From positions 1-64,000 of the forward strand of contig NZ_GL830988.1 in NCBI RefSeq assembly GCF_000188195.1: a stretch of 64,000 bases of DNA, read 5' to 3'. The notes beneath the pieces are model-generated. The model saw only the letters and a list, made by a program, of their open reading frames with translations, made no database searches and had not been told where the DNA came from. Source of the DNA: Succinatimonas hippei YIT 12066 (GTDB lineage: Bacteria; Pseudomonadota; Gammaproteobacteria; Enterobacterales; Succinivibrionaceae). Made by a program: the position numbers and the translations under genes. This document shows, in pieces, positions 1 to 64,000 of this stretch; position 1 is the stretch's first letter, and each line of letters starts with the position of its first letter.

Positions 1-77
1 GACAGGGTCTTAGCCGCTGATCTTTTTTGATAAACTTTGCTGTTAATCTCTTGATTGTATGAGATCTGTAGAAAGAA

Positions 78-784
78 ATGATGATCAATTTAACCGAATT
101 GCCTTTAAGTGTTACTTCCTTTAGTGAGTTTTGTGATAGGGGTAAAATTTATGTGGACAAAACGGATTTAGTTGCCGATTTGGCAAAATTCGATGCTCCG
201 ATTTTTTTATCCCGCCCGTGCAGATTCGGTAAATCTACTCTGCTCAGTACTTTCCATGAGCTGTTCTCAAACGGGCTTGATAAGTTCCAAGGTCTTAAAA
301 TCGTTACCGATAATTTATGGAATGATAGAACCTATAATGTAATTCATCTTGATTTATCTAAAATCAAAGTGATACCTAATTTGGAGGTAAAGCAGGCTTT
401 TGTAGAATCTTAAACGAGTTTTCCTATGAAAGCGTAGTAAGTTTTAAAGAATACGCATTTCGTGACGTATATAAGGGGATGCTGCAGATACTGGGGTATA
501 ACACTTATGCGGAGTATCATACGGCTTTAGGCATAAGCGACTTATGTTTTGGGGATGGGGATAGGATTTATATCTGTGAATTTAAGGTAATAGGCAAGTC
601 CGACAGCGGCAAAGAGAAGCTTGAGGAAGCGAAAGCGCAAATCCGGGAAAAGAGATACGGATTAAGACTTACAAACAAAGAAGTGATCACGCTTGCTGTT
701 ATTATTATCAATGAAAATAAAGATGATAAGCACGAAGCCATGCGTGAAGTGGCGGCAATTGAGGAAGTGGGAAAAACTTGTTGA
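78..784 (+). pseudogene. AAA-ATPase/PD-(D/E)XK nuclease family remnant (copy 1)
   Basis: This is a decayed member of the AAA-ATPase-like plus PD-(D/E)XK (DUF1703-type) family. Residues 1-100 keep the N-terminal segment with a Walker A-like RFGKST motif. The sequence then jumps in frame from LSKIK to IPNLEVK, about 280 residues further on by comparison with the copy at 50616. A second deletion follows AFVE and shifts the frame, so the first reading frame stops at 413. The C-terminal nuclease part continues in another frame (ILNEFSYE onward) to 784 and keeps the IYICEFK core and a QIREKRYG segment. Both catalytic regions can be recognised, but no complete protein can be made. The family is common in gut anaerobes and its function is unproven. 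Confidence 0.85.
647..696 (+). repeat. 50-bp direct repeat, identical to 52170-52219
   Basis: These 50 bases in the 3' nuclease part of the first AAA/PD-(D/E)XK remnant are identical to 52170-52219. A further identical stretch of about 29 bases lies near the end of both genes. The two copies are in the same orientation about 51.5 kb apart. Confidence 0.9.
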
Positions 785-805
785 TTTTGGATTACAAATT
801 AAAAA

Positions 806-841
806 CTCCTTTGTCGCATTATTTTCATAATGTTTGAGGAG
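806..841 (-). terminator. Putative terminator of the helicase operon
   Basis: On the minus strand, downstream of the helicase stop codon, an interrupted hairpin forms: CTCC, then CATTAT-GAAA-ATAATG, then GGAG, followed directly by TTTTT. Internal bulges make it weaker than a classic intrinsic terminator. Confidence 0.4.
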
Positions 842-897
842 CTTTAGTTTTTAGGTATGCAATAAAATTTGCTTGCGGCTGTTGCCGAATAATTACA

Positions 898-3123
898 TTA
901 AAGTTCTTTGGCAAGACGCTTAAAAAAGGTTAGAGCACCGTCTAAATCAAGCGAACGATGAGCATAGTTAAGGCGTTTTAGCTCATCGCTTAAACAGTAG
1001 TCAAACTTGTCTGTTTCAAGGTTTTTAACTTTCATTACCAAATCGTTAAGTTTAATGTCGTTTTGCCTTAGGATGTTGGCTACTGCGACTTTTAAAGAGT
1101 CAATAGAGCAGTATTCAAGCTCGATATGGCTATTGTATTGGACATTTTTAATCTGCTCTTTTGCGAGCATGAGACTGACGGTACGCATGATGCGATCTCC
1201 TTTCCAAGGGAAAAGAGCAAGCCCTTGCGGACCTGAGATCATGCACTTTTTATCAAGACCTAAATTAAAGAAAGTATCACGTCCTGCAGCAAGGTTTTCT
1301 TTAGCCTGTGAATTAAGACAAGGCGGATAGTTGCCTTTCATATAAATATCAAACATAGTCATGCGGATTTCATCATGGATAAAGCCGGTATTTCCGGAAA
1401 CGGATAACGGAGATGCATGAAATTTATACGGTTTGACTGAAATGATGCGTTTTTGGGGGTTAACGTCGCTAACAATCCAACCGTTACCGGCAAAAAGAAA
1501 AGTATCTTGAACCGCTATCGGCTGACACAAAGGAATGGTTCCGATGTGTTTACCGTTATATTCAATAATGTAATCAGGTAAGGTTTCAAAAGAAGCGTAG
1601 AATTTCCATTGACTGCACAATCTTTCGCCTTCAAGCCCTAAAGTTAATGTACCGTCACGCAATTGTACGATGAGATCGTGCTCGGCAAGCGAACGCAGAA
1701 AGTTTGCGTATAAAGGTGCAGTACAAAGATTAAAAGGTCCTGTCTTGCAAAGCAGTTCCCAAAGATTTTTGGCTGAAACACTGCCGTTTGCCGCAATAAC
1801 TGAAAGGGTTTGTTGGACTAATGTGGAAAAAGAGTACTCTTTTTCAAGCGGAGGCTCATACCAGCGATTTAGCAAAAGCTTAATCATTGCTGCTGACAAA
1901 ACCGTGTCTTCCGAAAGTTGCTCGGTTAAATAATGTTTTGAGCTGTAATATTCAGGAATGAAAAGTCTTAAAACCGCAAGACCGTCACGGCGTCCGGAGC
2001 GCCCTAAGCGCTGACGCAATGAAGCAACGGATAACGGCGGAGATATCTGACCTATGGAGGCAACATTGCTTATATCAATACCGAGCTCAAGTGTTGCGGT
2101 GCATATGGCCGTAGTAGGCAGTCTCCCTTCCTGAAGTCTAGCTTCAAGACTTTCACGCATGTCTTTTGACAAGGATCCGTGATGAGGGAAGAATTCCTGC
2201 GGTACGTGATTCTTATCGCACAGCTCGTGAAGATCGTTTGCAATGACTTCGGTTGCGGCTCTTGAATTGGTGAAAACAAGATTAGTCGTACCGCGCAGCA
2301 ATCTGAAAATATCTCCGGCAATTTCCCGATAGCGGGTATCGGAGGTTTTTATTATCTCTTCGTCCTTTGTTAGGCGCTTTACTTCATTAATTCCTTTTTC
2401 TACATCATCATTGTCAATGATATAGCCGCGCACTTGTACGGCAAGGCGAGATTTACCGACGCTGTCGTCTTTGATTAAATCGCATTTTATAGTATGGTTG
2501 TTCGGACGCAGGTATTCTGTTACTGAGCTTAAATTTGAAAAGGTGGCGGAAATGGCGATACGCCTTATAACGCGAGCAACGCTGTTTTCAATGCGGTGCA
2601 GCTGCGATTGGAGCTGATAGCCGCGCTGAGTGCCCATGAAAGCGTGGAATTCATCAATGATGACAAAATCGGTATTTTTAAACGCTTCTTTTACAAAAGC
2701 GTTATGATTCATCAAAAGAGACTCAAGAGATTCGGGGGTAATGAGTAAAATTCCCTGAGGATTGTCAAACAGCTTTTTTTTATTGTTGGCGGCACTGTCC
2801 CCATGCCATGGCGTAACGGTAATTTTCAGACTTTCGGTCAGATCTTTTAATCTTCTTGTCTGATCGTTGATTAAAGCTTTAAGCGGGCTGATGCAGAGGA
2901 TCCTGATGCCTGGTTTATTTTCTTTTGCAATGTAAGTAAGTGCCGGCAAAAACGCAGCTTCGGTTTTACCGCTTGCTGTTGATGCGGAAATGATTATGTC
3001 ATCGCTGCTGTTTAAAATCGGGATGATGGCATTTTTCTGCACCGGATGCAGATCCTGCCATCCCCGCTGTCTGATCCATTTTAAAAGCCGCGGATCCAGT
3101 AAATCTATAGGGTTTTCCGTCAT
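898..3123 (-). CDS. Lhr-like DEAD/DEAH helicase (BrxHI-like)
   Basis: This is a superfamily 2 helicase of 741 aa. Visible motifs are I (SASTASGKT, residues 46-54), Ia (ISPLKAL), Ib (TPES), II as DEFH (157-160), III (SAT, 192-194), V (ATLELGIDIS) and VI (QRLGRSGRR, 371-379). The order and the DEFH box match Lhr-type helicases. The C-terminal half has no motif I can name. Its ATG overlaps the stop of the upstream ATPase as ATGA (3120-3123), so translation is probably coupled. From family knowledge, such helicases sit beside DUF2791 ATPases in type 2 BREX (brxD-brxHI) and in TerB-associated stress or defence clusters. No methylase, PglZ, PglW or TerB gene is visible nearby. A DNA-directed role is likely; defence is inference. 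Confidence 0.85.
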   Translation of the reverse strand: MTENPIDLLDPRLLKWIRQRGWQDLHPVQKNAIIPILNSSDDIIISASTASGKTEAAFLPALTYIAKENKPGIRILCISPLKALINDQTRRLKDLTESLKITVTPWHGDSAANNKKKLFDNPQGILLITPESLESLLMNHNAFVKEAFKNTDFVIIDEFHAFMGTQRGYQLQSQLHRIENSVARVIRRIAISATFSNLSSVTEYLRPNNHTIKCDLIKDDSVGKSRLAVQVRGYIIDNDDVEKGINEVKRLTKDEEIIKTSDTRYREIAGDIFRLLRGTTNLVFTNSRAATEVIANDLHELCDKNHVPQEFFPHHGSLSKDMRESLEARLQEGRLPTTAICTATLELGIDISNVASIGQISPPLSVASLRQRLGRSGRRDGLAVLRLFIPEYYSSKHYLTEQLSEDTVLSAAMIKLLLNRWYEPPLEKEYSFSTLVQQTLSVIAANGSVSAKNLWELLCKTGPFNLCTAPLYANFLRSLAEHDLIVQLRDGTLTLGLEGERLCSQWKFYASFETLPDYIIEYNGKHIGTIPLCQPIAVQDTFLFAGNGWIVSDVNPQKRIISVKPYKFHASPLSVSGNTGFIHDEIRMTMFDIYMKGNYPPCLNSQAKENLAAGRDTFFNLGLDKKCMISGPQGLALFPWKGDRIMRTVSLMLAKEQIKNVQYNSHIELEYCSIDSLKVAVANILRQNDIKLNDLVMKVKNLETDKFDYCLSDELKRLNYAHRSLDLDGALTFFKRLAKEL

Positions 3124-4448
3124 AGGGTAAAGGCGGTCAGAGCGTCCTCGTCATTGCTGTCATCCTTATCGGATGAAGCGTCATTTTTAACCGTTACCAA
3201 AGAAGGATCACTTTCATTGGCGACATTAATGCCCTCAATCAGCGTTTGCCATTTCAGATCGGGGTTTTGCGCCAAAATAGCCAGAAGATCGGTAAAAGCC
3301 TTAATAGTATTGCGCGGTGTTCTGAAGTACGCATCGCCGATACGGTTGCTGCAATGCTGTAAGAATGCGGTAAGCGCTTCGTCCGGCAGCAGATATTTTT
3401 CTTTATCGCCGCCGGCAAACACATTGCGGATATTGCATAAAAGGACGTAAAGTTCTTCCGGGTGCAGATTTTCCAGCATCAAAACCGGACTCGTGTAATC
3501 AACGACGTTGGCAATTTGGGCAAATGAGTTTTCAGCAAGGCGTGAATGTAAAGCCTCATAACTGTAAAGACCTTTGCGCGGATCGATTAGAAATTCTGGA
3601 GTTCCGCCTAAAAGAAAACCTAAATATTCAGCAGAGCCCTGCAGACAATCATTTAAGATACGCAGAATTTGCTCATAGTTTGCCGAGCGGGAACGCTGGT
3701 TGGAGATCTTGTATAAATTGACCATTTCGTCAAGATTGACAATAAGACCTTTGTATCCTGCCTGGACGACAAAACGGGCTAATAATTTTAAGTGATCGTA
3801 AACGGAAGAATCATCGATGATGGTTCTTACGTCCAAATCGTTTCTTGCTTCGGTGCGGGTGGAATATTCTCCGCGCAGATATCTTACGGCTGCGGCTTTT
3901 AATTCTTCGTTATCTTCATTGTAGCCGCGCCAATATGCCGCAATCACTTTGGCAAAATCATAGCCGCCGACAAGCTCAGAAAGTGAGGATAGCTTTTCTT
4001 TGATAAGTACTTCAACGTCCTTTCCCTGTTTTTCAGCTTCAGATCGCTGAACGGTAATAAATTTTTCGATGATGGGAATCATCGCGTTGCCTTCGGGGTG
4101 GGCTCGGGTGGCAATATTGCGGGTTAACTCTTGATAGAGGTTGCGGGCTTGTCCGTTGCTTGCCTGCAGGCGGCGATCCGGTGACAGATCCGCATTTACG
4201 GCAACCATGCCTTTTTCCAGCGCAATGTAACGGATTAGTTGTAAAAAGAAGGATTTACCGGCACCGAAATCTCCGATGATAAGTCTGAAAGCGCTTCCGC
4301 CTTCGCAGATCCTGTCTAGATCTTCAATTAAGGCTTTAACCTCGTTAACTCGTCCTACCTGAATGTGTTCCAGTCCGATACGCGGAGTTACGCCGGCGCG
4401 CAGCGATTGAATGATTGCTGATCTTTCACGAGGTCTTATTGCTGCCAT
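3120..4448 (-). CDS. DUF2791/BrxD-like ATP-binding protein
   Basis: This is a P-loop ATPase of 442 aa that I recognise as the DUF2791 (BREX ATP-binding, BrxD-like) family. It has Walker A GDFGAGKS (59-66) and a Walker B-like segment LIVNLDE (235-241). An AAKS-like C-terminal region containing RTPRN follows, and the tail is acidic (DASSDKDDSNDEDA). The ATG has an AAGGA ribosome site about 7 bases upstream. The gene lies 55 bp downstream of prmA in the same orientation and overlaps the helicase by 4 bp. The two products probably work together, perhaps with the ATPase loading or regulating the helicase on DNA. In other genomes the pair usually travels with a TerB-domain gene or the rest of type 2 BREX, which is missing here. 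Confidence 0.8.
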   Translation of the reverse strand: MAAIRPRERSAIIQSLRAGVTPRIGLEHIQVGRVNEVKALIEDLDRICEGGSAFRLIIGDFGAGKSFFLQLIRYIALEKGMVAVNADLSPDRRLQASNGQARNLYQELTRNIATRAHPEGNAMIPIIEKFITVQRSEAEKQGKDVEVLIKEKLSSLSELVGGYDFAKVIAAYWRGYNEDNEELKAAAVRYLRGEYSTRTEARNDLDVRTIIDDSSVYDHLKLLARFVVQAGYKGLIVNLDEMVNLYKISNQRSRSANYEQILRILNDCLQGSAEYLGFLLGGTPEFLIDPRKGLYSYEALHSRLAENSFAQIANVVDYTSPVLMLENLHPEELYVLLCNIRNVFAGGDKEKYLLPDEALTAFLQHCSNRIGDAYFRTPRNTIKAFTDLLAILAQNPDLKWQTLIEGINVANESDPSLVTVKNDASSDKDDSNDEDALTAFTL

Positions 4449-4503
4449 GCTTATTCCTTAAATCTACCAAAGAAAATTTTATTATAGCCCTATATATGCA
4501 AAT

Positions 4504-5385
4504 TTACTTCTTTTGCCCTGTAATTAACGCCCATCCGTCCTTTTCACGACTTAAAGCCATGTTGAAGTCCTTACTGTAAGCGTCAATGATTTCAGGGGCC
4601 TGCTCGGTCAAAATACCCGATAAAGCCAGCATACCGCCTTGGGCGGTAAGTTTGGCAATATGCGGTTCAAGCTCTGCAAGCGGGCCGCAGAGAATATTGG
4701 CTACGGTAACCGGCGCCGGAGTTAAGACAGAGCTGGATTTTTTACCGTCGCATAAGGTTAATTTATCTAAAACACCGTTGCGCTTGGCGTTTTCTTCACT
4801 TGCTTCAAGAGCCTGCGGATCGATATCGACGCCGTAAGCTTCTTTTGCGCCGAGTTTTAATGCTGCGATGGCAAGAATTCCGGAGCCGCAGCCGTAGTCA
4901 AGAACTGTTTTATCTAAGAGGTTAAGGCCGTCAAGCCATTCAAGACATAAAGATGTGGTCGGATGGGTTCCGGTTCCGAAAGCAAGACCGGGATCGAGCA
5001 TAACGGTAACGGCGTCAGAGTCGGGAACCTTACACCAAGTGGGGCAGATCCATAGCTTTTTACCGAATTTTAACGGCTTGAATGAATCCATCCAGGCTCT
5101 AATCCAATCTCTGTCTTCTAAATTGACCGACATGACAGGCACATGATCGCCTAAAATTTGCTTTAACGAATTGACGATGGCTTTATCGTCGGTTCCTTTA
5201 TCAAAAAGACCGGTTACATCCGTATTGGGCCATAAGCGGCGTTCGCCGGGGAGGGGCTCTAAAATCGGGCTGTCTTCTGCGTCGGAGTAGGTGACGGCAA
5301 GCGATCCTAATTGCTCCAGCAATGCTGCGATAGTATCGGCGTTTTTTGAAGTGGTACGTATTTTAATTTGAATCCAGTCAGACAT
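4504..5385 (-). CDS. prmA: Ribosomal protein L11 methyltransferase
   Basis: PrmA (293 aa) transfers methyl groups from SAM to lysines and the N-terminal amine of ribosomal protein L11. The N-terminal substrate-recognition domain precedes a Rossmann SAM-binding domain. The signature DPGLAFGTGTHPTT and motif I VLDYGCGSGILA are both present, and NILCGPL matches the usual NIL(A/C)xPL active-site loop. The length matches the family (about 293 aa). A TAGGTGA ribosome site precedes the ATG. The gene starts 7 bp after the PTS-like gene and is followed by the ATPase/helicase pair, so a housekeeping enzyme appears to sit in the middle of an unusual operon. Confidence 0.97.
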   Translation of the reverse strand: MSDWIQIKIRTTSKNADTIAALLEQLGSLAVTYSDAEDSPILEPLPGERRLWPNTDVTGLFDKGTDDKAIVNSLKQILGDHVPVMSVNLEDRDWIRAWMDSFKPLKFGKKLWICPTWCKVPDSDAVTVMLDPGLAFGTGTHPTTSLCLEWLDGLNLLDKTVLDYGCGSGILAIAALKLGAKEAYGVDIDPQALEASEENAKRNGVLDKLTLCDGKKSSSVLTPAPVTVANILCGPLAELEPHIAKLTAQGGMLALSGILTEQAPEIIDAYSKDFNMALSREKDGWALITGQKK

Positions 5386-5392
5386 ATATCAC

Positions 5393-6814
5393 CTATAAGG
5401 GTTTAACGTGCGGCATGGGTTTTATTGCAAATGCCGGGGTTAAAGGGACTTCCTGCTCGGTCATGAAGAATTCATTGGCGTTTAGAAGCTGCAGGCGTTT
5501 TTGAAAGAAAGCCGCATTATCCCCGAAATCACAGGATAAAACCCGTTTAATGCGGTCATAAGAAATTTTCTTGTTGGTCAAAGTGTTTAAAGTCGGCATA
5601 TTGATGAACGCGATATCGTTAATATGCAGGAAAACGGTACTTCCTTGCCGTTTTACGTCACGCAAATTACTAAGTCCGCCTATGGAACGCAAAATCGCAA
5701 TAACACTTAAATCGGGGCTATTTTTATTATTGGCGCCGGTTCCCGCTTTTATTAAGGATTTTCTTTGCTTTATTACCTGAGTGCGCTCTTTTTTGAACAT
5801 AATGCTGATAAGGACGTAAAAAACGGGGAAGATGAAAGCAAATAGGAAAAGATAAAGATGTGTTTTTCTAAAACCGATAAGGTGACTCGTCATCATATTG
5901 ATGTCGGGAGTATAGAGATTGGAGATCTCGGTTAAAGCCGGCAGGATCATGAAGTAAGACAAAAAACACAGGATTACGCTGTTTAATAAAAACACGATGA
6001 AGGTCCCGGGCAGAAAAATCATTATCAGTAATGAAATAAGCGAGACGCAGCCGCCTATTGATGCAGTCATGGCACAGATAGCTGAGAGAAAGGTTAAAAA
6101 CACTCTTAAGCCGGGCCCGTTAAAAAAAGATCGCACTAAAATAATCGTCGGCAATGAAATGACGTTGCTGACGAAAATAGCATTGATAAATGCGTTGCGC
6201 ATTAAAGGATCGTAATTGGTTGAAGCAAGATAGCTTAAAAATTCATGATGACCGAAAGTCTGCATTACAAGAAAAATCGGTGCATAAATAAAAGATAAGA
6301 AGCTTGTTCCGAAGGACGGGCTGAAGCTGAATTCGACAAAGCTTTGTATTTGCCGCAATATGACGATCGATCCTATAAGAACGAGGTAGGGCAGGATAAA
6401 AGCCGAAATACGGTTGCCTTCATGAGAGTCATTTACGGATTGATCTTCGTCAAACAATACGGAAGACGGCAGCATCGCAAGAATTGAGGCGGAAGCGGCA
6501 AATGAGCAGATAACGGGGTTATGCAGCAGATCGGGATTGATATTGGCGACGAGAACAATGAGGATGATATAAGAACTTAAAGTGATGACAAATTGAATGA
6601 AACGGTTTTTAAGCGGAATAAGTAAAACCAGCATCACGGCAAAAATTCCGGGAAAAACGACGCGGATGATATTAAGGCACAAATGACGAAGACCCGGAGT
6701 CATTTCAGTGGTAATGCGCGGGTTAAGCGTCCATATAAGCAGAGCAAAAAGCATGAGAGGAAGCAGGAGAAACAAGCTTCTTTGCTGATAGGCCTGATTT
6801 TGCAGTCGCTTCAA
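5393..6814 (-). CDS. PTS EIICB-like membrane protein lacking phosphocysteine
   Basis: This protein of 473 aa has about 9-10 hydrophobic segments over residues 10-350, then a cytoplasmic tail. The membrane part resembles EIIC of the glucose superfamily: FGHHEFL stands where FGLHHxF is usual, and a SAI..TAS segment stands at the GITEP position. Residues about 372-445 (ILRSIGGLSNLRDV onward) align without gaps to the EIIB start, including the GG.xN and final D positions. The phosphorylated Cys of the CATRL motif is Gln here (about residue 390), and the following Arg is Thr. GITEP is also lost. It therefore cannot phosphorylate a sugar by the PTS route and may be a sensor or an unrelated permease. 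Translation likely starts at TTG with GGGGA upstream. It heads the prmA-ATPase-helicase group. Confidence 0.6.
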   Translation of the reverse strand: MKRLQNQAYQQRSLFLLLPLMLFALLIWTLNPRITTEMTPGLRHLCLNIIRVVFPGIFAVMLVLLIPLKNRFIQFVITLSSYIILIVLVANINPDLLHNPVICSFAASASILAMLPSSVLFDEDQSVNDSHEGNRISAFILPYLVLIGSIVILRQIQSFVEFSFSPSFGTSFLSFIYAPIFLVMQTFGHHEFLSYLASTNYDPLMRNAFINAIFVSNVISLPTIILVRSFFNGPGLRVFLTFLSAICAMTASIGGCVSLISLLIMIFLPGTFIVFLLNSVILCFLSYFMILPALTEISNLYTPDINMMTSHLIGFRKTHLYLFLFAFIFPVFYVLISIMFKKERTQVIKQRKSLIKAGTGANNKNSPDLSVIAILRSIGGLSNLRDVKRQGSTVFLHINDIAFINMPTLNTLTNKKISYDRIKRVLSCDFGDNAAFFQKRLQLLNANEFFMTEQEVPLTPAFAIKPMPHVKPL

Positions 6815-7011
6815 TTTATATCCCCGTTAACCGATCTTAGTTATTTTAACAAAAACATAGCGATTTCAATGAAAAAACGATCATTCTTTCATGAGATAGG
6901 AAAAATCTTGTTTTGGGTATGATAAATTTCCTTAAGTTTTAAGTCCGGCTTATAACCCTAAGAGGCTTTTTTCTTGTGTTACAATTTGTGCCGTTTTTAG
7001 AGGAGAGAAAA

Positions 7012-8709
7012 GTGAAGATTGTAAGACGGGAAAAAGTAGATGACAGTGCGCTTAAAGATTGTATTTCCGATCCGATATTGCGGCAGGTTCTGGTAAGCCG
7101 CGGAGTTACATCGGATAAAGAGCTTTCTCCCGATCTTGCATTACTTTTACATTATCGTGATTTAAAAGATATCAAGGAAGCGTCTGAACGAATTGCTGCA
7201 GCCGTAATTAATAAAGAAATCGTCATGGTTTGCGGCGATTATGATGTAGACGGGATTACGGGTACGGCTCTTGGGGTTTTGTGTCTGAAAACTTTCGGCT
7301 TGGATAAAGTGTTGTTTGATGTGCCGTCTCGGTATGACGGCGGATACGGATTGTCATTTAAAATGATTGATAAAGCCGTAGAAAATGGAGTGACACTGAT
7401 AATTACCGTAGATAACGGTATTAGCTGCTGTGAAGCGGCATTATATGCCAAAGAAAAAGGAATTGATTTAGTCATAACCGACCATCATGAAAGTTTAGGT
7501 ACTCTGCCCGAAGCTGCTGCGGTCGTCGATCCTAAGCGGTGTGACTGCAATTTCGCTTCTAAGAATCTGTGCGGAGTCGGGGTTCTTTTTTATGTTTTAA
7601 TCGCGGTTAGGGCGGTTCTTATTGAAAAAGGATATTACTTATCACGCTCGGCAGCTCCCTGCATGGGGCAGTTTTTGGATTTAGTTGCAATCGGAACTAT
7701 AGGTGATGTAGTAAATCTTGATGCCAATAATCGTCGTTTGGTTAAAGCGGGATTGCAGCGCATGCACAGGCAAAATGCGCAAATCGGGGTGAAAGCTCTT
7801 GCCGAAGTGTCAAGAATCGATATGGCAAAAATCGATCCTGTCTCTATCGCTTTTGACTTATGTCCGCGTCTTAATGCGGCAGGAAGATTGAAGCTTGATG
7901 ATAATCCGGCGCTGTTGTGTCTTTTAAGTGATGATTATGACAAAGCACTTTCCCTTGCGGTAAAACTTGATTTTTGCAACCGCCGCCGCAGTGATTTTGA
8001 AAAGGTAATGCTTGCCGAAGCCAAAGAGGACGCTTTGCTGCAGGCAAACGATAATGTTTTGGTTTTATACCGATCTTCATGGTTAAGCGGAATTTCAGGA
8101 CTTATCGCCGGGCGGCTTAAAGAACAATATCAAAAGCCTTGTTTTGTTTTTGCCGGAGATACGGAGAATGTTACTGGATCGGCACGCTCGGTTCCCGGTT
8201 TTTCCATAGTCGGGGCTTTAAATCACATCAATGATGCCGCACCGGATTTGCTGCTGCGTTACGGCGGACACTCAATGGCGGCAGGAGCTACTTTGAAGGT
8301 TACGCAGCTCAAGCGCTTTAAAGAGCTTTTAAATAAAGAAGCATTGATCCTTAATGATAAAGGTGAAGAGGAAGTTCTGTCAGACGGCATTTTACCCGAA
8401 TCTTATTTTAAGGATCTGGATTTTGCCTTGGCACTTGAGGCATGCGGGCCTTGGGGGCAAGGTTTCCCCGAGCCGGTATTTGACGGCGTGTTTTATATTG
8501 AAGAGACTCGAGTCCTTGCCAATCGGCATGTCAGATTCAGGTTGCGTACGGATAATACGGTTTTTAGCGCGATAAGGTTTCGGGCTTCGGTTTATGAAAA
8601 AAATCTTTTGCCGGGAATTGAGGTTAAAGCTGCTTTTTCGGTAGGCGTCGATCGTTATTACGCCAATGAGCGGGTGGAAATTAAGATTGAGTATATTGAA
8701 CCTGTATAG
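7012..8709 (+). CDS. recJ: Single-stranded-DNA exonuclease RecJ
   Basis: RecJ degrades single-stranded DNA 5' to 3' in the RecF pathway, mismatch repair and base excision repair. The DHH-family motifs are present in order: CGDYDVDGITG, DNGIS, TDHHE and, near residue 412, the DHHA1 signature GGHSMAAG. The likely start is GTG at 7012, with AGGAGA just upstream. An in-frame extension back to 6976 has no ribosome site. The 565 aa product matches the family length. The gene is divergent from the PTS-like gene, with a 197-bp spacer. Confidence 0.96.
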   Translation: MKIVRREKVDDSALKDCISDPILRQVLVSRGVTSDKELSPDLALLLHYRDLKDIKEASERIAAAVINKEIVMVCGDYDVDGITGTALGVLCLKTFGLDKVLFDVPSRYDGGYGLSFKMIDKAVENGVTLIITVDNGISCCEAALYAKEKGIDLVITDHHESLGTLPEAAAVVDPKRCDCNFASKNLCGVGVLFYVLIAVRAVLIEKGYYLSRSAAPCMGQFLDLVAIGTIGDVVNLDANNRRLVKAGLQRMHRQNAQIGVKALAEVSRIDMAKIDPVSIAFDLCPRLNAAGRLKLDDNPALLCLLSDDYDKALSLAVKLDFCNRRRSDFEKVMLAEAKEDALLQANDNVLVLYRSSWLSGISGLIAGRLKEQYQKPCFVFAGDTENVTGSARSVPGFSIVGALNHINDAAPDLLLRYGGHSMAAGATLKVTQLKRFKELLNKEALILNDKGEEEVLSDGILPESYFKDLDFALALEACGPWGQGFPEPVFDGVFYIEETRVLANRHVRFRLRTDNTVFSAIRFRASVYEKNLLPGIEVKAAFSVGVDRYYANERVEIKIEYIEPV

Positions 8710-8793
8710 AACAATGAAAAATTTGTGTTTTTTTGATACAACCTGTCGTTGATTGCTATATAGTATGTTCTGGTAATTTCTTTTTTAGGAAAA

Positions 8794-9432
8794 ATGAATA
8801 TGAAAATCGCTCTTATTCTGGAAAATTCCCAAGCCGGAAAAAACAAGATTATTTTTGAAGAGTTAAACCGTGCTGCTAAAGCTCACGGTCATGAGGTTTT
8901 AAATTTCGGTATGTATACCGCTGAAGATAAGCGCTGCCTTACATATGTAATGAACGGTTTGCTTGCTTCATTGGTACTAAACTGCAAGGTTGCCGATTTC
9001 GTCGTAACCGGCTGCGGTACCGGTGAGGGTGCCTGCGTTGCATGCAACGCATTCCCCGGCGTGCAGTGCGGTCATGTGACTTCTCCTGTTGATGCATATC
9101 TTTTTACCCAGGTAAATGCCGGTAATGCCATTTCCTTGCCTTATGCCCAGAATTTCGGCTGGGGCGGCGAGCTTAACTTGCGTTATACCTTTGAAAAGCT
9201 GTTTGCAGCTCCGTTCGGCGGCGGGTATCCTCCTGAGAGAGTCGAGGCCGAGCAGCGCAACAAGAAGATTTTAGACGGCGTTAAGGAAATCACTCAGCGT
9301 CCTTTAATCGAAGTGTTAAAGGGATTGGATCGCGATTTCGTCAAGAACACTATTGACGATCCTAAGTTTGCCGAGCTGTTCTATCCTAACTGCCAAGATG
9401 AAGAAATCGCGGCTTTCTTAAAGTCTTTATAA
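8794..9432 (+). CDS. RpiB/LacA/LacB family sugar-phosphate isomerase
   Basis: This 212 aa protein belongs to the RpiB/LacAB family, which interconverts aldose and ketose phosphates such as ribose-5-phosphate and ribulose-5-phosphate. The core is FVVTGCGTGEGACVACNAFPG, with the active-site Cys and the anion-binding GTGEG loop. It is longer than E. coli RpiB (149 aa) and has a C-terminal extension of about 60 aa, placing it with the longer subfamily whose substrate is not settled. Two start codons are possible (8794 and 8800). AGGA is 3 bases before the first and 9 before the second, so 8800 may be used. A strong terminator follows. Confidence 0.85.
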   Translation: MNMKIALILENSQAGKNKIIFEELNRAAKAHGHEVLNFGMYTAEDKRCLTYVMNGLLASLVLNCKVADFVVTGCGTGEGACVACNAFPGVQCGHVTSPVDAYLFTQVNAGNAISLPYAQNFGWGGELNLRYTFEKLFAAPFGGGYPPERVEAEQRNKKILDGVKEITQRPLIEVLKGLDRDFVKNTIDDPKFAELFYPNCQDEEIAAFLKSL

Positions 9433-9451
9433 TCTCTGAAAGCTGTAAATG

Positions 9452-9483
9452 AAGCGCTGATTTTATTTTCAGCGCTTTTTGTT
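9452..9483 (+). terminator. Intrinsic terminator after the RpiB-family gene
   Basis: A perfect 9-bp stem (AAGCGCTGA/TCAGCGCTT) with an 8-base AT-rich loop is followed by a T-rich tract. It lies between convergent genes and could also serve the minus-strand DUF2786 gene. Confidence 0.85.
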
Positions 9484-10292
9484 TAATCATCAAAACGAAG
9501 CCGAGCCGTAGTTTTTCCTTTCACTCCCTGAAATATGTTGAATGTTTGTGCATCTTTATTACCGCGGGTATATGACTGTATCATTTCTTGAGTAAATTTT
9601 TTGCTGCGTTGTCTCATATCGGTAAGATTCGGGTAGTTTTGGGCCTTATATTCCGTTATCAGTTTTTGTTCACTAAAGCTTAAAGCGTAGTCCTGAACTT
9701 TTTCTTTTAAAACTTTTAAATAACCGTAAACGTAAGCTTCGGTATTTTTACAAACTTCTTTATTTTCTTGCTGCTTGACCGTTTTCTTGATGTACGCAAA
9801 AACGGCGGCAGGAGGCATTTTAAAAGATTGTGAGTACTCTAATATTCGTTGTTCTGAAAATAAGGCTATTTTTTGCCGTGTAAGTGCGGAAAGTCTGATG
9901 CGCTCTTGTTTGGCAAATTCTTTTTTAATTACGCAAATTTGGCGGGAAAGCAAGGTGAAAGCATATCCTGCCGCTTCAACACGATCTTTTGCACCGATAA
10001 AAATTATGCTGTTTATTTTGCCGTTTACGGTGTGAAAAAAATAGTCAAGGCCGAAAGCGCTGCTTATGATGCTGCCTAATAGTCCTATCAAATGTTTGGC
10101 GCGCAGCGCGGAAGGGGCATCTAGCTCAAGTTCCGTAATTGAATTTAAATTGATATCATCAAGAGTTATGCTGTGCTCTTTCATGAGTTTTTGCGCTCGC
10201 GAAAGAGCGATAGCTGCCTCTGAGGAATTGGAACTGTGCGATAGGGCTAAAAGCTTTTTAATTTTTTCAAATATCTGCTGCCTGTTTAGCAT
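9483..10292 (-). CDS. DUF2786 domain protein
   Basis: This soluble protein of 269 aa begins with a DUF2786 domain (residues about 5-45: IFEKIKKLLALS, then a heptad-like EAAIALSRAQKLMKEHSI). A middle region with GLDYFFH and IIFIGAKDRVEAAGYAF resembles the second domain usual in this family, and a Lys/Gln-rich charged C-terminus follows. The function is unknown. Such proteins are scattered through bacteria and phages and are sometimes found in mobile regions. The 60-bp gap after ppgK contains a terminator, so this gene is probably transcribed separately. Confidence 0.75.
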   Translation of the reverse strand: MLNRQQIFEKIKKLLALSHSSNSSEAAIALSRAQKLMKEHSITLDDINLNSITELELDAPSALRAKHLIGLLGSIISSAFGLDYFFHTVNGKINSIIFIGAKDRVEAAGYAFTLLSRQICVIKKEFAKQERIRLSALTRQKIALFSEQRILEYSQSFKMPPAAVFAYIKKTVKQQENKEVCKNTEAYVYGYLKVLKEKVQDYALSFSEQKLITEYKAQNYPNLTDMRQRSKKFTQEMIQSYTRGNKDAQTFNIFQGVKGKTTARLRFDD

Positions 10293-10310
10293 GTTTATTT
10301 ACAGTTAAAA

Positions 10311-10336
10311 AAGGAGCACAAAAAGCGCTCCTTATT
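10311..10336 (-). terminator. Intrinsic terminator after ppgK
   Basis: On the minus strand AAGGAGC and GCTCCTT form a 7-bp stem that runs into a T tract, just downstream of the ppgK stop codon. Confidence 0.75.
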
Positions 10337-10352
10337 AAAAACAGTTTAAAAA

Positions 10353-11102
10353 TCAGTTTCCGGTAAGTCTTTGCTCTCCGTATAAGGCTGCGCCGATAAT
10401 GCCTGCAAGATTAAGCGTTTTAGCGGGAATCACTTCCGTAGACAAATTAAAGCGATCAGCATATTTTTCAAATTTCTTGGAGGCTCCGCCGCCTAAAATG
10501 AAGACGTCAGGATGCATGACGAACTCCAGATGCTTGAGGTATTCATTGAAGCGATCGCCGAATTCTTTCCATTTGATGCCGGCTTTTTCGCGGGCGGCAT
10601 CCGAGCAGTATTTTTCAGCGCTGTCGCCGTGGAAAATCAAGTGACCTAATTCCGAATTGGTATAAAGTTTGCCGTTTAAGAAAATAGCCGATCCGATACC
10701 GGTGCCGATAGTAAGCACGATGACCTGTTTATCAAGGTATTCTTTACCGGCGCCGAAATGCATTTCGGCGATTCCTGCAACATCGGCATCATTAGCGACG
10801 AAAACAGGTTGTCCTAAAGTTTCGGAGAAAAGTTTTTCAACCGGTGTATTAATCCAGCTTTTATCAATGTTAGCCGCGGTAAGAACCGTACCTCTTATAA
10901 CGCGGGCCGGAAAACCGCAGGATACGGGACCGTCCCATTTTATAGTTGCAACCAGCTCTTTTAGCGTTTGGGCTATGGCTTCGGGAGTGGCGGGCTGCGG
11001 AGTTTTGATTCTGATCCTTTCTGTAAGCAAAGTGCCGCTGTCGGTTTCGACGATAGCGCCTTTAATGCCGCTTCCGCCGATATCTACGCCTAATATTTCC
11101 AT
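10353..11102 (-). CDS. ppgK: Polyphosphate glucokinase-type ROK kinase
   Basis: This 249 aa ROK kinase phosphorylates glucose using polyphosphate and/or ATP, feeding glycolysis in the cytoplasm. The phosphate motif is DIGGSGIKGA (residues 6-15). VSCGFPARV and TAANIDKSW are typical of the PpgK subgroup, and FVANDADVAG carries the catalytic Asp. GTGIGSA and ILGGGASKKF complete the fold. Length and motifs fit actinobacterial-type PpgK better than E. coli Glk. That gene is uncommon in gammaproteobacteria, although ATP preference cannot be excluded from sequence. Confidence 0.88.
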   Translation of the reverse strand: MEILGVDIGGSGIKGAIVETDSGTLLTERIRIKTPQPATPEAIAQTLKELVATIKWDGPVSCGFPARVIRGTVLTAANIDKSWINTPVEKLFSETLGQPVFVANDADVAGIAEMHFGAGKEYLDKQVIVLTIGTGIGSAIFLNGKLYTNSELGHLIFHGDSAEKYCSDAAREKAGIKWKEFGDRFNEYLKHLEFVMHPDVFILGGGASKKFEKYADRFNLSTEVIPAKTLNLAGIIGAALYGEQRLTGN

Positions 11103-11310
11103 TATGCTTCCTTCATATAATTAAGGTTTTGCATTTACTTTTAAAAAGTAATTTAAGTGTAGAAAATATTAATATAAGCTTAGGTTTTTAAATTAATTTT
11201 TTCTCACAGTTTTATAATTTTTTACTCGGTTTTTGAGATTGACTTGCAAAAAATAGAAAACATCGCCCGGTTTTCTTTACAATTTAGATAAGCATAAGGC
11301 GGAGCTTAGT

Positions 11311-12822
11311 ATGTCTAATTTATCTCATTTAGTATTTACGTCAGCGCAGATCCGCGCTATTGAAAGATTTCATGCCAAAGAGCATGACGGGCATTGCTTT
11401 GATTTAATGGAGGAAGCGGGAAAAAGCGTTTTTAATAATATAAAGTCGCATTGCCCCGATTTCCATGACGTTTGGGTTTTTGCCGGCAGCGGCAATAACG
11501 GCGGTGACGGGTATATTGTTGCCGCTTTGCTGTTGGATGCAGGAATAAGTCATCGTGTTTTTGCTTTAAATAAGCCGCATCCCGGATCTGAGGCAGCAAC
11601 CGCTTGCGAGTATTTTTTATCTTTAGGCGGAAAGATTGAGCATGCACTGCCTGAGATTAATGACGGATGCCCTGACGTGATAGTTGACGCTCTTTTGGGC
11701 ACGGGGATAAAAAGTGCACCGCGTGCCCCTATTGATGAGTGGATTTTATTTATAAACCGTACTAGGGCATATACTGTGGCAGTTGATGTGCCCTCAGGCG
11801 TAAATGCCGATACGGGGACGGTTGAGGGAGATTGCGTCAAGGCTGATTTGACCGTTTGCATGCTGGCTTTAAAACCGGGGCTTTTAACCGGGGATGCCGT
11901 GGATTACACCGGAGAGGTTACGGTTGAGTCGTTAGGCGTTGACGTGAGTGTTTTTCACGGCAAACTTACGGATCTTGACGAAGAAATTCATTTGCCTTTG
12001 CTGCGTCGATCTTATGAAGATATCATTGATGATTTGCCGCATCGTGAAAAAACGGCCAACAAAGGAGATTGCGGTAAGGTTTTGATTATAGGCGGGGCCA
12101 AAGGTATGGGCGGGGCTGCCCGTATTTGTGCGCAAGGTGCGCTGCGTGCCGGAGCCGGGCTTGTCAAAGTTGCAACCGATAGTGTTAATATTAATGCACT
12201 AAATGCCGGATTGCCTGAGGCAATGACGGTTGATTTTAACGATGAAGAAGCTCTGTCAAAAGCTTTATCTTGGGCTGATGTAACTGCGATTGGCCCCGGT
12301 CTTTCACAAAATGAAAAAGCCCGTAAACTGCTTGAACTTGCTCTCTCTTTTGACGGCCCCGTTGTTTTGGATGCCGACGCTTTAAATCTTATTGCCACAG
12401 GAGAGTTTTCTCTTTCTGATAAAATTATTATGACGCCGCATCCCGGTGAGGCGGCACGACTTTTGGGACTTACCGCTGATGAGGTCAATTATGACCGCAT
12501 TAAATCCGCCGTGATGCTGCAAAGAAAATACGGAGGCATTGTCCTTTTAAAGGGAGCTGGCAGTGTGATTTGCGACGGTAAGAGGATCACTATCGTTCAG
12601 GAAGGCTCTCCCGCGATGGCATCAGGCGGCATGGGAGATTTGCTAACCGGCATAATTGCAGCTTTTTTAGGCCAGGATTTAACTCCCAAGCAAGCTACCG
12701 TGGCAGCAGCATGCGTGCACGGCAGAGCAGGTGAACTTGCCGGTCGTGACGGCGGAATTGTCGGAACTTTAGCTACTGATTTAACTTCATATGTAAGAGC
12801 ATTGGTAAATGGAAGAAACTGA
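11311..12822 (+). CDS. nnr: Bifunctional NAD(P)H-hydrate epimerase/dehydratase
   Basis: This enzyme (503 aa) repairs hydrated NAD(P)H. The N-terminal epimerase (YjeF_N, residues about 10-215) has GSGNNGGDGY and VDVPSGVNADTG. The C-terminal ADP-dependent dehydratase (about 235-495) has the GGAKGMGGAARI, DADALNL, TPHPGEAARLL and ASGGMGDLLTG motifs. The length equals E. coli YjeF (515 aa). The start has GGCGGAG upstream. It opens a tightly packed operon and overlaps tsaE by 14 bp, the same order as in E. coli. Confidence 0.96.
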   Translation: MSNLSHLVFTSAQIRAIERFHAKEHDGHCFDLMEEAGKSVFNNIKSHCPDFHDVWVFAGSGNNGGDGYIVAALLLDAGISHRVFALNKPHPGSEAATACEYFLSLGGKIEHALPEINDGCPDVIVDALLGTGIKSAPRAPIDEWILFINRTRAYTVAVDVPSGVNADTGTVEGDCVKADLTVCMLALKPGLLTGDAVDYTGEVTVESLGVDVSVFHGKLTDLDEEIHLPLLRRSYEDIIDDLPHREKTANKGDCGKVLIIGGAKGMGGAARICAQGALRAGAGLVKVATDSVNINALNAGLPEAMTVDFNDEEALSKALSWADVTAIGPGLSQNEKARKLLELALSFDGPVVLDADALNLIATGEFSLSDKIIMTPHPGEAARLLGLTADEVNYDRIKSAVMLQRKYGGIVLLKGAGSVICDGKRITIVQEGSPAMASGGMGDLLTGIIAAFLGQDLTPKQATVAAACVHGRAGELAGRDGGIVGTLATDLTSYVRALVNGRN

Positions 12823-13312
12823 GTTTTCATTTAACGTAAAGGATGAAGAGCACACTAAAAAATTAGGTGCGGTTTTGGCACGGATCATGCCTGCGTTTTC
12901 TCGGCGGGTCAAACGAGCGGCATGCGTGTTTTTAGAAGGTGATTTAGGTGCGGGAAAAACTACTTTATCCCGCGGCTTTATTCGCGCTTTAGGTTATGAC
13001 GGGTTGGTTAAATCGCCGACTTATACTTTGGTAGAGCCTTATCAAATCGAAGATTTAAATATTTTTCATTTTGATTTGTATAGGCTTTTAGATCCGGAAG
13101 AACTTGAATTTATGGGAGTACGCGATTATTTTGCTAAAATCGGAGTATGTCTTGTAGAGTGGCCTGAAAAAGCTTGCGGATTATTGCCCGAGCCTGACGT
13201 TACCGTAACTTTGTCTTATGCTGACGGAACACGCAATGCCGTTATAAATGTCAAGGCACTTAATAAAGAAGAATTAAACGAATTTGAAAAATTGTTGCCG
13301 TGCTTAAATTAA
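12809..13312 (+). CDS. tsaE: tRNA threonylcarbamoyladenosine biosynthesis ATPase TsaE
   Basis: TsaE is the ATPase that drives the TsaBDE complex making t6A37 in ANN-decoding tRNAs. The P-loop is [16 protein letters not shown] (about residue 49). [10 protein letters not shown] and HFDLYRL follow as in the family, and VEWPE sits near residue 117. The product of 167 aa is close to E. coli YjeE (153 aa). The gene overlaps nnr upstream by 14 bp and the amidase downstream by 13 bp, which points to coupled translation. Confidence 0.95.
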
Positions 13313-14934
13313 TTAAACTTTTTTGTGTAGTCGTTTGGTGCGTGTTTTCTGTCGTTTTCGGCAGTACCGCAATGGCTGACAGCATTAATAATGTCCGGGC
13401 ATTTGCCAACGCTGATAAAACTCGCGTGGTCTTCGATCTTGACTATAATGCCCGTTTCTCGACGGCATTAAATGACGGCGGCAAGACTTTCGTTATCAGA
13501 ATCAATAAAGTAAGTAATCCGGTTTCAAGCCCAATAAGCTTTAGCGTACAGGCAAACAGTGTGATAAAAAAAGTGTTGCGCAATATTCAAAAAAATGACG
13601 TGCGCTATATTTTCACGCTGGAAAATTCAGATAAGCCCAATGTCTTTATGCTTGCGCCGCAGGACGGCTATTCTTATCGTCTGGTGGTTGATTTCCCGCA
13701 TTTAAAAAAGACTGTGGCAGCTTCAAATGAGATCAGAGTCATATCACAAGAAAGTGCTCAGGATTTAAAAGGAAAAAATCGCGGTGCGGGCGCTTATGTG
13801 GCACAAGTCGTAACACCCGACAAGGCCGATAGAGCGGAAGATGCTTTACTTAATAAAATGGGTAAAGTCGGAGATGACGGCATCAGAACTTTAACCCCGG
13901 CCGAGGTTCAGGCTTATGAGAAGCTTTTAGAGGAGCTTCGTGAGCAATATGCCAAAACCCCGGTTATTGAGGATAACAGTCCTGAAGAGTCTGTTCCCGA
14001 GGCTAAAGCGCCGCCTCCGCCTAAGGTAATAATGTCCGATCCTGATCCGTTTATCATTGCCGTGGATGCCGGACACGGCGGTAAGGATCCTGGGGCTATC
14101 GGTAAGCGCGGTGTGCGTGAGAAAAACGTTACTTTGGCAATTGCCCAGGAGCTTGCCCGCTACATCAATTCCAACAAGCAATTTCGTGCCCGTCTTATTC
14201 GTTCTAAAGACGTGTTCGTTGATTTAAATCGCCGCTCGGAAATCGCAAGACGTTATAAGGCTGATATTCTGATTTCAATTCATGCCGATTCAGTGGCCTC
14301 AGGTTCGTCGGCACGCGGTGCTTCGGTGTGGGTATTGTCAAACAATCGTGCCAAACGCGAAAATCGTAAACTTTTAAAGGACAGCGGTAAGTCGTCGCGT
14401 CTTTTAGGAGGAGCTGGTGAGGTGATTTCCGATCGCGATCAGAACCCGTATCTGGCGGCGACTATTTTGGATATGTCATCAGATAACGCACGTTCTGACG
14501 GCTATATGTTAGGTGAGGAGATCTTAAAGAAATTAGGCAGTTTTACGCGTCTGCATAACCGTAAACCTATTCATGCCTCCCTTGCAGTCTTAAAATCCCC
14601 GGACATCCCGTCGCTTTTGATTGAAACGGGCTTTTTATCCAATCGTTATGAAGAAATTCAGTTAAATCAGCCTAACTATCAAAAACAGATTGCCTATCGT
14701 ATTTATCAGGGTATCAAAACTTATTACGCCAAATATCCCGCACAGCGCTTTAAGTCACGTCAGGAATCTGCTTTAAGAGCCAGTTTGCCTGAGCGTGATC
14801 ATGTCGTGCAAAAGGGGGAATACCTTACTAAAATTGCTCGCCATTACGGAGTTTCGGTAAGTGCTATTCGTCAGCGCAATAATTTAAAAAGCGATACTCT
14901 AAAAGTAGGACAGCTTTTAATTATTCCGAAATAA
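13300..14934 (+). CDS. N-acetylmuramoyl-L-alanine amidase (AmiB/AmiC type) with LysM
   Basis: This is a periplasmic murein amidase for cell separation, cutting the bond between MurNAc and the peptide stem. The 544 aa product starts at GTG and has a signal peptide ending near AMA-DS (residue 28). An AMIN domain (about 30-145) and a linker follow. The zinc amidase domain (about 250-475) has [18 protein letters not shown] and [11 protein letters not shown]-terminal LysM (about 500-544, [17 protein letters not shown]) binds peptidoglycan. E. coli AmiB has the same gene context and also a LysM, so this is its positional equivalent; I leave the symbol blank because AmiB and AmiC differ little here. 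Confidence 0.93.
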
Positions 14935-14936
14935 TT

Positions 14937-16889
14937 ATGCCGATTCGTCGTTTATCCGTACAGCTTGCAAACCAAATCGCGGCAGGAGAGGTGGTCGAAA
15001 GGCCGTCTTCCGTCGTAAAGGAATTGCTTGAAAACGCCGTGGATGCCAAAGCCACCAAGATTGTCTGCGATTTGAAAAACTCAGGAAAAACTCTTATCAG
15101 AGTAAGGGATAACGGACAAGGGATCCCGCATGAGGAATTGCCGCTTGCTCTTGCTCCGCACGCTACCTCCAAAATAGCTACGCTTGAAGATCTTGAGGCG
15201 ATTTTAACCTTAGGCTTTCGCGGTGAAGCATTAGCTTCGATAGCTGCGGTATCGAAGCTTACCTTAACCTCTCGCACCAAAGATGAAGATCATGCTTTTA
15301 GCGTTGAAGTCGAAGGTCCACAACAGGATCCGGAAATTAATCCGGCGGCCCATCCCGTCGGTACGTCGGTTGAGGTTTGTGAGCTTTTTTTTAACACTCC
15401 GGCAAGACGGCGCTTTTTACGCTCCGATCGTACCGAGTTCATGCATATCCGTGAAATTTTCGTGCGCACGGCTTTAGCTAATCCGGATATTGATTTTGAA
15501 CTTAATCTTGACGGTAAAAACGTAGTTAACGTTAAAGCGGTAATGGGCGATGAGAAAAAGCGCTTAGTCCGTTTGTCAAAGCTTGCCGGCAGTGATTTTA
15601 ACCGTAACGGTATCTTTGTCAGAGGTGAAGATCCGTGCCTTAACGTAAGCGGGGTGCTTTTGCCGCCGCCTGACGTTGAAGAAAGCGCGGTGGAAAATAT
15701 CTTTTTGTTTTTAAACGGCAGACCGATTGCCGATAAAGTTCTCACTCATGCATTAAAACAGGCTTATTCGGAAGTGGCGGGAAGAAGTTGTCCGGTGCGC
15801 TGCGTTTTATATTTAAACTGCGATCCTCATGAGGTTGATATTAACGTTCACCCGAGAAAAGATGAAGTACGTTTTCACGAAGCAAGACTTGTACATGACG
15901 TGTTGCTTGAGACGGTGGCAAATTCCCTTAGAAAAGAGCTTCGTTCTGTAGATGACGGGTTAAAAAAAGAGTCGGGAGTTGATGATGTTTCTTCCTTTGA
16001 AGATAAAGATCAAGGTGCTGATGAAAATCCTTTAGGTCAATTTGTAAAAGATATTAAAAGCGCTGCTTCATCAAGATTAAAATTTTCATCTTACAGTGGC
16101 GGCAATTTTGATAAAAATAAAAGCTTTGGAGCAGATAATTATGTTGCCTTAGATTCTATCGGAAATCGCCGCAGCATCAATTACAGTCCTCACGCTATTC
16201 AAATGCCGTCAAGTAAAGACAGCGTTAAAGAAAATCTGCGCCGTTATGATTATCGTATTGCCGCGGGCAATGCTCAAAGTCGTGCCGGTATTTATGATAT
16301 TGAGCGAGTTGATTTAACTTCACCTAAAGCAGCCAAGCTTCTCTCTTTGCCGGCACCTGACGTACTCCTTGTTATGCAGGAAAATCGTTATTTTTTAGTC
16401 AAAGCCTCGGTTTTAAACCGTGAACTGGTCTCCCGCGACTATATGGCAAAGGTAAAACTCGGCACGGTTGAGGTTTACGCTTTGTCCATGCCTTTTGTGC
16501 TGAAGGCGCAAAAGACGCTGATTAATGCTATAAAAGCTTGCCCTGAGGCTTTGGTTCGAGCGGGATTTACATTAAATCTTAAAAAAGAAAGCATTGAATT
16601 TTTGAAAATTCCCTCACTTTTGCAGGGTGTGGATTTGGCCGGCATTTTGTTTAAAGCTTTGCCGCTTGCTGCAGCTGGGGCTAAAAATTTAAGTATGGGT
16701 ATTTGCCCAAAGCAGCTTGCCGATATGTTTGCCGCAGCAAAAAAAAGCGTGGTTTACTATAAGGATGAAGCGCAGGTGATTGTAGATAAGATCTCCGATC
16801 CGGAAATTTTGGAAAGTTTAGGAGCTGACGCGTTTGAGCTTGATATCGCACGGTGGGCACGGGAACTTGGAGGCGCGAATAATGCCTGA
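14937..16889 (+). CDS. mutL: DNA mismatch repair protein MutL
   Basis: MutL (650 aa) couples MutS mismatch recognition to MutH or other nucleases. The N-terminal GHKL ATPase shows QIAAGEVVERPSSVVKELLENA, DNGQGI, HATSKI and GFRGEALASI. The NVHPRKDEVRFH motif ends the second N-terminal domain near residue 310. A poorly conserved linker (about 330-460) leads to the C-terminal dimerisation domain. No DQHAAxER-type endonuclease motif is visible, as in E. coli MutL. The gene begins 2 bp after the amidase and overlaps miaA. Confidence 0.96.
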   Translation: MPIRRLSVQLANQIAAGEVVERPSSVVKELLENAVDAKATKIVCDLKNSGKTLIRVRDNGQGIPHEELPLALAPHATSKIATLEDLEAILTLGFRGEALASIAAVSKLTLTSRTKDEDHAFSVEVEGPQQDPEINPAAHPVGTSVEVCELFFNTPARRRFLRSDRTEFMHIREIFVRTALANPDIDFELNLDGKNVVNVKAVMGDEKKRLVRLSKLAGSDFNRNGIFVRGEDPCLNVSGVLLPPPDVEESAVENIFLFLNGRPIADKVLTHALKQAYSEVAGRSCPVRCVLYLNCDPHEVDINVHPRKDEVRFHEARLVHDVLLETVANSLRKELRSVDDGLKKESGVDDVSSFEDKDQGADENPLGQFVKDIKSAASSRLKFSSYSGGNFDKNKSFGADNYVALDSIGNRRSINYSPHAIQMPSSKDSVKENLRRYDYRIAAGNAQSRAGIYDIERVDLTSPKAAKLLSLPAPDVLLVMQENRYFLVKASVLNRELVSRDYMAKVKLGTVEVYALSMPFVLKAQKTLINAIKACPEALVRAGFTLNLKKESIEFLKIPSLLQGVDLAGILFKALPLAAAGAKNLSMGICPKQLADMFAAAKKSVVYYKDEAQVIVDKISDPEILESLGADAFELDIARWARELGGANNA

Positions 16890-17823
16890 TTTTGATGCTT
16901 TAGTGATTTTAGGACCGACAGCTTCAGGAAAAAGTGCTTTAGCCCTTAAAGTTGCCGAGCATGTTAAATGTGAAATCATAAGTCTTGATTCCGCTCTTGT
17001 GTATAAAGATATGGATATCGGGACGGCAAAACCCACCAAGGAAGAGCTGTCCTTGGTACCTCATTATTTAATCAGTATCATCGATCCTAAAGACAGCTAC
17101 AGCGCGGCGCAATTTAGAACGGATTGCATAAGACTTGTAGGTGAAATAAAAGCACGAGGCAATCTTCCTATAATCTGCGGCGGTACTATGATGTACTATA
17201 AAGCTTTGGTTGAGGGGTTGTCTTCCTTGCCTGAAACCGATCCTTTAGTTAGGGATAAAGTTGCAAAGCAAGCAGAAATTTACGGTTGGCCTTACATGCA
17301 CGCAAAGCTTGAGACGATTGATCCGCCTTTATTTGCAAAGCTTGCACCTAATGACAAGCAGCGCATTTCCCGCGCACTTGAGGTTTATGAAATGACGGGA
17401 AAAGCTTTAAGCTCTTTTTATGCAGCTAAAAAAGATGCCTGTCCTTTTTCCTTGTGTGAGTTCGTGATTTTACCCGATAACGATCGTAAAGCTCTGCGCA
17501 ACGGCATAAGAGCAAGATTTGAAAAGATGCTGAATCTCGGACTTATTGATGAGGTGAAAAAACTAAAAGATAGGGGTGATTTATCTCTTGATATGCCGTC
17601 GATGCGCTCGGTAGGTTACCGACAGGTATGGGAATATCTTGACGGCGTTTATGATTATGACACGATGATTGAAAAAGCGGTAATTGCTACCGCAAGGCTG
17701 GCAAAACACCAGATGACCTGGCTGCGCGGCGGACTGAAAAGTGAAAACCGTACCGTTCTTGACTATAAAGATCCGAATAATCTGCAGAAAATCCTTAATA
17801 AGGTTGGTAATTTACAAGCCTAG
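16882..17823 (+). CDS. miaA: tRNA dimethylallyltransferase
   Basis: MiaA adds a dimethylallyl group to A37 of tRNAs reading UNN codons. The P-loop is LGPTASGKSALAL (about residues 8-20), followed by SLDSALVYKDMDIGTAKP, the conserved substrate-binding segment, and later GGTMMYYKAL. I choose the ATG at 16882, preceded by TTGGAGG. A longer frame from a TTG at 16834 lies inside mutL and lacks a ribosome site. The 313 aa product matches E. coli MiaA (316 aa). The start overlaps the end of mutL by 8 bp. Confidence 0.96.
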   Translation: MPDFDALVILGPTASGKSALALKVAEHVKCEIISLDSALVYKDMDIGTAKPTKEELSLVPHYLISIIDPKDSYSAAQFRTDCIRLVGEIKARGNLPIICGGTMMYYKALVEGLSSLPETDPLVRDKVAKQAEIYGWPYMHAKLETIDPPLFAKLAPNDKQRISRALEVYEMTGKALSSFYAAKKDACPFSLCEFVILPDNDRKALRNGIRARFEKMLNLGLIDEVKKLKDRGDLSLDMPSMRSVGYRQVWEYLDGVYDYDTMIEKAVIATARLAKHQMTWLRGGLKSENRTVLDYKDPNNLQKILNKVGNLQA

Positions 17824-17851
17824 TGCTTACACATTCTCTTAATAAGAAACA

Positions 17852-18091
17852 GTAAAAATTTTTTATATCAATCCTCCTTATGAAGTTGATTTTCTGATTT
17901 AGCATGAAAAGGACATTTTCCCTGCGGAAGTTAAGTCTGAGACCAATATTAAAAGCAGGAGTTTTAAAAATTTTTAAGAATTGTATGAAGATAAAGTTAA
18001 GCTGCGCATCCGCTTCTTGCTTAATAATTTAAAGCTTGACGGCGATGTTCTTAACATTCCTTTGTTCATGGCTGATCATCTGCTAGGCTGA
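17852..18091 (+). pseudogene. Decayed C-terminal remnant of a DUF4143-type AAA ATPase
   Basis: The gap between miaA and hfq holds a frame that reads YINPPYEVDFLI*, HEKDIFPAEVKSETN, KSRSFKNF*, then ELYEDKVKLRIRFLLNNL and NIPLFMADHLLG before a stop at 18089. This matches the C-terminal DUF4143 domain of AAA ATPases, where EVDFLIQ, piEVK and NIPLYxA are hallmarks. The two internal stops (TAG 17900, TAA 17975) stand where Gln codons CAG and CAA would be expected, each one C-to-T change. No N-terminal ATPase domain remains. The frame is otherwise unbroken, so the loss may be fairly recent. Confidence 0.75.
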
Positions 18092-18414
18092 TCGGTTTTG
18101 CGCTTAAAAAAACAGTAAGGCAATGTTGAAAAATAAGTTTGATCCTACAAAAGGAAGAAGTAAAAAACAGATTTTTCAGATAGGCATAAGTAATATGAAC
18201 AAAGTTTAAAAAATTTGATATTGGTAAATTTTTTAATAAAAAAGTGCCTTTTTTTACTCACATTAGGTAAGCTTTTTATTAAAATTTAGCGTCTCATCAC
18301 TACTATTTATTTAATTTAGTTGTAGTTTTGTACAAAAGACGTTTAAACAACAGTAAAAATTGTTTGTCGTCTATTATTTATAATGATTAATAAGCCAATA
18401 ATAACGGGATAAAT
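18092..18414. other. AT-rich spacer before hfq
   Basis: These roughly 320 bases are very AT-rich and contain no supported gene. The last 60 bases before hfq must carry its promoter or leader. A TATAAT at 18379 is suggestive, but no good -35 box is correctly spaced from it. Confidence 0.4.
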
Positions 18415-18669
18415 ATGGCAAAAGTACAGTCTCTTCAAGATCCGTTTTTAAATACTTTAAGAAAAGAGAGGATCTTGGTTTCAATATATTTGGTCAACGG
18501 CATTAAGCTTCAAGGTCAGATTGAGTCATTTGATCAGTTCGTGGTTCTCTTAAAGAATCAGGTAAGCCAGATGGTTTACAAGCATGCTATCTCTACTATT
18601 GTTCCGGCTCGTGCTGTAAATATGCAGACAGGACAGCAAGATCAGACGGCAGAAGATGTTTCGTCCTAA
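18415..18669 (+). CDS. hfq: RNA chaperone Hfq
   Basis: Hfq forms a hexameric Sm-like ring that pairs small RNAs with mRNAs. The 84 aa product keeps the Sm1 and Sm2 motifs: [20 protein letters not shown] with the proximal-face residues, and [10 protein letters not shown]. The distal-face and rim positions (RKER at residues 16-19) are conserved. The C-terminal tail is only about 16 residues ([15 protein letters not shown]), much shorter than the E. coli tail. ATG is preceded by a weak GGGATA site. The gene keeps its place after miaA but is separated from it by the remnant above. Confidence 0.97.
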
Positions 18670-18677
18670 TTAACAAT

Positions 18678-18720
18678 AAGTGCCTAAGTTCATTTTTTAG
18701 GTTTAGGCACTTGTGATCTT
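18678..18720 (+). terminator. Putative terminator after hfq
   Basis: A perfect 10-bp stem (AAGTGCCTAA/TTAGGCACTT) has a 15-base loop. Its downstream T tract is broken (TTGTGATCTTATTTTTG), so termination may be partial. Confidence 0.55.
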
Positions 18721-18930
18721 ATTTTTGTTAATATGTAAAAAAGCAAGAAAAACGTCGGTTTAAATATGAATCGGCGCGGAAGGATTGCAGATTAAAATCA
18801 TTTTTTAGATAAAACTTTTTTAATCTCTGCTTAAAAATAGAACGAAACTTTGTTCTCTATCTCTTTTTGTGAAAGTTTGTGCTGCGTGAATTCAATGTTG
18901 TTTATATGAGTTTACAGAAATCAGCTACAA

Positions 18931-19866
18931 TTAAAGTTTGTCGGTAAGCACTTCATCCTTTGTTTTAGATAAAAATTTCGTTACTTCATTATTTAAAGGA
19001 ATTGACGGAGAAGCTCCCTTCCGCGTAACGGCAATAGCCGATGCGGCCGTGGCGGTCTTAAGCGCTAAAGCCGGATCTATGTTATTAGCCAGATTCGCTA
19101 TAAGATAACCTAAAAAGGTATCACCGGCAGCAGTGGTATCAACCGCTTTTACTTTAAATGATTTGCATGAAATAACATCTTTACTCTGAATTTTAAATAG
19201 AGAGCCGCGAGATCCTAAGGTTAGGACAAAAGAAGTTTCGGGGAATTTTTGGGCAAGCGCTTCAAGGATGATATAAGGATCGGTATCTTCAGTCATATCT
19301 ACCATTGAAGATCCTTCAATTTCATTGACGATAAGATAAGAGCAAAGATTAAGCGGCAGCTTTAATAATTCAGCAGTGAAAGGGGAAACGTTAAAACATA
19401 CGCGCATACCTTTTGCTGATGCCTGCCTTATCATGTATTCGATATTGTTGACTTCATTTTGCAGAATTAAAAAATCACCTTTGGTAAAGCTATCCAAAGT
19501 ACAGTCAATTTCTTCTTTTGTTATAGTTTGGTTAGCACCGCCGTAAAGGAGAATACAATTTTGTCCTGAGGTGTCGACTTGAATGAAAGTGTGTCCGCTG
19601 GGACCGTTACGGCGCATTAAAAACTTATCATTGATATTGTTGGCGGCAATTGCATCGGTTAATACTTGGCTGTCGTCCTTACCTACGGCTCCTGCATGAT
19701 AAACTTCACCGCCGGCGCGAGATAATGCTACTGACTGATTTAAGCCTTTGCCTCCGGCAAAAACATTCCTGTTGATGGCTGCCAAGGTCTCTCCCGGCAT
19801 GACGAAATGCGGAACGTTATATACATAATCGATATTAAGTGAGCCGTAATTTAAAATTTTGCTCAT
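18931..19866 (-). CDS. rbsK: Ribokinase (PfkB family)
   Basis: Ribokinase phosphorylates ribose to ribose-5-phosphate. The 311 aa protein shows the PfkB pattern: NIDYVYNVPHFVMPGET at the substrate-binding N-terminus, FAGGKGLNQSVALSRAGG, and the ATP-site signature DTTAAGDTFLGYL near residue 240. The length matches E. coli RbsK (309 aa). No ribose transporter or RbsR is beside it. It stands in reverse orientation between hfq and hflX, which are adjacent in most gammaproteobacteria, so it was probably inserted there. Its product could feed the RpiB-family enzyme at 8.8 kb, but the genes are unlinked. Confidence 0.88.
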   Translation of the reverse strand: MSKILNYGSLNIDYVYNVPHFVMPGETLAAINRNVFAGGKGLNQSVALSRAGGEVYHAGAVGKDDSQVLTDAIAANNINDKFLMRRNGPSGHTFIQVDTSGQNCILLYGGANQTITKEEIDCTLDSFTKGDFLILQNEVNNIEYMIRQASAKGMRVCFNVSPFTAELLKLPLNLCSYLIVNEIEGSSMVDMTEDTDPYIILEALAQKFPETSFVLTLGSRGSLFKIQSKDVISCKSFKVKAVDTTAAGDTFLGYLIANLANNIDPALALKTATAASAIAVTRKGASPSIPLNNEVTKFLSKTKDEVLTDKL

Positions 19867-20171
19867 AGTTTTACCGCCCTTATAAAAAATTACTGACAGA
19901 TTAAATTATGCTCATTAAAAGCCAAGTGTGATATTTATTTTTAAGCTATAGCTGATTTTTTTGAAGTAAGCTGTATATTTAAGATAATTAATGCCGATGT
20001 TTTAATAAGAAGCAATGATACTTGGTGTAATGCAGAGCTATCATTCAGTATTTGGAATTAATCTGCGATAATATATTATGATAAATCATAATGTTTAGAG
20101 GCTTGATAATAATTAATACTACGCAGTAAACAGGTTTAGAAACAAAAAAGAGGAATTTTATTAAGGAAAAC
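19867..20171. other. Divergent rbsK/hflX intergenic region
   Basis: This AT-rich spacer of about 300 bases must hold the promoters of both divergent genes. I see no RNA gene. The only clear structure is the dyad at 20075-20092. Confidence 0.4.
20075..20092. promoter_or_regulatory. Perfect dyad ATTATGAT-AA-ATCATAAT upstream of hflX
   Basis: This perfect 8-2-8 inverted repeat lies about 80 bp before hflX and 210 bp before rbsK. It could bind a dimeric regulator, but AT-rich dyads of this length occur by chance in a window of this size. Confidence 0.25.
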
Positions 20172-21536
20172 ATGTCAGATCAGAAAATTGAAGCATTAGG
20201 TCCGACACTTTTAGTTCATGTTGAGCTGCCGCAGGCAGAATCCCAAGAAGATTTAGATGAGTTGTACCGTCTTGCAGAGTCGGCAGGAGGAAATGTGCGC
20301 GATGCCATCGTTTGTAAGCGCGATGTTCCGGATGCCAAGACTTTTATCGGGAAAGGCAAAGTCGTAGAAGTAGCTGATGCCGTAAGAGCGCATGACGTAT
20401 CTTGCGTTATCTTTAATTCGCCGCTTACTCCTGCTCAAGAGCGCAATCTTGAAAAAGAGTTTAGTGTTCGCGTCATGGACAGAATCGCGCTTATTCTGCA
20501 GATTTTTGCGCAGCGTGCCAGAACCTATGAAGGAAAGCTGCAAGTTGAACTTGCCATGCTGCGCTATGAACAGGCGCGATTGGTACGCGGATGGACTCAC
20601 CTTGAAAGACAAAAGGGTGGTTTCGGTTTGCGCGGCGGACCGGGTGAAACTCAGATTGAGCTTGACAGGCGAGCTTTGCGTGAGCGTATAGCGGCAATCA
20701 AAGCCGACCTTGACGTCGTTGCCTCACGTCGTGAGCAAAATCGCAGACAGCGGGTTAAAAACGCTGTTCCCGTAGTTTCTTTTGTCGGCTATACCAATGC
20801 GGGCAAGTCAACACTGTTTAATCGCCTTACCAAATCTGCGGTTTATGAAGCCGATCAGCTTTTTGCCACGCTTGATCCTACGCTGCGTACCGTAAGCCTT
20901 GATGTGGTCGGAAAGGCTGTTTTTGCCGATACCGTAGGTTTTATAAGACATTTGCCGCACGATTTAATAGCCGCGTTTAAATCCACGCTTGAAGAGACGG
21001 TCAAGGCTGATCTGCTTTTGCATATCATTGACGCAGCTGACAAGCGCGTTGAAGAAAATATCAAAGCGGTAAATGCGGTATTAAAACAAATCGGCGCTGA
21101 TGAAGTTCCGACGCTTTTGGTGTTTAATAAGGCCGATTTACTTGATACTCCTTACGATAAAGTTGTAAGAGATGAAACTGGTAAGCCCGTTAGGGTTAAT
21201 GTCAGTGCCAAAACCGGCTCGGGACTTTCCGATCTTTTATCATGCGTAAGTGAGCTTTTATCTTCAAATTTATGCACTTTTGCTGTTAAGATATACCCTC
21301 AGGACGGTAAATTGCGCAGCATGCTTTATGAAAGTAAAGCCGTAAGTAAAGAGAGTTATGCCGATGACGGCTCATTAATTCTTGAGCTTAAGATTTTAGC
21401 TGCCGATGCCGCGCGCATAGACAAAAAGACAGCAGGTCGCTTGAGAGCTTCATGCGTTGACGGAAAAGCTCCGTGGATAACGACTGAGGCAAAAGAAGAT
21501 CTTGATCTTGATTTGGTTTTTGATGATATAGATTAA
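20172..21536 (+). CDS. hflX: Ribosome-associated GTPase HflX
   Basis: HflX is a GTPase that splits stalled 70S ribosomes after stress. The N-terminal domain has the glycine-rich FGLRGGPGETQIELDRR segment near residue 155. The G domain shows G1 GYTNAGKSTLFNRL, G3 DTVGFIRHLPHDL and G4 NKAD. The 454 aa length is close to E. coli HflX (426 aa), with a somewhat longer C-terminus. An AAGGA site precedes the ATG. It starts the hflX-hflK-hflC run, with 2 bp between it and hflK. Confidence 0.96.
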   Translation: MSDQKIEALGPTLLVHVELPQAESQEDLDELYRLAESAGGNVRDAIVCKRDVPDAKTFIGKGKVVEVADAVRAHDVSCVIFNSPLTPAQERNLEKEFSVRVMDRIALILQIFAQRARTYEGKLQVELAMLRYEQARLVRGWTHLERQKGGFGLRGGPGETQIELDRRALRERIAAIKADLDVVASRREQNRRQRVKNAVPVVSFVGYTNAGKSTLFNRLTKSAVYEADQLFATLDPTLRTVSLDVVGKAVFADTVGFIRHLPHDLIAAFKSTLEETVKADLLLHIIDAADKRVEENIKAVNAVLKQIGADEVPTLLVFNKADLLDTPYDKVVRDETGKPVRVNVSAKTGSGLSDLLSCVSELLSSNLCTFAVKIYPQDGKLRSMLYESKAVSKESYADDGSLILELKILAADAARIDKKTAGRLRASCVDGKAPWITTEAKEDLDLDLVFDDID

Positions 21537-21538
21537 AT

Positions 21539-22852
21539 ATGAAAGAAAATAATCGCGATTATATGGCTTGGAATGCTCCTGGATCGTCTGGTTCGGGTAA
21601 TTCTGGTCAAGGACCGCAAAACAACGGCAGTCAAAACAATAATAACGATCCTTGGGGTCGAAATAACAACAATAATAACGATCCGTGGGGAAGACGTAAA
21701 AAGAACAATCAATTTGACGTAAACGATCTGCTAAATCGCCTTAAAAAAATGTTCGGCGGAGCCGGCGGCTCTGCAGGGAAAGCGGCTAAAAAAGGTGCCA
21801 GTTACGGACTTTATCTTTTAGTTGCCGTAGCCTTGGGCGTTTATATTTTTTCGGGTTTTTATACCGTACGCGAAGCTGAGCGCGGCGTAGTGTTGCGTTT
21901 TGGTAAAGTTTATGACGTAGTTGAGCCGGGCCTGCGCTGGAAATTTACCGGCATTGATGATGTTAACGTAGTCGATATCGAGCAGGTACGAGCTATCCAA
22001 TCTTCAGGCATGATGCTTACTGAAGATGAGAATGTGGTTATCGTTGAAATGGATGTGCAGTATCGCATTTCCGATCCGGTTAAGTATTTATATTCGGTAA
22101 CCGATCCGGATAATTCTCTTACCGAGGCCACCGACAGCGCTTTGCGTTACGTAGTCGGTCATACCATGATGGATGATATTTTGACTTCCGGTCGTGAAAT
22201 GGTAAGACAGAATACCCGTGATTTGCTGGTTTCAATCATTGAGCCTTATGATATGGGTCTTAGTGTTGTTGACGTAAACTTCTTGCCGGCCCATGCTCCT
22301 GATGAAGTTAAAGAAGCTTTTGATGATGCAATTGCCGCTCAGGAAGATGAGCAGCGCTTTAAGCGTGAAGCTGAAGCTTACGCCAATGAAGTGCTGCCGC
22401 GGGCTGACGGTCAGGTGCAGCGTATTACTCAGGAAGCTGAAGCCTATCGTTCCCGCGTAGTTCTGGAAGCACAAGGTCAAGTTGCCCGCTTTGAGCAGAT
22501 TTTGCCTGAGTATCTTGCAGCTCCTGAAATTACGCGCAAGCGTATTTATCTTGATACCATGCAGCAGGTAATGGGCAGCTCCTCCAAGATTATTTTGGAT
22601 ACTCCCGAGGGATCTTCTCCTGTTTTATATTTGCCTCTTCCTGAGAACAGGCAGGCACCTGCTCCGGTACAAAGCTCTGTAAATTCCGATCAAAGTGCCG
22701 ATTCGGTTCCTGTAACCGTTACTGAGACTTCGGTAAATGAACCTTTGCCTTTGCCGAGAAATGAAAGTTCTCAGACATCAAGCTCAAATACTAATCAAAG
22801 ATATGGAAGCAGTTCGTATAACACTTCAGGATATGGAAGGAGCGTAAGATAA
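21539..22852 (+). CDS. hflK: FtsH modulator HflK
   Basis: HflK is an inner-membrane SPFH protein that forms a cage with HflC around the FtsH protease. The N-terminus is Asn-rich with two DPWGR units separated by an Asn run (residues about 38-53), then a transmembrane segment (about 88-107, YLLVAVALGVYIFSGF) and the SPFH domain. A Ser/Asn-rich tail ends the protein. Homologues begin MAW, which matches the ATG at 21563; the ATG at 21539 has no clear ribosome site either, so the true start is open (437 or 429 aa). Its stop overlaps the hflC start as TAATG. Confidence 0.94.
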   Translation: MKENNRDYMAWNAPGSSGSGNSGQGPQNNGSQNNNNDPWGRNNNNNNDPWGRRKKNNQFDVNDLLNRLKKMFGGAGGSAGKAAKKGASYGLYLLVAVALGVYIFSGFYTVREAERGVVLRFGKVYDVVEPGLRWKFTGIDDVNVVDIEQVRAIQSSGMMLTEDENVVIVEMDVQYRISDPVKYLYSVTDPDNSLTEATDSALRYVVGHTMMDDILTSGREMVRQNTRDLLVSIIEPYDMGLSVVDVNFLPAHAPDEVKEAFDDAIAAQEDEQRFKREAEAYANEVLPRADGQVQRITQEAEAYRSRVVLEAQGQVARFEQILPEYLAAPEITRKRIYLDTMQQVMGSSSKIILDTPEGSSPVLYLPLPENRQAPAPVQSSVNSDQSADSVPVTVTETSVNEPLPLPRNESSQTSSSNTNQRYGSSSYNTSGYGRSVR

Positions 22853-23817
22853 TGAGCAAAGTAGGTTTTAATTCAATTCTTGCCGTTATCGTCGTTCTTG
22901 CGTTAGTGGCTTTTAACTCTCTGTTTGTGATTAAAGAAGGAAATGTCGGTATCGTTACACGTTTCGGTGCCGTTGTCCGTACTTCCGATGCCGAGCTTAA
23001 TGTCTCAAGACCCGGACTGCACTTTAAGATTCCGTTTATCGATAAAATCAGAATTCTTGATTCAAGAATTCAGACCTTAAGTTCACGTGCCGATCGTTTC
23101 GTTACTTCAGAGAAAAAGGATTTGATTATCGACTCCTATGTTAAGTGGAGAATAAGCGATCCTGCTACTTTTTATCTGACAACTGCAGGCGGCAACAAGA
23201 TGCAGGCAGAGGAATTATTGCGCCGTCGCATCACCAACTCTTTGCGCAGCCAAATCGGCCGTTTGACCATTCATGAGATTGTCTCGGGACAGGGCAGTGA
23301 AGATATTAATACTCCAAGCGGCGCTAATGAAGAGCCTGCCGTTATCGGTGCCTCAAAACGCGATGAAGTTATGCAAAATGCCTTAAAAGATATCGGTACT
23401 TCAGCTACTGAGCTTGGCATCGAAATTGTCGACGTTCGTATTAAGCAGATTAATTTGCCGCCTGAGGTATCAAACTCCATTTATCAGCGTATGCGCGCCG
23501 AACGTAATGCCGTTGCTAAGCTGCACCGTTCCGAAGGTCGAAAAGAGGCCGAGACCATTCGTGCCAAAGCTGACCGTGAGGTGGCGATAAAGGTCGCATC
23601 AGCCGAACGTGATGCCCGAAAACTTAAAGGTGAGGGTGATGCTGAGGCTACCAAGATATATGCTGAGGCTTATTCCCGCAATCCCGAGCTCTTTAATTTC
23701 TTGCGCTCTATGGATGCTTACCGCGCCTCAATGCAGAGCGGTCGTGACGTCATGGTATTAAAGCCTGACAGCGAATTCTTAAGATACTTTAATGATTCGC
23801 ATGGCAATGCTCAGTAA
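22852..23817 (+). CDS. hflC: FtsH modulator HflC
   Basis: HflC is the partner of HflK in the membrane cage that limits FtsH access to membrane substrates. The 321 aa protein has one N-terminal transmembrane segment (residues 5-25) and an SPFH domain containing VKEGNVGIVTRFG-like sequence and GLHFKIPFIDKI. A long charged helix (about 215-270) has alternating Ala, Glu and Arg. It overlaps hflK by one base (TAATG), so the two are translated together. A short spacer of 79 bp leads to purA. Confidence 0.95.
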   Translation: MSKVGFNSILAVIVVLALVAFNSLFVIKEGNVGIVTRFGAVVRTSDAELNVSRPGLHFKIPFIDKIRILDSRIQTLSSRADRFVTSEKKDLIIDSYVKWRISDPATFYLTTAGGNKMQAEELLRRRITNSLRSQIGRLTIHEIVSGQGSEDINTPSGANEEPAVIGASKRDEVMQNALKDIGTSATELGIEIVDVRIKQINLPPEVSNSIYQRMRAERNAVAKLHRSEGRKEAETIRAKADREVAIKVASAERDARKLKGEGDAEATKIYAEAYSRNPELFNFLRSMDAYRASMQSGRDVMVLKPDSEFLRYFNDSHGNAQ

Positions 23818-23896
23818 AAATAGCTATAATCTATCGTTTGCGATTTTTACCTTGATTTTGGTTTAAAGCGGATTTTCCGCATGAGAGAGATGCAAA

Positions 23897-25195
23897 ATGC
23901 CGAATAATGTTGTAGTTCTCGGAACACAATGGGGTGATGAGGGCAAAGGCAAAGTGGCCGATTTGCTTACTGCAAAGGCCGGAGTCGTTGTTCGCAGTCA
24001 GGGCGGCAATAATGCCGGACATACTTTGGTGGTAGGCGACAAGAAAGTCGTGGTACGTTTGGTACCGTCAGGTATTTTACACAGTTCCTGCCAGTGCCTT
24101 ATCGGCAGCGGCGTAGTGGTTTCTCCGGAGGCGCTTTTCACTGAAATAGAGGAGTTGAAACAAGCCGGATTTACCGATGCTGAATCCCGTATCAAGGTAT
24201 CAGGGGCTTGTGCCATGCTGCTTCCGATCCATCCGGCTATTGATCGCGGTGCTGAGAAAAAGCGCGGCAAGAATGCTATCGGCACTACCGGCCGCGGTAT
24301 CGGTCCTTGCTATGAAGATAAGGTCGCTCGCCGCGGAGTTCGTATCGGTGACTTATTTGACATGAAGCGTTTTGAAGAGCGTTTGAAGTCTTTGCTTGAT
24401 TACCGTAATTTCATGCTCAAAAACTACTATGATGAGCCTGAAGTTTCATTTGAATCCGTAATGGAAAACGTCATGCGTTACCGTGAGCGCCTTTTGGCTA
24501 TGGTTACCGACGTTTCGGATGTTATCGCTAAAGCACGCGCTGTCGGTACTAAAGTTTTATTTGAAGGAGCTCAGGGTACATTCCTTGATATCGATTACGG
24601 TACTTATCCGTACGTAACCTCTTCAAATACTGTAGCAGGCGGCTGCTGCACAGGATCCGGTGCCGGTCCTTTGCATATTGATTATGTTTTAGGCATTGCT
24701 AAAGCCTATACTACCCGAGTAGGCGGCGGCCCTTTCCCTACCGAGCTTACTGATGAGATCGGCAAGGGAATTTGTACTCGCGGTAAAGAGTTCGGTGCCG
24801 TAACCGGACGCCCGCGTCGTGCCGGATGGTATGATGCTGTGGCTATGCGCCGTGCCGTTACCATTAATTCTTTGTCAGGCATCGCTTTGATGAAGCTTGA
24901 TGTTTTGGACGGGATGGATGAAGTTAAGATATGTACCGCTTACAAATTGCCCAACGGTGCAATTACCGAACTTCCTCCGCTTGCTGCTGATGATTATGCC
25001 ATGGTCACTCCGGTATATGAAACGATGCCGGGCTGGAAGGAATCTACTTTCGGTATAACCGAGTTTGATAAATTGCCGGTTAATGCCCGCAATTATGTAC
25101 GCCGCTTAGAAGAGCTTGCCGGTGTTAAGATTGCTATCCTTTCTACCGGACCTGAGCGCGATCAGACCATTTATATCGAAGATCCTTTTGCTTAG
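23897..25195 (+). CDS. purA: Adenylosuccinate synthetase
   Basis: PurA makes adenylosuccinate from IMP, aspartate and GTP, the first step committed to AMP. Motifs seen in the 432 aa product are the P-loop-like [11 protein letters not shown] (residues 8-18), NNAGHT (about 38-43), TTGRGIGP, and VGGGPFPTE near residue 275. Length is exactly as expected (E. coli 432 aa). It is the last gene of the nnr-to-purA block and is closed by a strong terminator. Confidence 0.98.
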
Positions 25196-25213
25196 TTTTT
25201 AAAGATCTTAAAG

Positions 25214-25244
25214 AAAAATGCCCTGCAATTTGCGGGGCATTTTT
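25214..25244 (+). terminator. Intrinsic terminator after purA
   Basis: The stem AAAAATGCCC/GGGCATTTTT encloses TGCAATTTGCG, which adds an inner TGCA pairing. The T run is part of the stem's 3' arm. It lies 19 bases after the stop codon. Confidence 0.88.
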
Positions 25245-25266
25245 ACTATGGTGATATGTTTTCTGT

Positions 25267-26109
25267 TTAGAAATCGTAAGTGTCGGGATCCGGTCCTACA
25301 CGCTCGTCTTTATTTAAACTGTCTATAAGTGCAATATCTTGAGCGCTGAGCTTAAAATCAAAGATGTCAGCATTGGAAATAACTCGTTCTTTTTTAGTGG
25401 AGCGTACGGCAAGACATAGGCCTTTTTCAATGATCCACCTTAAAACGATTTGAGCTGCGGTTTTGTGATATTTTGCGGCGATCTTATTGATGGTTTCATC
25501 ATTTAAGACTAATCCTCGCATTAAAGGAGACCATGCCTGAACTACGATATCCTGTTGTTTACAGAATTCAACTAAATCTTTACGTGTATTGTAAGGATGA
25601 AATTCTATTTGATTTAAAACCGGCTTTACTTTAGCAAAAGTGAATAAATGTTCTAAATGATGAATTTGAAAGTTGCTGACACCAATGGCTTTTGTTCTTC
25701 CGCTTGCGTAAATTTCCTCAAGAGCTTTCCACGGCTCTACATAAGCCTCGTTTTGTCCGGGCCAGTGCAGCAGGTATAAATCGATATAATCAAGATTAAG
25801 CTTTTGCAGGCTTTCGTCAAAGGCCTTTAATGACTCTTCTTTTGAAATATGCTTGTTCCACAGTTTTGTGGTAACGAAAATGTCTTCACGCTTAAGTCCG
25901 TTTTTTTCAAGTCCAAGCTTGATGCCGATACCGGTTTCAACTTCATTACCGTAAATTGCGGCGGTATCAATAAGGCGGTATCCTGCACTTATAGCATCTT
26001 CAACATTTTGTGCGGTCATATTGGTATCGACTTTAAAAACGCCGAGACCAAAAGCGGGAATTGCGGTTTTGTTATTAAGCGTGATCCTTGAAGCAAGTGA
26101 ATCAATCAT
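25267..26109 (-). CDS. Aldo/keto reductase (DkgA-like)
   Basis: This is an NADPH-dependent aldo/keto reductase of 280 aa. The catalytic tetrad is visible: Asp in RLIDTAAIYGNE, Tyr four residues on, Lys in TTKLWNKH and His in LLHWPG. The cofactor region includes GVSNFQ and LAVRSTKKERV near residue 240. The closest well-known relatives are the 2,5-diketo-D-gluconate reductases (DkgA/DkgB), but the family is broad and the substrate cannot be told. It stands alone, convergent with purA. Confidence 0.88.
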   Translation of the reverse strand: MIDSLASRITLNNKTAIPAFGLGVFKVDTNMTAQNVEDAISAGYRLIDTAAIYGNEVETGIGIKLGLEKNGLKREDIFVTTKLWNKHISKEESLKAFDESLQKLNLDYIDLYLLHWPGQNEAYVEPWKALEEIYASGRTKAIGVSNFQIHHLEHLFTFAKVKPVLNQIEFHPYNTRKDLVEFCKQQDIVVQAWSPLMRGLVLNDETINKIAAKYHKTAAQIVLRWIIEKGLCLAVRSTKKERVISNADIFDFKLSAQDIALIDSLNKDERVGPDPDTYDF

Positions 26110-26324
26110 AGAAGCCTCTACGGTAAAAAAGAAAAAGCAGCAATTAATATGCTGGTACTGTCAAAGTATACTTTAAAAAAAGATTATAAGTTTCAGCTTG
26201 TTCATCTATTGATCTTAAAAAGGCAAAATTAACTGTATATAACGGTTTGTTTTTTTACTTGCCTTGCTCAGATTAAAATTAACAGTTTTATTTTTTAGGT
26301 TAATAAGTTTTATCAATAGAAAAG

Positions 26325-26348
26325 AGCCGACTGGGAAGTCGGCTAAAA
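26325..26348 (-). terminator. Intrinsic terminator after mltD
   Basis: On the minus strand AGCCGACT-TCCC-AGTCGGCT forms a perfect 8-bp stem followed by CTTTTCT, shortly after the mltD stop codon. Confidence 0.8.
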
Positions 26349-26371
26349 GACAGAATTTTTAATTGAAGCTC

Positions 26372-27316
26372 TTACTTGCTCAAGGCTTTTTCAAGACGTC
26401 TTGCGTTTTCAATCGGTACCAGCAATCCGTACTGGTGTTTAGTCTTAAGCGAGTCGGTTAAATAACCTGCGTTTAAATGCTGCAAGGTAGTGATCTTAAC
26501 GCCTGAAAGCTCGGCAGCTTTTTTCATGGAGTTAATCTTTCCTGCAACTTGAACGCGTTTGAAAGCAGGACGATTCTTAAGCATAGGACGTTCTACGCCG
26601 TATTTTTCAGGGAAACGCAGAATGTCAGCATATGCATGGAATCTTCTTACATATAAGCGTGCATGTTTTGAAAGCTTCAAAGTGCTCATATTGTAAGTTT
26701 TCACGCCGCTTTTTTGGGCGTTGCGGATTGCTCGCTTAATAGTGAACTCGCCTTGGTTATAAGCGGCGATGGCAAGATCCCAGTTATGATTGAGTTCGTT
26801 GTATAGATGAGTCAAATAACGCAATGAGGCATCGGTAGAGCGGATGAAATCATAAAACTCATCATAGTTTGAAGAGGTCTTAAGTCCGTATGATTTTCCG
26901 GTGGCACGGATAAACTGCCACGGACCTTTAGCCCCGGCATTGGAACGGGCACGCTGATTATAGCCGCTTTCAAGCAAAGGAAGAGCTACAAGCTCTACCG
27001 GAAGATTGCGATTTTTAAGCTCGGTGAGCAAATGGTGCATAAACGGCGCACCCTTTTCCATATGTGACTCAAAAGAATTAACCAGCTTTTTTGCCTCCTT
27101 CTTTTCCGCCTCGGTAAGTTTTATGTTGAGCATAAAACGTGAAGGATTAAAAAGATCGCTGCTCCATAAAGAACCGCTTGAGTTGCGGTTTACAACAACG
27201 GAGTTTTCCGTTTTATAAGTTTGGTTTTTGTTTACCGTAGCAGATTGTGCTGAAAATACGGTCAATACGCATAATAATATAGCTGTCGCAAGCGCAATAG
27301 TTTTACTAACCATTTT
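26372..27316 (-). CDS. mltD: Membrane-bound lytic murein transglycosylase D-like
   Basis: This lytic transglycosylase cleaves peptidoglycan glycan strands to 1,6-anhydromuropeptides. It has a signal peptide (to about residue 27) and a GH23 domain with the catalytic Glu in LPLLESGYN, followed by AKGPWQFI and AAYNQGE. One LysM-like domain (AAELSGVKITTLQHLN) ends the protein. I see no clear lipobox. At 314 aa it is shorter than E. coli MltD (452 aa), which has two LysM units. I place the start at the ATG at 27316 after GGTG; a GTG at 27322 is possible. It lies 32 bp from rnhA, in the E. coli-like mltD/rnhA/dnaQ neighbourhood. Confidence 0.87.
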   Translation of the reverse strand, partial: KMVSKTIALATAILLCVLTVFSAQSATVNKNQTYKTENSVVVNRNSSGSLWSSDLFNPSRFMLNIKLTEAEKKEAKKLVNSFESHMEKGAPFMHHLLTELKNRNLPVELVALPLLESGYNQRARSNAGAKGPWQFIRATGKSYGLKTSSNYDEFYDFIRSTDASLRYLTHLYNELNHNWDLAIAAYNQGEFTIKRAIRNAQKSGVKTYNMSTLKLSKHARLYVRRFHAYADILRFPEKYGVERPMLKNRPAFKRVQVAGKINSMKKAAELSGVKITTLQHLNAGYLTDSLKTKHQYGLLVPIENARRLEKALSK

Positions 27317-27348
27317 CACCAACTTGGCTAATGCCGTTTACTTTCTCC

Positions 27349-27813
27349 CTAGGAAAAGGAAAAACCGGTATCTTCCTGTTTTCCTTCGCCGCTGGCCGCG
27401 GCACGGGCAAGTTCATCGCAACGCTCATTCTCAGCGTGTCCGGCGTGACCCTTTACCCACTCCCACTTTACAAGGTGTTTTTGGCAAAGTGAATCAAGTC
27501 TTTGCCATAAATCCTTGTTCTTGACGGGCTTTTTGTTGCTCGTCATCCAGCCGTTTCGTTTCCAGGTTTTGATCCAGGACGTAATTCCGTTTTTGACATA
27601 TTGACTGTCACTGGTAACGGTTACGCAGCACGGCTCTTTTAGTTGTTCAAGTCCCACAATGACTGCCATTATCTCCATGCGATTGTTGGTCGTTTGAAGA
27701 TAACCGCAAGATAATTCTTTTACGTGTTCCTTATATTTTAAGATTACCCCGTAACCTCCGGGTCCGGGATTGTTTAGACAGGAACCGTCTGTATATAAAT
27801 TTATTTCTTTCAT
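27349..27813 (-). CDS. rnhA: Ribonuclease HI
   Basis: RNase HI removes RNA from RNA-DNA hybrids such as R-loops and Okazaki primers. The 154 aa protein carries the four catalytic acidic residues: Asp in [14 protein letters not shown], Glu in [10 protein letters not shown], Asp in TVTSDSQYV, and the last Asp in [12 protein letters not shown], plus the His of VKGHAGH. The length is like E. coli RnhA (155 aa). It is divergent from dnaQ, as in E. coli, and may be co-transcribed with mltD. Confidence 0.97.
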
Positions 27814-28189
27814 TATTATTCGCAGCTAGATTTAACTTGGCTGTGCGTAGATTATAACATAAAGTTTATTAAAATACTTTCTTATAAATCAATAAGTTAC
27901 TTACAGAAGGGCGAAAATTGGATGGTTAAAAAGCGTGATCGGAGTCAAAATTTGAAAAGAGTGCACAAAAAGTCATAGTAAGGCAGAGATTAAACAACAA
28001 ATTATTTTAATTCGCTGTTTTTCTTTTTTACTTAAAGTGATTTTCTCACTTTTGTATGTTTTGTCATCTGCATTATGTATAATCACATAACTTGTATATT
28101 CTCTTCTCTTTTTAAAGATCAAGCTGGTTTTCTTTTGTTTTATAAGCGCAATTGTTGCCGCATTTTTAGAAGAAGGCGTTTGTGAGTTT
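27814..28189. other. rnhA/dnaQ divergent intergenic region
   Basis: This AT-rich spacer of 376 bases must hold both promoters. A TATAAT stands at 28078-28083 on the plus strand, but without a well-spaced -35 box. A 7-bp hairpin AAAGTGA/TCACTTT lies at 28034-28052. I see no gene or decayed gene in it. Confidence 0.4.
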
Positions 28190-29119
28190 ATGGCTCTTTT
28201 AAGACAGGTTGCACTGGATACCGAAACTACCGGTAAATCCGATGACGGAACCACCGGAACCCATCGTATTATCGAAGTCGGATGCGTGGAGATTATAAAT
28301 CGCCGTCTTACAGGGAGGCAGCTGCAGTTTTTTGTCAATCCCGATCGTCATATTGATGAAGAAGCAACGGAAGTTCACGGAATCACCGATGAGATGCTTG
28401 CCGATAAACCGCATTTTGCCGATGTGGCAAATGAGCTTATTGATTTCATTCGCGGTAGTGAGTTATTAATTCATAACGCAAAATTTGATAGCGCGTTTTT
28501 GGATAAAGAGTGGGATTTGCTCAAATTAAACGAGCATACAAAGGATATGTGCAAAATTGTCGATACTGTGGAGCTTGCCAGAAAAATTAATCCCAATAAT
28601 CAGGCAAACCTCGATAATTTGTGCTCTATTTACGATATTGATAATTCGCGTCGTACGGTGCACGGAGCGTTGCTTGACGCCCAGCTTTTGGCCGAAGTAT
28701 ATCTGGCGATGACCGGAGGTCAAAGTTCTTTTGATTTCGGTGAAGACAGCGTAAATGCGTTAAGCCGTCATTGGGAACGCCCTAAGGATATAAAGCTTCC
28801 TTTGATGCACGTGGAGACGGATAGGCATGCAGTTCACGTTGCACAGATGATTTCTTTGGCACAGAGTACGAAAATATCTGATGACGGAAACGGCAACGTT
28901 TTGGCCGGTTCGTATTGGAGCGATGATTTTTCGATGCCTTTTCTTGCCAAAGGTAAAGAAGAAGGTAAAAAGGATTACGCCAAGCGCCTTGCCGCTCAGA
29001 AGGAGGAGATGTTGAATAAGCTTCTTTCGCAAAAAGAGCGTGAAGGATACGCTTCTTATAAAGCAAAAGATCAGGCTCTTTATGATGCCTGGGTGGCAAG
29101 AGTTATGAAAACCCACTGA
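28190..29119 (+). CDS. dnaQ: DNA polymerase III epsilon subunit
   Basis: DnaQ is the 3'-5' proofreading exonuclease of the replicative polymerase. Exo I (ALDTETTG), Exo II (LLIHNAKFDSAFLDKE) and Exo III epsilon (HGALLDAQLLAEVY) motifs are in order within residues 7-175. The protein is 309 aa, about 65 longer than E. coli DnaQ. The C-terminal region that binds the alpha subunit carries an added lysine/glutamate-rich helix (about 255-300). Gene order with rnhA and mltD matches E. coli. gmhA starts 12 bp downstream, suggesting one transcript. Confidence 0.95.
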   Translation: MALLRQVALDTETTGKSDDGTTGTHRIIEVGCVEIINRRLTGRQLQFFVNPDRHIDEEATEVHGITDEMLADKPHFADVANELIDFIRGSELLIHNAKFDSAFLDKEWDLLKLNEHTKDMCKIVDTVELARKINPNNQANLDNLCSIYDIDNSRRTVHGALLDAQLLAEVYLAMTGGQSSFDFGEDSVNALSRHWERPKDIKLPLMHVETDRHAVHVAQMISLAQSTKISDDGNGNVLAGSYWSDDFSMPFLAKGKEEGKKDYAKRLAAQKEEMLNKLLSQKEREGYASYKAKDQALYDAWVARVMKTH

Positions 29120-29131
29120 TAAGGAGAAATT

Positions 29132-29713
29132 ATGCTTTCTTTTTCTGTAATGGATGATTTGAAAGAAGCTTCGAAGGTACTTAATGATTTTATCAATAAG
29201 GCAGATACCGAAGAAAAAATAGAGAAAGCTATTTCTCTTATGGCCGATTCCATAAAAAACGGCGGCAAAATAATTTCTGCCGGCAACGGCGGCAGTATGT
29301 GCGATGCACAGCATTTTGCCGAGGAGTTAAGCGGACGCTATCGTAATGATCGTCCTGCGTATCCGGCGATTGCCGTTTGTGATTCGAGTCATTTAACTTG
29401 CGTCGGCAATGATTACGGTTTTGATTATGTCTTTTCTCGATTTCTTGAGGGCTTAGGTTTTAAAGGAGATGTCTTTTTAGGCATTTCAACTTCCGGTAAT
29501 TCCCGCAATATTATCGAGTGCTGCAAGGTATGCAAAGACAAGGGACTAAAATCCGTAGTGCTTTTAGGCAAAGACGGCGGCAAGTTAAAAGATGTATGCG
29601 ATTTGCCGATAATCGTTCCGCATTTTGGCTATGCCGACCGTATTCAGGAAGTTCATACTATGATAATTCATATTATGATCCGCGGAATTGAAGATCTGCT
29701 GGCAAAAAAATAA
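29132..29713 (+). CDS. gmhA: Phosphoheptose isomerase
   Basis: GmhA converts sedoheptulose-7-phosphate to D-glycero-D-manno-heptose-7-phosphate, the first step of LPS inner-core heptose synthesis. This 193 aa SIS-domain protein has [20 protein letters not shown] with the catalytic Glu, [10 protein letters not shown] and a C-terminal EVHTMIIH with the active-site Glu and His. Length equals E. coli GmhA (192 aa). An AAGGAG site precedes the ATG, 12 bp after dnaQ. The gene shows that the organism makes heptose-containing LPS. Confidence 0.95.
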
Positions 29714-29732
29714 TTTTTAAAACTTTAAGTAA

Positions 29733-29760
29733 AAAGCCGACCTGTGCGTCGGCTTTGTTG
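29733..29760 (+). terminator. Intrinsic terminator after gmhA
   Basis: The stem AAAGCCGAC/GTCGGCTTT has a 6-base loop CTGTGC and is followed by a short T-rich tail (GTTGTG). Confidence 0.8.
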
Positions 29761-29858
29761 TGAACCGTCTTTGCTTTTTTTCAAGGTGTTATAATTTGAA
29801 TGCCGGATTTTAAATATTATGATTTTTACTAAATTAGCCGTCACAAGGAGAAAGACAC

Positions 29859-30383
29859 ATGATGATGTCTGATCTTAGCAAAGCCGGAATTATTTTTAAG
29901 CAGGGGCTTACGATTGCCTCAAAGACAACTGTTGTTGATTTGGAAAAAGCTTGCGGTACGACTTTCTCAGATGATTACAAAGAGTTTTTGGAGAAAGTGA
30001 ACGGAGCAAGAATTGCCTTAAAGGACAAAGATCCAAAAAGTGTTCCTTCGGCGACTGTAAAGTGGGAGAGTGCAAGTTTTCTGCATCCGGAGCAAGAATT
30101 TGTCGGTGTTGATTATATTTACGATAAGGATACTGCGCTTAAAGTTTATCGTAATATGAAACATTATCCTGTAGGACAGGTCTTTCCCGTAGCTGCGGCT
30201 AACAATAATACTTGTTTTGTAATGTCACTAAATGAAAAAGATAAAGGATCGATACACGCAGTTCGTGTGTATACTGAAAGTACGCACAATATTATGGGCA
30301 GTGTTATCGTGTGTACTTCTTTATCTATAGCAAAGAATGTGATTGACTTTTTCTTAAGTTTAAAGTCAGTAAAGCGTGCCTAA
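29859..30383 (+). CDS. SMI1/KNR4 (SUKH) family protein
   Basis: This 174 aa protein belongs to the SUKH superfamily. The hallmark is LEKACGTTFSDDYKEFLEKVNGA near residues 28-50, and VFPVAAANNNTCFVMSLNE fits the central beta strand. Many SUKH proteins are immunity proteins against nuclease or deaminase toxins, but no toxin or polymorphic-toxin gene is next to this one. It stands alone between terminators with its own AAGGAG site. Three consecutive ATG-like codons make the exact start uncertain by a few residues. A different role, such as regulation, is equally possible. Confidence 0.75.
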   Translation: MMMSDLSKAGIIFKQGLTIASKTTVVDLEKACGTTFSDDYKEFLEKVNGARIALKDKDPKSVPSATVKWESASFLHPEQEFVGVDYIYDKDTALKVYRNMKHYPVGQVFPVAAANNNTCFVMSLNEKDKGSIHAVRVYTESTHNIMGSVIVCTSLSIAKNVIDFFLSLKSVKRA

Positions 30384-30404
30384 TTAATTTTTAGCGGACA
30401 TAAA

Positions 30405-30430
30405 AAAACCGGCTGATGCCGGTTTTCTCA
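30405..30430. terminator. Bidirectional terminator between SUKH gene and purM
   Basis: AAAACCGGC-TGAT-GCCGGTTTT is a perfect 9-bp stem with a 4-base loop. A-rich and T-rich flanks on both sides let it act for both convergent genes. Confidence 0.88.
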
Positions 30431-30453
30431 TTATCTTGAAATCTACACTGCTA

Positions 30454-31491
30454 TTAAGCAATAGTAACCTGAGCGCCGTCAGCACCTTGCTTGACGATTG
30501 AGCCGATACGCCAGGCTTTTTCTCCTTCGGCATTTAAGACAGCGATGGCCTTTTCGACTTCGGTTTCAGGCATTGCAATAATCATGCCGGCGCCGCAGTT
30601 AAAGGTGCGATACATTTCATGACGATCGACACCGCCTTTTTCCTGCAGCCAATTAAATACTTCAGGCCACTGCCAGGTTGAAGAATCACAAGCAGCGCAA
30701 GTGCCTTCAGGCAGAACACGAGGGATGTTATCCCAGAAGCCGCCGCCGGTGATATGGGCTAAAGCATGGACTTCAACTTCTTTTAAGAGCTTAAGTACCG
30801 GTTTAACATAAATACGGGTAGGCTCAAGCAAAGCATCGGCAAGCAGCTTGCCTGACGGTAGTTTATCCTCAAGCGGTTTTGCTCCTGATACTTCAACAAT
30901 GCGGCGGATTAAAGAGTAACCGTTGGAGTGGGGGCCGGATGAGGCAATGGCAACTAAAGCGTCGCCGACTTTAACGGCAGATCCGTCAATAATCTTGGAA
31001 GCTTCGACAACTCCGACACTAAAACCTGCCAAATCGTAATCGCCGATTTCATACATGCCCGGCATTTCTGCAGTTTCACCGCCGACCAATGCACATCCTG
31101 CCATTTCGCAGCCGCGGGCAATACCGGTTACAACTTCGGTAGCGATATCGACATTAAGTTTGCCTGTTGCATAGTAATCAAGGAAAAACAGCGGCTCTGC
31201 GCCTTGAACGATAAGATCGTTAACGCACATGGCAACCAGATCGATTCCGACAGTTGAGTGACGGTGTAAATCAATAGCAAGACGCAACTTGGTTCCGACG
31301 CCGTCAGTACCGGAAACTAAAACCGGCTCTTTATAACCTGCAGGAATGCGGGTCAGAGCACCGAAACCGCCGAGGCCTCCGATGACTTCAGGACGATTAG
31401 TTCTTTTGATTGGGGCCTTAATACGCTCGACGAGCTCTTCACCGGCATCAATATCAACACCGGCTTCCTTGTAGGTTAAATTAGTAGCCAT
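30454..31491 (-). CDS. purM: Phosphoribosylformylglycinamidine cyclo-ligase
   Basis: PurM closes the imidazole ring to give AIR in purine synthesis. The 345 aa protein starts at the ATG at 31491, 5 bases after GGAGGAT; a longer frame to 31578 has no family homology. [19 protein letters not shown] opens the protein as in all Pur[22 protein letters not shown] and [10 protein letters not shown] carry the ATP and substrate sites. purN does not follow; instead purM is divergent from the DUF2066 gene, which is near purM in many gammaproteobacteria. Confidence 0.97.
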
Positions 31492-31658
31492 AGATCCTCC
31501 GAAATAAGCTGTGCATATTGTACAAAAAAAGAAAGGCCGGTTGAATGTAAAAGTGGCTATTTTTAGGGAAAGGGTCAAGAATATTTTTTGCTTTTAATAA
31601 AAGATGTAATTGCATAAGCTAAAATTAAAACGTGATAAGTGGGCTTAAAGGTTTTGGT

Positions 31659-32810
31659 ATGAACGGTTTTAAGAAAAGTTGTTTATCGGCAGTGTTTTTG
31701 TTTTTATCTCCGTGTGCGTTTTGCGCGGCACAAGGAAGCAATAATTCATTTTATGCTGATTCTCTTTCTTTGCGAGACGGTCTTGATGCTGCAGTTAAGT
31801 CCGCTTTTTTCAAAGCGGCAGAAGATATTTCTTTAGGTTCGACGGATAAAGTAAAAATTAAAGATGACGATGTATATTCGGCAGTAACGAGCTTACGCTT
31901 GAATGCAGGAAAGCTTGACGCGGTTTTTGATACTAATAAAGTCGCTGCAGTTTTGGAAAAGTACGGAGCGCAGGCATGGCAGGGCCTTGCCGATCCTATA
32001 ATCGTGTGGATGTATGAATCAGGTAATGATTCAGGAAGCTTTGTCGGCGGGGAGCTTACTGCTTTTGCCAAAGCTTTTGCCGGCAGCGCCGACAATAATA
32101 AATATCGTCTTATGTTTCCTTTGCTTGACCTTGAAGATATTCAAAGCGTCACTTACGACACTATGGCAACAGCGGATAGCGGTGCTTTAGTTGCGGCGTC
32201 CAAGCGTTACGGCACCGATTTTGTAATTGCCTGCGTTGTAGATCATTTAGCAGACGGCAATATTTCCATTTCCTGTAAACTGCTAGATAAAGACGGTAAA
32301 ATTTTATATGAGTATGCAGGAGTCGGTGCAGCAGATTCTCTTGCCGACAATCAAGCCAAAGCTATAGCCGGAGTTTTAAGTTCCTTGCAGCAGGGAAATA
32401 TGCTGACTGCTGCGGCAATTGCCGATCCTGATACACTAGGTGCGCACGGAGACTTTGTAAGACTGAAACTGTACGGTATTAATAATTTAAATGATTTAGT
32501 GGCATTTGAGCGGGTTTTATCCGGTATCGGGGTTGAGGGAAACGTAAGCTGTGCGATGGTAAGTGACAGTGATGCCATCATTGTCAACGTTTATACTCAA
32601 CTTGATCCGGCATCTCTTGACGGATCTTTAGAGCATAGTTCTGAATTTTCAAAAATAGAGCCTTTTGCCTACAGTTATAATCACGGCAGTGCTAAATTGA
32701 ATCCGCAGATAAACAGTATAGGCAAAGCTTCGGCGCAGCGTCCTGATACCAGGGTTGCCGTTTCTGCAGATTCTCTTGTAAACTTTCCTGCATCTTCAAG
32801 CGCGTATTAA
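31659..32810 (+). CDS. DUF2066 domain exported protein
   Basis: This 383 aa protein begins with a signal peptide (MNGFKKSCLSAVFLFLS, cleavage near CAA-QG) and continues as a DUF2066 protein. The function is unknown. Conserved parts include PLLDLEDIQSV near residue 150 and the C-terminal repeat-like strands. It lies 10 bp upstream of hda, the place DUF2066 genes take in Pseudomonas and other gammaproteobacteria. I choose the ATG at 31659 with AAAGG upstream over the GTG at 31632 because it gives a cleaner signal peptide. Confidence 0.8.
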   Translation: MNGFKKSCLSAVFLFLSPCAFCAAQGSNNSFYADSLSLRDGLDAAVKSAFFKAAEDISLGSTDKVKIKDDDVYSAVTSLRLNAGKLDAVFDTNKVAAVLEKYGAQAWQGLADPIIVWMYESGNDSGSFVGGELTAFAKAFAGSADNNKYRLMFPLLDLEDIQSVTYDTMATADSGALVAASKRYGTDFVIACVVDHLADGNISISCKLLDKDGKILYEYAGVGAADSLADNQAKAIAGVLSSLQQGNMLTAAAIADPDTLGAHGDFVRLKLYGINNLNDLVAFERVLSGIGVEGNVSCAMVSDSDAIIVNVYTQLDPASLDGSLEHSSEFSKIEPFAYSYNHGSAKLNPQINSIGKASAQRPDTRVAVSADSLVNFPASSSAY

Positions 32811-32820
32811 AGGAAAAGAC

Positions 32821-33531
32821 ATGATAATTACTCCTAAGGCTCCGCGTCAGGAGCCTTTGGCACTTAAAATCAATGATGAGGGCTTTTTTGATTCTTTTGT
32901 CCCGGGAGGAAATCGGGCGGCAGTGGATTTGCTGCATGAGGCGGTTTTACGCAACAAAAATGAATTGTTCTTTGTTTTCGGGCCGCAGCACGTCGGAAAA
33001 AGTCATTTATTAAACGCCCTTTTTAGGGAAATAAAAGATCCTTCATCTAATGCTTTTTTTGTTGATTTGCGTCTGGTAAAAGATATTTCGCCGCTGCTTT
33101 TGTCGGTTGAACCGTATCCTATCATTATTCTTGACAATATTGACGCAATTGCTGGAGACAGTGATTGGGAGTTGGCGCTTTTCGGCTTGTACAATCGCTG
33201 GATAGATAAAGGGGAAGGAACCTTTATCGCATCTGCCCGCACATCTGCGGACTTAATTCCTTTTTTGCGCAAAGATCTGAATACCCGTTTTGAAAACGGA
33301 GTTTCGCTGCCGCTTGATTTTTTAGATGAAAAATCATGCTGCGATGCTTTGCAGATAAGAGCTAAAAAACGCGGATTTATCATTCCTGAAAAGGTTGCCG
33401 CTTTTTTAGTCAAGCACAGCAACCGTGATATGGACAGTCTGGTTAAAATTCTGGATCGTCTGGATGAGGCGTCTCTTAGTGAGCAGCATGAACTGACGGT
33501 ACCTTTCGTAAAGAAGGTATTAAGTATTTAG
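32821..33531 (+). CDS. hda: DnaA regulatory inactivator Hda
   Basis: Hda binds the DNA-loaded beta clamp and stimulates ATP hydrolysis by DnaA, preventing re-initiation. The 236 aa AAA+ protein has Walker A FGPQHVGKSHLLNAL (about residue 55) and a Walker B segment PIIILDNIDAIAGD. TRFENGVSLPL contains the arginine and resembles DnaA box VII. A clamp-binding motif is expected at the N-terminus; PLALKI at residues 12-17 is a weak candidate. The length matches E. coli Hda (233 aa). Its stop lies only 6 bp from the convergent bepA stop, with no terminator between. Confidence 0.93.
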   Translation: MIITPKAPRQEPLALKINDEGFFDSFVPGGNRAAVDLLHEAVLRNKNELFFVFGPQHVGKSHLLNALFREIKDPSSNAFFVDLRLVKDISPLLLSVEPYPIIILDNIDAIAGDSDWELALFGLYNRWIDKGEGTFIASARTSADLIPFLRKDLNTRFENGVSLPLDFLDEKSCCDALQIRAKKRGFIIPEKVAAFLVKHSNRDMDSLVKILDRLDEASLSEQHELTVPFVKKVLSI

Positions 33532-33537
33532 CTCTTA

Positions 33538-34977
33538 TCAGGATTTATTTAGTTCTGCGTCAAAAGCCCTTTGTTCAATCAGCTCGCTTACGCGGGCTTT
33601 GATTATTTCTACTGTCAGATTGTTGCGGCAGACATTTAAAGCCTCGTTGTAGGATCCTATGGCACGATTGTAGTTTGCTTTTAACGCATAGTCCTCTCCT
33701 TGAGATTGCAAAGCTTCGCAGCGGTTGCCGCTTTTTAAATAGGCTTCGGTCAGCAGAGTGTATGAAAGCGGATAGCTGCGATCACGTTTTAAATAATCTC
33801 TAATAATTCTTATGGCGCTTTTATTTTGTCCGCTCTGAATGTATGCGTTGGCTAAGTTAACGACAACCGCTTTATTGCGCGGCATTCTCTTGTATAAGCC
33901 GTTAAGACGATTGATGGCGCTTTGATAAGCGTGCTCTTTAAGATCGATATCGGTTAAAAGATCGACGACAAAAAGATTGTTTTGCATGTTAGCGCCTAAA
34001 TTATTTAAATATGTTTTGGCTTCTTTAAATTCGTTTAACTCAAAACAGGTTAAAGCCAGTGCGTAGTTTTTGTAATAACGGTTTGCCTTGAGGTCATTTT
34101 TTAGTACTTCTTTTAAATCGGCAAAATCGTTTTTCTTATAACGTACGTCAATACGGGCTTTGGCCATAAAAAAGTCAGGATTGGTTGAATCTTGTCTCTT
34201 TTTTAATTGAGCAATACGGTTTTCGGCCTCGGCAATACGCACTTCGGATAACGGGTGATCGATAAGTAAAGCAAAAACAGGATTAATATTACCCTGCATG
34301 TTCAAAAGTTTTCTGAACATGTCGGTGGTTCCTTCAGGATTAAATCCGGCACGATTGAGAAGATCGATGCCGATGCGATCGGCTTCGGATTCGTTGTCCC
34401 TGGTAAAGTTGATGCGGCTTTGTTGCGCAAGTCCGAGCGAAGTGGAAAGTGCTGCCATTCCTACGGCCGGATTAATGATGGACAGTGCGATGGCACCGAC
34501 TATGGAAGCAATTGAGGTATTGCTTTTTTTGACTTCGCTTTCGATAAAGCGCGCGATATGTCTTTGGGTAACGTGAGAAATTTCATGGGCAAGAACCGAA
34601 GCAAACTCGTCTTCAGTATCGGAATAAACGAATAAGCCGGTATTTATCTGAACTTTTCCGCCTAAAAAAGCTGAGGCGTTAAGGTTTAAATTATTTACGA
34701 TGAAAAATTCAAAAGGAAACTGCACGCCTTTTGCATGCATTAGGAGTTTGTTGCCGACAGAACTTACATATTCATCTAAAACCGGATCGACGATGATCGG
34801 CAACTGCGATCTTGCAGCTCGCATAAAATAATTACCGATTTGCTCTTCTTTTTGTACGGTCAGCCCCATGATTCCGGCGGTTCCTATATCCGGCACTGAT
34901 ATTTCAGCGTATACCGGTATTGATAAGAATGAACTTAATGCAAGACTTAAGGAAATTTTCTTTAACGCTTTAAGCAT
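33538..34977 (-). CDS. bepA: Periplasmic chaperone/protease BepA
   Basis: BepA (YfgC) is an M48 zinc protease and chaperone that helps or degrades LptD and other outer-membrane proteins during assembly. The 479 aa product has a signal peptide (to about VYA, residue 24), an M48 domain with the zinc motif HEISHVTQRH (His, Glu, His) and a downstream ESEADRIG with the third ligand. TPR repeats fill residues about 280-450. The start at 34977 gives the signal peptide; a longer frame to 35052 is basic and unconserved. Order with hda and perM follows E. coli. Confidence 0.95.
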   Translation of the reverse strand: MLKALKKISLSLALSSFLSIPVYAEISVPDIGTAGIMGLTVQKEEQIGNYFMRAARSQLPIIVDPVLDEYVSSVGNKLLMHAKGVQFPFEFFIVNNLNLNASAFLGGKVQINTGLFVYSDTEDEFASVLAHEISHVTQRHIARFIESEVKKSNTSIASIVGAIALSIINPAVGMAALSTSLGLAQQSRINFTRDNESEADRIGIDLLNRAGFNPEGTTDMFRKLLNMQGNINPVFALLIDHPLSEVRIAEAENRIAQLKKRQDSTNPDFFMAKARIDVRYKKNDFADLKEVLKNDLKANRYYKNYALALTCFELNEFKEAKTYLNNLGANMQNNLFVVDLLTDIDLKEHAYQSAINRLNGLYKRMPRNKAVVVNLANAYIQSGQNKSAIRIIRDYLKRDRSYPLSYTLLTEAYLKSGNRCEALQSQGEDYALKANYNRAIGSYNEALNVCRNNLTVEIIKARVSELIEQRAFDAELNKS

Positions 34978-35163
34978 GATGTTCTCGATTTTGTTTTTTT
35001 TTGTATGACGGCGTTTCTTATGATTGTAAACAAAAAAATTATATATGGACAAAAATGAGTAAAAAGATAGCGGCAGCTTGTTTAATACAAATAATTAGTC
35101 GGTAAAAAGGTCATTGGCAAATAGTTTTTAGAGTACAATCAAAGCAAAAGAATAGGGATTATT

Positions 35164-36345
35164 ATGATAGAACTGTTTAAAAACTGGTACCGGAGACATT
35201 TTTCAGTTCCCGGCGCGCCTGAATTTGCCTGCGTGCTTATCAGTATTTTTATTATCATTTATTTTTTCATGTGGCTTGTCGGCCCCTTGGTGGTTGCATT
35301 GTGCCTTGCTTATTGCCTTGACGGCGCAGTATGTTTTTTTATGCGACACCTGCATGTCGGGAGAAGATTAAGTGCAAGCATCGTTATGTGCCTGTTTATA
35401 GGAGCCGCTCTGCTTGCTTTGATCTTGGTCGTACCGCAAATAATCAATCAGGGAATTTCTTTTTACAACATTATTCTTTCTATGGGCGCTGATGTAAGCC
35501 AGGCAATAAGCGCAGAGGCGGCACATTCTGATGAATTTGTTATGTCGGTAAAAGACATTGATTTGCTTATTACTCAACACATTATGAATTTTGTCAGTAC
35601 TCTTCCTGATCCTATACCGTCAATGGTGGCAGAAAATACGGTATTGTCGGCTCTTACTTCGATTCGCTCTCAGCTGATGAAAGCAACGGCGGTACTGATG
35701 CGTACGCAGTTGGTGCCTTCTGTTTTTAATGCTTTTAGCTGGCTTATTTATTTAATTATCGTACCGATTTTCACTTTCTTAATGCTTGCAAATAAGTATG
35801 CTCTGCAAAAACGCGTTCTTACTTACATTCTGCCCAATCGCCAAAATATCATTAAAGAATTTTGGCCTAGTATCAACTCGCAAATTGCAGGTTATATTCG
35901 CGGCAAGATTGTACATATCATTGTTATTGCAATTGCTAATACTCTTGCTTTTAAAATCATGGGGCTTAATTACGGAACGCTGCTTGGAGTCGGTGTAGGT
36001 CTTTCCGTTGTAGTTCCTTATGTTGGCGCCGTGCTTATCGGTGTTCCTGTGATTTTAGTGGCATTGCTGCAATTTGGCTTTAGTATGACTTTGGCATGGG
36101 TGCTTGGCGTTTATGTTATTATTCAGCTGCTTGACAGTAATGTTTTGACTCCGATGCTTTTTTCCAAAGCTTTAAATTTGGATGCGTTTTCTATTTTGGC
36201 GGCAATTTTGATTTTCGGCGGGCTGTGGGGCTTTTGGGGAGTGTTTTTTGCTATACCTCTTGCTACGCTTATAAAAACGATTATAAGCAGATGGCCTTCG
36301 GCGGATGCCGATCCGCAAAGACTGCTGCTTAAAGCTAAAGACTAA
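35164..36345 (+). CDS. perM: AI-2E family transporter PerM
   Basis: This inner-membrane protein of 393 aa has about eight hydrophobic segments and the family core GTLLGVGVGLSVVVPYVGAV, followed by LDSNVLTPMLFSKALNLDAFSILAAIL. The AI-2E family exports diverse small molecules; PerM's substrate is unknown. An AATAGGGATTATT stretch precedes the ATG. It is divergent from bepA, as in E. coli. The length is slightly above E. coli PerM (353 aa). Confidence 0.92.
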   Translation: MIELFKNWYRRHFSVPGAPEFACVLISIFIIIYFFMWLVGPLVVALCLAYCLDGAVCFFMRHLHVGRRLSASIVMCLFIGAALLALILVVPQIINQGISFYNIILSMGADVSQAISAEAAHSDEFVMSVKDIDLLITQHIMNFVSTLPDPIPSMVAENTVLSALTSIRSQLMKATAVLMRTQLVPSVFNAFSWLIYLIIVPIFTFLMLANKYALQKRVLTYILPNRQNIIKEFWPSINSQIAGYIRGKIVHIIVIAIANTLAFKIMGLNYGTLLGVGVGLSVVVPYVGAVLIGVPVILVALLQFGFSMTLAWVLGVYVIIQLLDSNVLTPMLFSKALNLDAFSILAAILIFGGLWGFWGVFFAIPLATLIKTIISRWPSADADPQRLLLKAKD

Positions 36346-36383
36346 AACTGTGGGAATTTTCTGACAATTTAGATATGCAGTAA

Positions 36384-36420
36384 AAATCGGTATGAAACTA
36401 TAAGACTCATACCGATTTGC
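36384..36420. terminator. Terminator between perM and the esterase
   Basis: A perfect 12-bp stem, AAATCGGTATGA/TCATACCGATTT, has an 11-base loop. The U tract is better on the minus strand, so it mainly serves the esterase gene. Confidence 0.8.
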
Positions 36421-36440
36421 ATCAGAAGGTAAAATGTAAG

Positions 36441-37469
36441 TTAATTGCCAAGATGTTTATCAAAAAACGCAGTCAGATTTTTGTAGTGATCTTGAAGCTC
36501 TTTTGCTGTAGGCGGCAAGCCTAAGTAAAATTGGCAATGAGACTGCCCCTCATAAACGATAAGATTGTTTTCAATTCCCGCTTCATTAAGTTTTTGCTGC
36601 ATTCTTACCGTATTGCTTAAAAATAAATCCCTGGTTCCGGAAACGAGTAAAGTCGGCGGAAATCCTGTTACATCGCCGTAAACAGGTGACAGATACGGAT
36701 CTTTTAAATCATTGTCTTGTGCATAATAACGCGCGGCATCGTCAATCCATCCTTCATAGCCTACAAGTGTGTTATCGACGTGTTTGTTGGTGAAATAGCT
36801 GTCGCCGGTTTCGGTCAAATCGGTCCACGGGGTACATGGTGCGATGGCCCCAGGTACTTTAACGCCGTTGTCGCGGGCCTGCATGGCCAGTACTAAAGTC
36901 ATGCCGCCGCCGGTTGATGATCCGAAAACACCGATGTTCTTACTCGGGTACTCGTTTAAAAGTTTTTTATAGACGGTAAAAGCATCGTCAATTGCTGCAG
37001 GATATGGGTATTTAGGCGCCATTCGGTAATCCACGGCGACCACTTTATATCCGCCGATCCCTGACAGCATTACGCCTTCATCTATTCCGGCAATTCCCGG
37101 ATTTAAAACATAACCTCCGCCGTGAATGAATAAAATTACTTGATTTTTGTGATTATCGGGAATATTCGGCGGGGTGATGGTATAGGTATGGACGTTTCCT
37201 ATATATCCTTCGTCAATACTTACTTTAAAATAATCAGCCATTATTTTTGAATTATGACTGCCGTATTGATATGAAGAGTCGATAAGAGGGAACCATTCAT
37301 CTGCGGATTTGATGTCGAATTTCCAGGTGTTATTTTCTGCGGCGATGCTTTTTTGCATATCTGCACTGACAGTTTGCGGTACGGGAAAATCTCGTGATGG
37401 CTCGGATGCCTGAACCGTTCCTGAAAAAATAAGGCTGCTTAAAAGAAAAAGTGTTGTTTTGCGCATCAT
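36441..37469 (-). CDS. Secreted alpha/beta hydrolase (HSL-type esterase)
   Basis: This exported hydrolase of 342 aa has a signal peptide (cleaved near VQA-SE) and an alpha/beta-hydrolase fold of the hormone-sensitive-lipase family. The oxyanion motif HGGGY is at about residues 113-117 and the nucleophile Ser sits in FGSSTGGG, a variant of the usual GDSAGG. The Asp of SGTRDLF and the His of GQSHCQF complete the triad. It probably hydrolyses short acyl esters, for example acetylated plant or host glycans, but the substrate is not evident. A separate terminator at 37522-37548 lies upstream, so it has its own transcript. Confidence 0.85.
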   Translation of the reverse strand: MMRKTTLFLLSSLIFSGTVQASEPSRDFPVPQTVSADMQKSIAAENNTWKFDIKSADEWFPLIDSSYQYGSHNSKIMADYFKVSIDEGYIGNVHTYTITPPNIPDNHKNQVILFIHGGGYVLNPGIAGIDEGVMLSGIGGYKVVAVDYRMAPKYPYPAAIDDAFTVYKKLLNEYPSKNIGVFGSSTGGGMTLVLAMQARDNGVKVPGAIAPCTPWTDLTETGDSYFTNKHVDNTLVGYEGWIDDAARYYAQDNDLKDPYLSPVYGDVTGFPPTLLVSGTRDLFLSNTVRMQQKLNEAGIENNLIVYEGQSHCQFYLGLPPTAKELQDHYKNLTAFFDKHLGN

Positions 37470-37521
37470 GTTAATTTTTATCTCCTTGCTGCATAGTTAT
37501 TGTCTGGTACTGTAATACAAA

Positions 37522-37548
37522 AACAGCGCGTAATTAATGCGCGCTGTT
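37522..37548 (-). terminator. Intrinsic terminator after cnoX
   Basis: On the minus strand, AACAGCGCG and CGCGCTGTT form a perfect 9-bp stem with a 9-base AT loop, followed by TTTGT, about 25 bases after the cnoX stop. Confidence 0.8.
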
Positions 37549-37572
37549 ATAAATGCAAAAGAAAGATTGAAT

Positions 37573-38409
37573 TTAGTACATCAAAGTATAAAGATTGCGG
37601 CGATACTTGCTTTGCAGAGGATCTCCCTGCATAGTGTTCAGGATATCAATGATAAGCTGTTTTACTTGAGCGTTGCCGGTGTCTTTTTTGAAGGCTTCAA
37701 ATAAAAGATCTAAAGCCTGCTGGCGTTTTCCTGCTTCGCTTAATGCGGCTGCAAGCTGCTTTAAGATTTCCATATCATCAGGGTGTTCTTTGTATTTTTC
37801 CTGCAACAGCGCAAGCTCCGGGCTCTCTTGGGCTTTTAATGCCAGATTTAATGCAGACAACAGATCCTGGTAATCTTTGCTCTCTTTTTCTTCTCTGGTG
37901 GCAGAATCAATAAGTTCTTTGGCTTTATCCAAGTTTTTTTGCTTTAAGCACAGCCTTATGTAGATAAACTTTGCCTGGCTGTTTTTAGGATTATCGTTAT
38001 AGACTTTTGCTATTTTCTGCAGCGCGGTACCGAGATCTCCTGCAGCTTCCGCTTCAAGTGCGGCCCGCAGGGCAAGCTCTTCTTCAGAAGGCATATATTT
38101 GTTTAAAAGTTCATTTAATTTTTCAGTAACATCCGCTCCCTGCAGTGCATCAACGGGACGGCCTTCTTTAAAAACGATTAGAGCAGGAACATTTCTTAGT
38201 CCTATTTGCATGGCAATAGCTTGGGCAACTTCGTCCTGGACATTTGCCATAACGAGATTCACATAAGCATTGTTGTCCCCTATGGCACTTTGTACTGCAG
38301 TTGTTGCAGCGGCACATTCGTCTGCGTCAACATAAAAATAGGTAAAGACCGGTTTGGTCATTGAGGCATCGATTAATACTTCTTTTACGTTTTGAGCTGT
38401 AAGTTGCAT
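37573..38409 (-). CDS. cnoX: Chaperedoxin CnoX (YbbN)
   Basis: CnoX is a thioredoxin-fold holdase that protects proteins under oxidative stress and hands them to GroEL or DnaK. The 278 aa protein has an N-terminal thioredoxin domain (residues 1-108) whose active-site position reads ADEC; E. coli CnoX has SxxC there, so a single Cys is normal and reductase activity is lost. C-terminal TPRs (about 110-278) end SKYRRNLYTLMY, nearly identical to the E. coli end. It begins 6 bp after lapC, probably in one transcript. Confidence 0.93.
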   Translation of the reverse strand: MQLTAQNVKEVLIDASMTKPVFTYFYVDADECAAATTAVQSAIGDNNAYVNLVMANVQDEVAQAIAMQIGLRNVPALIVFKEGRPVDALQGADVTEKLNELLNKYMPSEEELALRAALEAEAAGDLGTALQKIAKVYNDNPKNSQAKFIYIRLCLKQKNLDKAKELIDSATREEKESKDYQDLLSALNLALKAQESPELALLQEKYKEHPDDMEILKQLAAALSEAGKRQQALDLLFEAFKKDTGNAQVKQLIIDILNTMQGDPLQSKYRRNLYTLMY

Positions 38410-38415
38410 TTATTT

Positions 38416-40134
38416 TTATTCCTTAAAACGATTAAGAGTGCGCATGGCGCGAATTAAATTTTCAAGATTAGGTCTGATGCGTAAAGCTTTGCCGTTGTCT
38501 TCTATTAAAGCATTGCCGTCATCACTGTAAACAGTGGTATCTTTACTGCCGATAAGAATGATTTCAGGTTCATCGCTGACGATGAATTTGCGATCGCTTA
38601 GCTCTTTTAGATTTTCACCCAAAGAATAATCTGCAGGTACGGTGGTTACCTGTAAAATTTCTTTAGCTACCGTTGCCGGCAAATCAAAAGGTGAACTTAA
38701 TTTATTAACGGCTACAGCCATATTGTCACTTCCCGGCCATTTGATGATAAGCGGAACATGCTGACTGCTGCGGTTAAATGTCAAATCACTTTGTATAAAA
38801 GGATTGCCGGCAGCCGAGGTGACGATAATCATCGTATCGTCATAATGAGCGTTTATCTTAAGCACGTTGAATAAATCAACTATGCGGCTGTCTAAAATCT
38901 TTAACTGCCAATCATATTCACTTCGGTTCCGGGCTTTAAATAAATCCGACAGCACTACGGTAGTAGAATAAGGTCGATCGTGATCCCAATCGGCTATTTG
39001 CTGCGCAGCTTTATTTAATGTTTCATTGTCATCTTTTGCAAAGATGATTTGATTGGCGCGGGCTCCAGTGGCTCTTTCGATGACGGCGGGATCAAGATCC
39101 GAGCTTTGGCTTATGACAAAGCGGCTTATATATTCTTGAGCTGCCATTTCACTGAAAATGACCGGCTGAATATTTCTATTTAAGAAAGTATCTTTATATA
39201 AAAGCGGTACGCCGTAGCTTGAGGCAAAAAGGTTATCTTTTAAAAGTCGGTAAGGCAGATAGTGCTGCTCATAGCTTTCGCTTTGCTGCTTTAAAGATAA
39301 AAGGTAAGGAGTAACTTTAGGATCCTGCGAGTCATAGCTTAAACCGTTAATAAAAATAGTTACTATGTTCTGCGGCTTTCCTGACGGCTCAGACACAATC
39401 GGCTGCAGCGGATAATTGATAGCGCTGATGTTGTTGGATTTGGCGCTGCCGTCAATCCAACCGTGGCTTGAAAGGAATGATTTTGCGGTCATCGGATAAT
39501 GTGCGGGGAAAGACGACCTTAAAATCGTGATTTTATCGTAACGGGTTGCATCGGCCCAAATGTGAATGCAATGAGAGCTGACGAAAGCAGCGATAAAAAT
39601 AAGGCTGGTGATTTTGACCCATTTTTTACTGCCGTTGCGATAGAGGTTTTTGGTGGAAAGTTTGGCAAAAAACAGTTCGAAAGCGATTACTATAGGGATA
39701 GCTATAAACAGGAAGTTGTAATTAAGTCCGGTATTGAAATCCAGTTCGCGGAAAATGAGGTTTAGTGCGGTAAGCGATAAATGGATCTTGACGTATAAAT
39801 ATAATTTGGCGTCAAAAAGTAAGATTGAATGAAATAAAACGGCGATAATTACCGAAAATACTCGGTAGTAACGGAAATTGCCGATAAAGGTTAAAGGAAA
39901 CAGAATAATAAGATAGGTAACAAAAGCCAAAAAGCCCATGTGCCCCATCCAGGTTACGATTAAGTAGAAAAATGCGGTAAAAGAGTCGGTTGACGGCGCT
40001 GCGTAAACATAAGTAAGACCGATTAAAAGCGATAGAAGGACATTTAAGAATAAAAAGTGATGTCCCCACAGGGCTGAGCGGGAAACCTGTTCTTTATACG
40101 AAAAATTTTTTAAATAATTTATCGAATTGTTCAT
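38416..40134 (-). CDS. lapC: LPS-assembly regulator LapC/PbgA (YejM)
   Basis: LapC (PbgA/YejM) senses periplasmic LPS and relays to LapB-FtsH to control LpxC turnover. The 572 aa protein has five transmembrane segments in the first 190 residues (DUF3413, including YVYAAPSTDSFTAFFY) and a periplasmic sulfatase-like domain (about 240-572). The active-site threonine and metal ligands of true sulfatases are not evident, as in E. coli. I place the start at the ATG at 40134, which gives MNNSINYLKNF; a TTG is 12 bases upstream. Presence next to cnoX is not the E. coli arrangement. Confidence 0.92.
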   Translation of the reverse strand: MNNSINYLKNFSYKEQVSRSALWGHHFLFLNVLLSLLIGLTYVYAAPSTDSFTAFFYLIVTWMGHMGFLAFVTYLIILFPLTFIGNFRYYRVFSVIIAVLFHSILLFDAKLYLYVKIHLSLTALNLIFRELDFNTGLNYNFLFIAIPIVIAFELFFAKLSTKNLYRNGSKKWVKITSLIFIAAFVSSHCIHIWADATRYDKITILRSSFPAHYPMTAKSFLSSHGWIDGSAKSNNISAINYPLQPIVSEPSGKPQNIVTIFINGLSYDSQDPKVTPYLLSLKQQSESYEQHYLPYRLLKDNLFASSYGVPLLYKDTFLNRNIQPVIFSEMAAQEYISRFVISQSSDLDPAVIERATGARANQIIFAKDDNETLNKAAQQIADWDHDRPYSTTVVLSDLFKARNRSEYDWQLKILDSRIVDLFNVLKINAHYDDTMIIVTSAAGNPFIQSDLTFNRSSQHVPLIIKWPGSDNMAVAVNKLSSPFDLPATVAKEILQVTTVPADYSLGENLKELSDRKFIVSDEPEIILIGSKDTTVYSDDGNALIEDNGKALRIRPNLENLIRAMRTLNRFKE

Positions 40135-40344
40135 TATCAGGTCCAAAAATGTAAAGCTTTAATTTAGCATTGTAACTTAGATGAAGGGTCTTTTTTTAGG
40201 CTTTGCAGCTTAAAAAATTTTTTACATTTTAAAAATGGCTTGTTTATGCTGTTTTTAATGCGGTTGTGTGTATTTTGCAGTGTTTAAAAAAAAAGACGGT
40301 TTTAAGTTGGGCGACAATATGGCTCTTTAAAAAAGGAGTTATAC

Positions 40345-41934
40345 GTGAAAAACGCAATGCCTATAATCGTAGCCAATTATGCTAAGGCTTTTAATATAAA
40401 TGTAAGGATGCAGGGGAATTTTGCTTATACCGACGGTAAGGAAATAGTTATTCCGCGACTTAATCTTACTGATGAGCGTGTAGCAAGACTTGCTTACGGC
40501 TATTTGGCCCATGAGGCCGCACATGTGCGGTATACGAATTTTAAAATTGTAAAAAGTATAAGCGGCAACTTTACTTTCTTTTCGCTATTTAACGTTCTTG
40601 AAGATGCCCGTATCGAACGGCTTATCGGCAGAGAATTTGTCGGAGTCTGGGAAAACCTTGAATTTTTGCGTTCAAGTTTTGATGAAAAATTAATTGAGAT
40701 TTTAAATAAACCTCAACACCCGTTTACGCTTATCTTTTCATTTATTTCATATTATTTGTGCGCAAAAAGCCAGGGCTTTGCTTCCCAAAGAAATAACGCC
40801 TTTTTATTGTTTAAAAAAGTAAAGGAATTGCTTTGCGCTAAAGCGCTAAACCGGCTTACTTTTTTTATTAAAAAGGCGCCGTATCTTAAAAACAGCGCAG
40901 CAGTACTTAAATTGTGCGAACAAATAGGAGAACTTTTGTCTTTAAAATCTTCGTATAAAAATAAAGATACGGTTTCCCAAAGCGATTTACGAGCAATAAA
41001 CGGTAAGGATTATCTTAAAGAAAGCAGGTTTTTACGGGATGATAATTTGTTTGCCAAAGTATGTTTGAATAAAGCGGAAAAAGCTTATGTCGGCGCGGAT
41101 AAATCCGTCCTTTTAAATTATGAGGCCGCAAAAGACGAAGGATCTTCTCGCGATGACTTGGGTCTTGTCGGTTCTTGCGTATGTAAAGAAGGCAACTTTA
41201 GAAACATTATGGCGGCTGCAAAAGATCTTTATCCTTTAAAAAGGGCTTTGATGCTGTCGGCCCGTGCATTTATCGATAAGAAGCGATCAGGCAGGCAAAG
41301 TCATACGTATCTTGATACCAAACATTTATCAAGGCTTTTTATGTACGATGACAGATTGTTTCTTAAAAAGGAAATAGAGGAAGACTTTTCGACCTATGTT
41401 CATATTCTGGTAGATGTTTCCGGCTCGATGATGTTAAAAGAGAAATTAAGCGGACGCATGCGCAGTGAAATCGCCTGTAGCTGCGCTTATTGTCTTGCAA
41501 GCGCGCTTGAAGGAATAGACGGGATATTTTGTGAAGTGACTTTTTTCCCGGGATTTAGGTCTGAATATGAAATTGCGCTAAAGCATAACGAAAAACCGAG
41601 TTTTGTCATTGCAAGATTTGATCAAAAGCCGCGGGGCTCTACTCCTCTTGCACAGGCATTATGGTATGCCATTGGCAGACAACAGGAGTTTTCATGTCAG
41701 CGTAATATTTTTATAGTAATAACCGACGGAATCCCCGACAGCGTTAAACAGACCGAGAAAGCATTGGCTTTTGCTAAGGAGCATTCATGTGAAGTTTACG
41801 GCTTCGGTATAGAAAGTGCGGTAGGAAATGATCTTTTTACCAGTTTTGCTGTGGTAAATGATGTAGGAGAATTGCCTAATGCAGTTTTTGAGACGATGTT
41901 TATGATCTTTAAAAAACAGCGTGGCATGCAGTAA
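40345..41934 (+). CDS. HExxH metallopeptidase-like VWA protein (CobT-like)
   Basis: This 529 aa protein has two visible parts. The N-terminus has LAHEAAHVRYTN (HEAAH, 56-60) followed by LEDARIER with an acidic residue about 27 later, the gluzincin-like arrangement of a zinc peptidase. The C-terminus (350-529) is a VWA domain with an intact MIDAS: DVSGS (357-361), the later Thr in PRGSTPLAQAL and Asp in VITDGIPD. It resembles CobT-like VWA proteins of phages and bacteria that work with a MoxR/CobS-type ATPase. No such ATPase is adjacent. GTG start with AAGGAG 6 bases upstream. The role is unknown. Confidence 0.75.
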   Translation: MKNAMPIIVANYAKAFNINVRMQGNFAYTDGKEIVIPRLNLTDERVARLAYGYLAHEAAHVRYTNFKIVKSISGNFTFFSLFNVLEDARIERLIGREFVGVWENLEFLRSSFDEKLIEILNKPQHPFTLIFSFISYYLCAKSQGFASQRNNAFLLFKKVKELLCAKALNRLTFFIKKAPYLKNSAAVLKLCEQIGELLSLKSSYKNKDTVSQSDLRAINGKDYLKESRFLRDDNLFAKVCLNKAEKAYVGADKSVLLNYEAAKDEGSSRDDLGLVGSCVCKEGNFRNIMAAAKDLYPLKRALMLSARAFIDKKRSGRQSHTYLDTKHLSRLFMYDDRLFLKKEIEEDFSTYVHILVDVSGSMMLKEKLSGRMRSEIACSCAYCLASALEGIDGIFCEVTFFPGFRSEYEIALKHNEKPSFVIARFDQKPRGSTPLAQALWYAIGRQQEFSCQRNIFIVITDGIPDSVKQTEKALAFAKEHSCEVYGFGIESAVGNDLFTSFAVVNDVGELPNAVFETMFMIFKKQRGMQ

Positions 41935-42024
41935 AAATTTGCTGTCTCTTACGTTTTTTTACGTGCATTTTTTACCGTAAAAATCATTAAAAAATGCTAG
42001 AATGCTTCGAGTTTTTTTGAGGTT

Positions 42025-43104
42025 ATGACAGTGTTACGCAGTGATTTTAATTTTGATTTGCCAAAAGAGCTTATAGCCAATTATCCGAGCGCCGAGCGCA
42101 CAAAATGCAGGATGCTGTGTCTTGACGGAAACACGGGAGAGCTTTGCGATCGTACTTTTATCGATCTTAAAGATTTTTTACGGCCGGGCGACCTTTTAGT
42201 GTTTAATGATACTAAGGTGATTCCTGCTCGTTTGTACGGTACGAAGAAAACCGGCGGAGCTGTCGAACTTTTAATTGAAAGAATCACGGGTCTTAATACC
42301 GCTTTGTCGCATATAAGAGCGAGCAAGGCGCCTAAAGCCGGTTCGGAGCTTTTTATCGACGGCGGCTATGTTTTAAATGTAACGGGCCGCGACGGCGATT
42401 TATTTATGATTGAGACAGCAGACGGATCATCGCTTCTTGATCTTTTGGATAAGGTCGGACATATTCCTTTGCCTCCTTATATTGAAAGGGAAGACGAGGC
42501 TTTAGATAAAGATCGCTATCAGACCGTTTACAGTAAGGTTCCGGGGGCTGTTGCCGCTCCTACCGCAGGGCTTCATTTTGATAATGCGCAGATTGAGGAA
42601 TTAAAGAGCCTCGGTGTTAATACCGCTTTCGTTACTTTGCATGTCGGAGCAGGAACTTTTCAACCGGTTCGCGAGGATGATATCGTAAAGCATCATATGC
42701 ATAAAGAATTTGTCCAGCTTCCCGAAGAGGTGGCAAACGCGGTCAAAGCTACTCACGCAGCAGGTCATCGCGTTATAGCCGTCGGAACTACTGCCGTCCG
42801 TTCTCTTGAAAGCGCTGCAACTTATGCAAGAGAAAACGGTCTTGGAGAAATCGCTCCGTTCCATAACGATACTTCAATCTTTATTTATCCGGGGTACCAA
42901 TATCAGGTGGTTGATTGCTTAATCACTAATTTCCATTTGCCTGAATCAACCCTTATTATGCTGGTGTGCGCTTTTGCCGGTTATAAAAACACTATGCATG
43001 CCTATCATCACGCAGTTAAAGACAAATATAAGTTTTTCAGTTATGGCGACTGCATGTTTATAACTAAGAGAACCAAGCCGATGGATTTGCCTCCTTCCGC
43101 TTAA
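42025..43104 (+). CDS. queA: tRNA preQ1(34) ribosyltransferase-isomerase QueA
   Basis: QueA adds the ribosyl part of SAM to preQ1 in tRNA, giving epoxyqueuosine. The 359 aa protein has the family blocks [45 protein letters not shown] and [10 protein letters not shown]. Length fits E. coli (356 aa). GAGG precedes the ATG at 42025; a GTG two codons on is an alternative start. It leads the queA-tgt-yajC-secD-secF order known from E. coli, with tgt 12 bp downstream. Confidence 0.97.
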
Positions 43105-44226
<1,122 letters not shown>

Positions 44227-44487
44227 CCTTTTGTTGGGCTGCTCTTTGCATTGATAATATAAGCTCTTTGCGATATGTGCTATACTTGTCGCAATTCAAT
44301 CTATGCGGTCTTTGATTGGGGCATGTTTTTTGCTTTGAAGAAAAAACCGCAACTTTTTGCGCGATATAGTAATATTATCTCTCGTGCATAAAGTTTCTTT
44401 CTTAATGAAAGAAAAGATGTTAATCAGCTGATGAAACGGGATTTTCAAAATCTCGTAATTTTTAACTTTACTTAAGGTACTTGTACT

Positions 44488-44838
44488 ATGTCTTTTTCTT
44501 TAATTCCTGCAGCTTATGCCGCTGAAGCCGCTCCTGCCGGCGGTGATATGAGCATGATGATCGTTCTTGTGATGTGCATGCTCGCGGTGTACTTTTTCGT
44601 AATGCGCCCGAACTCCAAAAAGCGTAAAGAAATGCAGAAATTGCTTGACGGTCTTTCCGTGGGTGATGAAGTTTTAACTAACGGCGGTATTGCCGGACGC
44701 ATCAGCAAATTGCCGGAAAACAAGGAGTATGTTCTTATTTCCGTAGCAGACGGCATCGTTATTCAGATGAAGCGTAATTACATCGTTGCCGTTTTACCTA
44801 AGGGCACTTTAGTTGCCACCGGTGCTGAAAGCAAATAA
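44488..44838 (+). CDS. yajC: Sec translocon accessory subunit YajC
   Basis: YajC is a small inner-membrane protein associated with SecDF-SecYEG. The 116 aa product has one transmembrane segment (about residues 26-45, MMIVLVMCMLAVYFFVMRP) and the conserved NSKKRKEMQKLLDGLSVGDEV cytoplasmic part, ending in the VxxQMKRNYIVAVLPKG strand. The ATG follows AAGGTACTTGTACT, a site of only moderate strength. A hairpin separates it from secD. Confidence 0.95.
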   Translation: MSFSLIPAAYAAEAAPAGGDMSMMIVLVMCMLAVYFFVMRPNSKKRKEMQKLLDGLSVGDEVLTNGGIAGRISKLPENKEYVLISVADGIVIQMKRNYIVAVLPKGTLVATGAESK

Positions 44839-44847
44839 TAAAAATAT

Positions 44848-44878
44848 GCCGCGGCAGTAAGTCGCGGCTTCTTCTTTT
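44848..44878 (+). terminator. Attenuator-like hairpin between yajC and secD
   Basis: GCCGCG and CGCGGC form a 6-bp GC stem with a 9-base loop, followed by a pyrimidine tract TTCTTCTTTT. It may lower secD transcription relative to yajC. Confidence 0.6.
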
Positions 44879-44889
44879 GGGTAGTCATC

Positions 44890-46767
44890 GTGATTAATAA
44901 ATTCCCTTTGTGGAAGAATCTTTTAATCGCAGTTATTATTTTGCTGGGATTCTTCTACGCACTTCCTAATTTATACGGTGAAGATCCGGCGCTGCAGATT
45001 TCAGGCACGCACGGAATCGAAGTAGATTCTACAGTTTCTTCTCAGGTTCAAACCTTGCTTGACGGCAAGAATATTAAGGGTGATTATGAGCTTGAGAACG
45101 GTCAGTTGTTAATTCGTTTTGCCAACACCAACGATCAGATTTTAGCCAAAGATATAGTTGCAAAAGCTTTGGGTGACCGTTTTATTACCGCTTTAAACTT
45201 AGCTCCAGCAACTCCTGCATGGATGCGTTCTTTAGGCATGCATCCTTTAAAACTCGGACTTGATTTGCGCGGCGGCGTTCATTTCCTTATGGAAGTTGAT
45301 ATGGACGAAGCTATGAGAAAGATGAAAACTCAGCTCGTGTCCGATTTCAGATCAGAATTGCGTAATGCCGATTTACGTCTTGCCGGCGCTCGTACCGAGG
45401 GTGATGACGTTGTCGTTACTTTCCGTGATGCCGCTACCCGTGACGCTGCAGAGAAGCTGCTTTCCGATCATCATCGTGATTTTGTTTTTCAAAGCTATGA
45501 TCGTGACGGCAGATATTTCATTTCCGCCAAAATGACTCAGCAGAAGTTGTCTGAGATCAGAACCAATGCTGTTGATCAGAACATTAACATCATTCGTAAT
45601 CGTGTGAATGAATTGGGTGTTGCCGAGCCTTTAGTGCAAAGACAAGGAGCTGATCGTATCGTGGTAGAACTCCCAGGTATTCAGGATACGGCTCGTGCTA
45701 AAGAAATTTTGGGCGCAACCGCTACTTTGGAGTTCCGTTTGGTTGACAGCTCAGCCGATTTGAATGCTGCGATGCAGGGGCGTGTTCCTGCCGGAACCGA
45801 ACTTCATTTTGACAAGAATAATTATCCGGTCGTACTGGAAAAACGCGTGATTTTAACCGGCGACCATATTGTTGATGCTTCTTCTTCAAGCGATGAAAAC
45901 GGTCGTCCGCAGGTTAATATCAGCCTGGACTCCCGTGGCGGCAGTATTATGTCAGCATTTACCAAGGATAATGTCGGTAAATCAATGGCAACTAACTTCA
46001 TTGAATATAAAGTTATACCTAATGAAGATGAGAATGCTCCCAAAGCCGGAGAGGAAGGATATAAGCCGCGTTTTGAAAAGGTTGAGCAAATTATTAACGT
46101 CGCAACCATTCAGACCCGCCTTGGCAGTAATTTCCGTATTACCGGTATTGATTCGGTAAAAGAAGCTCATAACCTTGCGCTGTTGCTGCGTGCCGGCGCT
46201 TTGATTGCTCCGATTCAAATCGTTGAAGAGCGTACTATCGGACCGAGCCTCGGTCAGCAGAACATTGACAGCGGTATGCAGGCAATGTTTTACGGCGTAT
46301 TGTTCCTTGCCGTATTCATGCTGATTTACTATAAAGCTTTTGGTTTTATCGCTAATTTGGCATTGATTTTTAATTTGGTTTTGATTGTCGGAGTTATGTC
46401 TCTTATCCCGGGCGCGACAATGACCTTGCCGGGTATCGCGGGAATCGTATTAACTCTCGGTATGGCAGTTGACGCGAATGTGCTTATTTATGAGCGTATT
46501 CGCGAGGAACTACGGGCCGGAAGAACGGTTCAGCAGTCTATTAACCTAGGCTATGAGCGTGCTTTTGCAACTATTGCCGACTCTAATATCACGACATTCA
46601 TCACCGCTTTGATCCTCTTTATGGTCGGTACCGGCTCGGTCAAAGGTTTCGCTCTTGTCCTTATGGTCGGTTTGGCATCTTCAATGTTCACTGCTGTCAC
46701 GGCTTGCCGTGCCATCGTAAATATTATTTGGGGCGGACGTCCTAATTTGAAGAAGCTGAGCATATAA
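44890..46767 (+). CDS. secD: Protein translocase subunit SecD
   Basis: SecD, with SecF, uses the proton motive force to pull secreted proteins through the translocon. The 625 aa protein begins at GTG ([10 protein letters not shown], matching E. coli LNRYPLWK) and has a first transmembrane segment (9-27), a large periplasmic P1 region with [13 protein letters not shown], and five clustered segments near the end containing [26 protein letters not shown]. The length equals E. coli SecD (615 aa). secF starts 14 bp downstream behind a strong AAGGAGG site. Confidence 0.97.
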
Positions 46768-46781
46768 GGAGGGAATGGGCT

Positions 46782-47729
46782 ATGATGCAGTTTATTAAAG
46801 AAGGTGTCGTCATCCCCTTCATGAAAATCAAGGAGATTGTCGAGATCTGTGTCACTATTTTAGTTATCTCCTGCATTGCCGTTATGGCAATCAAAGGTCT
46901 TAACTGGGGCCTTGATTTTACCGGCGGTATCGTGGTTGAAACCAAGTATTCCGAGCCTATGGATTTGGAGAAAGTGCGTGAAGCTTATGCCCAGCAAGGA
47001 GTAGAGGGTGTAACGCAGCATTTCGGCTCTACCAGCGACGTTATGATCCGTGTGGCACCTAAAGAAGGCTTGAATCAGCAGATTGTTGCCGACAAAGTCA
47101 TGACAGCGGCAAAACAGCTTGATCCTAACGCTACTTTAAGCCGTTCCGAGTATGTCGGTCCTGCTGTAGGTGAAGAATTGGTACAAAGCGGTATTTTGGC
47201 TATTGTCGTTTCCTTGATTGCGATTTTGGCTTATATCGCTTTCCGCTTTGAGTGGCGTATGGCGACCGGTGCCGTTATTTCTCTTGCTTACGATGTTATC
47301 GTGGTTTTGGGCGTGTTCTCTTTCTGGCAGATTGAGTATGATTTGACTGTTTTGGCGGCAGTGCTTACTGTGGTCGGTTACTCCCTTAACGATAAGATCG
47401 TTGTGTTTGATCGTATCCGTGAGAATGCCAGCCGTGTTTCACGCGACGTAAGTATGGAACATTTGTTCGATATTTCATTGACACAGACTTTGTCTCGTAC
47501 GATTATTACCTCAGGTACGACTCTTATCACGGTAATATGCTTGCTGGTTTTCGGCGGATCGCTGATTTTCGGCTTTGCTTTGGCCGTGACTATCGGTATC
47601 GTATTCGGTACTTTCTCGTCAATTTACGTGGCAAGTACCTGGCCGCTCCTGCTCAAGATTCAAAGACGCCATATCCTGCCTATGAAGATTGAGAAGAAAG
47701 AAACGGACGGTATCGAAACCATGGATTAG
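46782..47729 (+). CDS. secF: Protein translocase subunit SecF
   Basis: SecF is the partner of SecD in the Sec accessory complex. The 315 aa protein shows LNWGLDFTGGIVVE near residue 40, RSEYVGPAVGEEL before the second membrane cluster, and TVVGYSLNDKIVVFDRIREN near residue 200, the SecF counterpart of the SecD signature. Six transmembrane segments are visible. It is probably co-transcribed with nlpI, 10 bp downstream. Confidence 0.97.
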   Translation: MMQFIKEGVVIPFMKIKEIVEICVTILVISCIAVMAIKGLNWGLDFTGGIVVETKYSEPMDLEKVREAYAQQGVEGVTQHFGSTSDVMIRVAPKEGLNQQIVADKVMTAAKQLDPNATLSRSEYVGPAVGEELVQSGILAIVVSLIAILAYIAFRFEWRMATGAVISLAYDVIVVLGVFSFWQIEYDLTVLAAVLTVVGYSLNDKIVVFDRIRENASRVSRDVSMEHLFDISLTQTLSRTIITSGTTLITVICLLVFGGSLIFGFALAVTIGIVFGTFSSIYVASTWPLLLKIQRRHILPMKIEKKETDGIETMD

Positions 47730-47739
47730 TAAAAAATAA

Positions 47740-48747
47740 ATGGTTAAATCGTTAAAATTAGTAAAGGCAGGAACCGAAAGCTTAGTTCTTGCCTTTTTCT
47801 TATGCGCAGGTTTATGTTCCTGCTCTTTGCTTTCTCCAAGAGAAACGCAAGGAGAAGCTCTTTCTTTTTTAGGAGCATTTAGTGTTCCTAAAGAAGATAT
47901 CGTGATTGTCGAACCCTCAAAAGAAAATCGCGATCGCGACCAGCTTATCGTGATTCAATTGTCGCAGATGCTTGAGTCTTCTCAGGTAAAGACTCCATCA
48001 GCTCGAGCCGAAGTCTTTTATGATTTGGGCATTATTTATGATCGTTTAGGACTTGAAGCGTCTGCCCGCAGCATGTTTTTAAATTCTCTATCCGAGCGTC
48101 CTGATTTTGCCCCTTCTTACAACATAATAGGCGTATATCTTGCGCAAAACGAGAATTTTCAGGATGCTTATGAGGCGTTTGATTCGGCTTTGGAGCTTGA
48201 TCCTGACAATTTGTATCCGCTAATGAATAGAGCTATAGCTTTATATTATGCCGGACGCTATTCACTTGCCGTTCCCGATATGGAACGCTTTTGCGATGAT
48301 GATTTAAACGATCCTTATCGTATGCTGTGGCTTTATCTTATAGAAAGCAAGACTCTTTCCCACGGGGAAGCTCTTGCTCATTTAAAAGACCGTTATCAAA
48401 AGGCGACAGCAGAAGCTAAAAACGATAATTGGGCCTTTAATGTCGTTGACTATTATTTAGGAAAGAAAAGCAAAAAAGATTTGATTGAAGAGATGTCAAG
48501 CAATGAAGTTCCTCTTGCTGAAAAACAAAGCCGCTTATGTGAAGGATATTTTTATATCGGAAAGGAATTTGAAAGACTGGGGCAGGATAAGCTTGCTTAC
48601 GATTATTTTAAGCTTAGCATCGCTACGCAGATGTACGGTTATCTTGAACACCGCTACGCTTTTTCCGAAATTAAAAACCTGCGCAAGCAATATGACTTTT
48701 TTGAGTATTCAGAACCTTCCCAAGATAATGAAATAGACTTAGAATAA
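47740..48747 (+). CDS. nlpI: NlpI-like TPR lipoprotein
   Basis: NlpI is an outer-membrane lipoprotein that brings peptidoglycan endopeptidases to the Prc protease and so limits murein hydrolysis. The 335 aa product has a signal segment ending LCSCS, an acceptable lipobox with Cys at about residue 29, then TPR repeats (AEVFYDLGIIYDRLGLEASA, APSYNIIGVYLAQ, LYPLMNRAIALYYAG). The C-terminal region matches NlpI, including FNVVDYYLGK. It is slightly longer than E. coli NlpI (294 aa). Placement after secF is not the E. coli order. A strong terminator follows. Confidence 0.85.
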   Translation: MVKSLKLVKAGTESLVLAFFLCAGLCSCSLLSPRETQGEALSFLGAFSVPKEDIVIVEPSKENRDRDQLIVIQLSQMLESSQVKTPSARAEVFYDLGIIYDRLGLEASARSMFLNSLSERPDFAPSYNIIGVYLAQNENFQDAYEAFDSALELDPDNLYPLMNRAIALYYAGRYSLAVPDMERFCDDDLNDPYRMLWLYLIESKTLSHGEALAHLKDRYQKATAEAKNDNWAFNVVDYYLGKKSKKDLIEEMSSNEVPLAEKQSRLCEGYFYIGKEFERLGQDKLAYDYFKLSIATQMYGYLEHRYAFSEIKNLRKQYDFFEYSEPSQDNEIDLE

Positions 48748-48811
48748 TTTAAAAGTGTCGGGACTGATCTACAAATTAAAGTAAGTCTTACAGTATATTA
48801 AACGAAAGCAC

Positions 48812-48847
48812 ATGACTGCGATACCGTAAGTTTGCAGTCATTTTTTT
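48812..48847 (+). terminator. Intrinsic terminator after nlpI
   Basis: ATGACTGC and GCAGTCAT form a perfect 8-bp stem with a 14-base loop, followed by seven Ts. Confidence 0.85.
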
Positions 48848-48885
48848 AAACTAAAAAAGCAGAAAAATTGACTGCTAAGGAAAAA

Positions 48886-50024
48886 ATGATGCAAGCTGAT
48901 TTGCTGTTTAAAAATGCTGAAATTTTCGATCCTGATACTTTAGAAATAAAACGCGGAGAGCTGGCCGTAACCGGCGGGATTATCAGCGGTAAAGGTGAAA
49001 AGCTTGACTGTCAGGCTAAAAAAGAAATTGATTTAAAGGGAAATATTTTAAGTCCGGGATTTATCGATCATCACTGCCATGTCTTTCCTGTAAGCTCGGT
49101 TTTAGGTATAAGCCCCGATCTCTTTTTCTCTTTAGGCTGTACTGCCGTAGTTGATGCCGGTAGCGCCGGTTTTGCTAATTTCAAAGCCTTTGCCAATGCC
49201 GCAGCCTATAACATGATGGATGTTTATGCTTATTTGAATGCAGCCTCTTACGGTCAGGTTATTTTGGATTGCCCGGAAGATTTTAGAAGCGTGAAAATTC
49301 ATGCTGATGCGATTAAGGAAGTTGTAAAGCAGTACCCCAATAGAATTCGCGGCATCAAGATGCGTTTTGATAAATCTTGTGCTCTTGATGAAGATAATAA
49401 ATCACTGCAATTTTGTGCAAACCTTGCTCATTCCCTTAATTTGCCTTTATGCGTACATGTCACCAATCACGGCAGTACTTTTGTCAAAATTTTAGATCCT
49501 CTTGAAAAAGGTGATGTTGTCTGCCATGTTTACCAGAATATGGGGCAGACAATTCTTGACGATAGCGGTAAAGTTCGCAAAGAACTTATTGATGCCCGAA
49601 ATCGCGGCGTGATTTTTGATGCTGCAGATGAATATGTTAATTTCTCTTTTGATGTTTTAAAGCCTGCTGTTGAACAAGGTTTTTGCCCTGACATTATTGC
49701 GTCAGATTTAACTACTCTTTCGGCTTTTAATAACCATGTTTACGGCTTGCCTTTGCAGATATCAAAATACCTTGCTTTAGGAATGGATCTGCCTAAAGTC
49801 TTAAATTGTGTGACTAAAGCTCCTGCTGAGGCTATAGGACTATATGGCAAATCGGATCGCTTAAGGTAGGTGCAAAAGCCGATCTCACAATCTGCAAGCT
49901 AGAAGATCATGACTTTACGTTTAAGTCATACGATCATGCTTTTGTTAAAGGTGAAAAGCTTATTAAAGTATTGGCTACTTTAAAGCACGGTGCATTGCGT
50001 TTTGCCTCGTTTGATTATTATTAG
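48886..50024 (+). pseudogene. Amidohydrolase/deacetylase with a C-terminal frameshift
   Basis: This metal-dependent amidohydrolase is of the amidohydrolase/deacetylase subfamily related to dihydroorotase. FIDHHCHVFP gives the metal-binding HxH, IRGIKMRFDKS marks the usual carboxylated-Lys region, CVHVTNHGS and VCHVYQNMG supply further His ligands, and DIIASDL the last Asp. The frame ends early at 49869 after LYGKSDRLR. One base missing from the A run at 49849-49851 explains it: the next frame continues GSLKVGAKADLTIC to a stop at 50022. The intact product would be about 379 aa. Start ATG 48886 follows AAGGA. Only the final beta-sandwich part is lost, so the enzyme might work or the indel may be an assembly error. 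Confidence 0.8.
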
Positions 50025-50127
50025 AAGAAATTACTTATAGTTACGTTTTGATTAAGTGATAATTTAGCATTACTTAATATGCGATTTAGCTATTAAGTAA
50101 TGCTATTTTCATATTAGAAGTGCAATG

Positions 50128-50457
50128 TTAAGGTTGAGGGCATAGTTTAAGTCCCACAACACCGATAACGCATAGACATATGAAGAATACTTGATACAAA
50201 TTAATTTTTTCGTTAAACAGGAAAATTCCGGCAATAATGATCCCGACCGTACCGAGGGCGGTCCAAACAGCATATGTAAGACCGGCGGGAAGATAGCGCA
50301 TTATATGGGCAAGTAAGGCCATATTAATTAGACTAAAAATGATTGGAATTGCTATAAAAAAGCGATTGAATGAAAAATACGATAGAGCTTTTAAACTGCA
50401 GCCCCAAGAGATTTCTGTTAATACGGCGATGATAAGCAAGCCCCAGGCAAGTAGCAT
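50128..50457 (-). CDS. Small multidrug resistance (SMR) transporter
   Basis: This 109 aa protein has four transmembrane helices, the layout of the SMR family of proton-coupled exporters. The essential Glu is in helix 1 (IAVLTEISWGCSLK, about residue 16). WTALGTVGIII in helix 3 is the typical GG-type dimer region. Gdx (guanidinium) and EmrE (drug cation) types are hard to tell apart from sequence alone. I see no convincing guanidine riboswitch upstream. It is the only intact gene between 48.9 and 53.2 kb. Confidence 0.88.
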   Translation of the reverse strand: MLLAWGLLIIAVLTEISWGCSLKALSYFSFNRFFIAIPIIFSLINMALLAHIMRYLPAGLTYAVWTALGTVGIIIAGIFLFNEKINLYQVFFICLCVIGVVGLKLCPQP

Positions 50458-50615
50458 AATACAATCCTTTAGGGCTCATATTAGTGAAGATTCAAAAGTT
50501 ATGGAAACCCTTAGATAACCTTCAAATCGTTTTTTGCTAATTGTACTTGTTTTAACCGCTAAGTCAATCTATTTAAAGAATAAGGTAAACTCTTAAAAAG
50601 ACTAAGGAGTATTTC

Positions 50616-52298
50616 ATGATTGATTTAACCAAACTGCCTTTAAGCATTACTTCATTTAGTCAGTTTGCTGCAAATTCGATGATCTACGTTGATAAAACGG
50701 ATTTAGTGGCAAATCTTGCTCGTTTTAGAAATCCGTTTTTTTTATCCCGTCCGCGCAGATTTGGTAAATCGACATTAGTAAGCACTTTTCATGAGCTGTT
50801 CTCAAACGGTCTTGATAAGTTTCAGAGACTTAAGATTGCCACTGAAAATTTATGGAATGATAAAACCTATAAAGTAATTCATCTTGATTTATCTAAAATC
50901 AAGGAGCAAAGCGGTGATGTTACTTTTAATGAATCATTTTTGCAGCAGCTTGACGATGCATTTAGTCACAGCGGCTATGAAAATATATTAAATGAAAAGA
51001 TAAAGACTCCGGCCAGATATTTGGATATAAGATTCAATCAAAAAGATATTACCAATCTGGTTTTGCTTATTGACGAGTATGACGCCCCTTTAACCGCGGT
51101 GATGGGAGATAAAGAGGAGTTTGAAGTACGAAGAAGAGTATTGTCCAACTTCTTCTCCACGATAAAAGCCTATTCAGGCAAATTTCGCTTTATTTTTATC
51201 ACTGGAGTAACGCGTAATTTCAATGATTCGATATTCTCTTCATTTAACATATCTTGAAGATATCAGCTTTAATCCTACTTATGGTGCTCTTGTCGGGTAT
51301 ACGCAGGAAGAGCTTGAGCATTATTTTAAAGATTATCTTGAAAACGCGGTAACGGAGCTTAATGAGGATTTAGGTGAAGATAAATATACCTATGATTCAT
51401 TAATTGAAGCTCTAAAATTAAATTATGACGGTTACTCTTTTGATGAAAGGGGCCGTAATCATGTTTATAACCCCTGGTCGATATTGAACTTTTTAAGCGA
51501 GCTGCAGCGGGGTTTTAAACCTTATTGGCTTGAGACGGGCGGAGCGAAGCCGTCGCTTTTAGTAAATTATCTAAATACTTTTATTGATAAAAAAGTAAAG
51601 AAGACCGAGCTTGTTGATTATTTAAATCTTGAGTTTATACAAAGAACCAACACCGCGGCATTATCTCCCACGATAACCAGTATCGAGGATGAGAACTTTC
51701 CTTTCTTTGCCATTCTGTATCAGGCAGGGTATTTCACGATAAAAGATACGGGGATTAATTATCTTGAAGTGGGACTTCCCAATCTTGAGGTAAAAAAGGC
51801 GTTTGCCGAGCTTATCGTCGACAATTTAACGAATAAAACCGCATCGCAATTAAGTGATTGCTACGGTTTAAAGATAAAGGCGGCCTTGGCTGCGGGAGAT
51901 TTTTCTGCGCTCAAGGATGAGTTCAACAAAATCTTAAACGAGTTTTCCTATGAAAGCGTAGTGAGCTTTAAAGAACCGCTTTTCGAGATGTTTACAAGGT
52001 GATGCTGCAGCTTATAGGCTTTAATACTTATACTGAGTATCAGACGGCGCTGGGCAGAAGAGACTTATGTTTTGAAAATGACAGAAGACTTTATATCTGT
52101 GAGTTTAAAGTCATAGGCAAGGCAGATAATGTCCGAGAAAAACTTGAGGAAGCCAAAGCGCAAATCAGAGAAAAGAGATACGGATTAAGACTTACAAACA
52201 AAGAAGTGATCACGCTTGCAATTGTCATCATCAATGAAAACAAGGATGAGACGTTCGGACCTGTGCGTGAAGTGGCGGCAATTGAGGAAGTGGGTTAA
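50616..52298 (+). pseudogene. AAA-ATPase/PD-(D/E)XK family gene with two frameshifts (copy 2)
   Basis: This nearly full-length family member would give about 560 aa. The N-terminal ATPase-like domain has RFGKST (48-53) and LLIDEYDAPL (about residue 150); the C-terminus is the PD-(D/E)XK part (LYICEFKVIGK, then QIREKRYG). The reading frame breaks twice. Near 51243-51255 an extra base disrupts TTTAACAATCTT-like sequence, so the first frame ends NIS. Near 51980-51983 one T is missing from a T run, so the second frame ends EMFTR just before VMLQLIGFN. No residues are missing otherwise. The start follows CTAAGGAG. It is the probable sister of the remnant at 78-784. Confidence 0.85.
52170..52219 (+). 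repeat. 50-bp direct repeat, identical to 647-696
   Basis: These 50 bases are identical to 647-696 and lie in the same nuclease segment of the second copy. They are in the same orientation as the first copy. Confidence 0.9.
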
Positions 52299-53160
52299 AT
52301 ATAGAAACAAACTACTGACAGCGTCATTAATAAAGAAAGTGTAACTTTAGTTTGCCATTTGGTTTTGTGATCGATAATCTGATCTTTAAAGAACATCATA
52401 ACGATTACGATACCGAAGGCCCCGCGTAATGATTGAATGATGTTTCCCGAGACGACACCGCTTAAATTAAAGGCAATTACCATTAAAGTTGATGAAACGA
52501 TCCAAGTTATAGCTACATATTTACAGTTATACATGTCGTTTAATTTGACTTTTTTGATAAAAGCACAGGGGATAAAGAAGACAAGTGCGGCAATATAGTT
52601 GTAAATATTAAGAATAATCGCCTGCTCTATAGGCGGTGCTTTAAAAGTTTTGGCAAGTGTTACTGTTGCGATATCAGCTAGAACATAGCAAAAACAGGCG
52701 GCGAAGATAAAAATTAAAGCTCTAATTCTTATTTGACCTGAAAGAGAGGAGAAGACCCACGATAACAACAAAATCGCGGTAATGGCAAAATATTGGTGCA
52801 GTTCAAAACTGTCGTGAAATAAAATCAATGATATTGCGGTCAGAATAGGTATCTTTAATACCAAAAGAGGAGAAACGATTGACGCGTCGCTTGAGCGCAG
52901 TGCCATAATCATAAAATATTGCGCCATTAAAAACGGAATGTTGATTTCTAACAGACCGAGAATAATCCGCCATTCAAAAATTCGTAATACTTAAAGAAAA
53001 TAAACGGCCAGAAAACGATAAACGCTATCGCAAGTTGCTCGGCGATAAGCATTCTAAAACCGTAGATATGATAAGTATCCTGACAACTTTTGGTTATCGC
53101 GTAGTTAAGTCCTTGTAAAACTGCTGCAATGATACTTGATATAACGCCGATTAAAAACAT
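52295..53160 (-). pseudogene. EamA/DMT-family permease with a frameshift
   Basis: This is a drug/metabolite transporter-type membrane protein with about ten hydrophobic helices if the two frames are joined. The first part (MFLIGVISSIIAAVLQGLNY to KYYEF) leaves frame at a run of five As (minus-strand Ts) at 52976-52980; adding one T gives FFEWRIILGLLEINIPFLMAQY and rejoins the second part (MAQYFMIMALRSSDASIVSPL to the end). The intact length would be about 288 aa. The start is probably the ATG at 53160, although an upstream TTG extends the frame to 53199. Its stop overlaps that of the preceding gene by a few bases. Substrate unknown. Confidence 0.75.
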
Positions 53161-53325
53161 ACTTGATGCCCGTTTAAAATATAGCGCTATTATAGACAAA
53201 AGAAAGAACTTAGCTTATTTAAGCTTTACGGTTCAAATTAAATTTATTTAAAAACTGTAAATTTTTAAAAAGAAAAAGAATTTTTTCTTATATCTTAAAC
53301 TTAAATAAAGATAGTTGTTAAAATA

Positions 53326-53343
53326 ATTGAACAATTGCTCAAT
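53326..53343. promoter_or_regulatory. Putative ArsR/SmtB-type operator
   Basis: The 18-base dyad ATTGAACAATTGCTCAAT has one mismatched pair and is centred about 35 bp before the ArsR start codon. Its TGAAC...-type half-sites resemble operators of SmtB/ArsR repressors. Autoregulation of the ArsR-desulfurase unit is the simplest reading. Confidence 0.6.
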
Positions 53344-53368
53344 ATATTTTGTGCTTAACAAAGAGATT

Positions 53369-53716
53369 ATGAAGATGAAGGAAAAAGAAAACAGTCGTGA
53401 AGAACTTATTGAAAGCGTTAAGTCGCAGATGCTCGCTCCTGACGACGTGGATGTTACCGCAGAGTTTTTTAAGGCATTAGCCGATCCTACAAGAATTAAT
53501 ATAGTAAATGCGCTGCAGATCCATGAATGGCTGTGCGTTACCGATCTTGCTGAAATTTTAGGAATGACCAAATCAGCTGTGTCTCATCAGTTATGCTATT
53601 TACGCTTAAATAATCTTGTGATGGTAAAACGAGAAGGACAGCGGGTTTATTATGCTTTATGCGATGAACACGTAGAAAAAGTTTTTGAAATGGCGATTTC
53701 TCATATTAAGGAATAA
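53369..53716 (+). CDS. ArsR/SmtB-family metal-responsive regulator
   Basis: This 115 aa winged-helix repressor has LADPTRINIVNAL (helix 2) and CVTDLAEILGMTKSAVSHQL (DNA-reading helices, with Cys56 where SmtB-type proteins carry the ELCV motif). The last helix has Asp99, His101, His112 and Glu115 in the exact D-x-H-(10)-H-x2-E spacing of the SmtB alpha-5 zinc site. It therefore probably senses zinc, cobalt or cadmium. I start at the ATG at 53369 after AAAGAG; a longer frame to 53327 lies inside the operator. It stops 4 bp before the desulfurase gene, in the position iscR has in E. coli. Confidence 0.85.
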   Translation: MKMKEKENSREELIESVKSQMLAPDDVDVTAEFFKALADPTRINIVNALQIHEWLCVTDLAEILGMTKSAVSHQLCYLRLNNLVMVKREGQRVYYALCDEHVEKVFEMAISHIKE

Positions 53717-53720
53717 AAAA

Positions 53721-54911
53721 ATGAATCGTCCTGTGTACATGGATTATGCTGCGGCAACGCCGCTTGATCCTCGAGTTGTAAAAGTGATGGTGGATTGCCT
53801 GACGCTTGAAGGATCATTTGCCAATCCCTCCTCTAAAGATCATGTGTTCGGTTGGGAGGCTGCTGAAGTTGTTGAAAACGCTAGAGAGCAAGTGGCAAAT
53901 TTAGTCGGATGCTCTCCTCTTGAGATTACTTTTACTTCAGGAGCGACCGAAAGTAATAATCTTGCCGTTATCGGTCTTGCCCGCGGTCTTAGGCATAAAG
54001 GAGATCCGCGCCGCCACATCGTGACTTCTATGGTTGAACATAAAGCGGTGCTGGAGGGATGCGAGTATCTTGAAAAATATGAAGGTTACAAAGTTTCTTA
54101 TATAAAACCGCACCAGGACGGGAGCATTGATCCTGAGCTTTTAGCTTCATATCTTACAGAAGATACGTTTTTGGTTTCTATCTGTCACGGTAACAGCGTA
54201 CTCGGTACGGTAAACGATATTCATGCCCTTGCTTCGTTATGTCGGGCAAAAGGGATCTTTTTTCATACCGATTGTGCGCAGACTGCAGGATGGGAAAAAA
54301 CGGATTTTGCTAATTCCGCAATTTCCATGGCTTCGCTTACACCTGAAAAAATATACGGACCCAAAGGTGTCGGAGCTTTATATATAAAACGTGAGGCAAA
54401 TGTTCCAGTCGAAGCTTTAATTTACGGCGGTGGTCAGGAAAAGGGGTTGCGCGGCGGTACTGTAGCGACGCATCAGGTTGCTGCTATGGGTAAAGCTTTT
54501 GAAATAATGGCAAAAGATGCAAAAAAGGATAAAGAACGCATTTTGCAGCTGCGTGAATATTTAGTTAATGAAATTAAAACCATAGACGGAGCGGTTATTA
54601 ACGGCAGCAGCACCAGGCATTTACCCGGCATCATTTCTGCAAGCTTTGCCGGAATTGACGGGCGAATGCTGCTTCCGTCCTTGTCGGGAATTGCCGCATC
54701 AACAGGATCTGCCTGTTCTTCGGCAGAGCTAAAACCTTCTTACGTGTTAAAGGCGATAGGTCATAGTGATGAGCTTGCCAGAGCTTCAATCCGTTTATCA
54801 CTGGGACGCTTTACTACCGAACAAGAGGTTAAACAGGCAGCAGACGAGCTTAAGACCAAGGTGGCTGCATTACAAGCTTCAGGCAGTATGTGGCAGGTAA
54901 GGAAAGATTAA
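53721..54911 (+). CDS. iscS: IscS-like cysteine desulfurase
   Basis: This PLP enzyme (396 aa) removes sulfur from cysteine for Fe-S clusters and tRNA thiolation. Found in place are MDYAAATPLDP, His107 (VEHKAV), Asp184 and Gln187 (TDCAQ), the Schiff-base Lys210 in EKIYGPKG, and the catalytic Cys332 in STGSACSSAELKP. The residue before Lys210 is Glu instead of the nearly invariant His. ATG at 53721 has AAGGA upstream; a longer frame to 53685 overlaps the regulator. iscU, iscA, hscB, hscA and fdx are all absent; pepB follows 15 bp later. NifS is an alternative name, but synteny with pepB favours IscS. Confidence 0.85.
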   Translation: MNRPVYMDYAAATPLDPRVVKVMVDCLTLEGSFANPSSKDHVFGWEAAEVVENAREQVANLVGCSPLEITFTSGATESNNLAVIGLARGLRHKGDPRRHIVTSMVEHKAVLEGCEYLEKYEGYKVSYIKPHQDGSIDPELLASYLTEDTFLVSICHGNSVLGTVNDIHALASLCRAKGIFFHTDCAQTAGWEKTDFANSAISMASLTPEKIYGPKGVGALYIKREANVPVEALIYGGGQEKGLRGGTVATHQVAAMGKAFEIMAKDAKKDKERILQLREYLVNEIKTIDGAVINGSSTRHLPGIISASFAGIDGRMLLPSLSGIAASTGSACSSAELKPSYVLKAIGHSDELARASIRLSLGRFTTEQEVKQAADELKTKVAALQASGSMWQVRKD

Positions 54912-54926
54912 TTAAGGAAAGAAAAA

Positions 54927-56267
54927 ATGCCGAAAATTAAAGTAAGTTCAGTAAAGAATGTTAATGCGGATGAGTTTATTTATGTAAAGCTTAAAGACGG
55001 AGATGCTCCTAAGCCTTTTAATAAGAAGGCAAAGCTTATTCCCGAAGGCAAAAACAGCGTAAGCCTCATGGTGAATAAGGAGAACTTCAGGTTTTATCAG
55101 GAAGCAGGTCGCAGTCTTTGTAATCTTGGAATTAATAATGCATTAATTGACAGCGGTGATATCCCTTTGTCCGTGCTTGATGCCGTATGGATGATTCAGG
55201 GAATGTACGACGGTAAATCGGATATAAATATCGCCTTTGCACTTTTGAAAAAAGATTGTGATAAAGTCGCCGGAATTTCCGATTTAATTATTGATTTTCG
55301 AGAACTGGCCGACTCTGACTCCAAGACGACTACGCCTGAGTCGTTAGTCAAAGAGGTATTTTCTAAAGTAAAGAAAGCGGCGGATAAAAAAGGCGGGGAG
55401 GCAACGCTTAAATTAATTAAAAAAGGGCACAAGGATTATCACGAATGTGTCGGACTGCAGGCTGTCGGGCGCGGCAGTGATAATTTGCCGTGTCTTGGTA
55501 TAATCGATTATTTCCCTGACGGGAAAAAGGACGGGGACATTGATATTTCGCTTGTGGGCAAGGGCATTACCTTTGACTCAGGCGGATACGATATTAAGCC
55601 TCCTTCATACATGTCATCCATGCATTCTGATAAGTCCGGCGCCGTATATTTAGGCGGTGCTCTGACCTTGGCTATTTTGCAGGGACTTAAAAAGCGCGTT
55701 CGTCTTTATTTATGCTGTGCTGAAAATATGCTGTCAGGCAAATCAATGCTGCCGGGCGACATAATTTCTTATCCGAACGGCGTTAAAGTTGAAATCGGCA
55801 ATACTGATGCCGAGGGACGTTTGGTGCTTGCCGACGGTTTGATTCATGCCTGCAAAGCAAAGAGTAAATTTATTCTTGATGCCGCAACTTTAACCGGTGC
55901 CGCAAAAATTGCAATAGGGCGTGATATGTGCGCGGCTTTTACTCCGTCAAATGAACTTCCTTTAGATTTACAGCACGCGTTTAAAGACTCGATGGAAGAA
56001 TTGTGGCTCTTGCCGATGCGTCCTTACTTCAAGCGCTTTATTTTAAGTAAGCGGGCAGACATTTCAAATGCTGGTACAGGTGATGGGAATCCAGGTGCAA
56101 GCTCTGCTGCCGAGTTCTTGCATTGCTTTGTAGAAAAGGATATTCCGTGGGTACATCTTGATTTGGCCTGTGCATATCAAAAAGAAGGCTCTGCTTTTTA
56201 TGCTCCGGGCGCCACCGGCGCCACTATCTTGGCATTAGCGCAGTTTTTAAGCGGCAAGAAATATTAG
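54927..56267 (+). CDS. pepB: Peptidase B-like leucyl aminopeptidase
   Basis: This M17 aminopeptidase removes N-terminal residues, with two metals per active site. The 446 aa protein has GKGITFDSGGYDIKPPS with the metal-binding Lys and Asp, MHSDKSG, and NTDAEGRLVLADGL with the Asp-Glu pair and catalytic Arg. The segment LYLCCAENM and the overall length match E. coli PepB (427 aa) better than PepA (503 aa). It keeps the place pepB has at the end of the isc region in E. coli, with 15 bp from the desulfurase, supporting a shared transcript. Confidence 0.92.
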   Translation: MPKIKVSSVKNVNADEFIYVKLKDGDAPKPFNKKAKLIPEGKNSVSLMVNKENFRFYQEAGRSLCNLGINNALIDSGDIPLSVLDAVWMIQGMYDGKSDINIAFALLKKDCDKVAGISDLIIDFRELADSDSKTTTPESLVKEVFSKVKKAADKKGGEATLKLIKKGHKDYHECVGLQAVGRGSDNLPCLGIIDYFPDGKKDGDIDISLVGKGITFDSGGYDIKPPSYMSSMHSDKSGAVYLGGALTLAILQGLKKRVRLYLCCAENMLSGKSMLPGDIISYPNGVKVEIGNTDAEGRLVLADGLIHACKAKSKFILDAATLTGAAKIAIGRDMCAAFTPSNELPLDLQHAFKDSMEELWLLPMRPYFKRFILSKRADISNAGTGDGNPGASSAAEFLHCFVEKDIPWVHLDLACAYQKEGSAFYAPGATGATILALAQFLSGKKY

Positions 56268-56275
56268 GAGTGTAT

Positions 56276-56683
56276 ATGAAATTAGCAGGAGTTTTAGCAA
56301 TAGCTTCCGTGTTTGTTTTCAGCTTTACTGCTGTTGCTGATGAGGAGTTATCTCCGGGCTATAATGCCTGTATGTCGGCATCAGGAGGTGTTACCGTTCA
56401 AATGCGTAAATGTCAAAATGATGCTTTTATTTATTTGGACGGCAAGCTTAACAAGATTTACAAGCAGGCAATGCTGTCTTGCAATGATGAAGGCGATTCT
56501 AAGGCTTGCAAGAATACTATATTAAAAATGCAGCGCGCCTGGATAAAGTATAAGGAAGCTACTGTTGATTATTTATTTATGGCATTGGGCGACGGCACTT
56601 TAACCCCGGTAGTTGTTGATGATTTTGTTAATCAGACGACAAAAGAGCAGGTAAAAAAACTTGAGCTGATGCTAAACAGGTAA
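56276..56683 (+). CDS. LprI/DUF1311-type exported protein
   Basis: This small exported protein of 135 aa has a signal peptide (MKLAGVLAIASVFVFSF, cleaved near AVA-DE). The mature part has four Cys residues (YNACM, MRKCQ, LSCND, KACKN), likely forming two disulfides, and the family pattern LNKIYKQAM...MQRAWIKYKEA. The family includes LprI, a lysozyme inhibitor, but many members have no tested role. The ATG at 56276 follows AGGAG. It sits between pepB and cobB and may be part of their transcript. Confidence 0.8.
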   Translation: MKLAGVLAIASVFVFSFTAVADEELSPGYNACMSASGGVTVQMRKCQNDAFIYLDGKLNKIYKQAMLSCNDEGDSKACKNTILKMQRAWIKYKEATVDYLFMALGDGTLTPVVVDDFVNQTTKEQVKKLELMLNR

Positions 56684-56692
56684 GAAATAAGC

Positions 56693-57421
56693 ATGAGATA
56701 TCAAAACATAGTTATTTTGACGGGAGCCGGAGTTTCAGCAGAGTCCGGAATTCCCGTGTTTCGCTCTGAGGACGGGTTGTGGGAACATCACAATGTTGAA
56801 GATGTCGCAACCTATGAAGGTTTTCTGCGCAATAAGACTTTAGTGCATGAGTTTTATAACAAAATGCGACTTTCATTGCCGACCAAAAAGCCAAATGCGG
56901 CGCATAAAGCGATAGCGCATTTACAGACAGAGTGGCAAAAACAAGGAGGGGAAGTTTTTCTTGTTACGCAGAATATTGATGATTTGCATGAAAGAGCCGG
57001 AAGTAAGCAAGTTTGTCATATGCACGGTGAACTTTTAAAAATGCTGTGTGAAAACTGTCATTCTTCTTTTCCTTTTTCAGGGGCAAGTTCGGTTAAAAGC
57101 GAGTGTCCTTATTGTAAGCATCAGTCTTTACGTCCTGACATCGTATGGTTCGGTGAGATGCCGTATGATATGGATGAAATTTACGCAAAGCTTGTAAAGT
57201 GCGAGTTGTTTTTAGCTGTCGGTACGTCAGGAGTGGTTTATCCAGCGGCGGGTTTTTGTCAGATAGCTGCAGGAGCCGGTGCCGTATGTGTTGAGTTTAA
57301 TCTTGAGAAAAGCTTGACCGCTTCAAATTTTACTTACGGAATTTACGGTAAAGCCGGAGAAACCGTAAGCAAGTTTACCGAGTATCTTTTAGGAACCGGA
57401 AAACTCCTTAACTTTAATTAA
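56693..57421 (+). CDS. cobB: NAD-dependent protein deacylase (sirtuin CobB)
   Basis: CobB removes acetyl, succinyl and other acyl groups from lysines using NAD+. The 242 aa protein has TGAGVSAESGIPVFR (10-24), TQNIDDLHERAG and the catalytic His111 (MHGE). The zinc Cys residues are C119, C122, C138 and C141. The acyl-pocket motif is FYNKMR: Tyr55 is kept, but the position of Arg95 in E. coli CobB is Met58, with Arg59 next. Activity on succinyl-lysine may therefore differ. A strong terminator follows. Confidence 0.93.
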   Translation: MRYQNIVILTGAGVSAESGIPVFRSEDGLWEHHNVEDVATYEGFLRNKTLVHEFYNKMRLSLPTKKPNAAHKAIAHLQTEWQKQGGEVFLVTQNIDDLHERAGSKQVCHMHGELLKMLCENCHSSFPFSGASSVKSECPYCKHQSLRPDIVWFGEMPYDMDEIYAKLVKCELFLAVGTSGVVYPAAGFCQIAAGAGAVCVEFNLEKSLTASNFTYGIYGKAGETVSKFTEYLLGTGKLLNFN

Positions 57422-57435
57422 AAATTTTTAAACTT

Positions 57436-57463
57436 TCACGCATTGCGCTGCGTGAGGTTTTTA
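57436..57463 (+). terminator. Intrinsic terminator after cobB
   Basis: TCACGCA and TGCGTGA form a 7-bp stem with a 6-base loop, followed by GGTTTTT. Confidence 0.8.
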
Positions 57464-57578
57464 AGTTTAAACAGCTCTTGTCTTTGCGGATATCCCGTTA
57501 AAGAAAAACATACGATCCTGCTATAATGTATTATTTAAATTTTTAAGAAAAATCTATATTTTTTGAGTACTTGTTTAA

Positions 57579-58676
57579 ATGTCGGAAACTCGCATCAATT
57601 TAATGAATTTAGGCGTTGATGAGCTCAAAGATTTTGCTGTTTCTTTAGGTGAAAAACCGTTTCGCGCCACCCAGTTTTTAAAATGGATTTATCAATACGG
57701 TGTAACCGATTTTGATTTAATGACTAATATCAAAAAAGATTTACGGGAGAAATTAAAAGAAATCGCGTGCATCAAAGCCCCTGAAATAGTAACGGAACAG
57801 CGTTCAAGTGACGGTACCGTGAAATGGGCTCTTGACATAGGTGACGGACAGTTGGTCGAAACAGTCCTAATCCCTGAAGAAGGCCGCAATACTTTGTGCA
57901 TCTCTACTCAAGTAGGATGCCCGGTGAAATGTGCCTTTTGCCGTACCGGAGCCTCTGGGTTCAACCGTAATCTTAGCGTCAGCGAAATAATAGGACAGGT
58001 CTGGAGAGCCGCCTCAAGAGTCGGTTTTTCTCAAAATGAAGAACAAAAACCTATTTCCAATGTCGTGATGATGGGAATGGGCGAGCCTTTATATAATGTT
58101 GATGCCGTATTGAAAGTAACTGAAATTTTGTTAAACGATAATGCTTTTGCTCTGTCAAAACGCCGCGTTACGATTTCAACCTCAGGGGTGGCCCCCATCA
58201 TTGATAAAATCGCCGGAAAAGTCGATGTGGCTTTAGCATTGTCTTTGCATGCTCCTAATGATGAATTAAGGGATGTTTTGGTGCCCCTTAATAAAAAATA
58301 TAAAATTGATGTGGTGTTAAAAAGCGTGCGTAATTATTTGTCAAAATCTAACGCCAATTGCGGAAAAGCCACGATTGAGTATGTGCTTTTAGATCATATT
58401 AATGATTCTACCGATCAGGCCGAAGAGCTTGCCCGTCTTCTAAAAGATACTCCGTGCAAAATCAATTTAATTCCGTTTAATCCCCATGAACAATCGGAAT
58501 TCAAGCGCCCCTCAAATAGCAGGGTTGACCGTTTTTATAAGGTGTTAACCGGTCACGGCTATACCGTAATGACCAGAACCACCAGAGGAGATGATATCGC
58601 TGCCGCATGCGGACAGCTTGCTGGGCAGGTTAAAGATAAAATCGCCAAAAACCGTATTACAGCCGCTAATATTTAA
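57579..58676 (+). CDS. rlmN: Dual-specificity rRNA/tRNA methyltransferase RlmN
   Basis: RlmN is a radical-SAM enzyme that methylates C2 of A2503 in 23S rRNA and A37 in some tRNAs. The 365 aa protein has the cluster motif [11 protein letters not shown] (C-x3-C-x2-C), GMGEPL for SAM binding, and a C-terminal DIAAACGQL with the acceptor Cys. Length fits E. coli RlmN (384 aa). It starts the rlmN-rodZ-ispG-hisS-yfgM-bamB order found in E. coli, with 12 bp before rodZ. Confidence 0.96.
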
Positions 58677-58688
58677 AAGGTTGGAAAA

Positions 58689-60152
58689 ATGGATAATAAG
58701 TCTCATTCATCTATACCGCAAGGCCTCCGCAATCAAGAGGGTTCTTTTAAAGCAGATCCGTTTGAAAAAGAAGAAAAGTTTAAGTCAAACGCAAATTCCC
58801 GGTTGAATCAACAGTCCTACCGTGAAGATATCGGAAATAATATTTACGGGGAAGATCAGCGTTTTGGCGGTAATTTAAACTATAACGGCGACGATCCTGA
58901 TAAAGTTCCGGTCGTTCCTTCTTTATCGGATGATGAGGTGCCTAATCTTCCAGGGGCTATTTTAAAGCATGCCCGAGAAATGTTGGGATTATCTCAGCGC
59001 GAGATTGCTCTGCGCCTTAAATTAAGGGTCAATACCATAAGCGATATTGAGCATGATCGCCTAACCCAGCCTACGGCTGCGCCGTTTGCTCGCGGATATA
59101 TCGCCGACTATGCCAGATTGGTCAATATTGATCCTAAAACCGTTGTGGAACTTTACAATCACAATGTGCTTGAAGTTTCTGAAATGGCCAAAAATCAAAA
59201 TAAGGTCGCGGCAAAGAAACGAACTGCAGTTCCTAAAAATGATTCGCAAGCAAAAGAAAGGGCCGAATCTTCTCATTTACAAGATATTCCTGCTTCTAAT
59301 AAGGCAGGGAAAAGCAATAAAGGAATGTTAGTTAAGTTAGGGGCCGTGCTCCTTGTTCTTTTGCTTATTATTGTTTTAGTATGGATGCTCATGTCTGACG
59401 ATACCGAACAAAGCGGTACTTCAGGTACGGTTTCCGTTAATGAGCCGATTGTTTCGACGCAGAGTGATAATCTTTCATCCGGCGAACTTATTATTAATGA
59501 TGTATCTTCAGAGACATCAAGTTCATCAGGTGGCTATCAGGATTTATTAAATGCGCCGCAAGAAGATCCTTTTGCTAAGAACTCAGGCACTGCAGCACAA
59601 AGCAGCACTGAGGAATTATTGATAAATTCAGCACCTGCTGCAGATAAGACGACAGCCGCAAACACTTCGGAAAATGCTGCACCATCAACTGATAAAGAAC
59701 TTGCTGTTGTCCCTTCTCCTGCTAAAGATGAAGCCGTAAAGACTGCAAAAGAGCAAGCATTGCAGGAACAACAAGCTGCAGAAGAAAAATTAAAGCAGGA
59801 AAATTTAAAGAAAGAAGAAGAGGCTAAGGCCGCGGCGGCACAAACTCCGAAGCTTAGCTCTAATCTGCGTGATATAAGTTCTGCTGCAAAACTTTCAGGT
59901 AGAGAAGGTCTTGCTTCTTTAAATAATGTTTCAGTAATAATTAAAGCTCCTGTTTCTTTGCAGATCTCAGACAGCCGCGGCAAGGTTTTGGTAAGCGGTT
60001 CTTATAAGGCCGGAGACAGAGTCTCCGCTACCGGAATTCCTCCGCTTAAAGTTGCGGTTACCGATACATCAAGCGTTACCGTAAATTATATGGGCGGAAC
60101 TATTGCCGTTCCTGCAACTAAGCAGGCAACATTTACTTTACCCAATCGTTAG
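58689..60152 (+). CDS. rodZ: Cytoskeleton protein RodZ
   Basis: RodZ links the MreB cytoskeleton to the wall-elongation machine. The 487 aa protein has an acidic or polar N-terminal extension (1-80) not seen in E. coli, then an HTH domain (about 85-155, with MLGLSQREIALRLKLRV and IEHDR), a transmembrane segment (about 213-232, LGAVLLVLLLIIVLVWMLM) and a Ser/Ala/Glu-rich periplasmic linker including an Ala/Glu/Lys helix. A C-terminal DUF4115 region (about 415-487) is shorter than usual. ATG follows a GGTTGG stretch of moderate strength. Confidence 0.9.
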   Translation: MDNKSHSSIPQGLRNQEGSFKADPFEKEEKFKSNANSRLNQQSYREDIGNNIYGEDQRFGGNLNYNGDDPDKVPVVPSLSDDEVPNLPGAILKHAREMLGLSQREIALRLKLRVNTISDIEHDRLTQPTAAPFARGYIADYARLVNIDPKTVVELYNHNVLEVSEMAKNQNKVAAKKRTAVPKNDSQAKERAESSHLQDIPASNKAGKSNKGMLVKLGAVLLVLLLIIVLVWMLMSDDTEQSGTSGTVSVNEPIVSTQSDNLSSGELIINDVSSETSSSSGGYQDLLNAPQEDPFAKNSGTAAQSSTEELLINSAPAADKTTAANTSENAAPSTDKELAVVPSPAKDEAVKTAKEQALQEQQAAEEKLKQENLKKEEEAKAAAAQTPKLSSNLRDISSAAKLSGREGLASLNNVSVIIKAPVSLQISDSRGKVLVSGSYKAGDRVSATGIPPLKVAVTDTSSVTVNYMGGTIAVPATKQATFTLPNR

Positions 60153-60167
60153 GAGTACAAGAGAAAA

Positions 60168-61262
60168 ATGGAATGGCAAGCTCCTAAAATCGTTAGACGC
60201 AAATCAAGACGTATTATGGTAGGCTCCGTACCGGTGGGTGACGGAGCTCCGATTTCCGTGCAGAGTATGACGTCTACCGATACCCTTGACGTTGAGGCCA
60301 CGGTAAAGCAGGTTCTTGATCTTGAAAGCGTCGGTGCTGATATTGTGAGAATTTCGGTTCCGTCAATGGATGCCGTAGCTGCTTTTTCACAGATTGCAAA
60401 AAGAGTGCATGTTCCTTTGGTTGCCGATATTCATTTTGACTATAAGATTGCCGTAGCCGTGGCGCAAAACGGAGCGGCAGCCTTGCGTATCAATCCCGGC
60501 AATATCGGTTCAAGAGAAAAAGTCGAAGCGGTATGCCGTGCCGCACAGGATCACGGTTTGCCGATTCGTGTCGGAGTAAACTCCGGCTCTCTTGATAAAG
60601 ATATAATCCAAAAATACGGATCCCCGACTCCTCAGGGCATGGTGGAGGCGGCTCTGCGTTCTGCCGATATTTTAGATTCGCATCAGTTTTATGATTACGC
60701 TTTCTCGGTAAAAGCTTCCGAGCTTAATTTATGCGTCGCAGCTTATGAAGAGTTAGCGGCAAGAACCGATGCTCCTTTGCATCTGGGTATTACGGAAGCA
60801 GGAGGCCTTACCGGGGGAACGGTTTTATCTTCAATCGGAATTTCGTGGCTGTTAAAGCAAGGCATCGGTGATACTTTGCGCGTATCATTAGCTGCCGATC
60901 CGGTTGAAGAAATAAAAGTAGGCTGGGCAATTTTAAAGAGTATGCATTTGCGTTCCCGCGGTGTGGATATCGTTGCTTGCCCTACCTGTGCAAGACGCGG
61001 TATTGATGTCGTAAATACCGTAAAAGAACTTGAATCCCGCTTAAGCGATATTCGCAAGAGCATAAAAATTGCCGTTATGGGCTGTGTGGTCAACGGTCCG
61101 GGCGAGGCCTTGCATGCCGATGTTGCAGTGTGCGGCGGCGGCAACGGTAAATGTCTGGTCTATGAAGACGGCAAACTTATGGGTAAAATATCCGCAAATG
61201 ATGTAGTGTCGGTGCTTGAATCCAGAGTTCGGGCTCGTGTCAATGCGGAAAATCAGAAATAA
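60168..61262 (+). CDS. ispG: 4-hydroxy-3-methylbut-2-enyl diphosphate synthase IspG
   Basis: IspG makes HMBPP from MEcPP in the MEP isoprenoid pathway and carries a 4Fe-4S cluster. The 364 aa protein shows VPVGDGAPISVQSMTST, VADIHFDYK and NPGNIG in the TIM barrel; the cluster ligands are Cys in ACPTCARRGID and MGCVVNGPGEA, with the conserved Glu. Length fits E. coli (372 aa). It depends on a working Fe-S supply, of interest beside the reduced isc locus. hisS starts 16 bp later. Confidence 0.97.
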   Translation: MEWQAPKIVRRKSRRIMVGSVPVGDGAPISVQSMTSTDTLDVEATVKQVLDLESVGADIVRISVPSMDAVAAFSQIAKRVHVPLVADIHFDYKIAVAVAQNGAAALRINPGNIGSREKVEAVCRAAQDHGLPIRVGVNSGSLDKDIIQKYGSPTPQGMVEAALRSADILDSHQFYDYAFSVKASELNLCVAAYEELAARTDAPLHLGITEAGGLTGGTVLSSIGISWLLKQGIGDTLRVSLAADPVEEIKVGWAILKSMHLRSRGVDIVACPTCARRGIDVVNTVKELESRLSDIRKSIKIAVMGCVVNGPGEALHADVAVCGGGNGKCLVYEDGKLMGKISANDVVSVLESRVRARVNAENQK

Positions 61263-61278
61263 AAATTAGGAAAACTTA

Positions 61279-62556
61279 ATGGCATTAAGCGTACAAGCCG
61301 TAAGAGGCATGAATGATTTGCTGCCTGAGGATACTTCTGTATGGCAGCAGGTTGAATCTATTTTGCGTGAAACCGTAGCATCTTTCGGCTACAGTGAAAT
61401 TCGTCTGCCTATTTTGGAAAAGACCCCGTTATTTTGCCGTGCAATCGGTGAAGTGACTGATGTGGTCGAAAAGGAAATGTATACCTTTGAAGATCGCTCG
61501 GGAGAAATGCTGTCTTTGCGTCCTGAGGGCACTGCAGGATGCGTCCGTGCCTGCCTTGAGCATAATCTTATTTATAATCAGGAACAGCGCCTTTGGTATA
61601 TGGGTCCGATGTTTCGTCATGAGCGTCCGCAAAAAGGCCGTTATCGTCAGTTCCATCAACTTGGCGTAGAGATTTTCGGTTTAAAGGGACCGGATATTGA
61701 CGCTGAGATTATCATGCTTACGCACGCTTTATGGAAAAAGCTCGGAATTGCCGATGATCTTTCTTTAGAGCTTAATACTTTGGGGACAAAAGAAGAGCGT
61801 AAAGCTTTTCGCGATGAGCTTGTCTCGTATCTTGAGGCTCATTTTGACGAACTTGATGAGGACAGCAAAAGAAGAACTCACACTAATCCGCTGCGCGTTT
61901 TAGACAGTAAAGATCCGAAAGTGGGCGAGGTGTTAAAAGGCGCTCCTAAACTTAGCGATCATTTCGGTGAAGAAACTAAGGCGCATTTTGAAGGCTTGAA
62001 AAAGCTGCTTGACGCAGCCGGAATTAAGTACACGATAAATAATCGTTTGGTTCGCGGCCTTGATTATTACAATTTAACCGTATTTGAGTGGGTTACTACC
62101 GCATTAGGTGCACAAGGTACCGTTTGCGGCGGCGGACGCTATGACGGTCTTGTCGAGGAACTCGGCGGTACTGCAACTCCGGCAGTAGGCTTCGGCATGG
62201 GGCTTGAGCGTCTGATGCTGCTTTTAGTCACTTTAGGAAAAGTAAAGACCAAACCGAGCGTTGATGTTTACATCGTAGGAAGCGGAGAAAACAGTGCTAA
62301 AGAACAAGCGATGACGGCTTTGAAACTGCGTGATGCTCTGCCCGGCGTTCGCATCATGAATCATTGCGGCGGCGGCAATTTCAAGCGTCAGTTTAAACGT
62401 GCCGATAAGGTCGGAGCTAAGGTTGCCGTAGTTTTAGGTGAAGCTGAAATTGCATCAGGAACTCTGGGCGTTAAGGATTTGCGCAATGAAGGATCGCAGC
62501 AGGAATATGATTTTGCAGGAGCTGTTGCGGCAATATCCAAGATGCTGCAGGCATAA
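61279..62556 (+). CDS. hisS: Histidyl-tRNA synthetase
   Basis: HisS charges tRNA-His. The 425 aa protein has class II motif 1 ([14 protein letters not shown] region), motif 2 ([17 protein letters not shown]) and motif 3 ([13 protein letters not shown]), plus the histidine-A signatures LVRGLDYY and GGGRYDGL. The C-terminal anticodon domain begins near residue 330. Length equals E. coli HisRS (424 aa). A hairpin with a short T run separates it from yfgM. Confidence 0.98.
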
Positions 62557-62561
62557 AAATT

Positions 62562-62600
62562 AAGAGCAGTCGTTTTTCTTACGTGAAAGATTGCTCTTTT
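62562..62600 (+). terminator. Partial terminator between hisS and yfgM
   Basis: AAGAGCAGTC and GATTGCTCTT pair over 10 positions with one G-T wobble across a 17-base loop. The T run after the stem is short, so read-through into yfgM is likely. Confidence 0.6.
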
Positions 62601-62647
62601 CCATGTAAACTTTAGATTTAAGAATTAAAAATTAAAAGGATAGCAGA

Positions 62648-63319
62648 ATGGACGTATTAACCGACGATCATGAGAGAGAAGAGGTTGTCAAAAAATGGTG
62701 GCATGAGTACTGGAAACCTATCGCCTTGGGGGTGGTTATCGCTCTTGGCGGACTTATCGGTTTCAGACAGTATCAGTCTTATGAATTAAACAAATCGCAG
62801 GAACAGGCTCTTGCCGTTTATCAGCTGCAGGAACAGCTTAATGAAAAAGGGCTTGATGTTATTGCGGATGCTCAGAAATTTATAGCAGAAAACGATAATA
62901 TTTACGGTGCCTTGGTTGCTCTTGATGTTGCAACTTTGCAGATGACTGAAGATAAATTCACTGACGCAGCCGCTACTTTGGAACAAGCTACGGCAAAAGG
63001 CGGAGATTTGTTAAAACCTGCTATTACTCTGACCCTTGCACGCCTGCAGGCACAAAATCAGGAATATGATAAGGCGGTAAGTACTGCAAATTCAGTAAAC
63101 TCTGATGCTTACGCTTTAGAAAAGTTTGAGGTTTTAGGCGATATTTATATGGCATCCGGTGATCGTCAAAAAGCACATGATGCATATAAAAACGCTATCG
63201 AATTGTGCAAGAGTAAGAAGTTGCCGATTAACGGTATTTTGCAGATGAAGTTTGACAACCTTATAGCAGCCGGAGACACTCCGGCATTTAGGGAAATGTC
63301 AGCTTTACAGCAGCAATAA
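62648..63319 (+). CDS. yfgM: Periplasmic chaperone YfgM (TPR protein)
   Basis: YfgM is an inner-membrane protein with a periplasmic TPR domain that works with PpiD at the SecYEG exit. The 223 aa product has a short cytoplasmic N-terminus ending KKWWHEYWKPI, one transmembrane segment (about 24-40, ALGVVIALGGLIGF) and TPR-like helices such as AAATLEQATAKGG and LARLQAQNQEYDKAV. Length fits E. coli YfgM (206 aa). AAAAGGATAG precedes the ATG. bamB starts within about 25 bp. Confidence 0.93.
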   Translation: MDVLTDDHEREEVVKKWWHEYWKPIALGVVIALGGLIGFRQYQSYELNKSQEQALAVYQLQEQLNEKGLDVIADAQKFIAENDNIYGALVALDVATLQMTEDKFTDAAATLEQATAKGGDLLKPAITLTLARLQAQNQEYDKAVSTANSVNSDAYALEKFEVLGDIYMASGDRQKAHDAYKNAIELCKSKKLPINGILQMKFDNLIAAGDTPAFREMSALQQQ

Positions 63320-63343
63320 AAAATGTTTGGGCGGATGATGATT

Positions 63344-64000
63344 ATGTCGAAAATTAAATCTTTGGCGTTAATTCCTTTTGTGGCCGGAGTACTTTTCGGA
63401 TGCTCGGGCAATGAGGATTTATATGCTCCTGTAGAAGCTCCGGAAATTGAAAATCGTTTTGATATCGATAAATTATGGTCATCATCCGTAGGAGGAGTCG
63501 GAGACTTTTATTCTCAGCTGTCTCCAGCCTTTTCCGGCGGAATCATATATGCTGCAGGCCGAGACGGGGATGTTTACGCGTATGATGCTATGTCAGGCGA
63601 TCGTATTTGGCATACCGATCTGGACGATGAGGAAGAAAATGATGATCGCAGATCTGCACGGCTTGCAGGCGGTGTAACCGTTTATGCAGGGAAAGCTGCG
63701 GTCGGATCCGAAAACGGTTATATCTACGTTTTAAATGCCAAAGACGGATCTTTATTGTGGAAAGACTTTGTCGGCGGTGAAGTCATTGCCAAACCTGCTT
63801 TTTCAAAGAGCGGCAGCGCTTTGTTCGTTCTTGATTCCCGCGGCAGACTCACTTCATATTCAAGCGATGAAGGAACTGTTAATTGGGCATCGGGCGATGC
63901 ATTGACCGATTTGCGTCTTAGAAGTCAGTCAGCTCCTTTGGTGATTGGCGATGAGTTCGTACTTTTAGGACAAAGTAACGGCAAAGTTAACGTTATTTTG
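63344..64000 (+). CDS. bamB: Outer-membrane assembly lipoprotein BamB (5' part)
   Basis: The frame runs open to the window end and gives the start of BamB, the beta-propeller lipoprotein of the BAM complex. A signal peptide with lipobox LFGCS (Cys about residue 24 from the start at 63344) is followed by LWSSSVGG, AAGRDGDVYAYDAMSGDRIWH and VLNAKDGSLLWK, the repeated blade pattern of PQQ-like propellers. Several in-frame ATGs (63323, 63335, 63338, 63344) make the exact start uncertain. About 219 residues are visible, against roughly 390 for the family. The gene continues beyond the window. Confidence 0.93.
   Translation, partial: MSKIKSLALIPFVAGVLFGCSGNEDLYAPVEAPEIENRFDIDKLWSSSVGGVGDFYSQLSPAFSGGIIYAAGRDGDVYAYDAMSGDRIWHTDLDDEEENDDRRSARLAGGVTVYAGKAAVGSENGYIYVLNAKDGSLLWKDFVGGEVIAKPAFSKSGSALFVLDSRGRLTSYSSDEGTVNWASGDALTDLRLRSQSAPLVIGDEFVLLGQSNGKVNVIL

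What the first reader, a model, noticed from the sequence alone, without database searches (positions are those of the whole stretch)
898..6814. BrxD/BrxHI-like ATPase-helicase pair in an operon with prmA and a dead PTS permease
Four minus-strand genes are tightly spaced (7 bp, 55 bp, 4-bp overlap): an EIICB-like protein, prmA, a DUF2791 ATPase and an Lhr-like helicase. The last two normally belong to type 2 BREX or TerB-linked clusters, yet no methylase, PglZ, PglW or TerB gene is near. This could be a minimal two-gene system, or a DNA-repair module tied to translation or nutrient sensing.
Basis: partly seen in the sequence, partly recalled or inferred. Interest (0 to 1): 0.7.

Follow-up and report, generated by a model that had tools for sequence, protein, structure and literature searches.

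The report
Split, family-wide Shango phage-defence genes
The two genes are the ATPase and helicase of a known phage-defence system called Shango, which elsewhere travels as a compact three-gene cassette but in this family of gut bacteria was apparently gained once, became a fixed part of the chromosome, and now seems to keep its third gene at a different place in the genome.

Summary
The four genes and their spacing are exactly as described. The ATPase-helicase pair is not BREX: it matches the Shango proteins SngB (596 bits, versus 149 for BrxD) and SngC (753 versus 382 for BrxHI). In the non-Succinivibrionaceae loci inspected, sngB-sngC directly follow sngA (TerB protein), also on a plasmid. 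In Succinivibrionaceae no sngA lies beside them. Instead nearly every sngBC-bearing genome encodes, mostly beside xseA, a 1,000-2,200-aa protein whose only confident homology is the C-terminal TerB_C part of SngA (profile match E 7e-22). SngB is in 49 of 50 genomes of twelve genera and this SngA-like protein in 46 of 50; both are absent from the seven genomes of the two basal genera. Elsewhere in the order SngB is rare (2 of 273). Gene order (EIICB-like, prmA, fis, sngB, sngC in early-branching genera) and trees support one insertion downstream of fis, vertical inheritance, and later loss of fis in the window's clade. Linkage to prmA and the cysteine-less PtsG-like gene thus looks historical, not functional. 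Best reading: a split Shango defence system fixed as core genes. Function here is untested; domestication to another role cannot be excluded.

The parts
898..3123 (-). sngC: Lhr-type SF2 DEAD/DEAH helicase of Shango
   Evidence: PADLOC SngC 753 bits (BrxHI 382); motifs GKT, DEFH, SAT and QRLGRSGRR present and aligned in 17 homologues; nearest solved relatives include Lhr-type helicases
3120..4448 (-). sngB: BrxC/D-type AAA+ ATPase of Shango
   Evidence: PADLOC SngB 596 bits (BrxD 149); NCBIfam BREX_BrxD 147 bits, under its cut-off of 350; Walker A G59..GK65, Walker B D240-E241, C-terminal F440xL442 invariant in 26 homologues
4449..4503 (-). 55-bp prmA-sngB gap: no terminator-like hairpin, a TATAAT hexamer (4486-4481) without a good -35, AAGGA ahead of the sngB ATG; ancestral site of fis
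   Evidence: sequence, scan; fis occupies this place in early-branching genera
4504..5385 (-). prmA, ribosomal protein L11 methyltransferase; neighbour, not part of the system
   Evidence: TIGR00406 301 bits, cut-off 183
5393..6814 (-). PtsG-like EIICB with no phospho-cysteine; neighbour tied to prmA, not to sngBC
   Evidence: fold match, alignment A1, present with prmA in g12 that lacks sngBC
6976..8709 (+). recJ, divergent upstream neighbour that marks the conserved chromosomal locus
   Evidence: Pfam DHH/DHHA1/RecJ_OB; same neighbour across genera

Best explanation
The pair is SngB (AAA+ ATPase) and SngC (Lhr-type helicase) of the anti-phage system Shango, in a split, chromosomally fixed form found in Succinivibrionaceae. 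The third component, SngA, is most likely the unlinked 1,072-aa TerB_C protein at C61:6597-9815 of the same genome. Likely mechanism: SngB, an ORC/Cdc6-like AAA+ ATPase, loads or activates the SngC helicase on phage or damaged DNA, and SngA supplies sensing or output through its TerB_C domain. Supported here: identity of SngB/SngC, intact motifs, purifying selection, SngA TerB_C homology, family-wide co-occurrence, common locus and mostly vertical descent. Inferred: complex formation, helicase loading, SngA's role, and that defence is still the function.
For: SngB/SngC are the best PADLOC models by wide margins. Loci of relatives outside the family carry sngA-sngB-sngC contiguously, as on a Klebsiella plasmid. 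TerB_C found in all 27 SngA-like proteins scanned; 26 of 27 hit PADLOC SngA and essentially no other defence model; profile-profile 99.4%, E 7e-22 to classical SngA. SngB 49/57 and SngA-like 46/57 genomes, both 0/7 in the basal genera g12/g13; order-wide 2 of 273. prmA+recJ tree rooted on E. coli puts g12+g13 sister to all Shango-bearing genera, and the SngB tree shows the same two main clades. dN/dS 0.03-0.11 for sngB and sngC in the close pairs. Shango's anti-phage activity was shown in P. aeruginosa (PMC10250203); the ORC/Cdc6 class and helicase-loading idea for the related BrxD come from PMC12839542.
Against: Only about 170 C-terminal residues of the SngA-like protein are confidently homologous to SngA; TerB_N is not detectable. 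The co-occurrence reflects one evolutionary gain, so it is a single phylogenetic event. SngA-SngB distance correlation (rho 0.71) is no stronger than SngA-recJ (0.75). The window genome's own SngA-like protein scores below PADLOC and Pfam cut-offs. Four sngBC genomes lack a detectable SngA-like protein (G029, G038, G039, G041; all below 90% complete). The SngB model has modest confidence (pLDDT 71) and only weak ORC matches. No functional data.
Confidence: 0.68

Rival explanations
1. Domesticated system: SngA/B/C of Succinivibrionaceae no longer serve mainly phage defence but a chromosomal maintenance task (repair, fork rescue or nucleoid function).
For: Near-universal retention in 12 genera (49/50 genomes) at a fixed locus, unlike the rare or plasmid-borne distribution elsewhere; SngB more conserved between genera (median 68%) than PrmA (54%), RecJ (38%) or XseA (32%); SngC resembles Lhr repair helicases.
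Against: SngB is also very conserved in mobile Shango (97.5% between Chlorobaculum and Vibrio), so slow evolution may be a property of the protein; SngA evolves fast (17% median identity), as expected under conflict; basal genera live without it.
Confidence: 0.22
2. Two-gene system: SngB-SngC act alone and the TerB_C protein is unrelated.
For: No sngA at the locus in any of the family loci inspected; SngA homology limited to one domain.
Against: The TerB_C protein has the same presence/absence pattern at genus level, and hits SngA and not other defence models.
Confidence: 0.15
3. BREX remnant: leftover BrxD/BrxHI of a type 2 BREX cluster.
For: Both proteins match BrxD and BrxHI models at lower scores.
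Against: Scores far lower than for Shango; BREX_BrxD under its cut-off; no PglZ in the genome; nearest sequences outside the family all in Shango loci.
Confidence: 0.01
4. Functional module with PrmA and the dead EIICB (translation or nutrient sensing).
For: Tight same-strand spacing in the window, no terminator-like site in the gaps.
Against: EIICB-prmA-fis exist without sngBC in g12; fis, a methyltransferase-like gene or transporter genes separate prmA and sngB in many genera; a few sngBC copies are elsewhere.
Confidence: 0.03

Closest known systems
Shango (SngABC; Millman 2022 as cited in, and Johnson 2023, PMC10250203)
   Same: SngB and SngC full-length relatives with intact motifs and 4-bp overlap; a SngA-type TerB_C domain protein in the same genomes
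   Different: sngA not adjacent but unlinked, 1,000-2,200 aa, TerB_N not recognisable; fixed in a whole clade instead of mobile
Type 2 BREX (BrxD, BrxHI)
   Same: Related ATPase-helicase dyad
   Different: Much lower scores than Shango, no PglZ in the genome, other BREX genes not seen nearby
Lhr / ligase-associated DEXH repair helicases
   Same: SF2 helicase core of SngC
   Different: Far below equivalog cut-offs (217 vs 850 bits); paired with an AAA+ ATPase

Membership tests
Shango | SngB ATPase | tested here: met
   PDLC03959 596 bits over residues 3-438 of 442
Shango | SngC helicase directly downstream of sngB | tested here: met
   PDLC03960 753 bits, 4-bp overlap
Shango | SngA (TerB protein) present | tested here: inconclusive
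   Unlinked TerB_C protein: family profile matches SngA at 99.4% probability, but only in TerB_C; the window genome's own copy is below cut-offs
Shango | Three genes contiguous | tested here: not met
   No sngA next to sngBC in the window or in family loci; hence filed as a variant, not a standard Shango locus
Shango | Anti-phage activity | not testable with these tools
   No experiment possible
Type 2 BREX | BrxD above curated cut-off | tested here: not met
   147.5 bits versus 350
Type 2 BREX | PglZ in the genome | tested here: not met
   No PF08665 match
Type 2 BREX | PglX methylase and PglW kinase near | not tested
   Not searched across the genome; none among the neighbouring genes scanned
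PTS EIICB (PtsG type), neighbour gene | EIIC-EIIB fold | tested here: met
   Foldseek E 3e-8 to PtsG; EIIB TM 0.81-0.87
PTS EIICB (PtsG type), neighbour gene | EIIB phospho-cysteine | tested here: not met
   No cysteine at that position in 22 homologues

The most novel reading that the evidence does not exclude
A mobile phage-defence complex was captured once by an ancestor of most Succinivibrionaceae, split into two loci and domesticated as a core genome-maintenance complex with a rebuilt, rapidly evolving SngA subunit, possibly linked to the later loss of the nucleoid protein Fis from the same locus.
Probability: 0.2. Interest if true: 0.75.

Novelty: new variant of a known kind. Interest (0 to 1): 0.55.

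Why it matters
Defence systems are usually thought of as accessory genes that come and go. Here one appears fixed at a single chromosomal place in about 50 species of gut and rumen bacteria, with its sensor-like subunit detached and remodelled. Searches that demand three adjacent genes would probably miss it (inference; the tools' rules were not run). It offers a natural experiment: does a core Shango still fight phages, and what does the TerB_C protein do when it is no longer encoded beside its partners? No paper in the held library mentions Shango together with Succinivibrionaceae.

Tried and rejected
BREX remnant rejected on scores and missing PglZ. Link to PrmA/EIICB rejected on comparative synteny. 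TerB_N in the SngA-like N-terminus: not detectable. Specific SngA-SngB coevolution: no excess over the species signal. SngB fold search: only weak ORC/Cdc6-like matches, so the fold class rests on PMC12839542. The SngB tree cannot show by itself that the two family clades are one clade: it is unrooted, and the only far row (second copy of G056) is a very long branch. Two family scans failed on bad coordinates and were repeated.

Full report
WHAT IS THERE. The four minus-strand genes and their spacing (7 bp, 55 bp, 4-bp overlap) are confirmed. Family scans name the ATPase and helicase as Shango SngB and SngC: 596 and 753 bits, against 149 and 382 for BrxD and BrxHI, and the curated BREX BrxD model is missed by a wide margin (147 of 350 bits). 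Both proteins keep their catalytic motifs (Walker A and B in SngB; GKT, DEFH, SAT and the QRLGRSGRR motif in SngC). SngB also ends in an acidic tail with an invariant F-x-L, which could be a docking peptide (inference). The window starts at the first base of its contig, so the region downstream of sngC is cut short.

NEIGHBOURS. prmA is ordinary. The 473-aa gene has no Pfam hit, but its predicted structure matches E. coli PtsG and the EIIB domain; the phospho-cysteine is missing in all 22 homologues. It accompanies prmA also in genus g12, which has no sngBC, so it belongs to prmA's neighbourhood and not to Shango.

RELATIVES. The 80 closest loci fall into two kinds. Outside the Succinivibrionaceae the order is sngA-sngB-sngC, in several phyla. 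681 plasmid records hold a SngB relative, 540 of them predicted conjugative; the one plasmid opened shows a TerB_N protein, the ATPase and the helicase between insertion sequences. Near-identical SngB in Chlorobaculum and Vibrio (97.5%) shows recent transfer. Inside the Succinivibrionaceae sngB-sngC sit at a conserved recJ / EIICB / prmA locus and sngA is missing there. Of the 38 family loci inspected, about 35 are at that locus (my count); two in genus g11 are elsewhere and one contig is too short.

THE MISSING PART. The SngA model finds one place in the window's genome, a 1,072-aa protein beside xseA. Related proteins of 1,000-2,200 aa occur across the family, mostly next to xseA. All 27 scanned carry TerB_C (the window genome's own copy only below the cut-off), 26 hit PADLOC SngA, and profile comparison with classical SngA gives 99.4% probability, E 7e-22. 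The homology is confined to the C-terminal TerB_C part; the N-terminal 300 residues are conserved within the family but do not match TerB_N. I therefore call it SngA-like: probable, not proven.

DISTRIBUTION. Of 57 family genomes, 49 have SngB and 46 have the SngA-like protein by either search. The seven genomes of genera g12 and g13 have neither; of the other 50, one lacks SngB (G009, 86% complete) and four lack the SngA-like protein, all below 90% complete. Elsewhere in the order only 2 of 273 sampled genomes have a strong SngB hit. The system is thus core in this clade and rare around it.

HISTORY. A prmA+recJ tree rooted with E. coli places g12+g13 as sister to all Shango-bearing genera (SH-aLRT 95 for g12+g13 and 90 for the others; quick method). 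The SngB tree shows the same two main groups within the family (g7, g9, g10, g14 versus the rest), and SngB distances follow those of recJ (rho 0.79) and prmA (0.76). In g12 the order is EIICB-prmA-fis; in g9, g10 and g14 it is EIICB-prmA-fis-sngB-sngC, and in g7 fis also lies between prmA and sngB. In the window's clade fis is gone from all 41 genomes, leaving prmA directly upstream of sngB in many of them. The simplest account is one insertion of sngBC downstream of fis, vertical inheritance and later loss of fis. E. coli has prmA-dusB-fis, so prmA-fis proximity is old. The apparent prmA operon is a by-product: in other genera a methyltransferase-like protein or transporter genes lie between prmA and sngB.

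SELECTION. In close pairs sngB and sngC have dN/dS of 0.03-0.11, like prmA; the SngA-like gene is looser (0.10-0.24). Between genera the median identity is 68% for SngB, 49% for SngC and 17% for the SngA-like protein. Two enzymes held constant and a fast-evolving partner fits a conserved motor with an adapting sensor or adaptor, but does not prove it.

HOW IT PROBABLY WORKS. Shango reduces phage plating in P. aeruginosa (PMC10250203). The related BrxD is classed as an ORC/Cdc6-type ATPase thought to load or activate its helicase partner (PMC12839542), and SngC groups with other defence helicases (PMC12278908). By analogy SngB would load SngC on invading or damaged DNA, with SngA coupling recognition to output. 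Only the component identities, intact motifs and constraint are shown here; the rest is inference.

VERDICT. A new variant of a known system: Shango with sngA apparently detached, fixed as core chromosomal genes in most Succinivibrionaceae. Main uncertainties: whether the TerB_C protein is truly SngA in function, and whether defence is still the job.

Noticed in passing
window 4449-4503 and family genomes: The nucleoid protein Fis is absent from all 41 genomes of the window's clade (g1-g6, g8, g11) but present in all 16 genomes of g7, g9, g10, g12, g13 and g14; a gammaproteobacterial clade without fis.
   Followed up: yes
window 78-413 and 479-784 (+): Two fragments matching the AAA-ATPase_like N-terminus and the PDDEXK_9 C-terminus, apparently one broken gene at the contig's end.
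   Followed up: no
L014:2838-5129, L009:2955-6251, L011:3286-5643: Genus g2 has an extra 763-1,152-aa protein with a weakly matched C-terminal SAM-methyltransferase-like domain between prmA and sngB.
   Followed up: partly
L173, L174 and other g2 loci: The SngA-like protein of genus g2 is up to 2,197 aa, about twice the size in other genera.
   Followed up: no
L155:7584-8909 (G056 C43): A second, very divergent SngB in genome G056, with a weak SngA match just upstream.
   Followed up: no
L154 (G056 C37): sngC is split into 127-aa and 614-aa frames, a frameshift or an assembly error.
   Followed up: no
plasmid collection: 681 plasmid records, mostly Klebsiella and Salmonella, 540 predicted conjugative, carry a SngB relative; none in 50,697 phage records.
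   Followed up: partly
window 9483-10292 (-): DUF2786/DUF7168 protein of unknown function near recJ and an RpiB-like gene.
   Followed up: no
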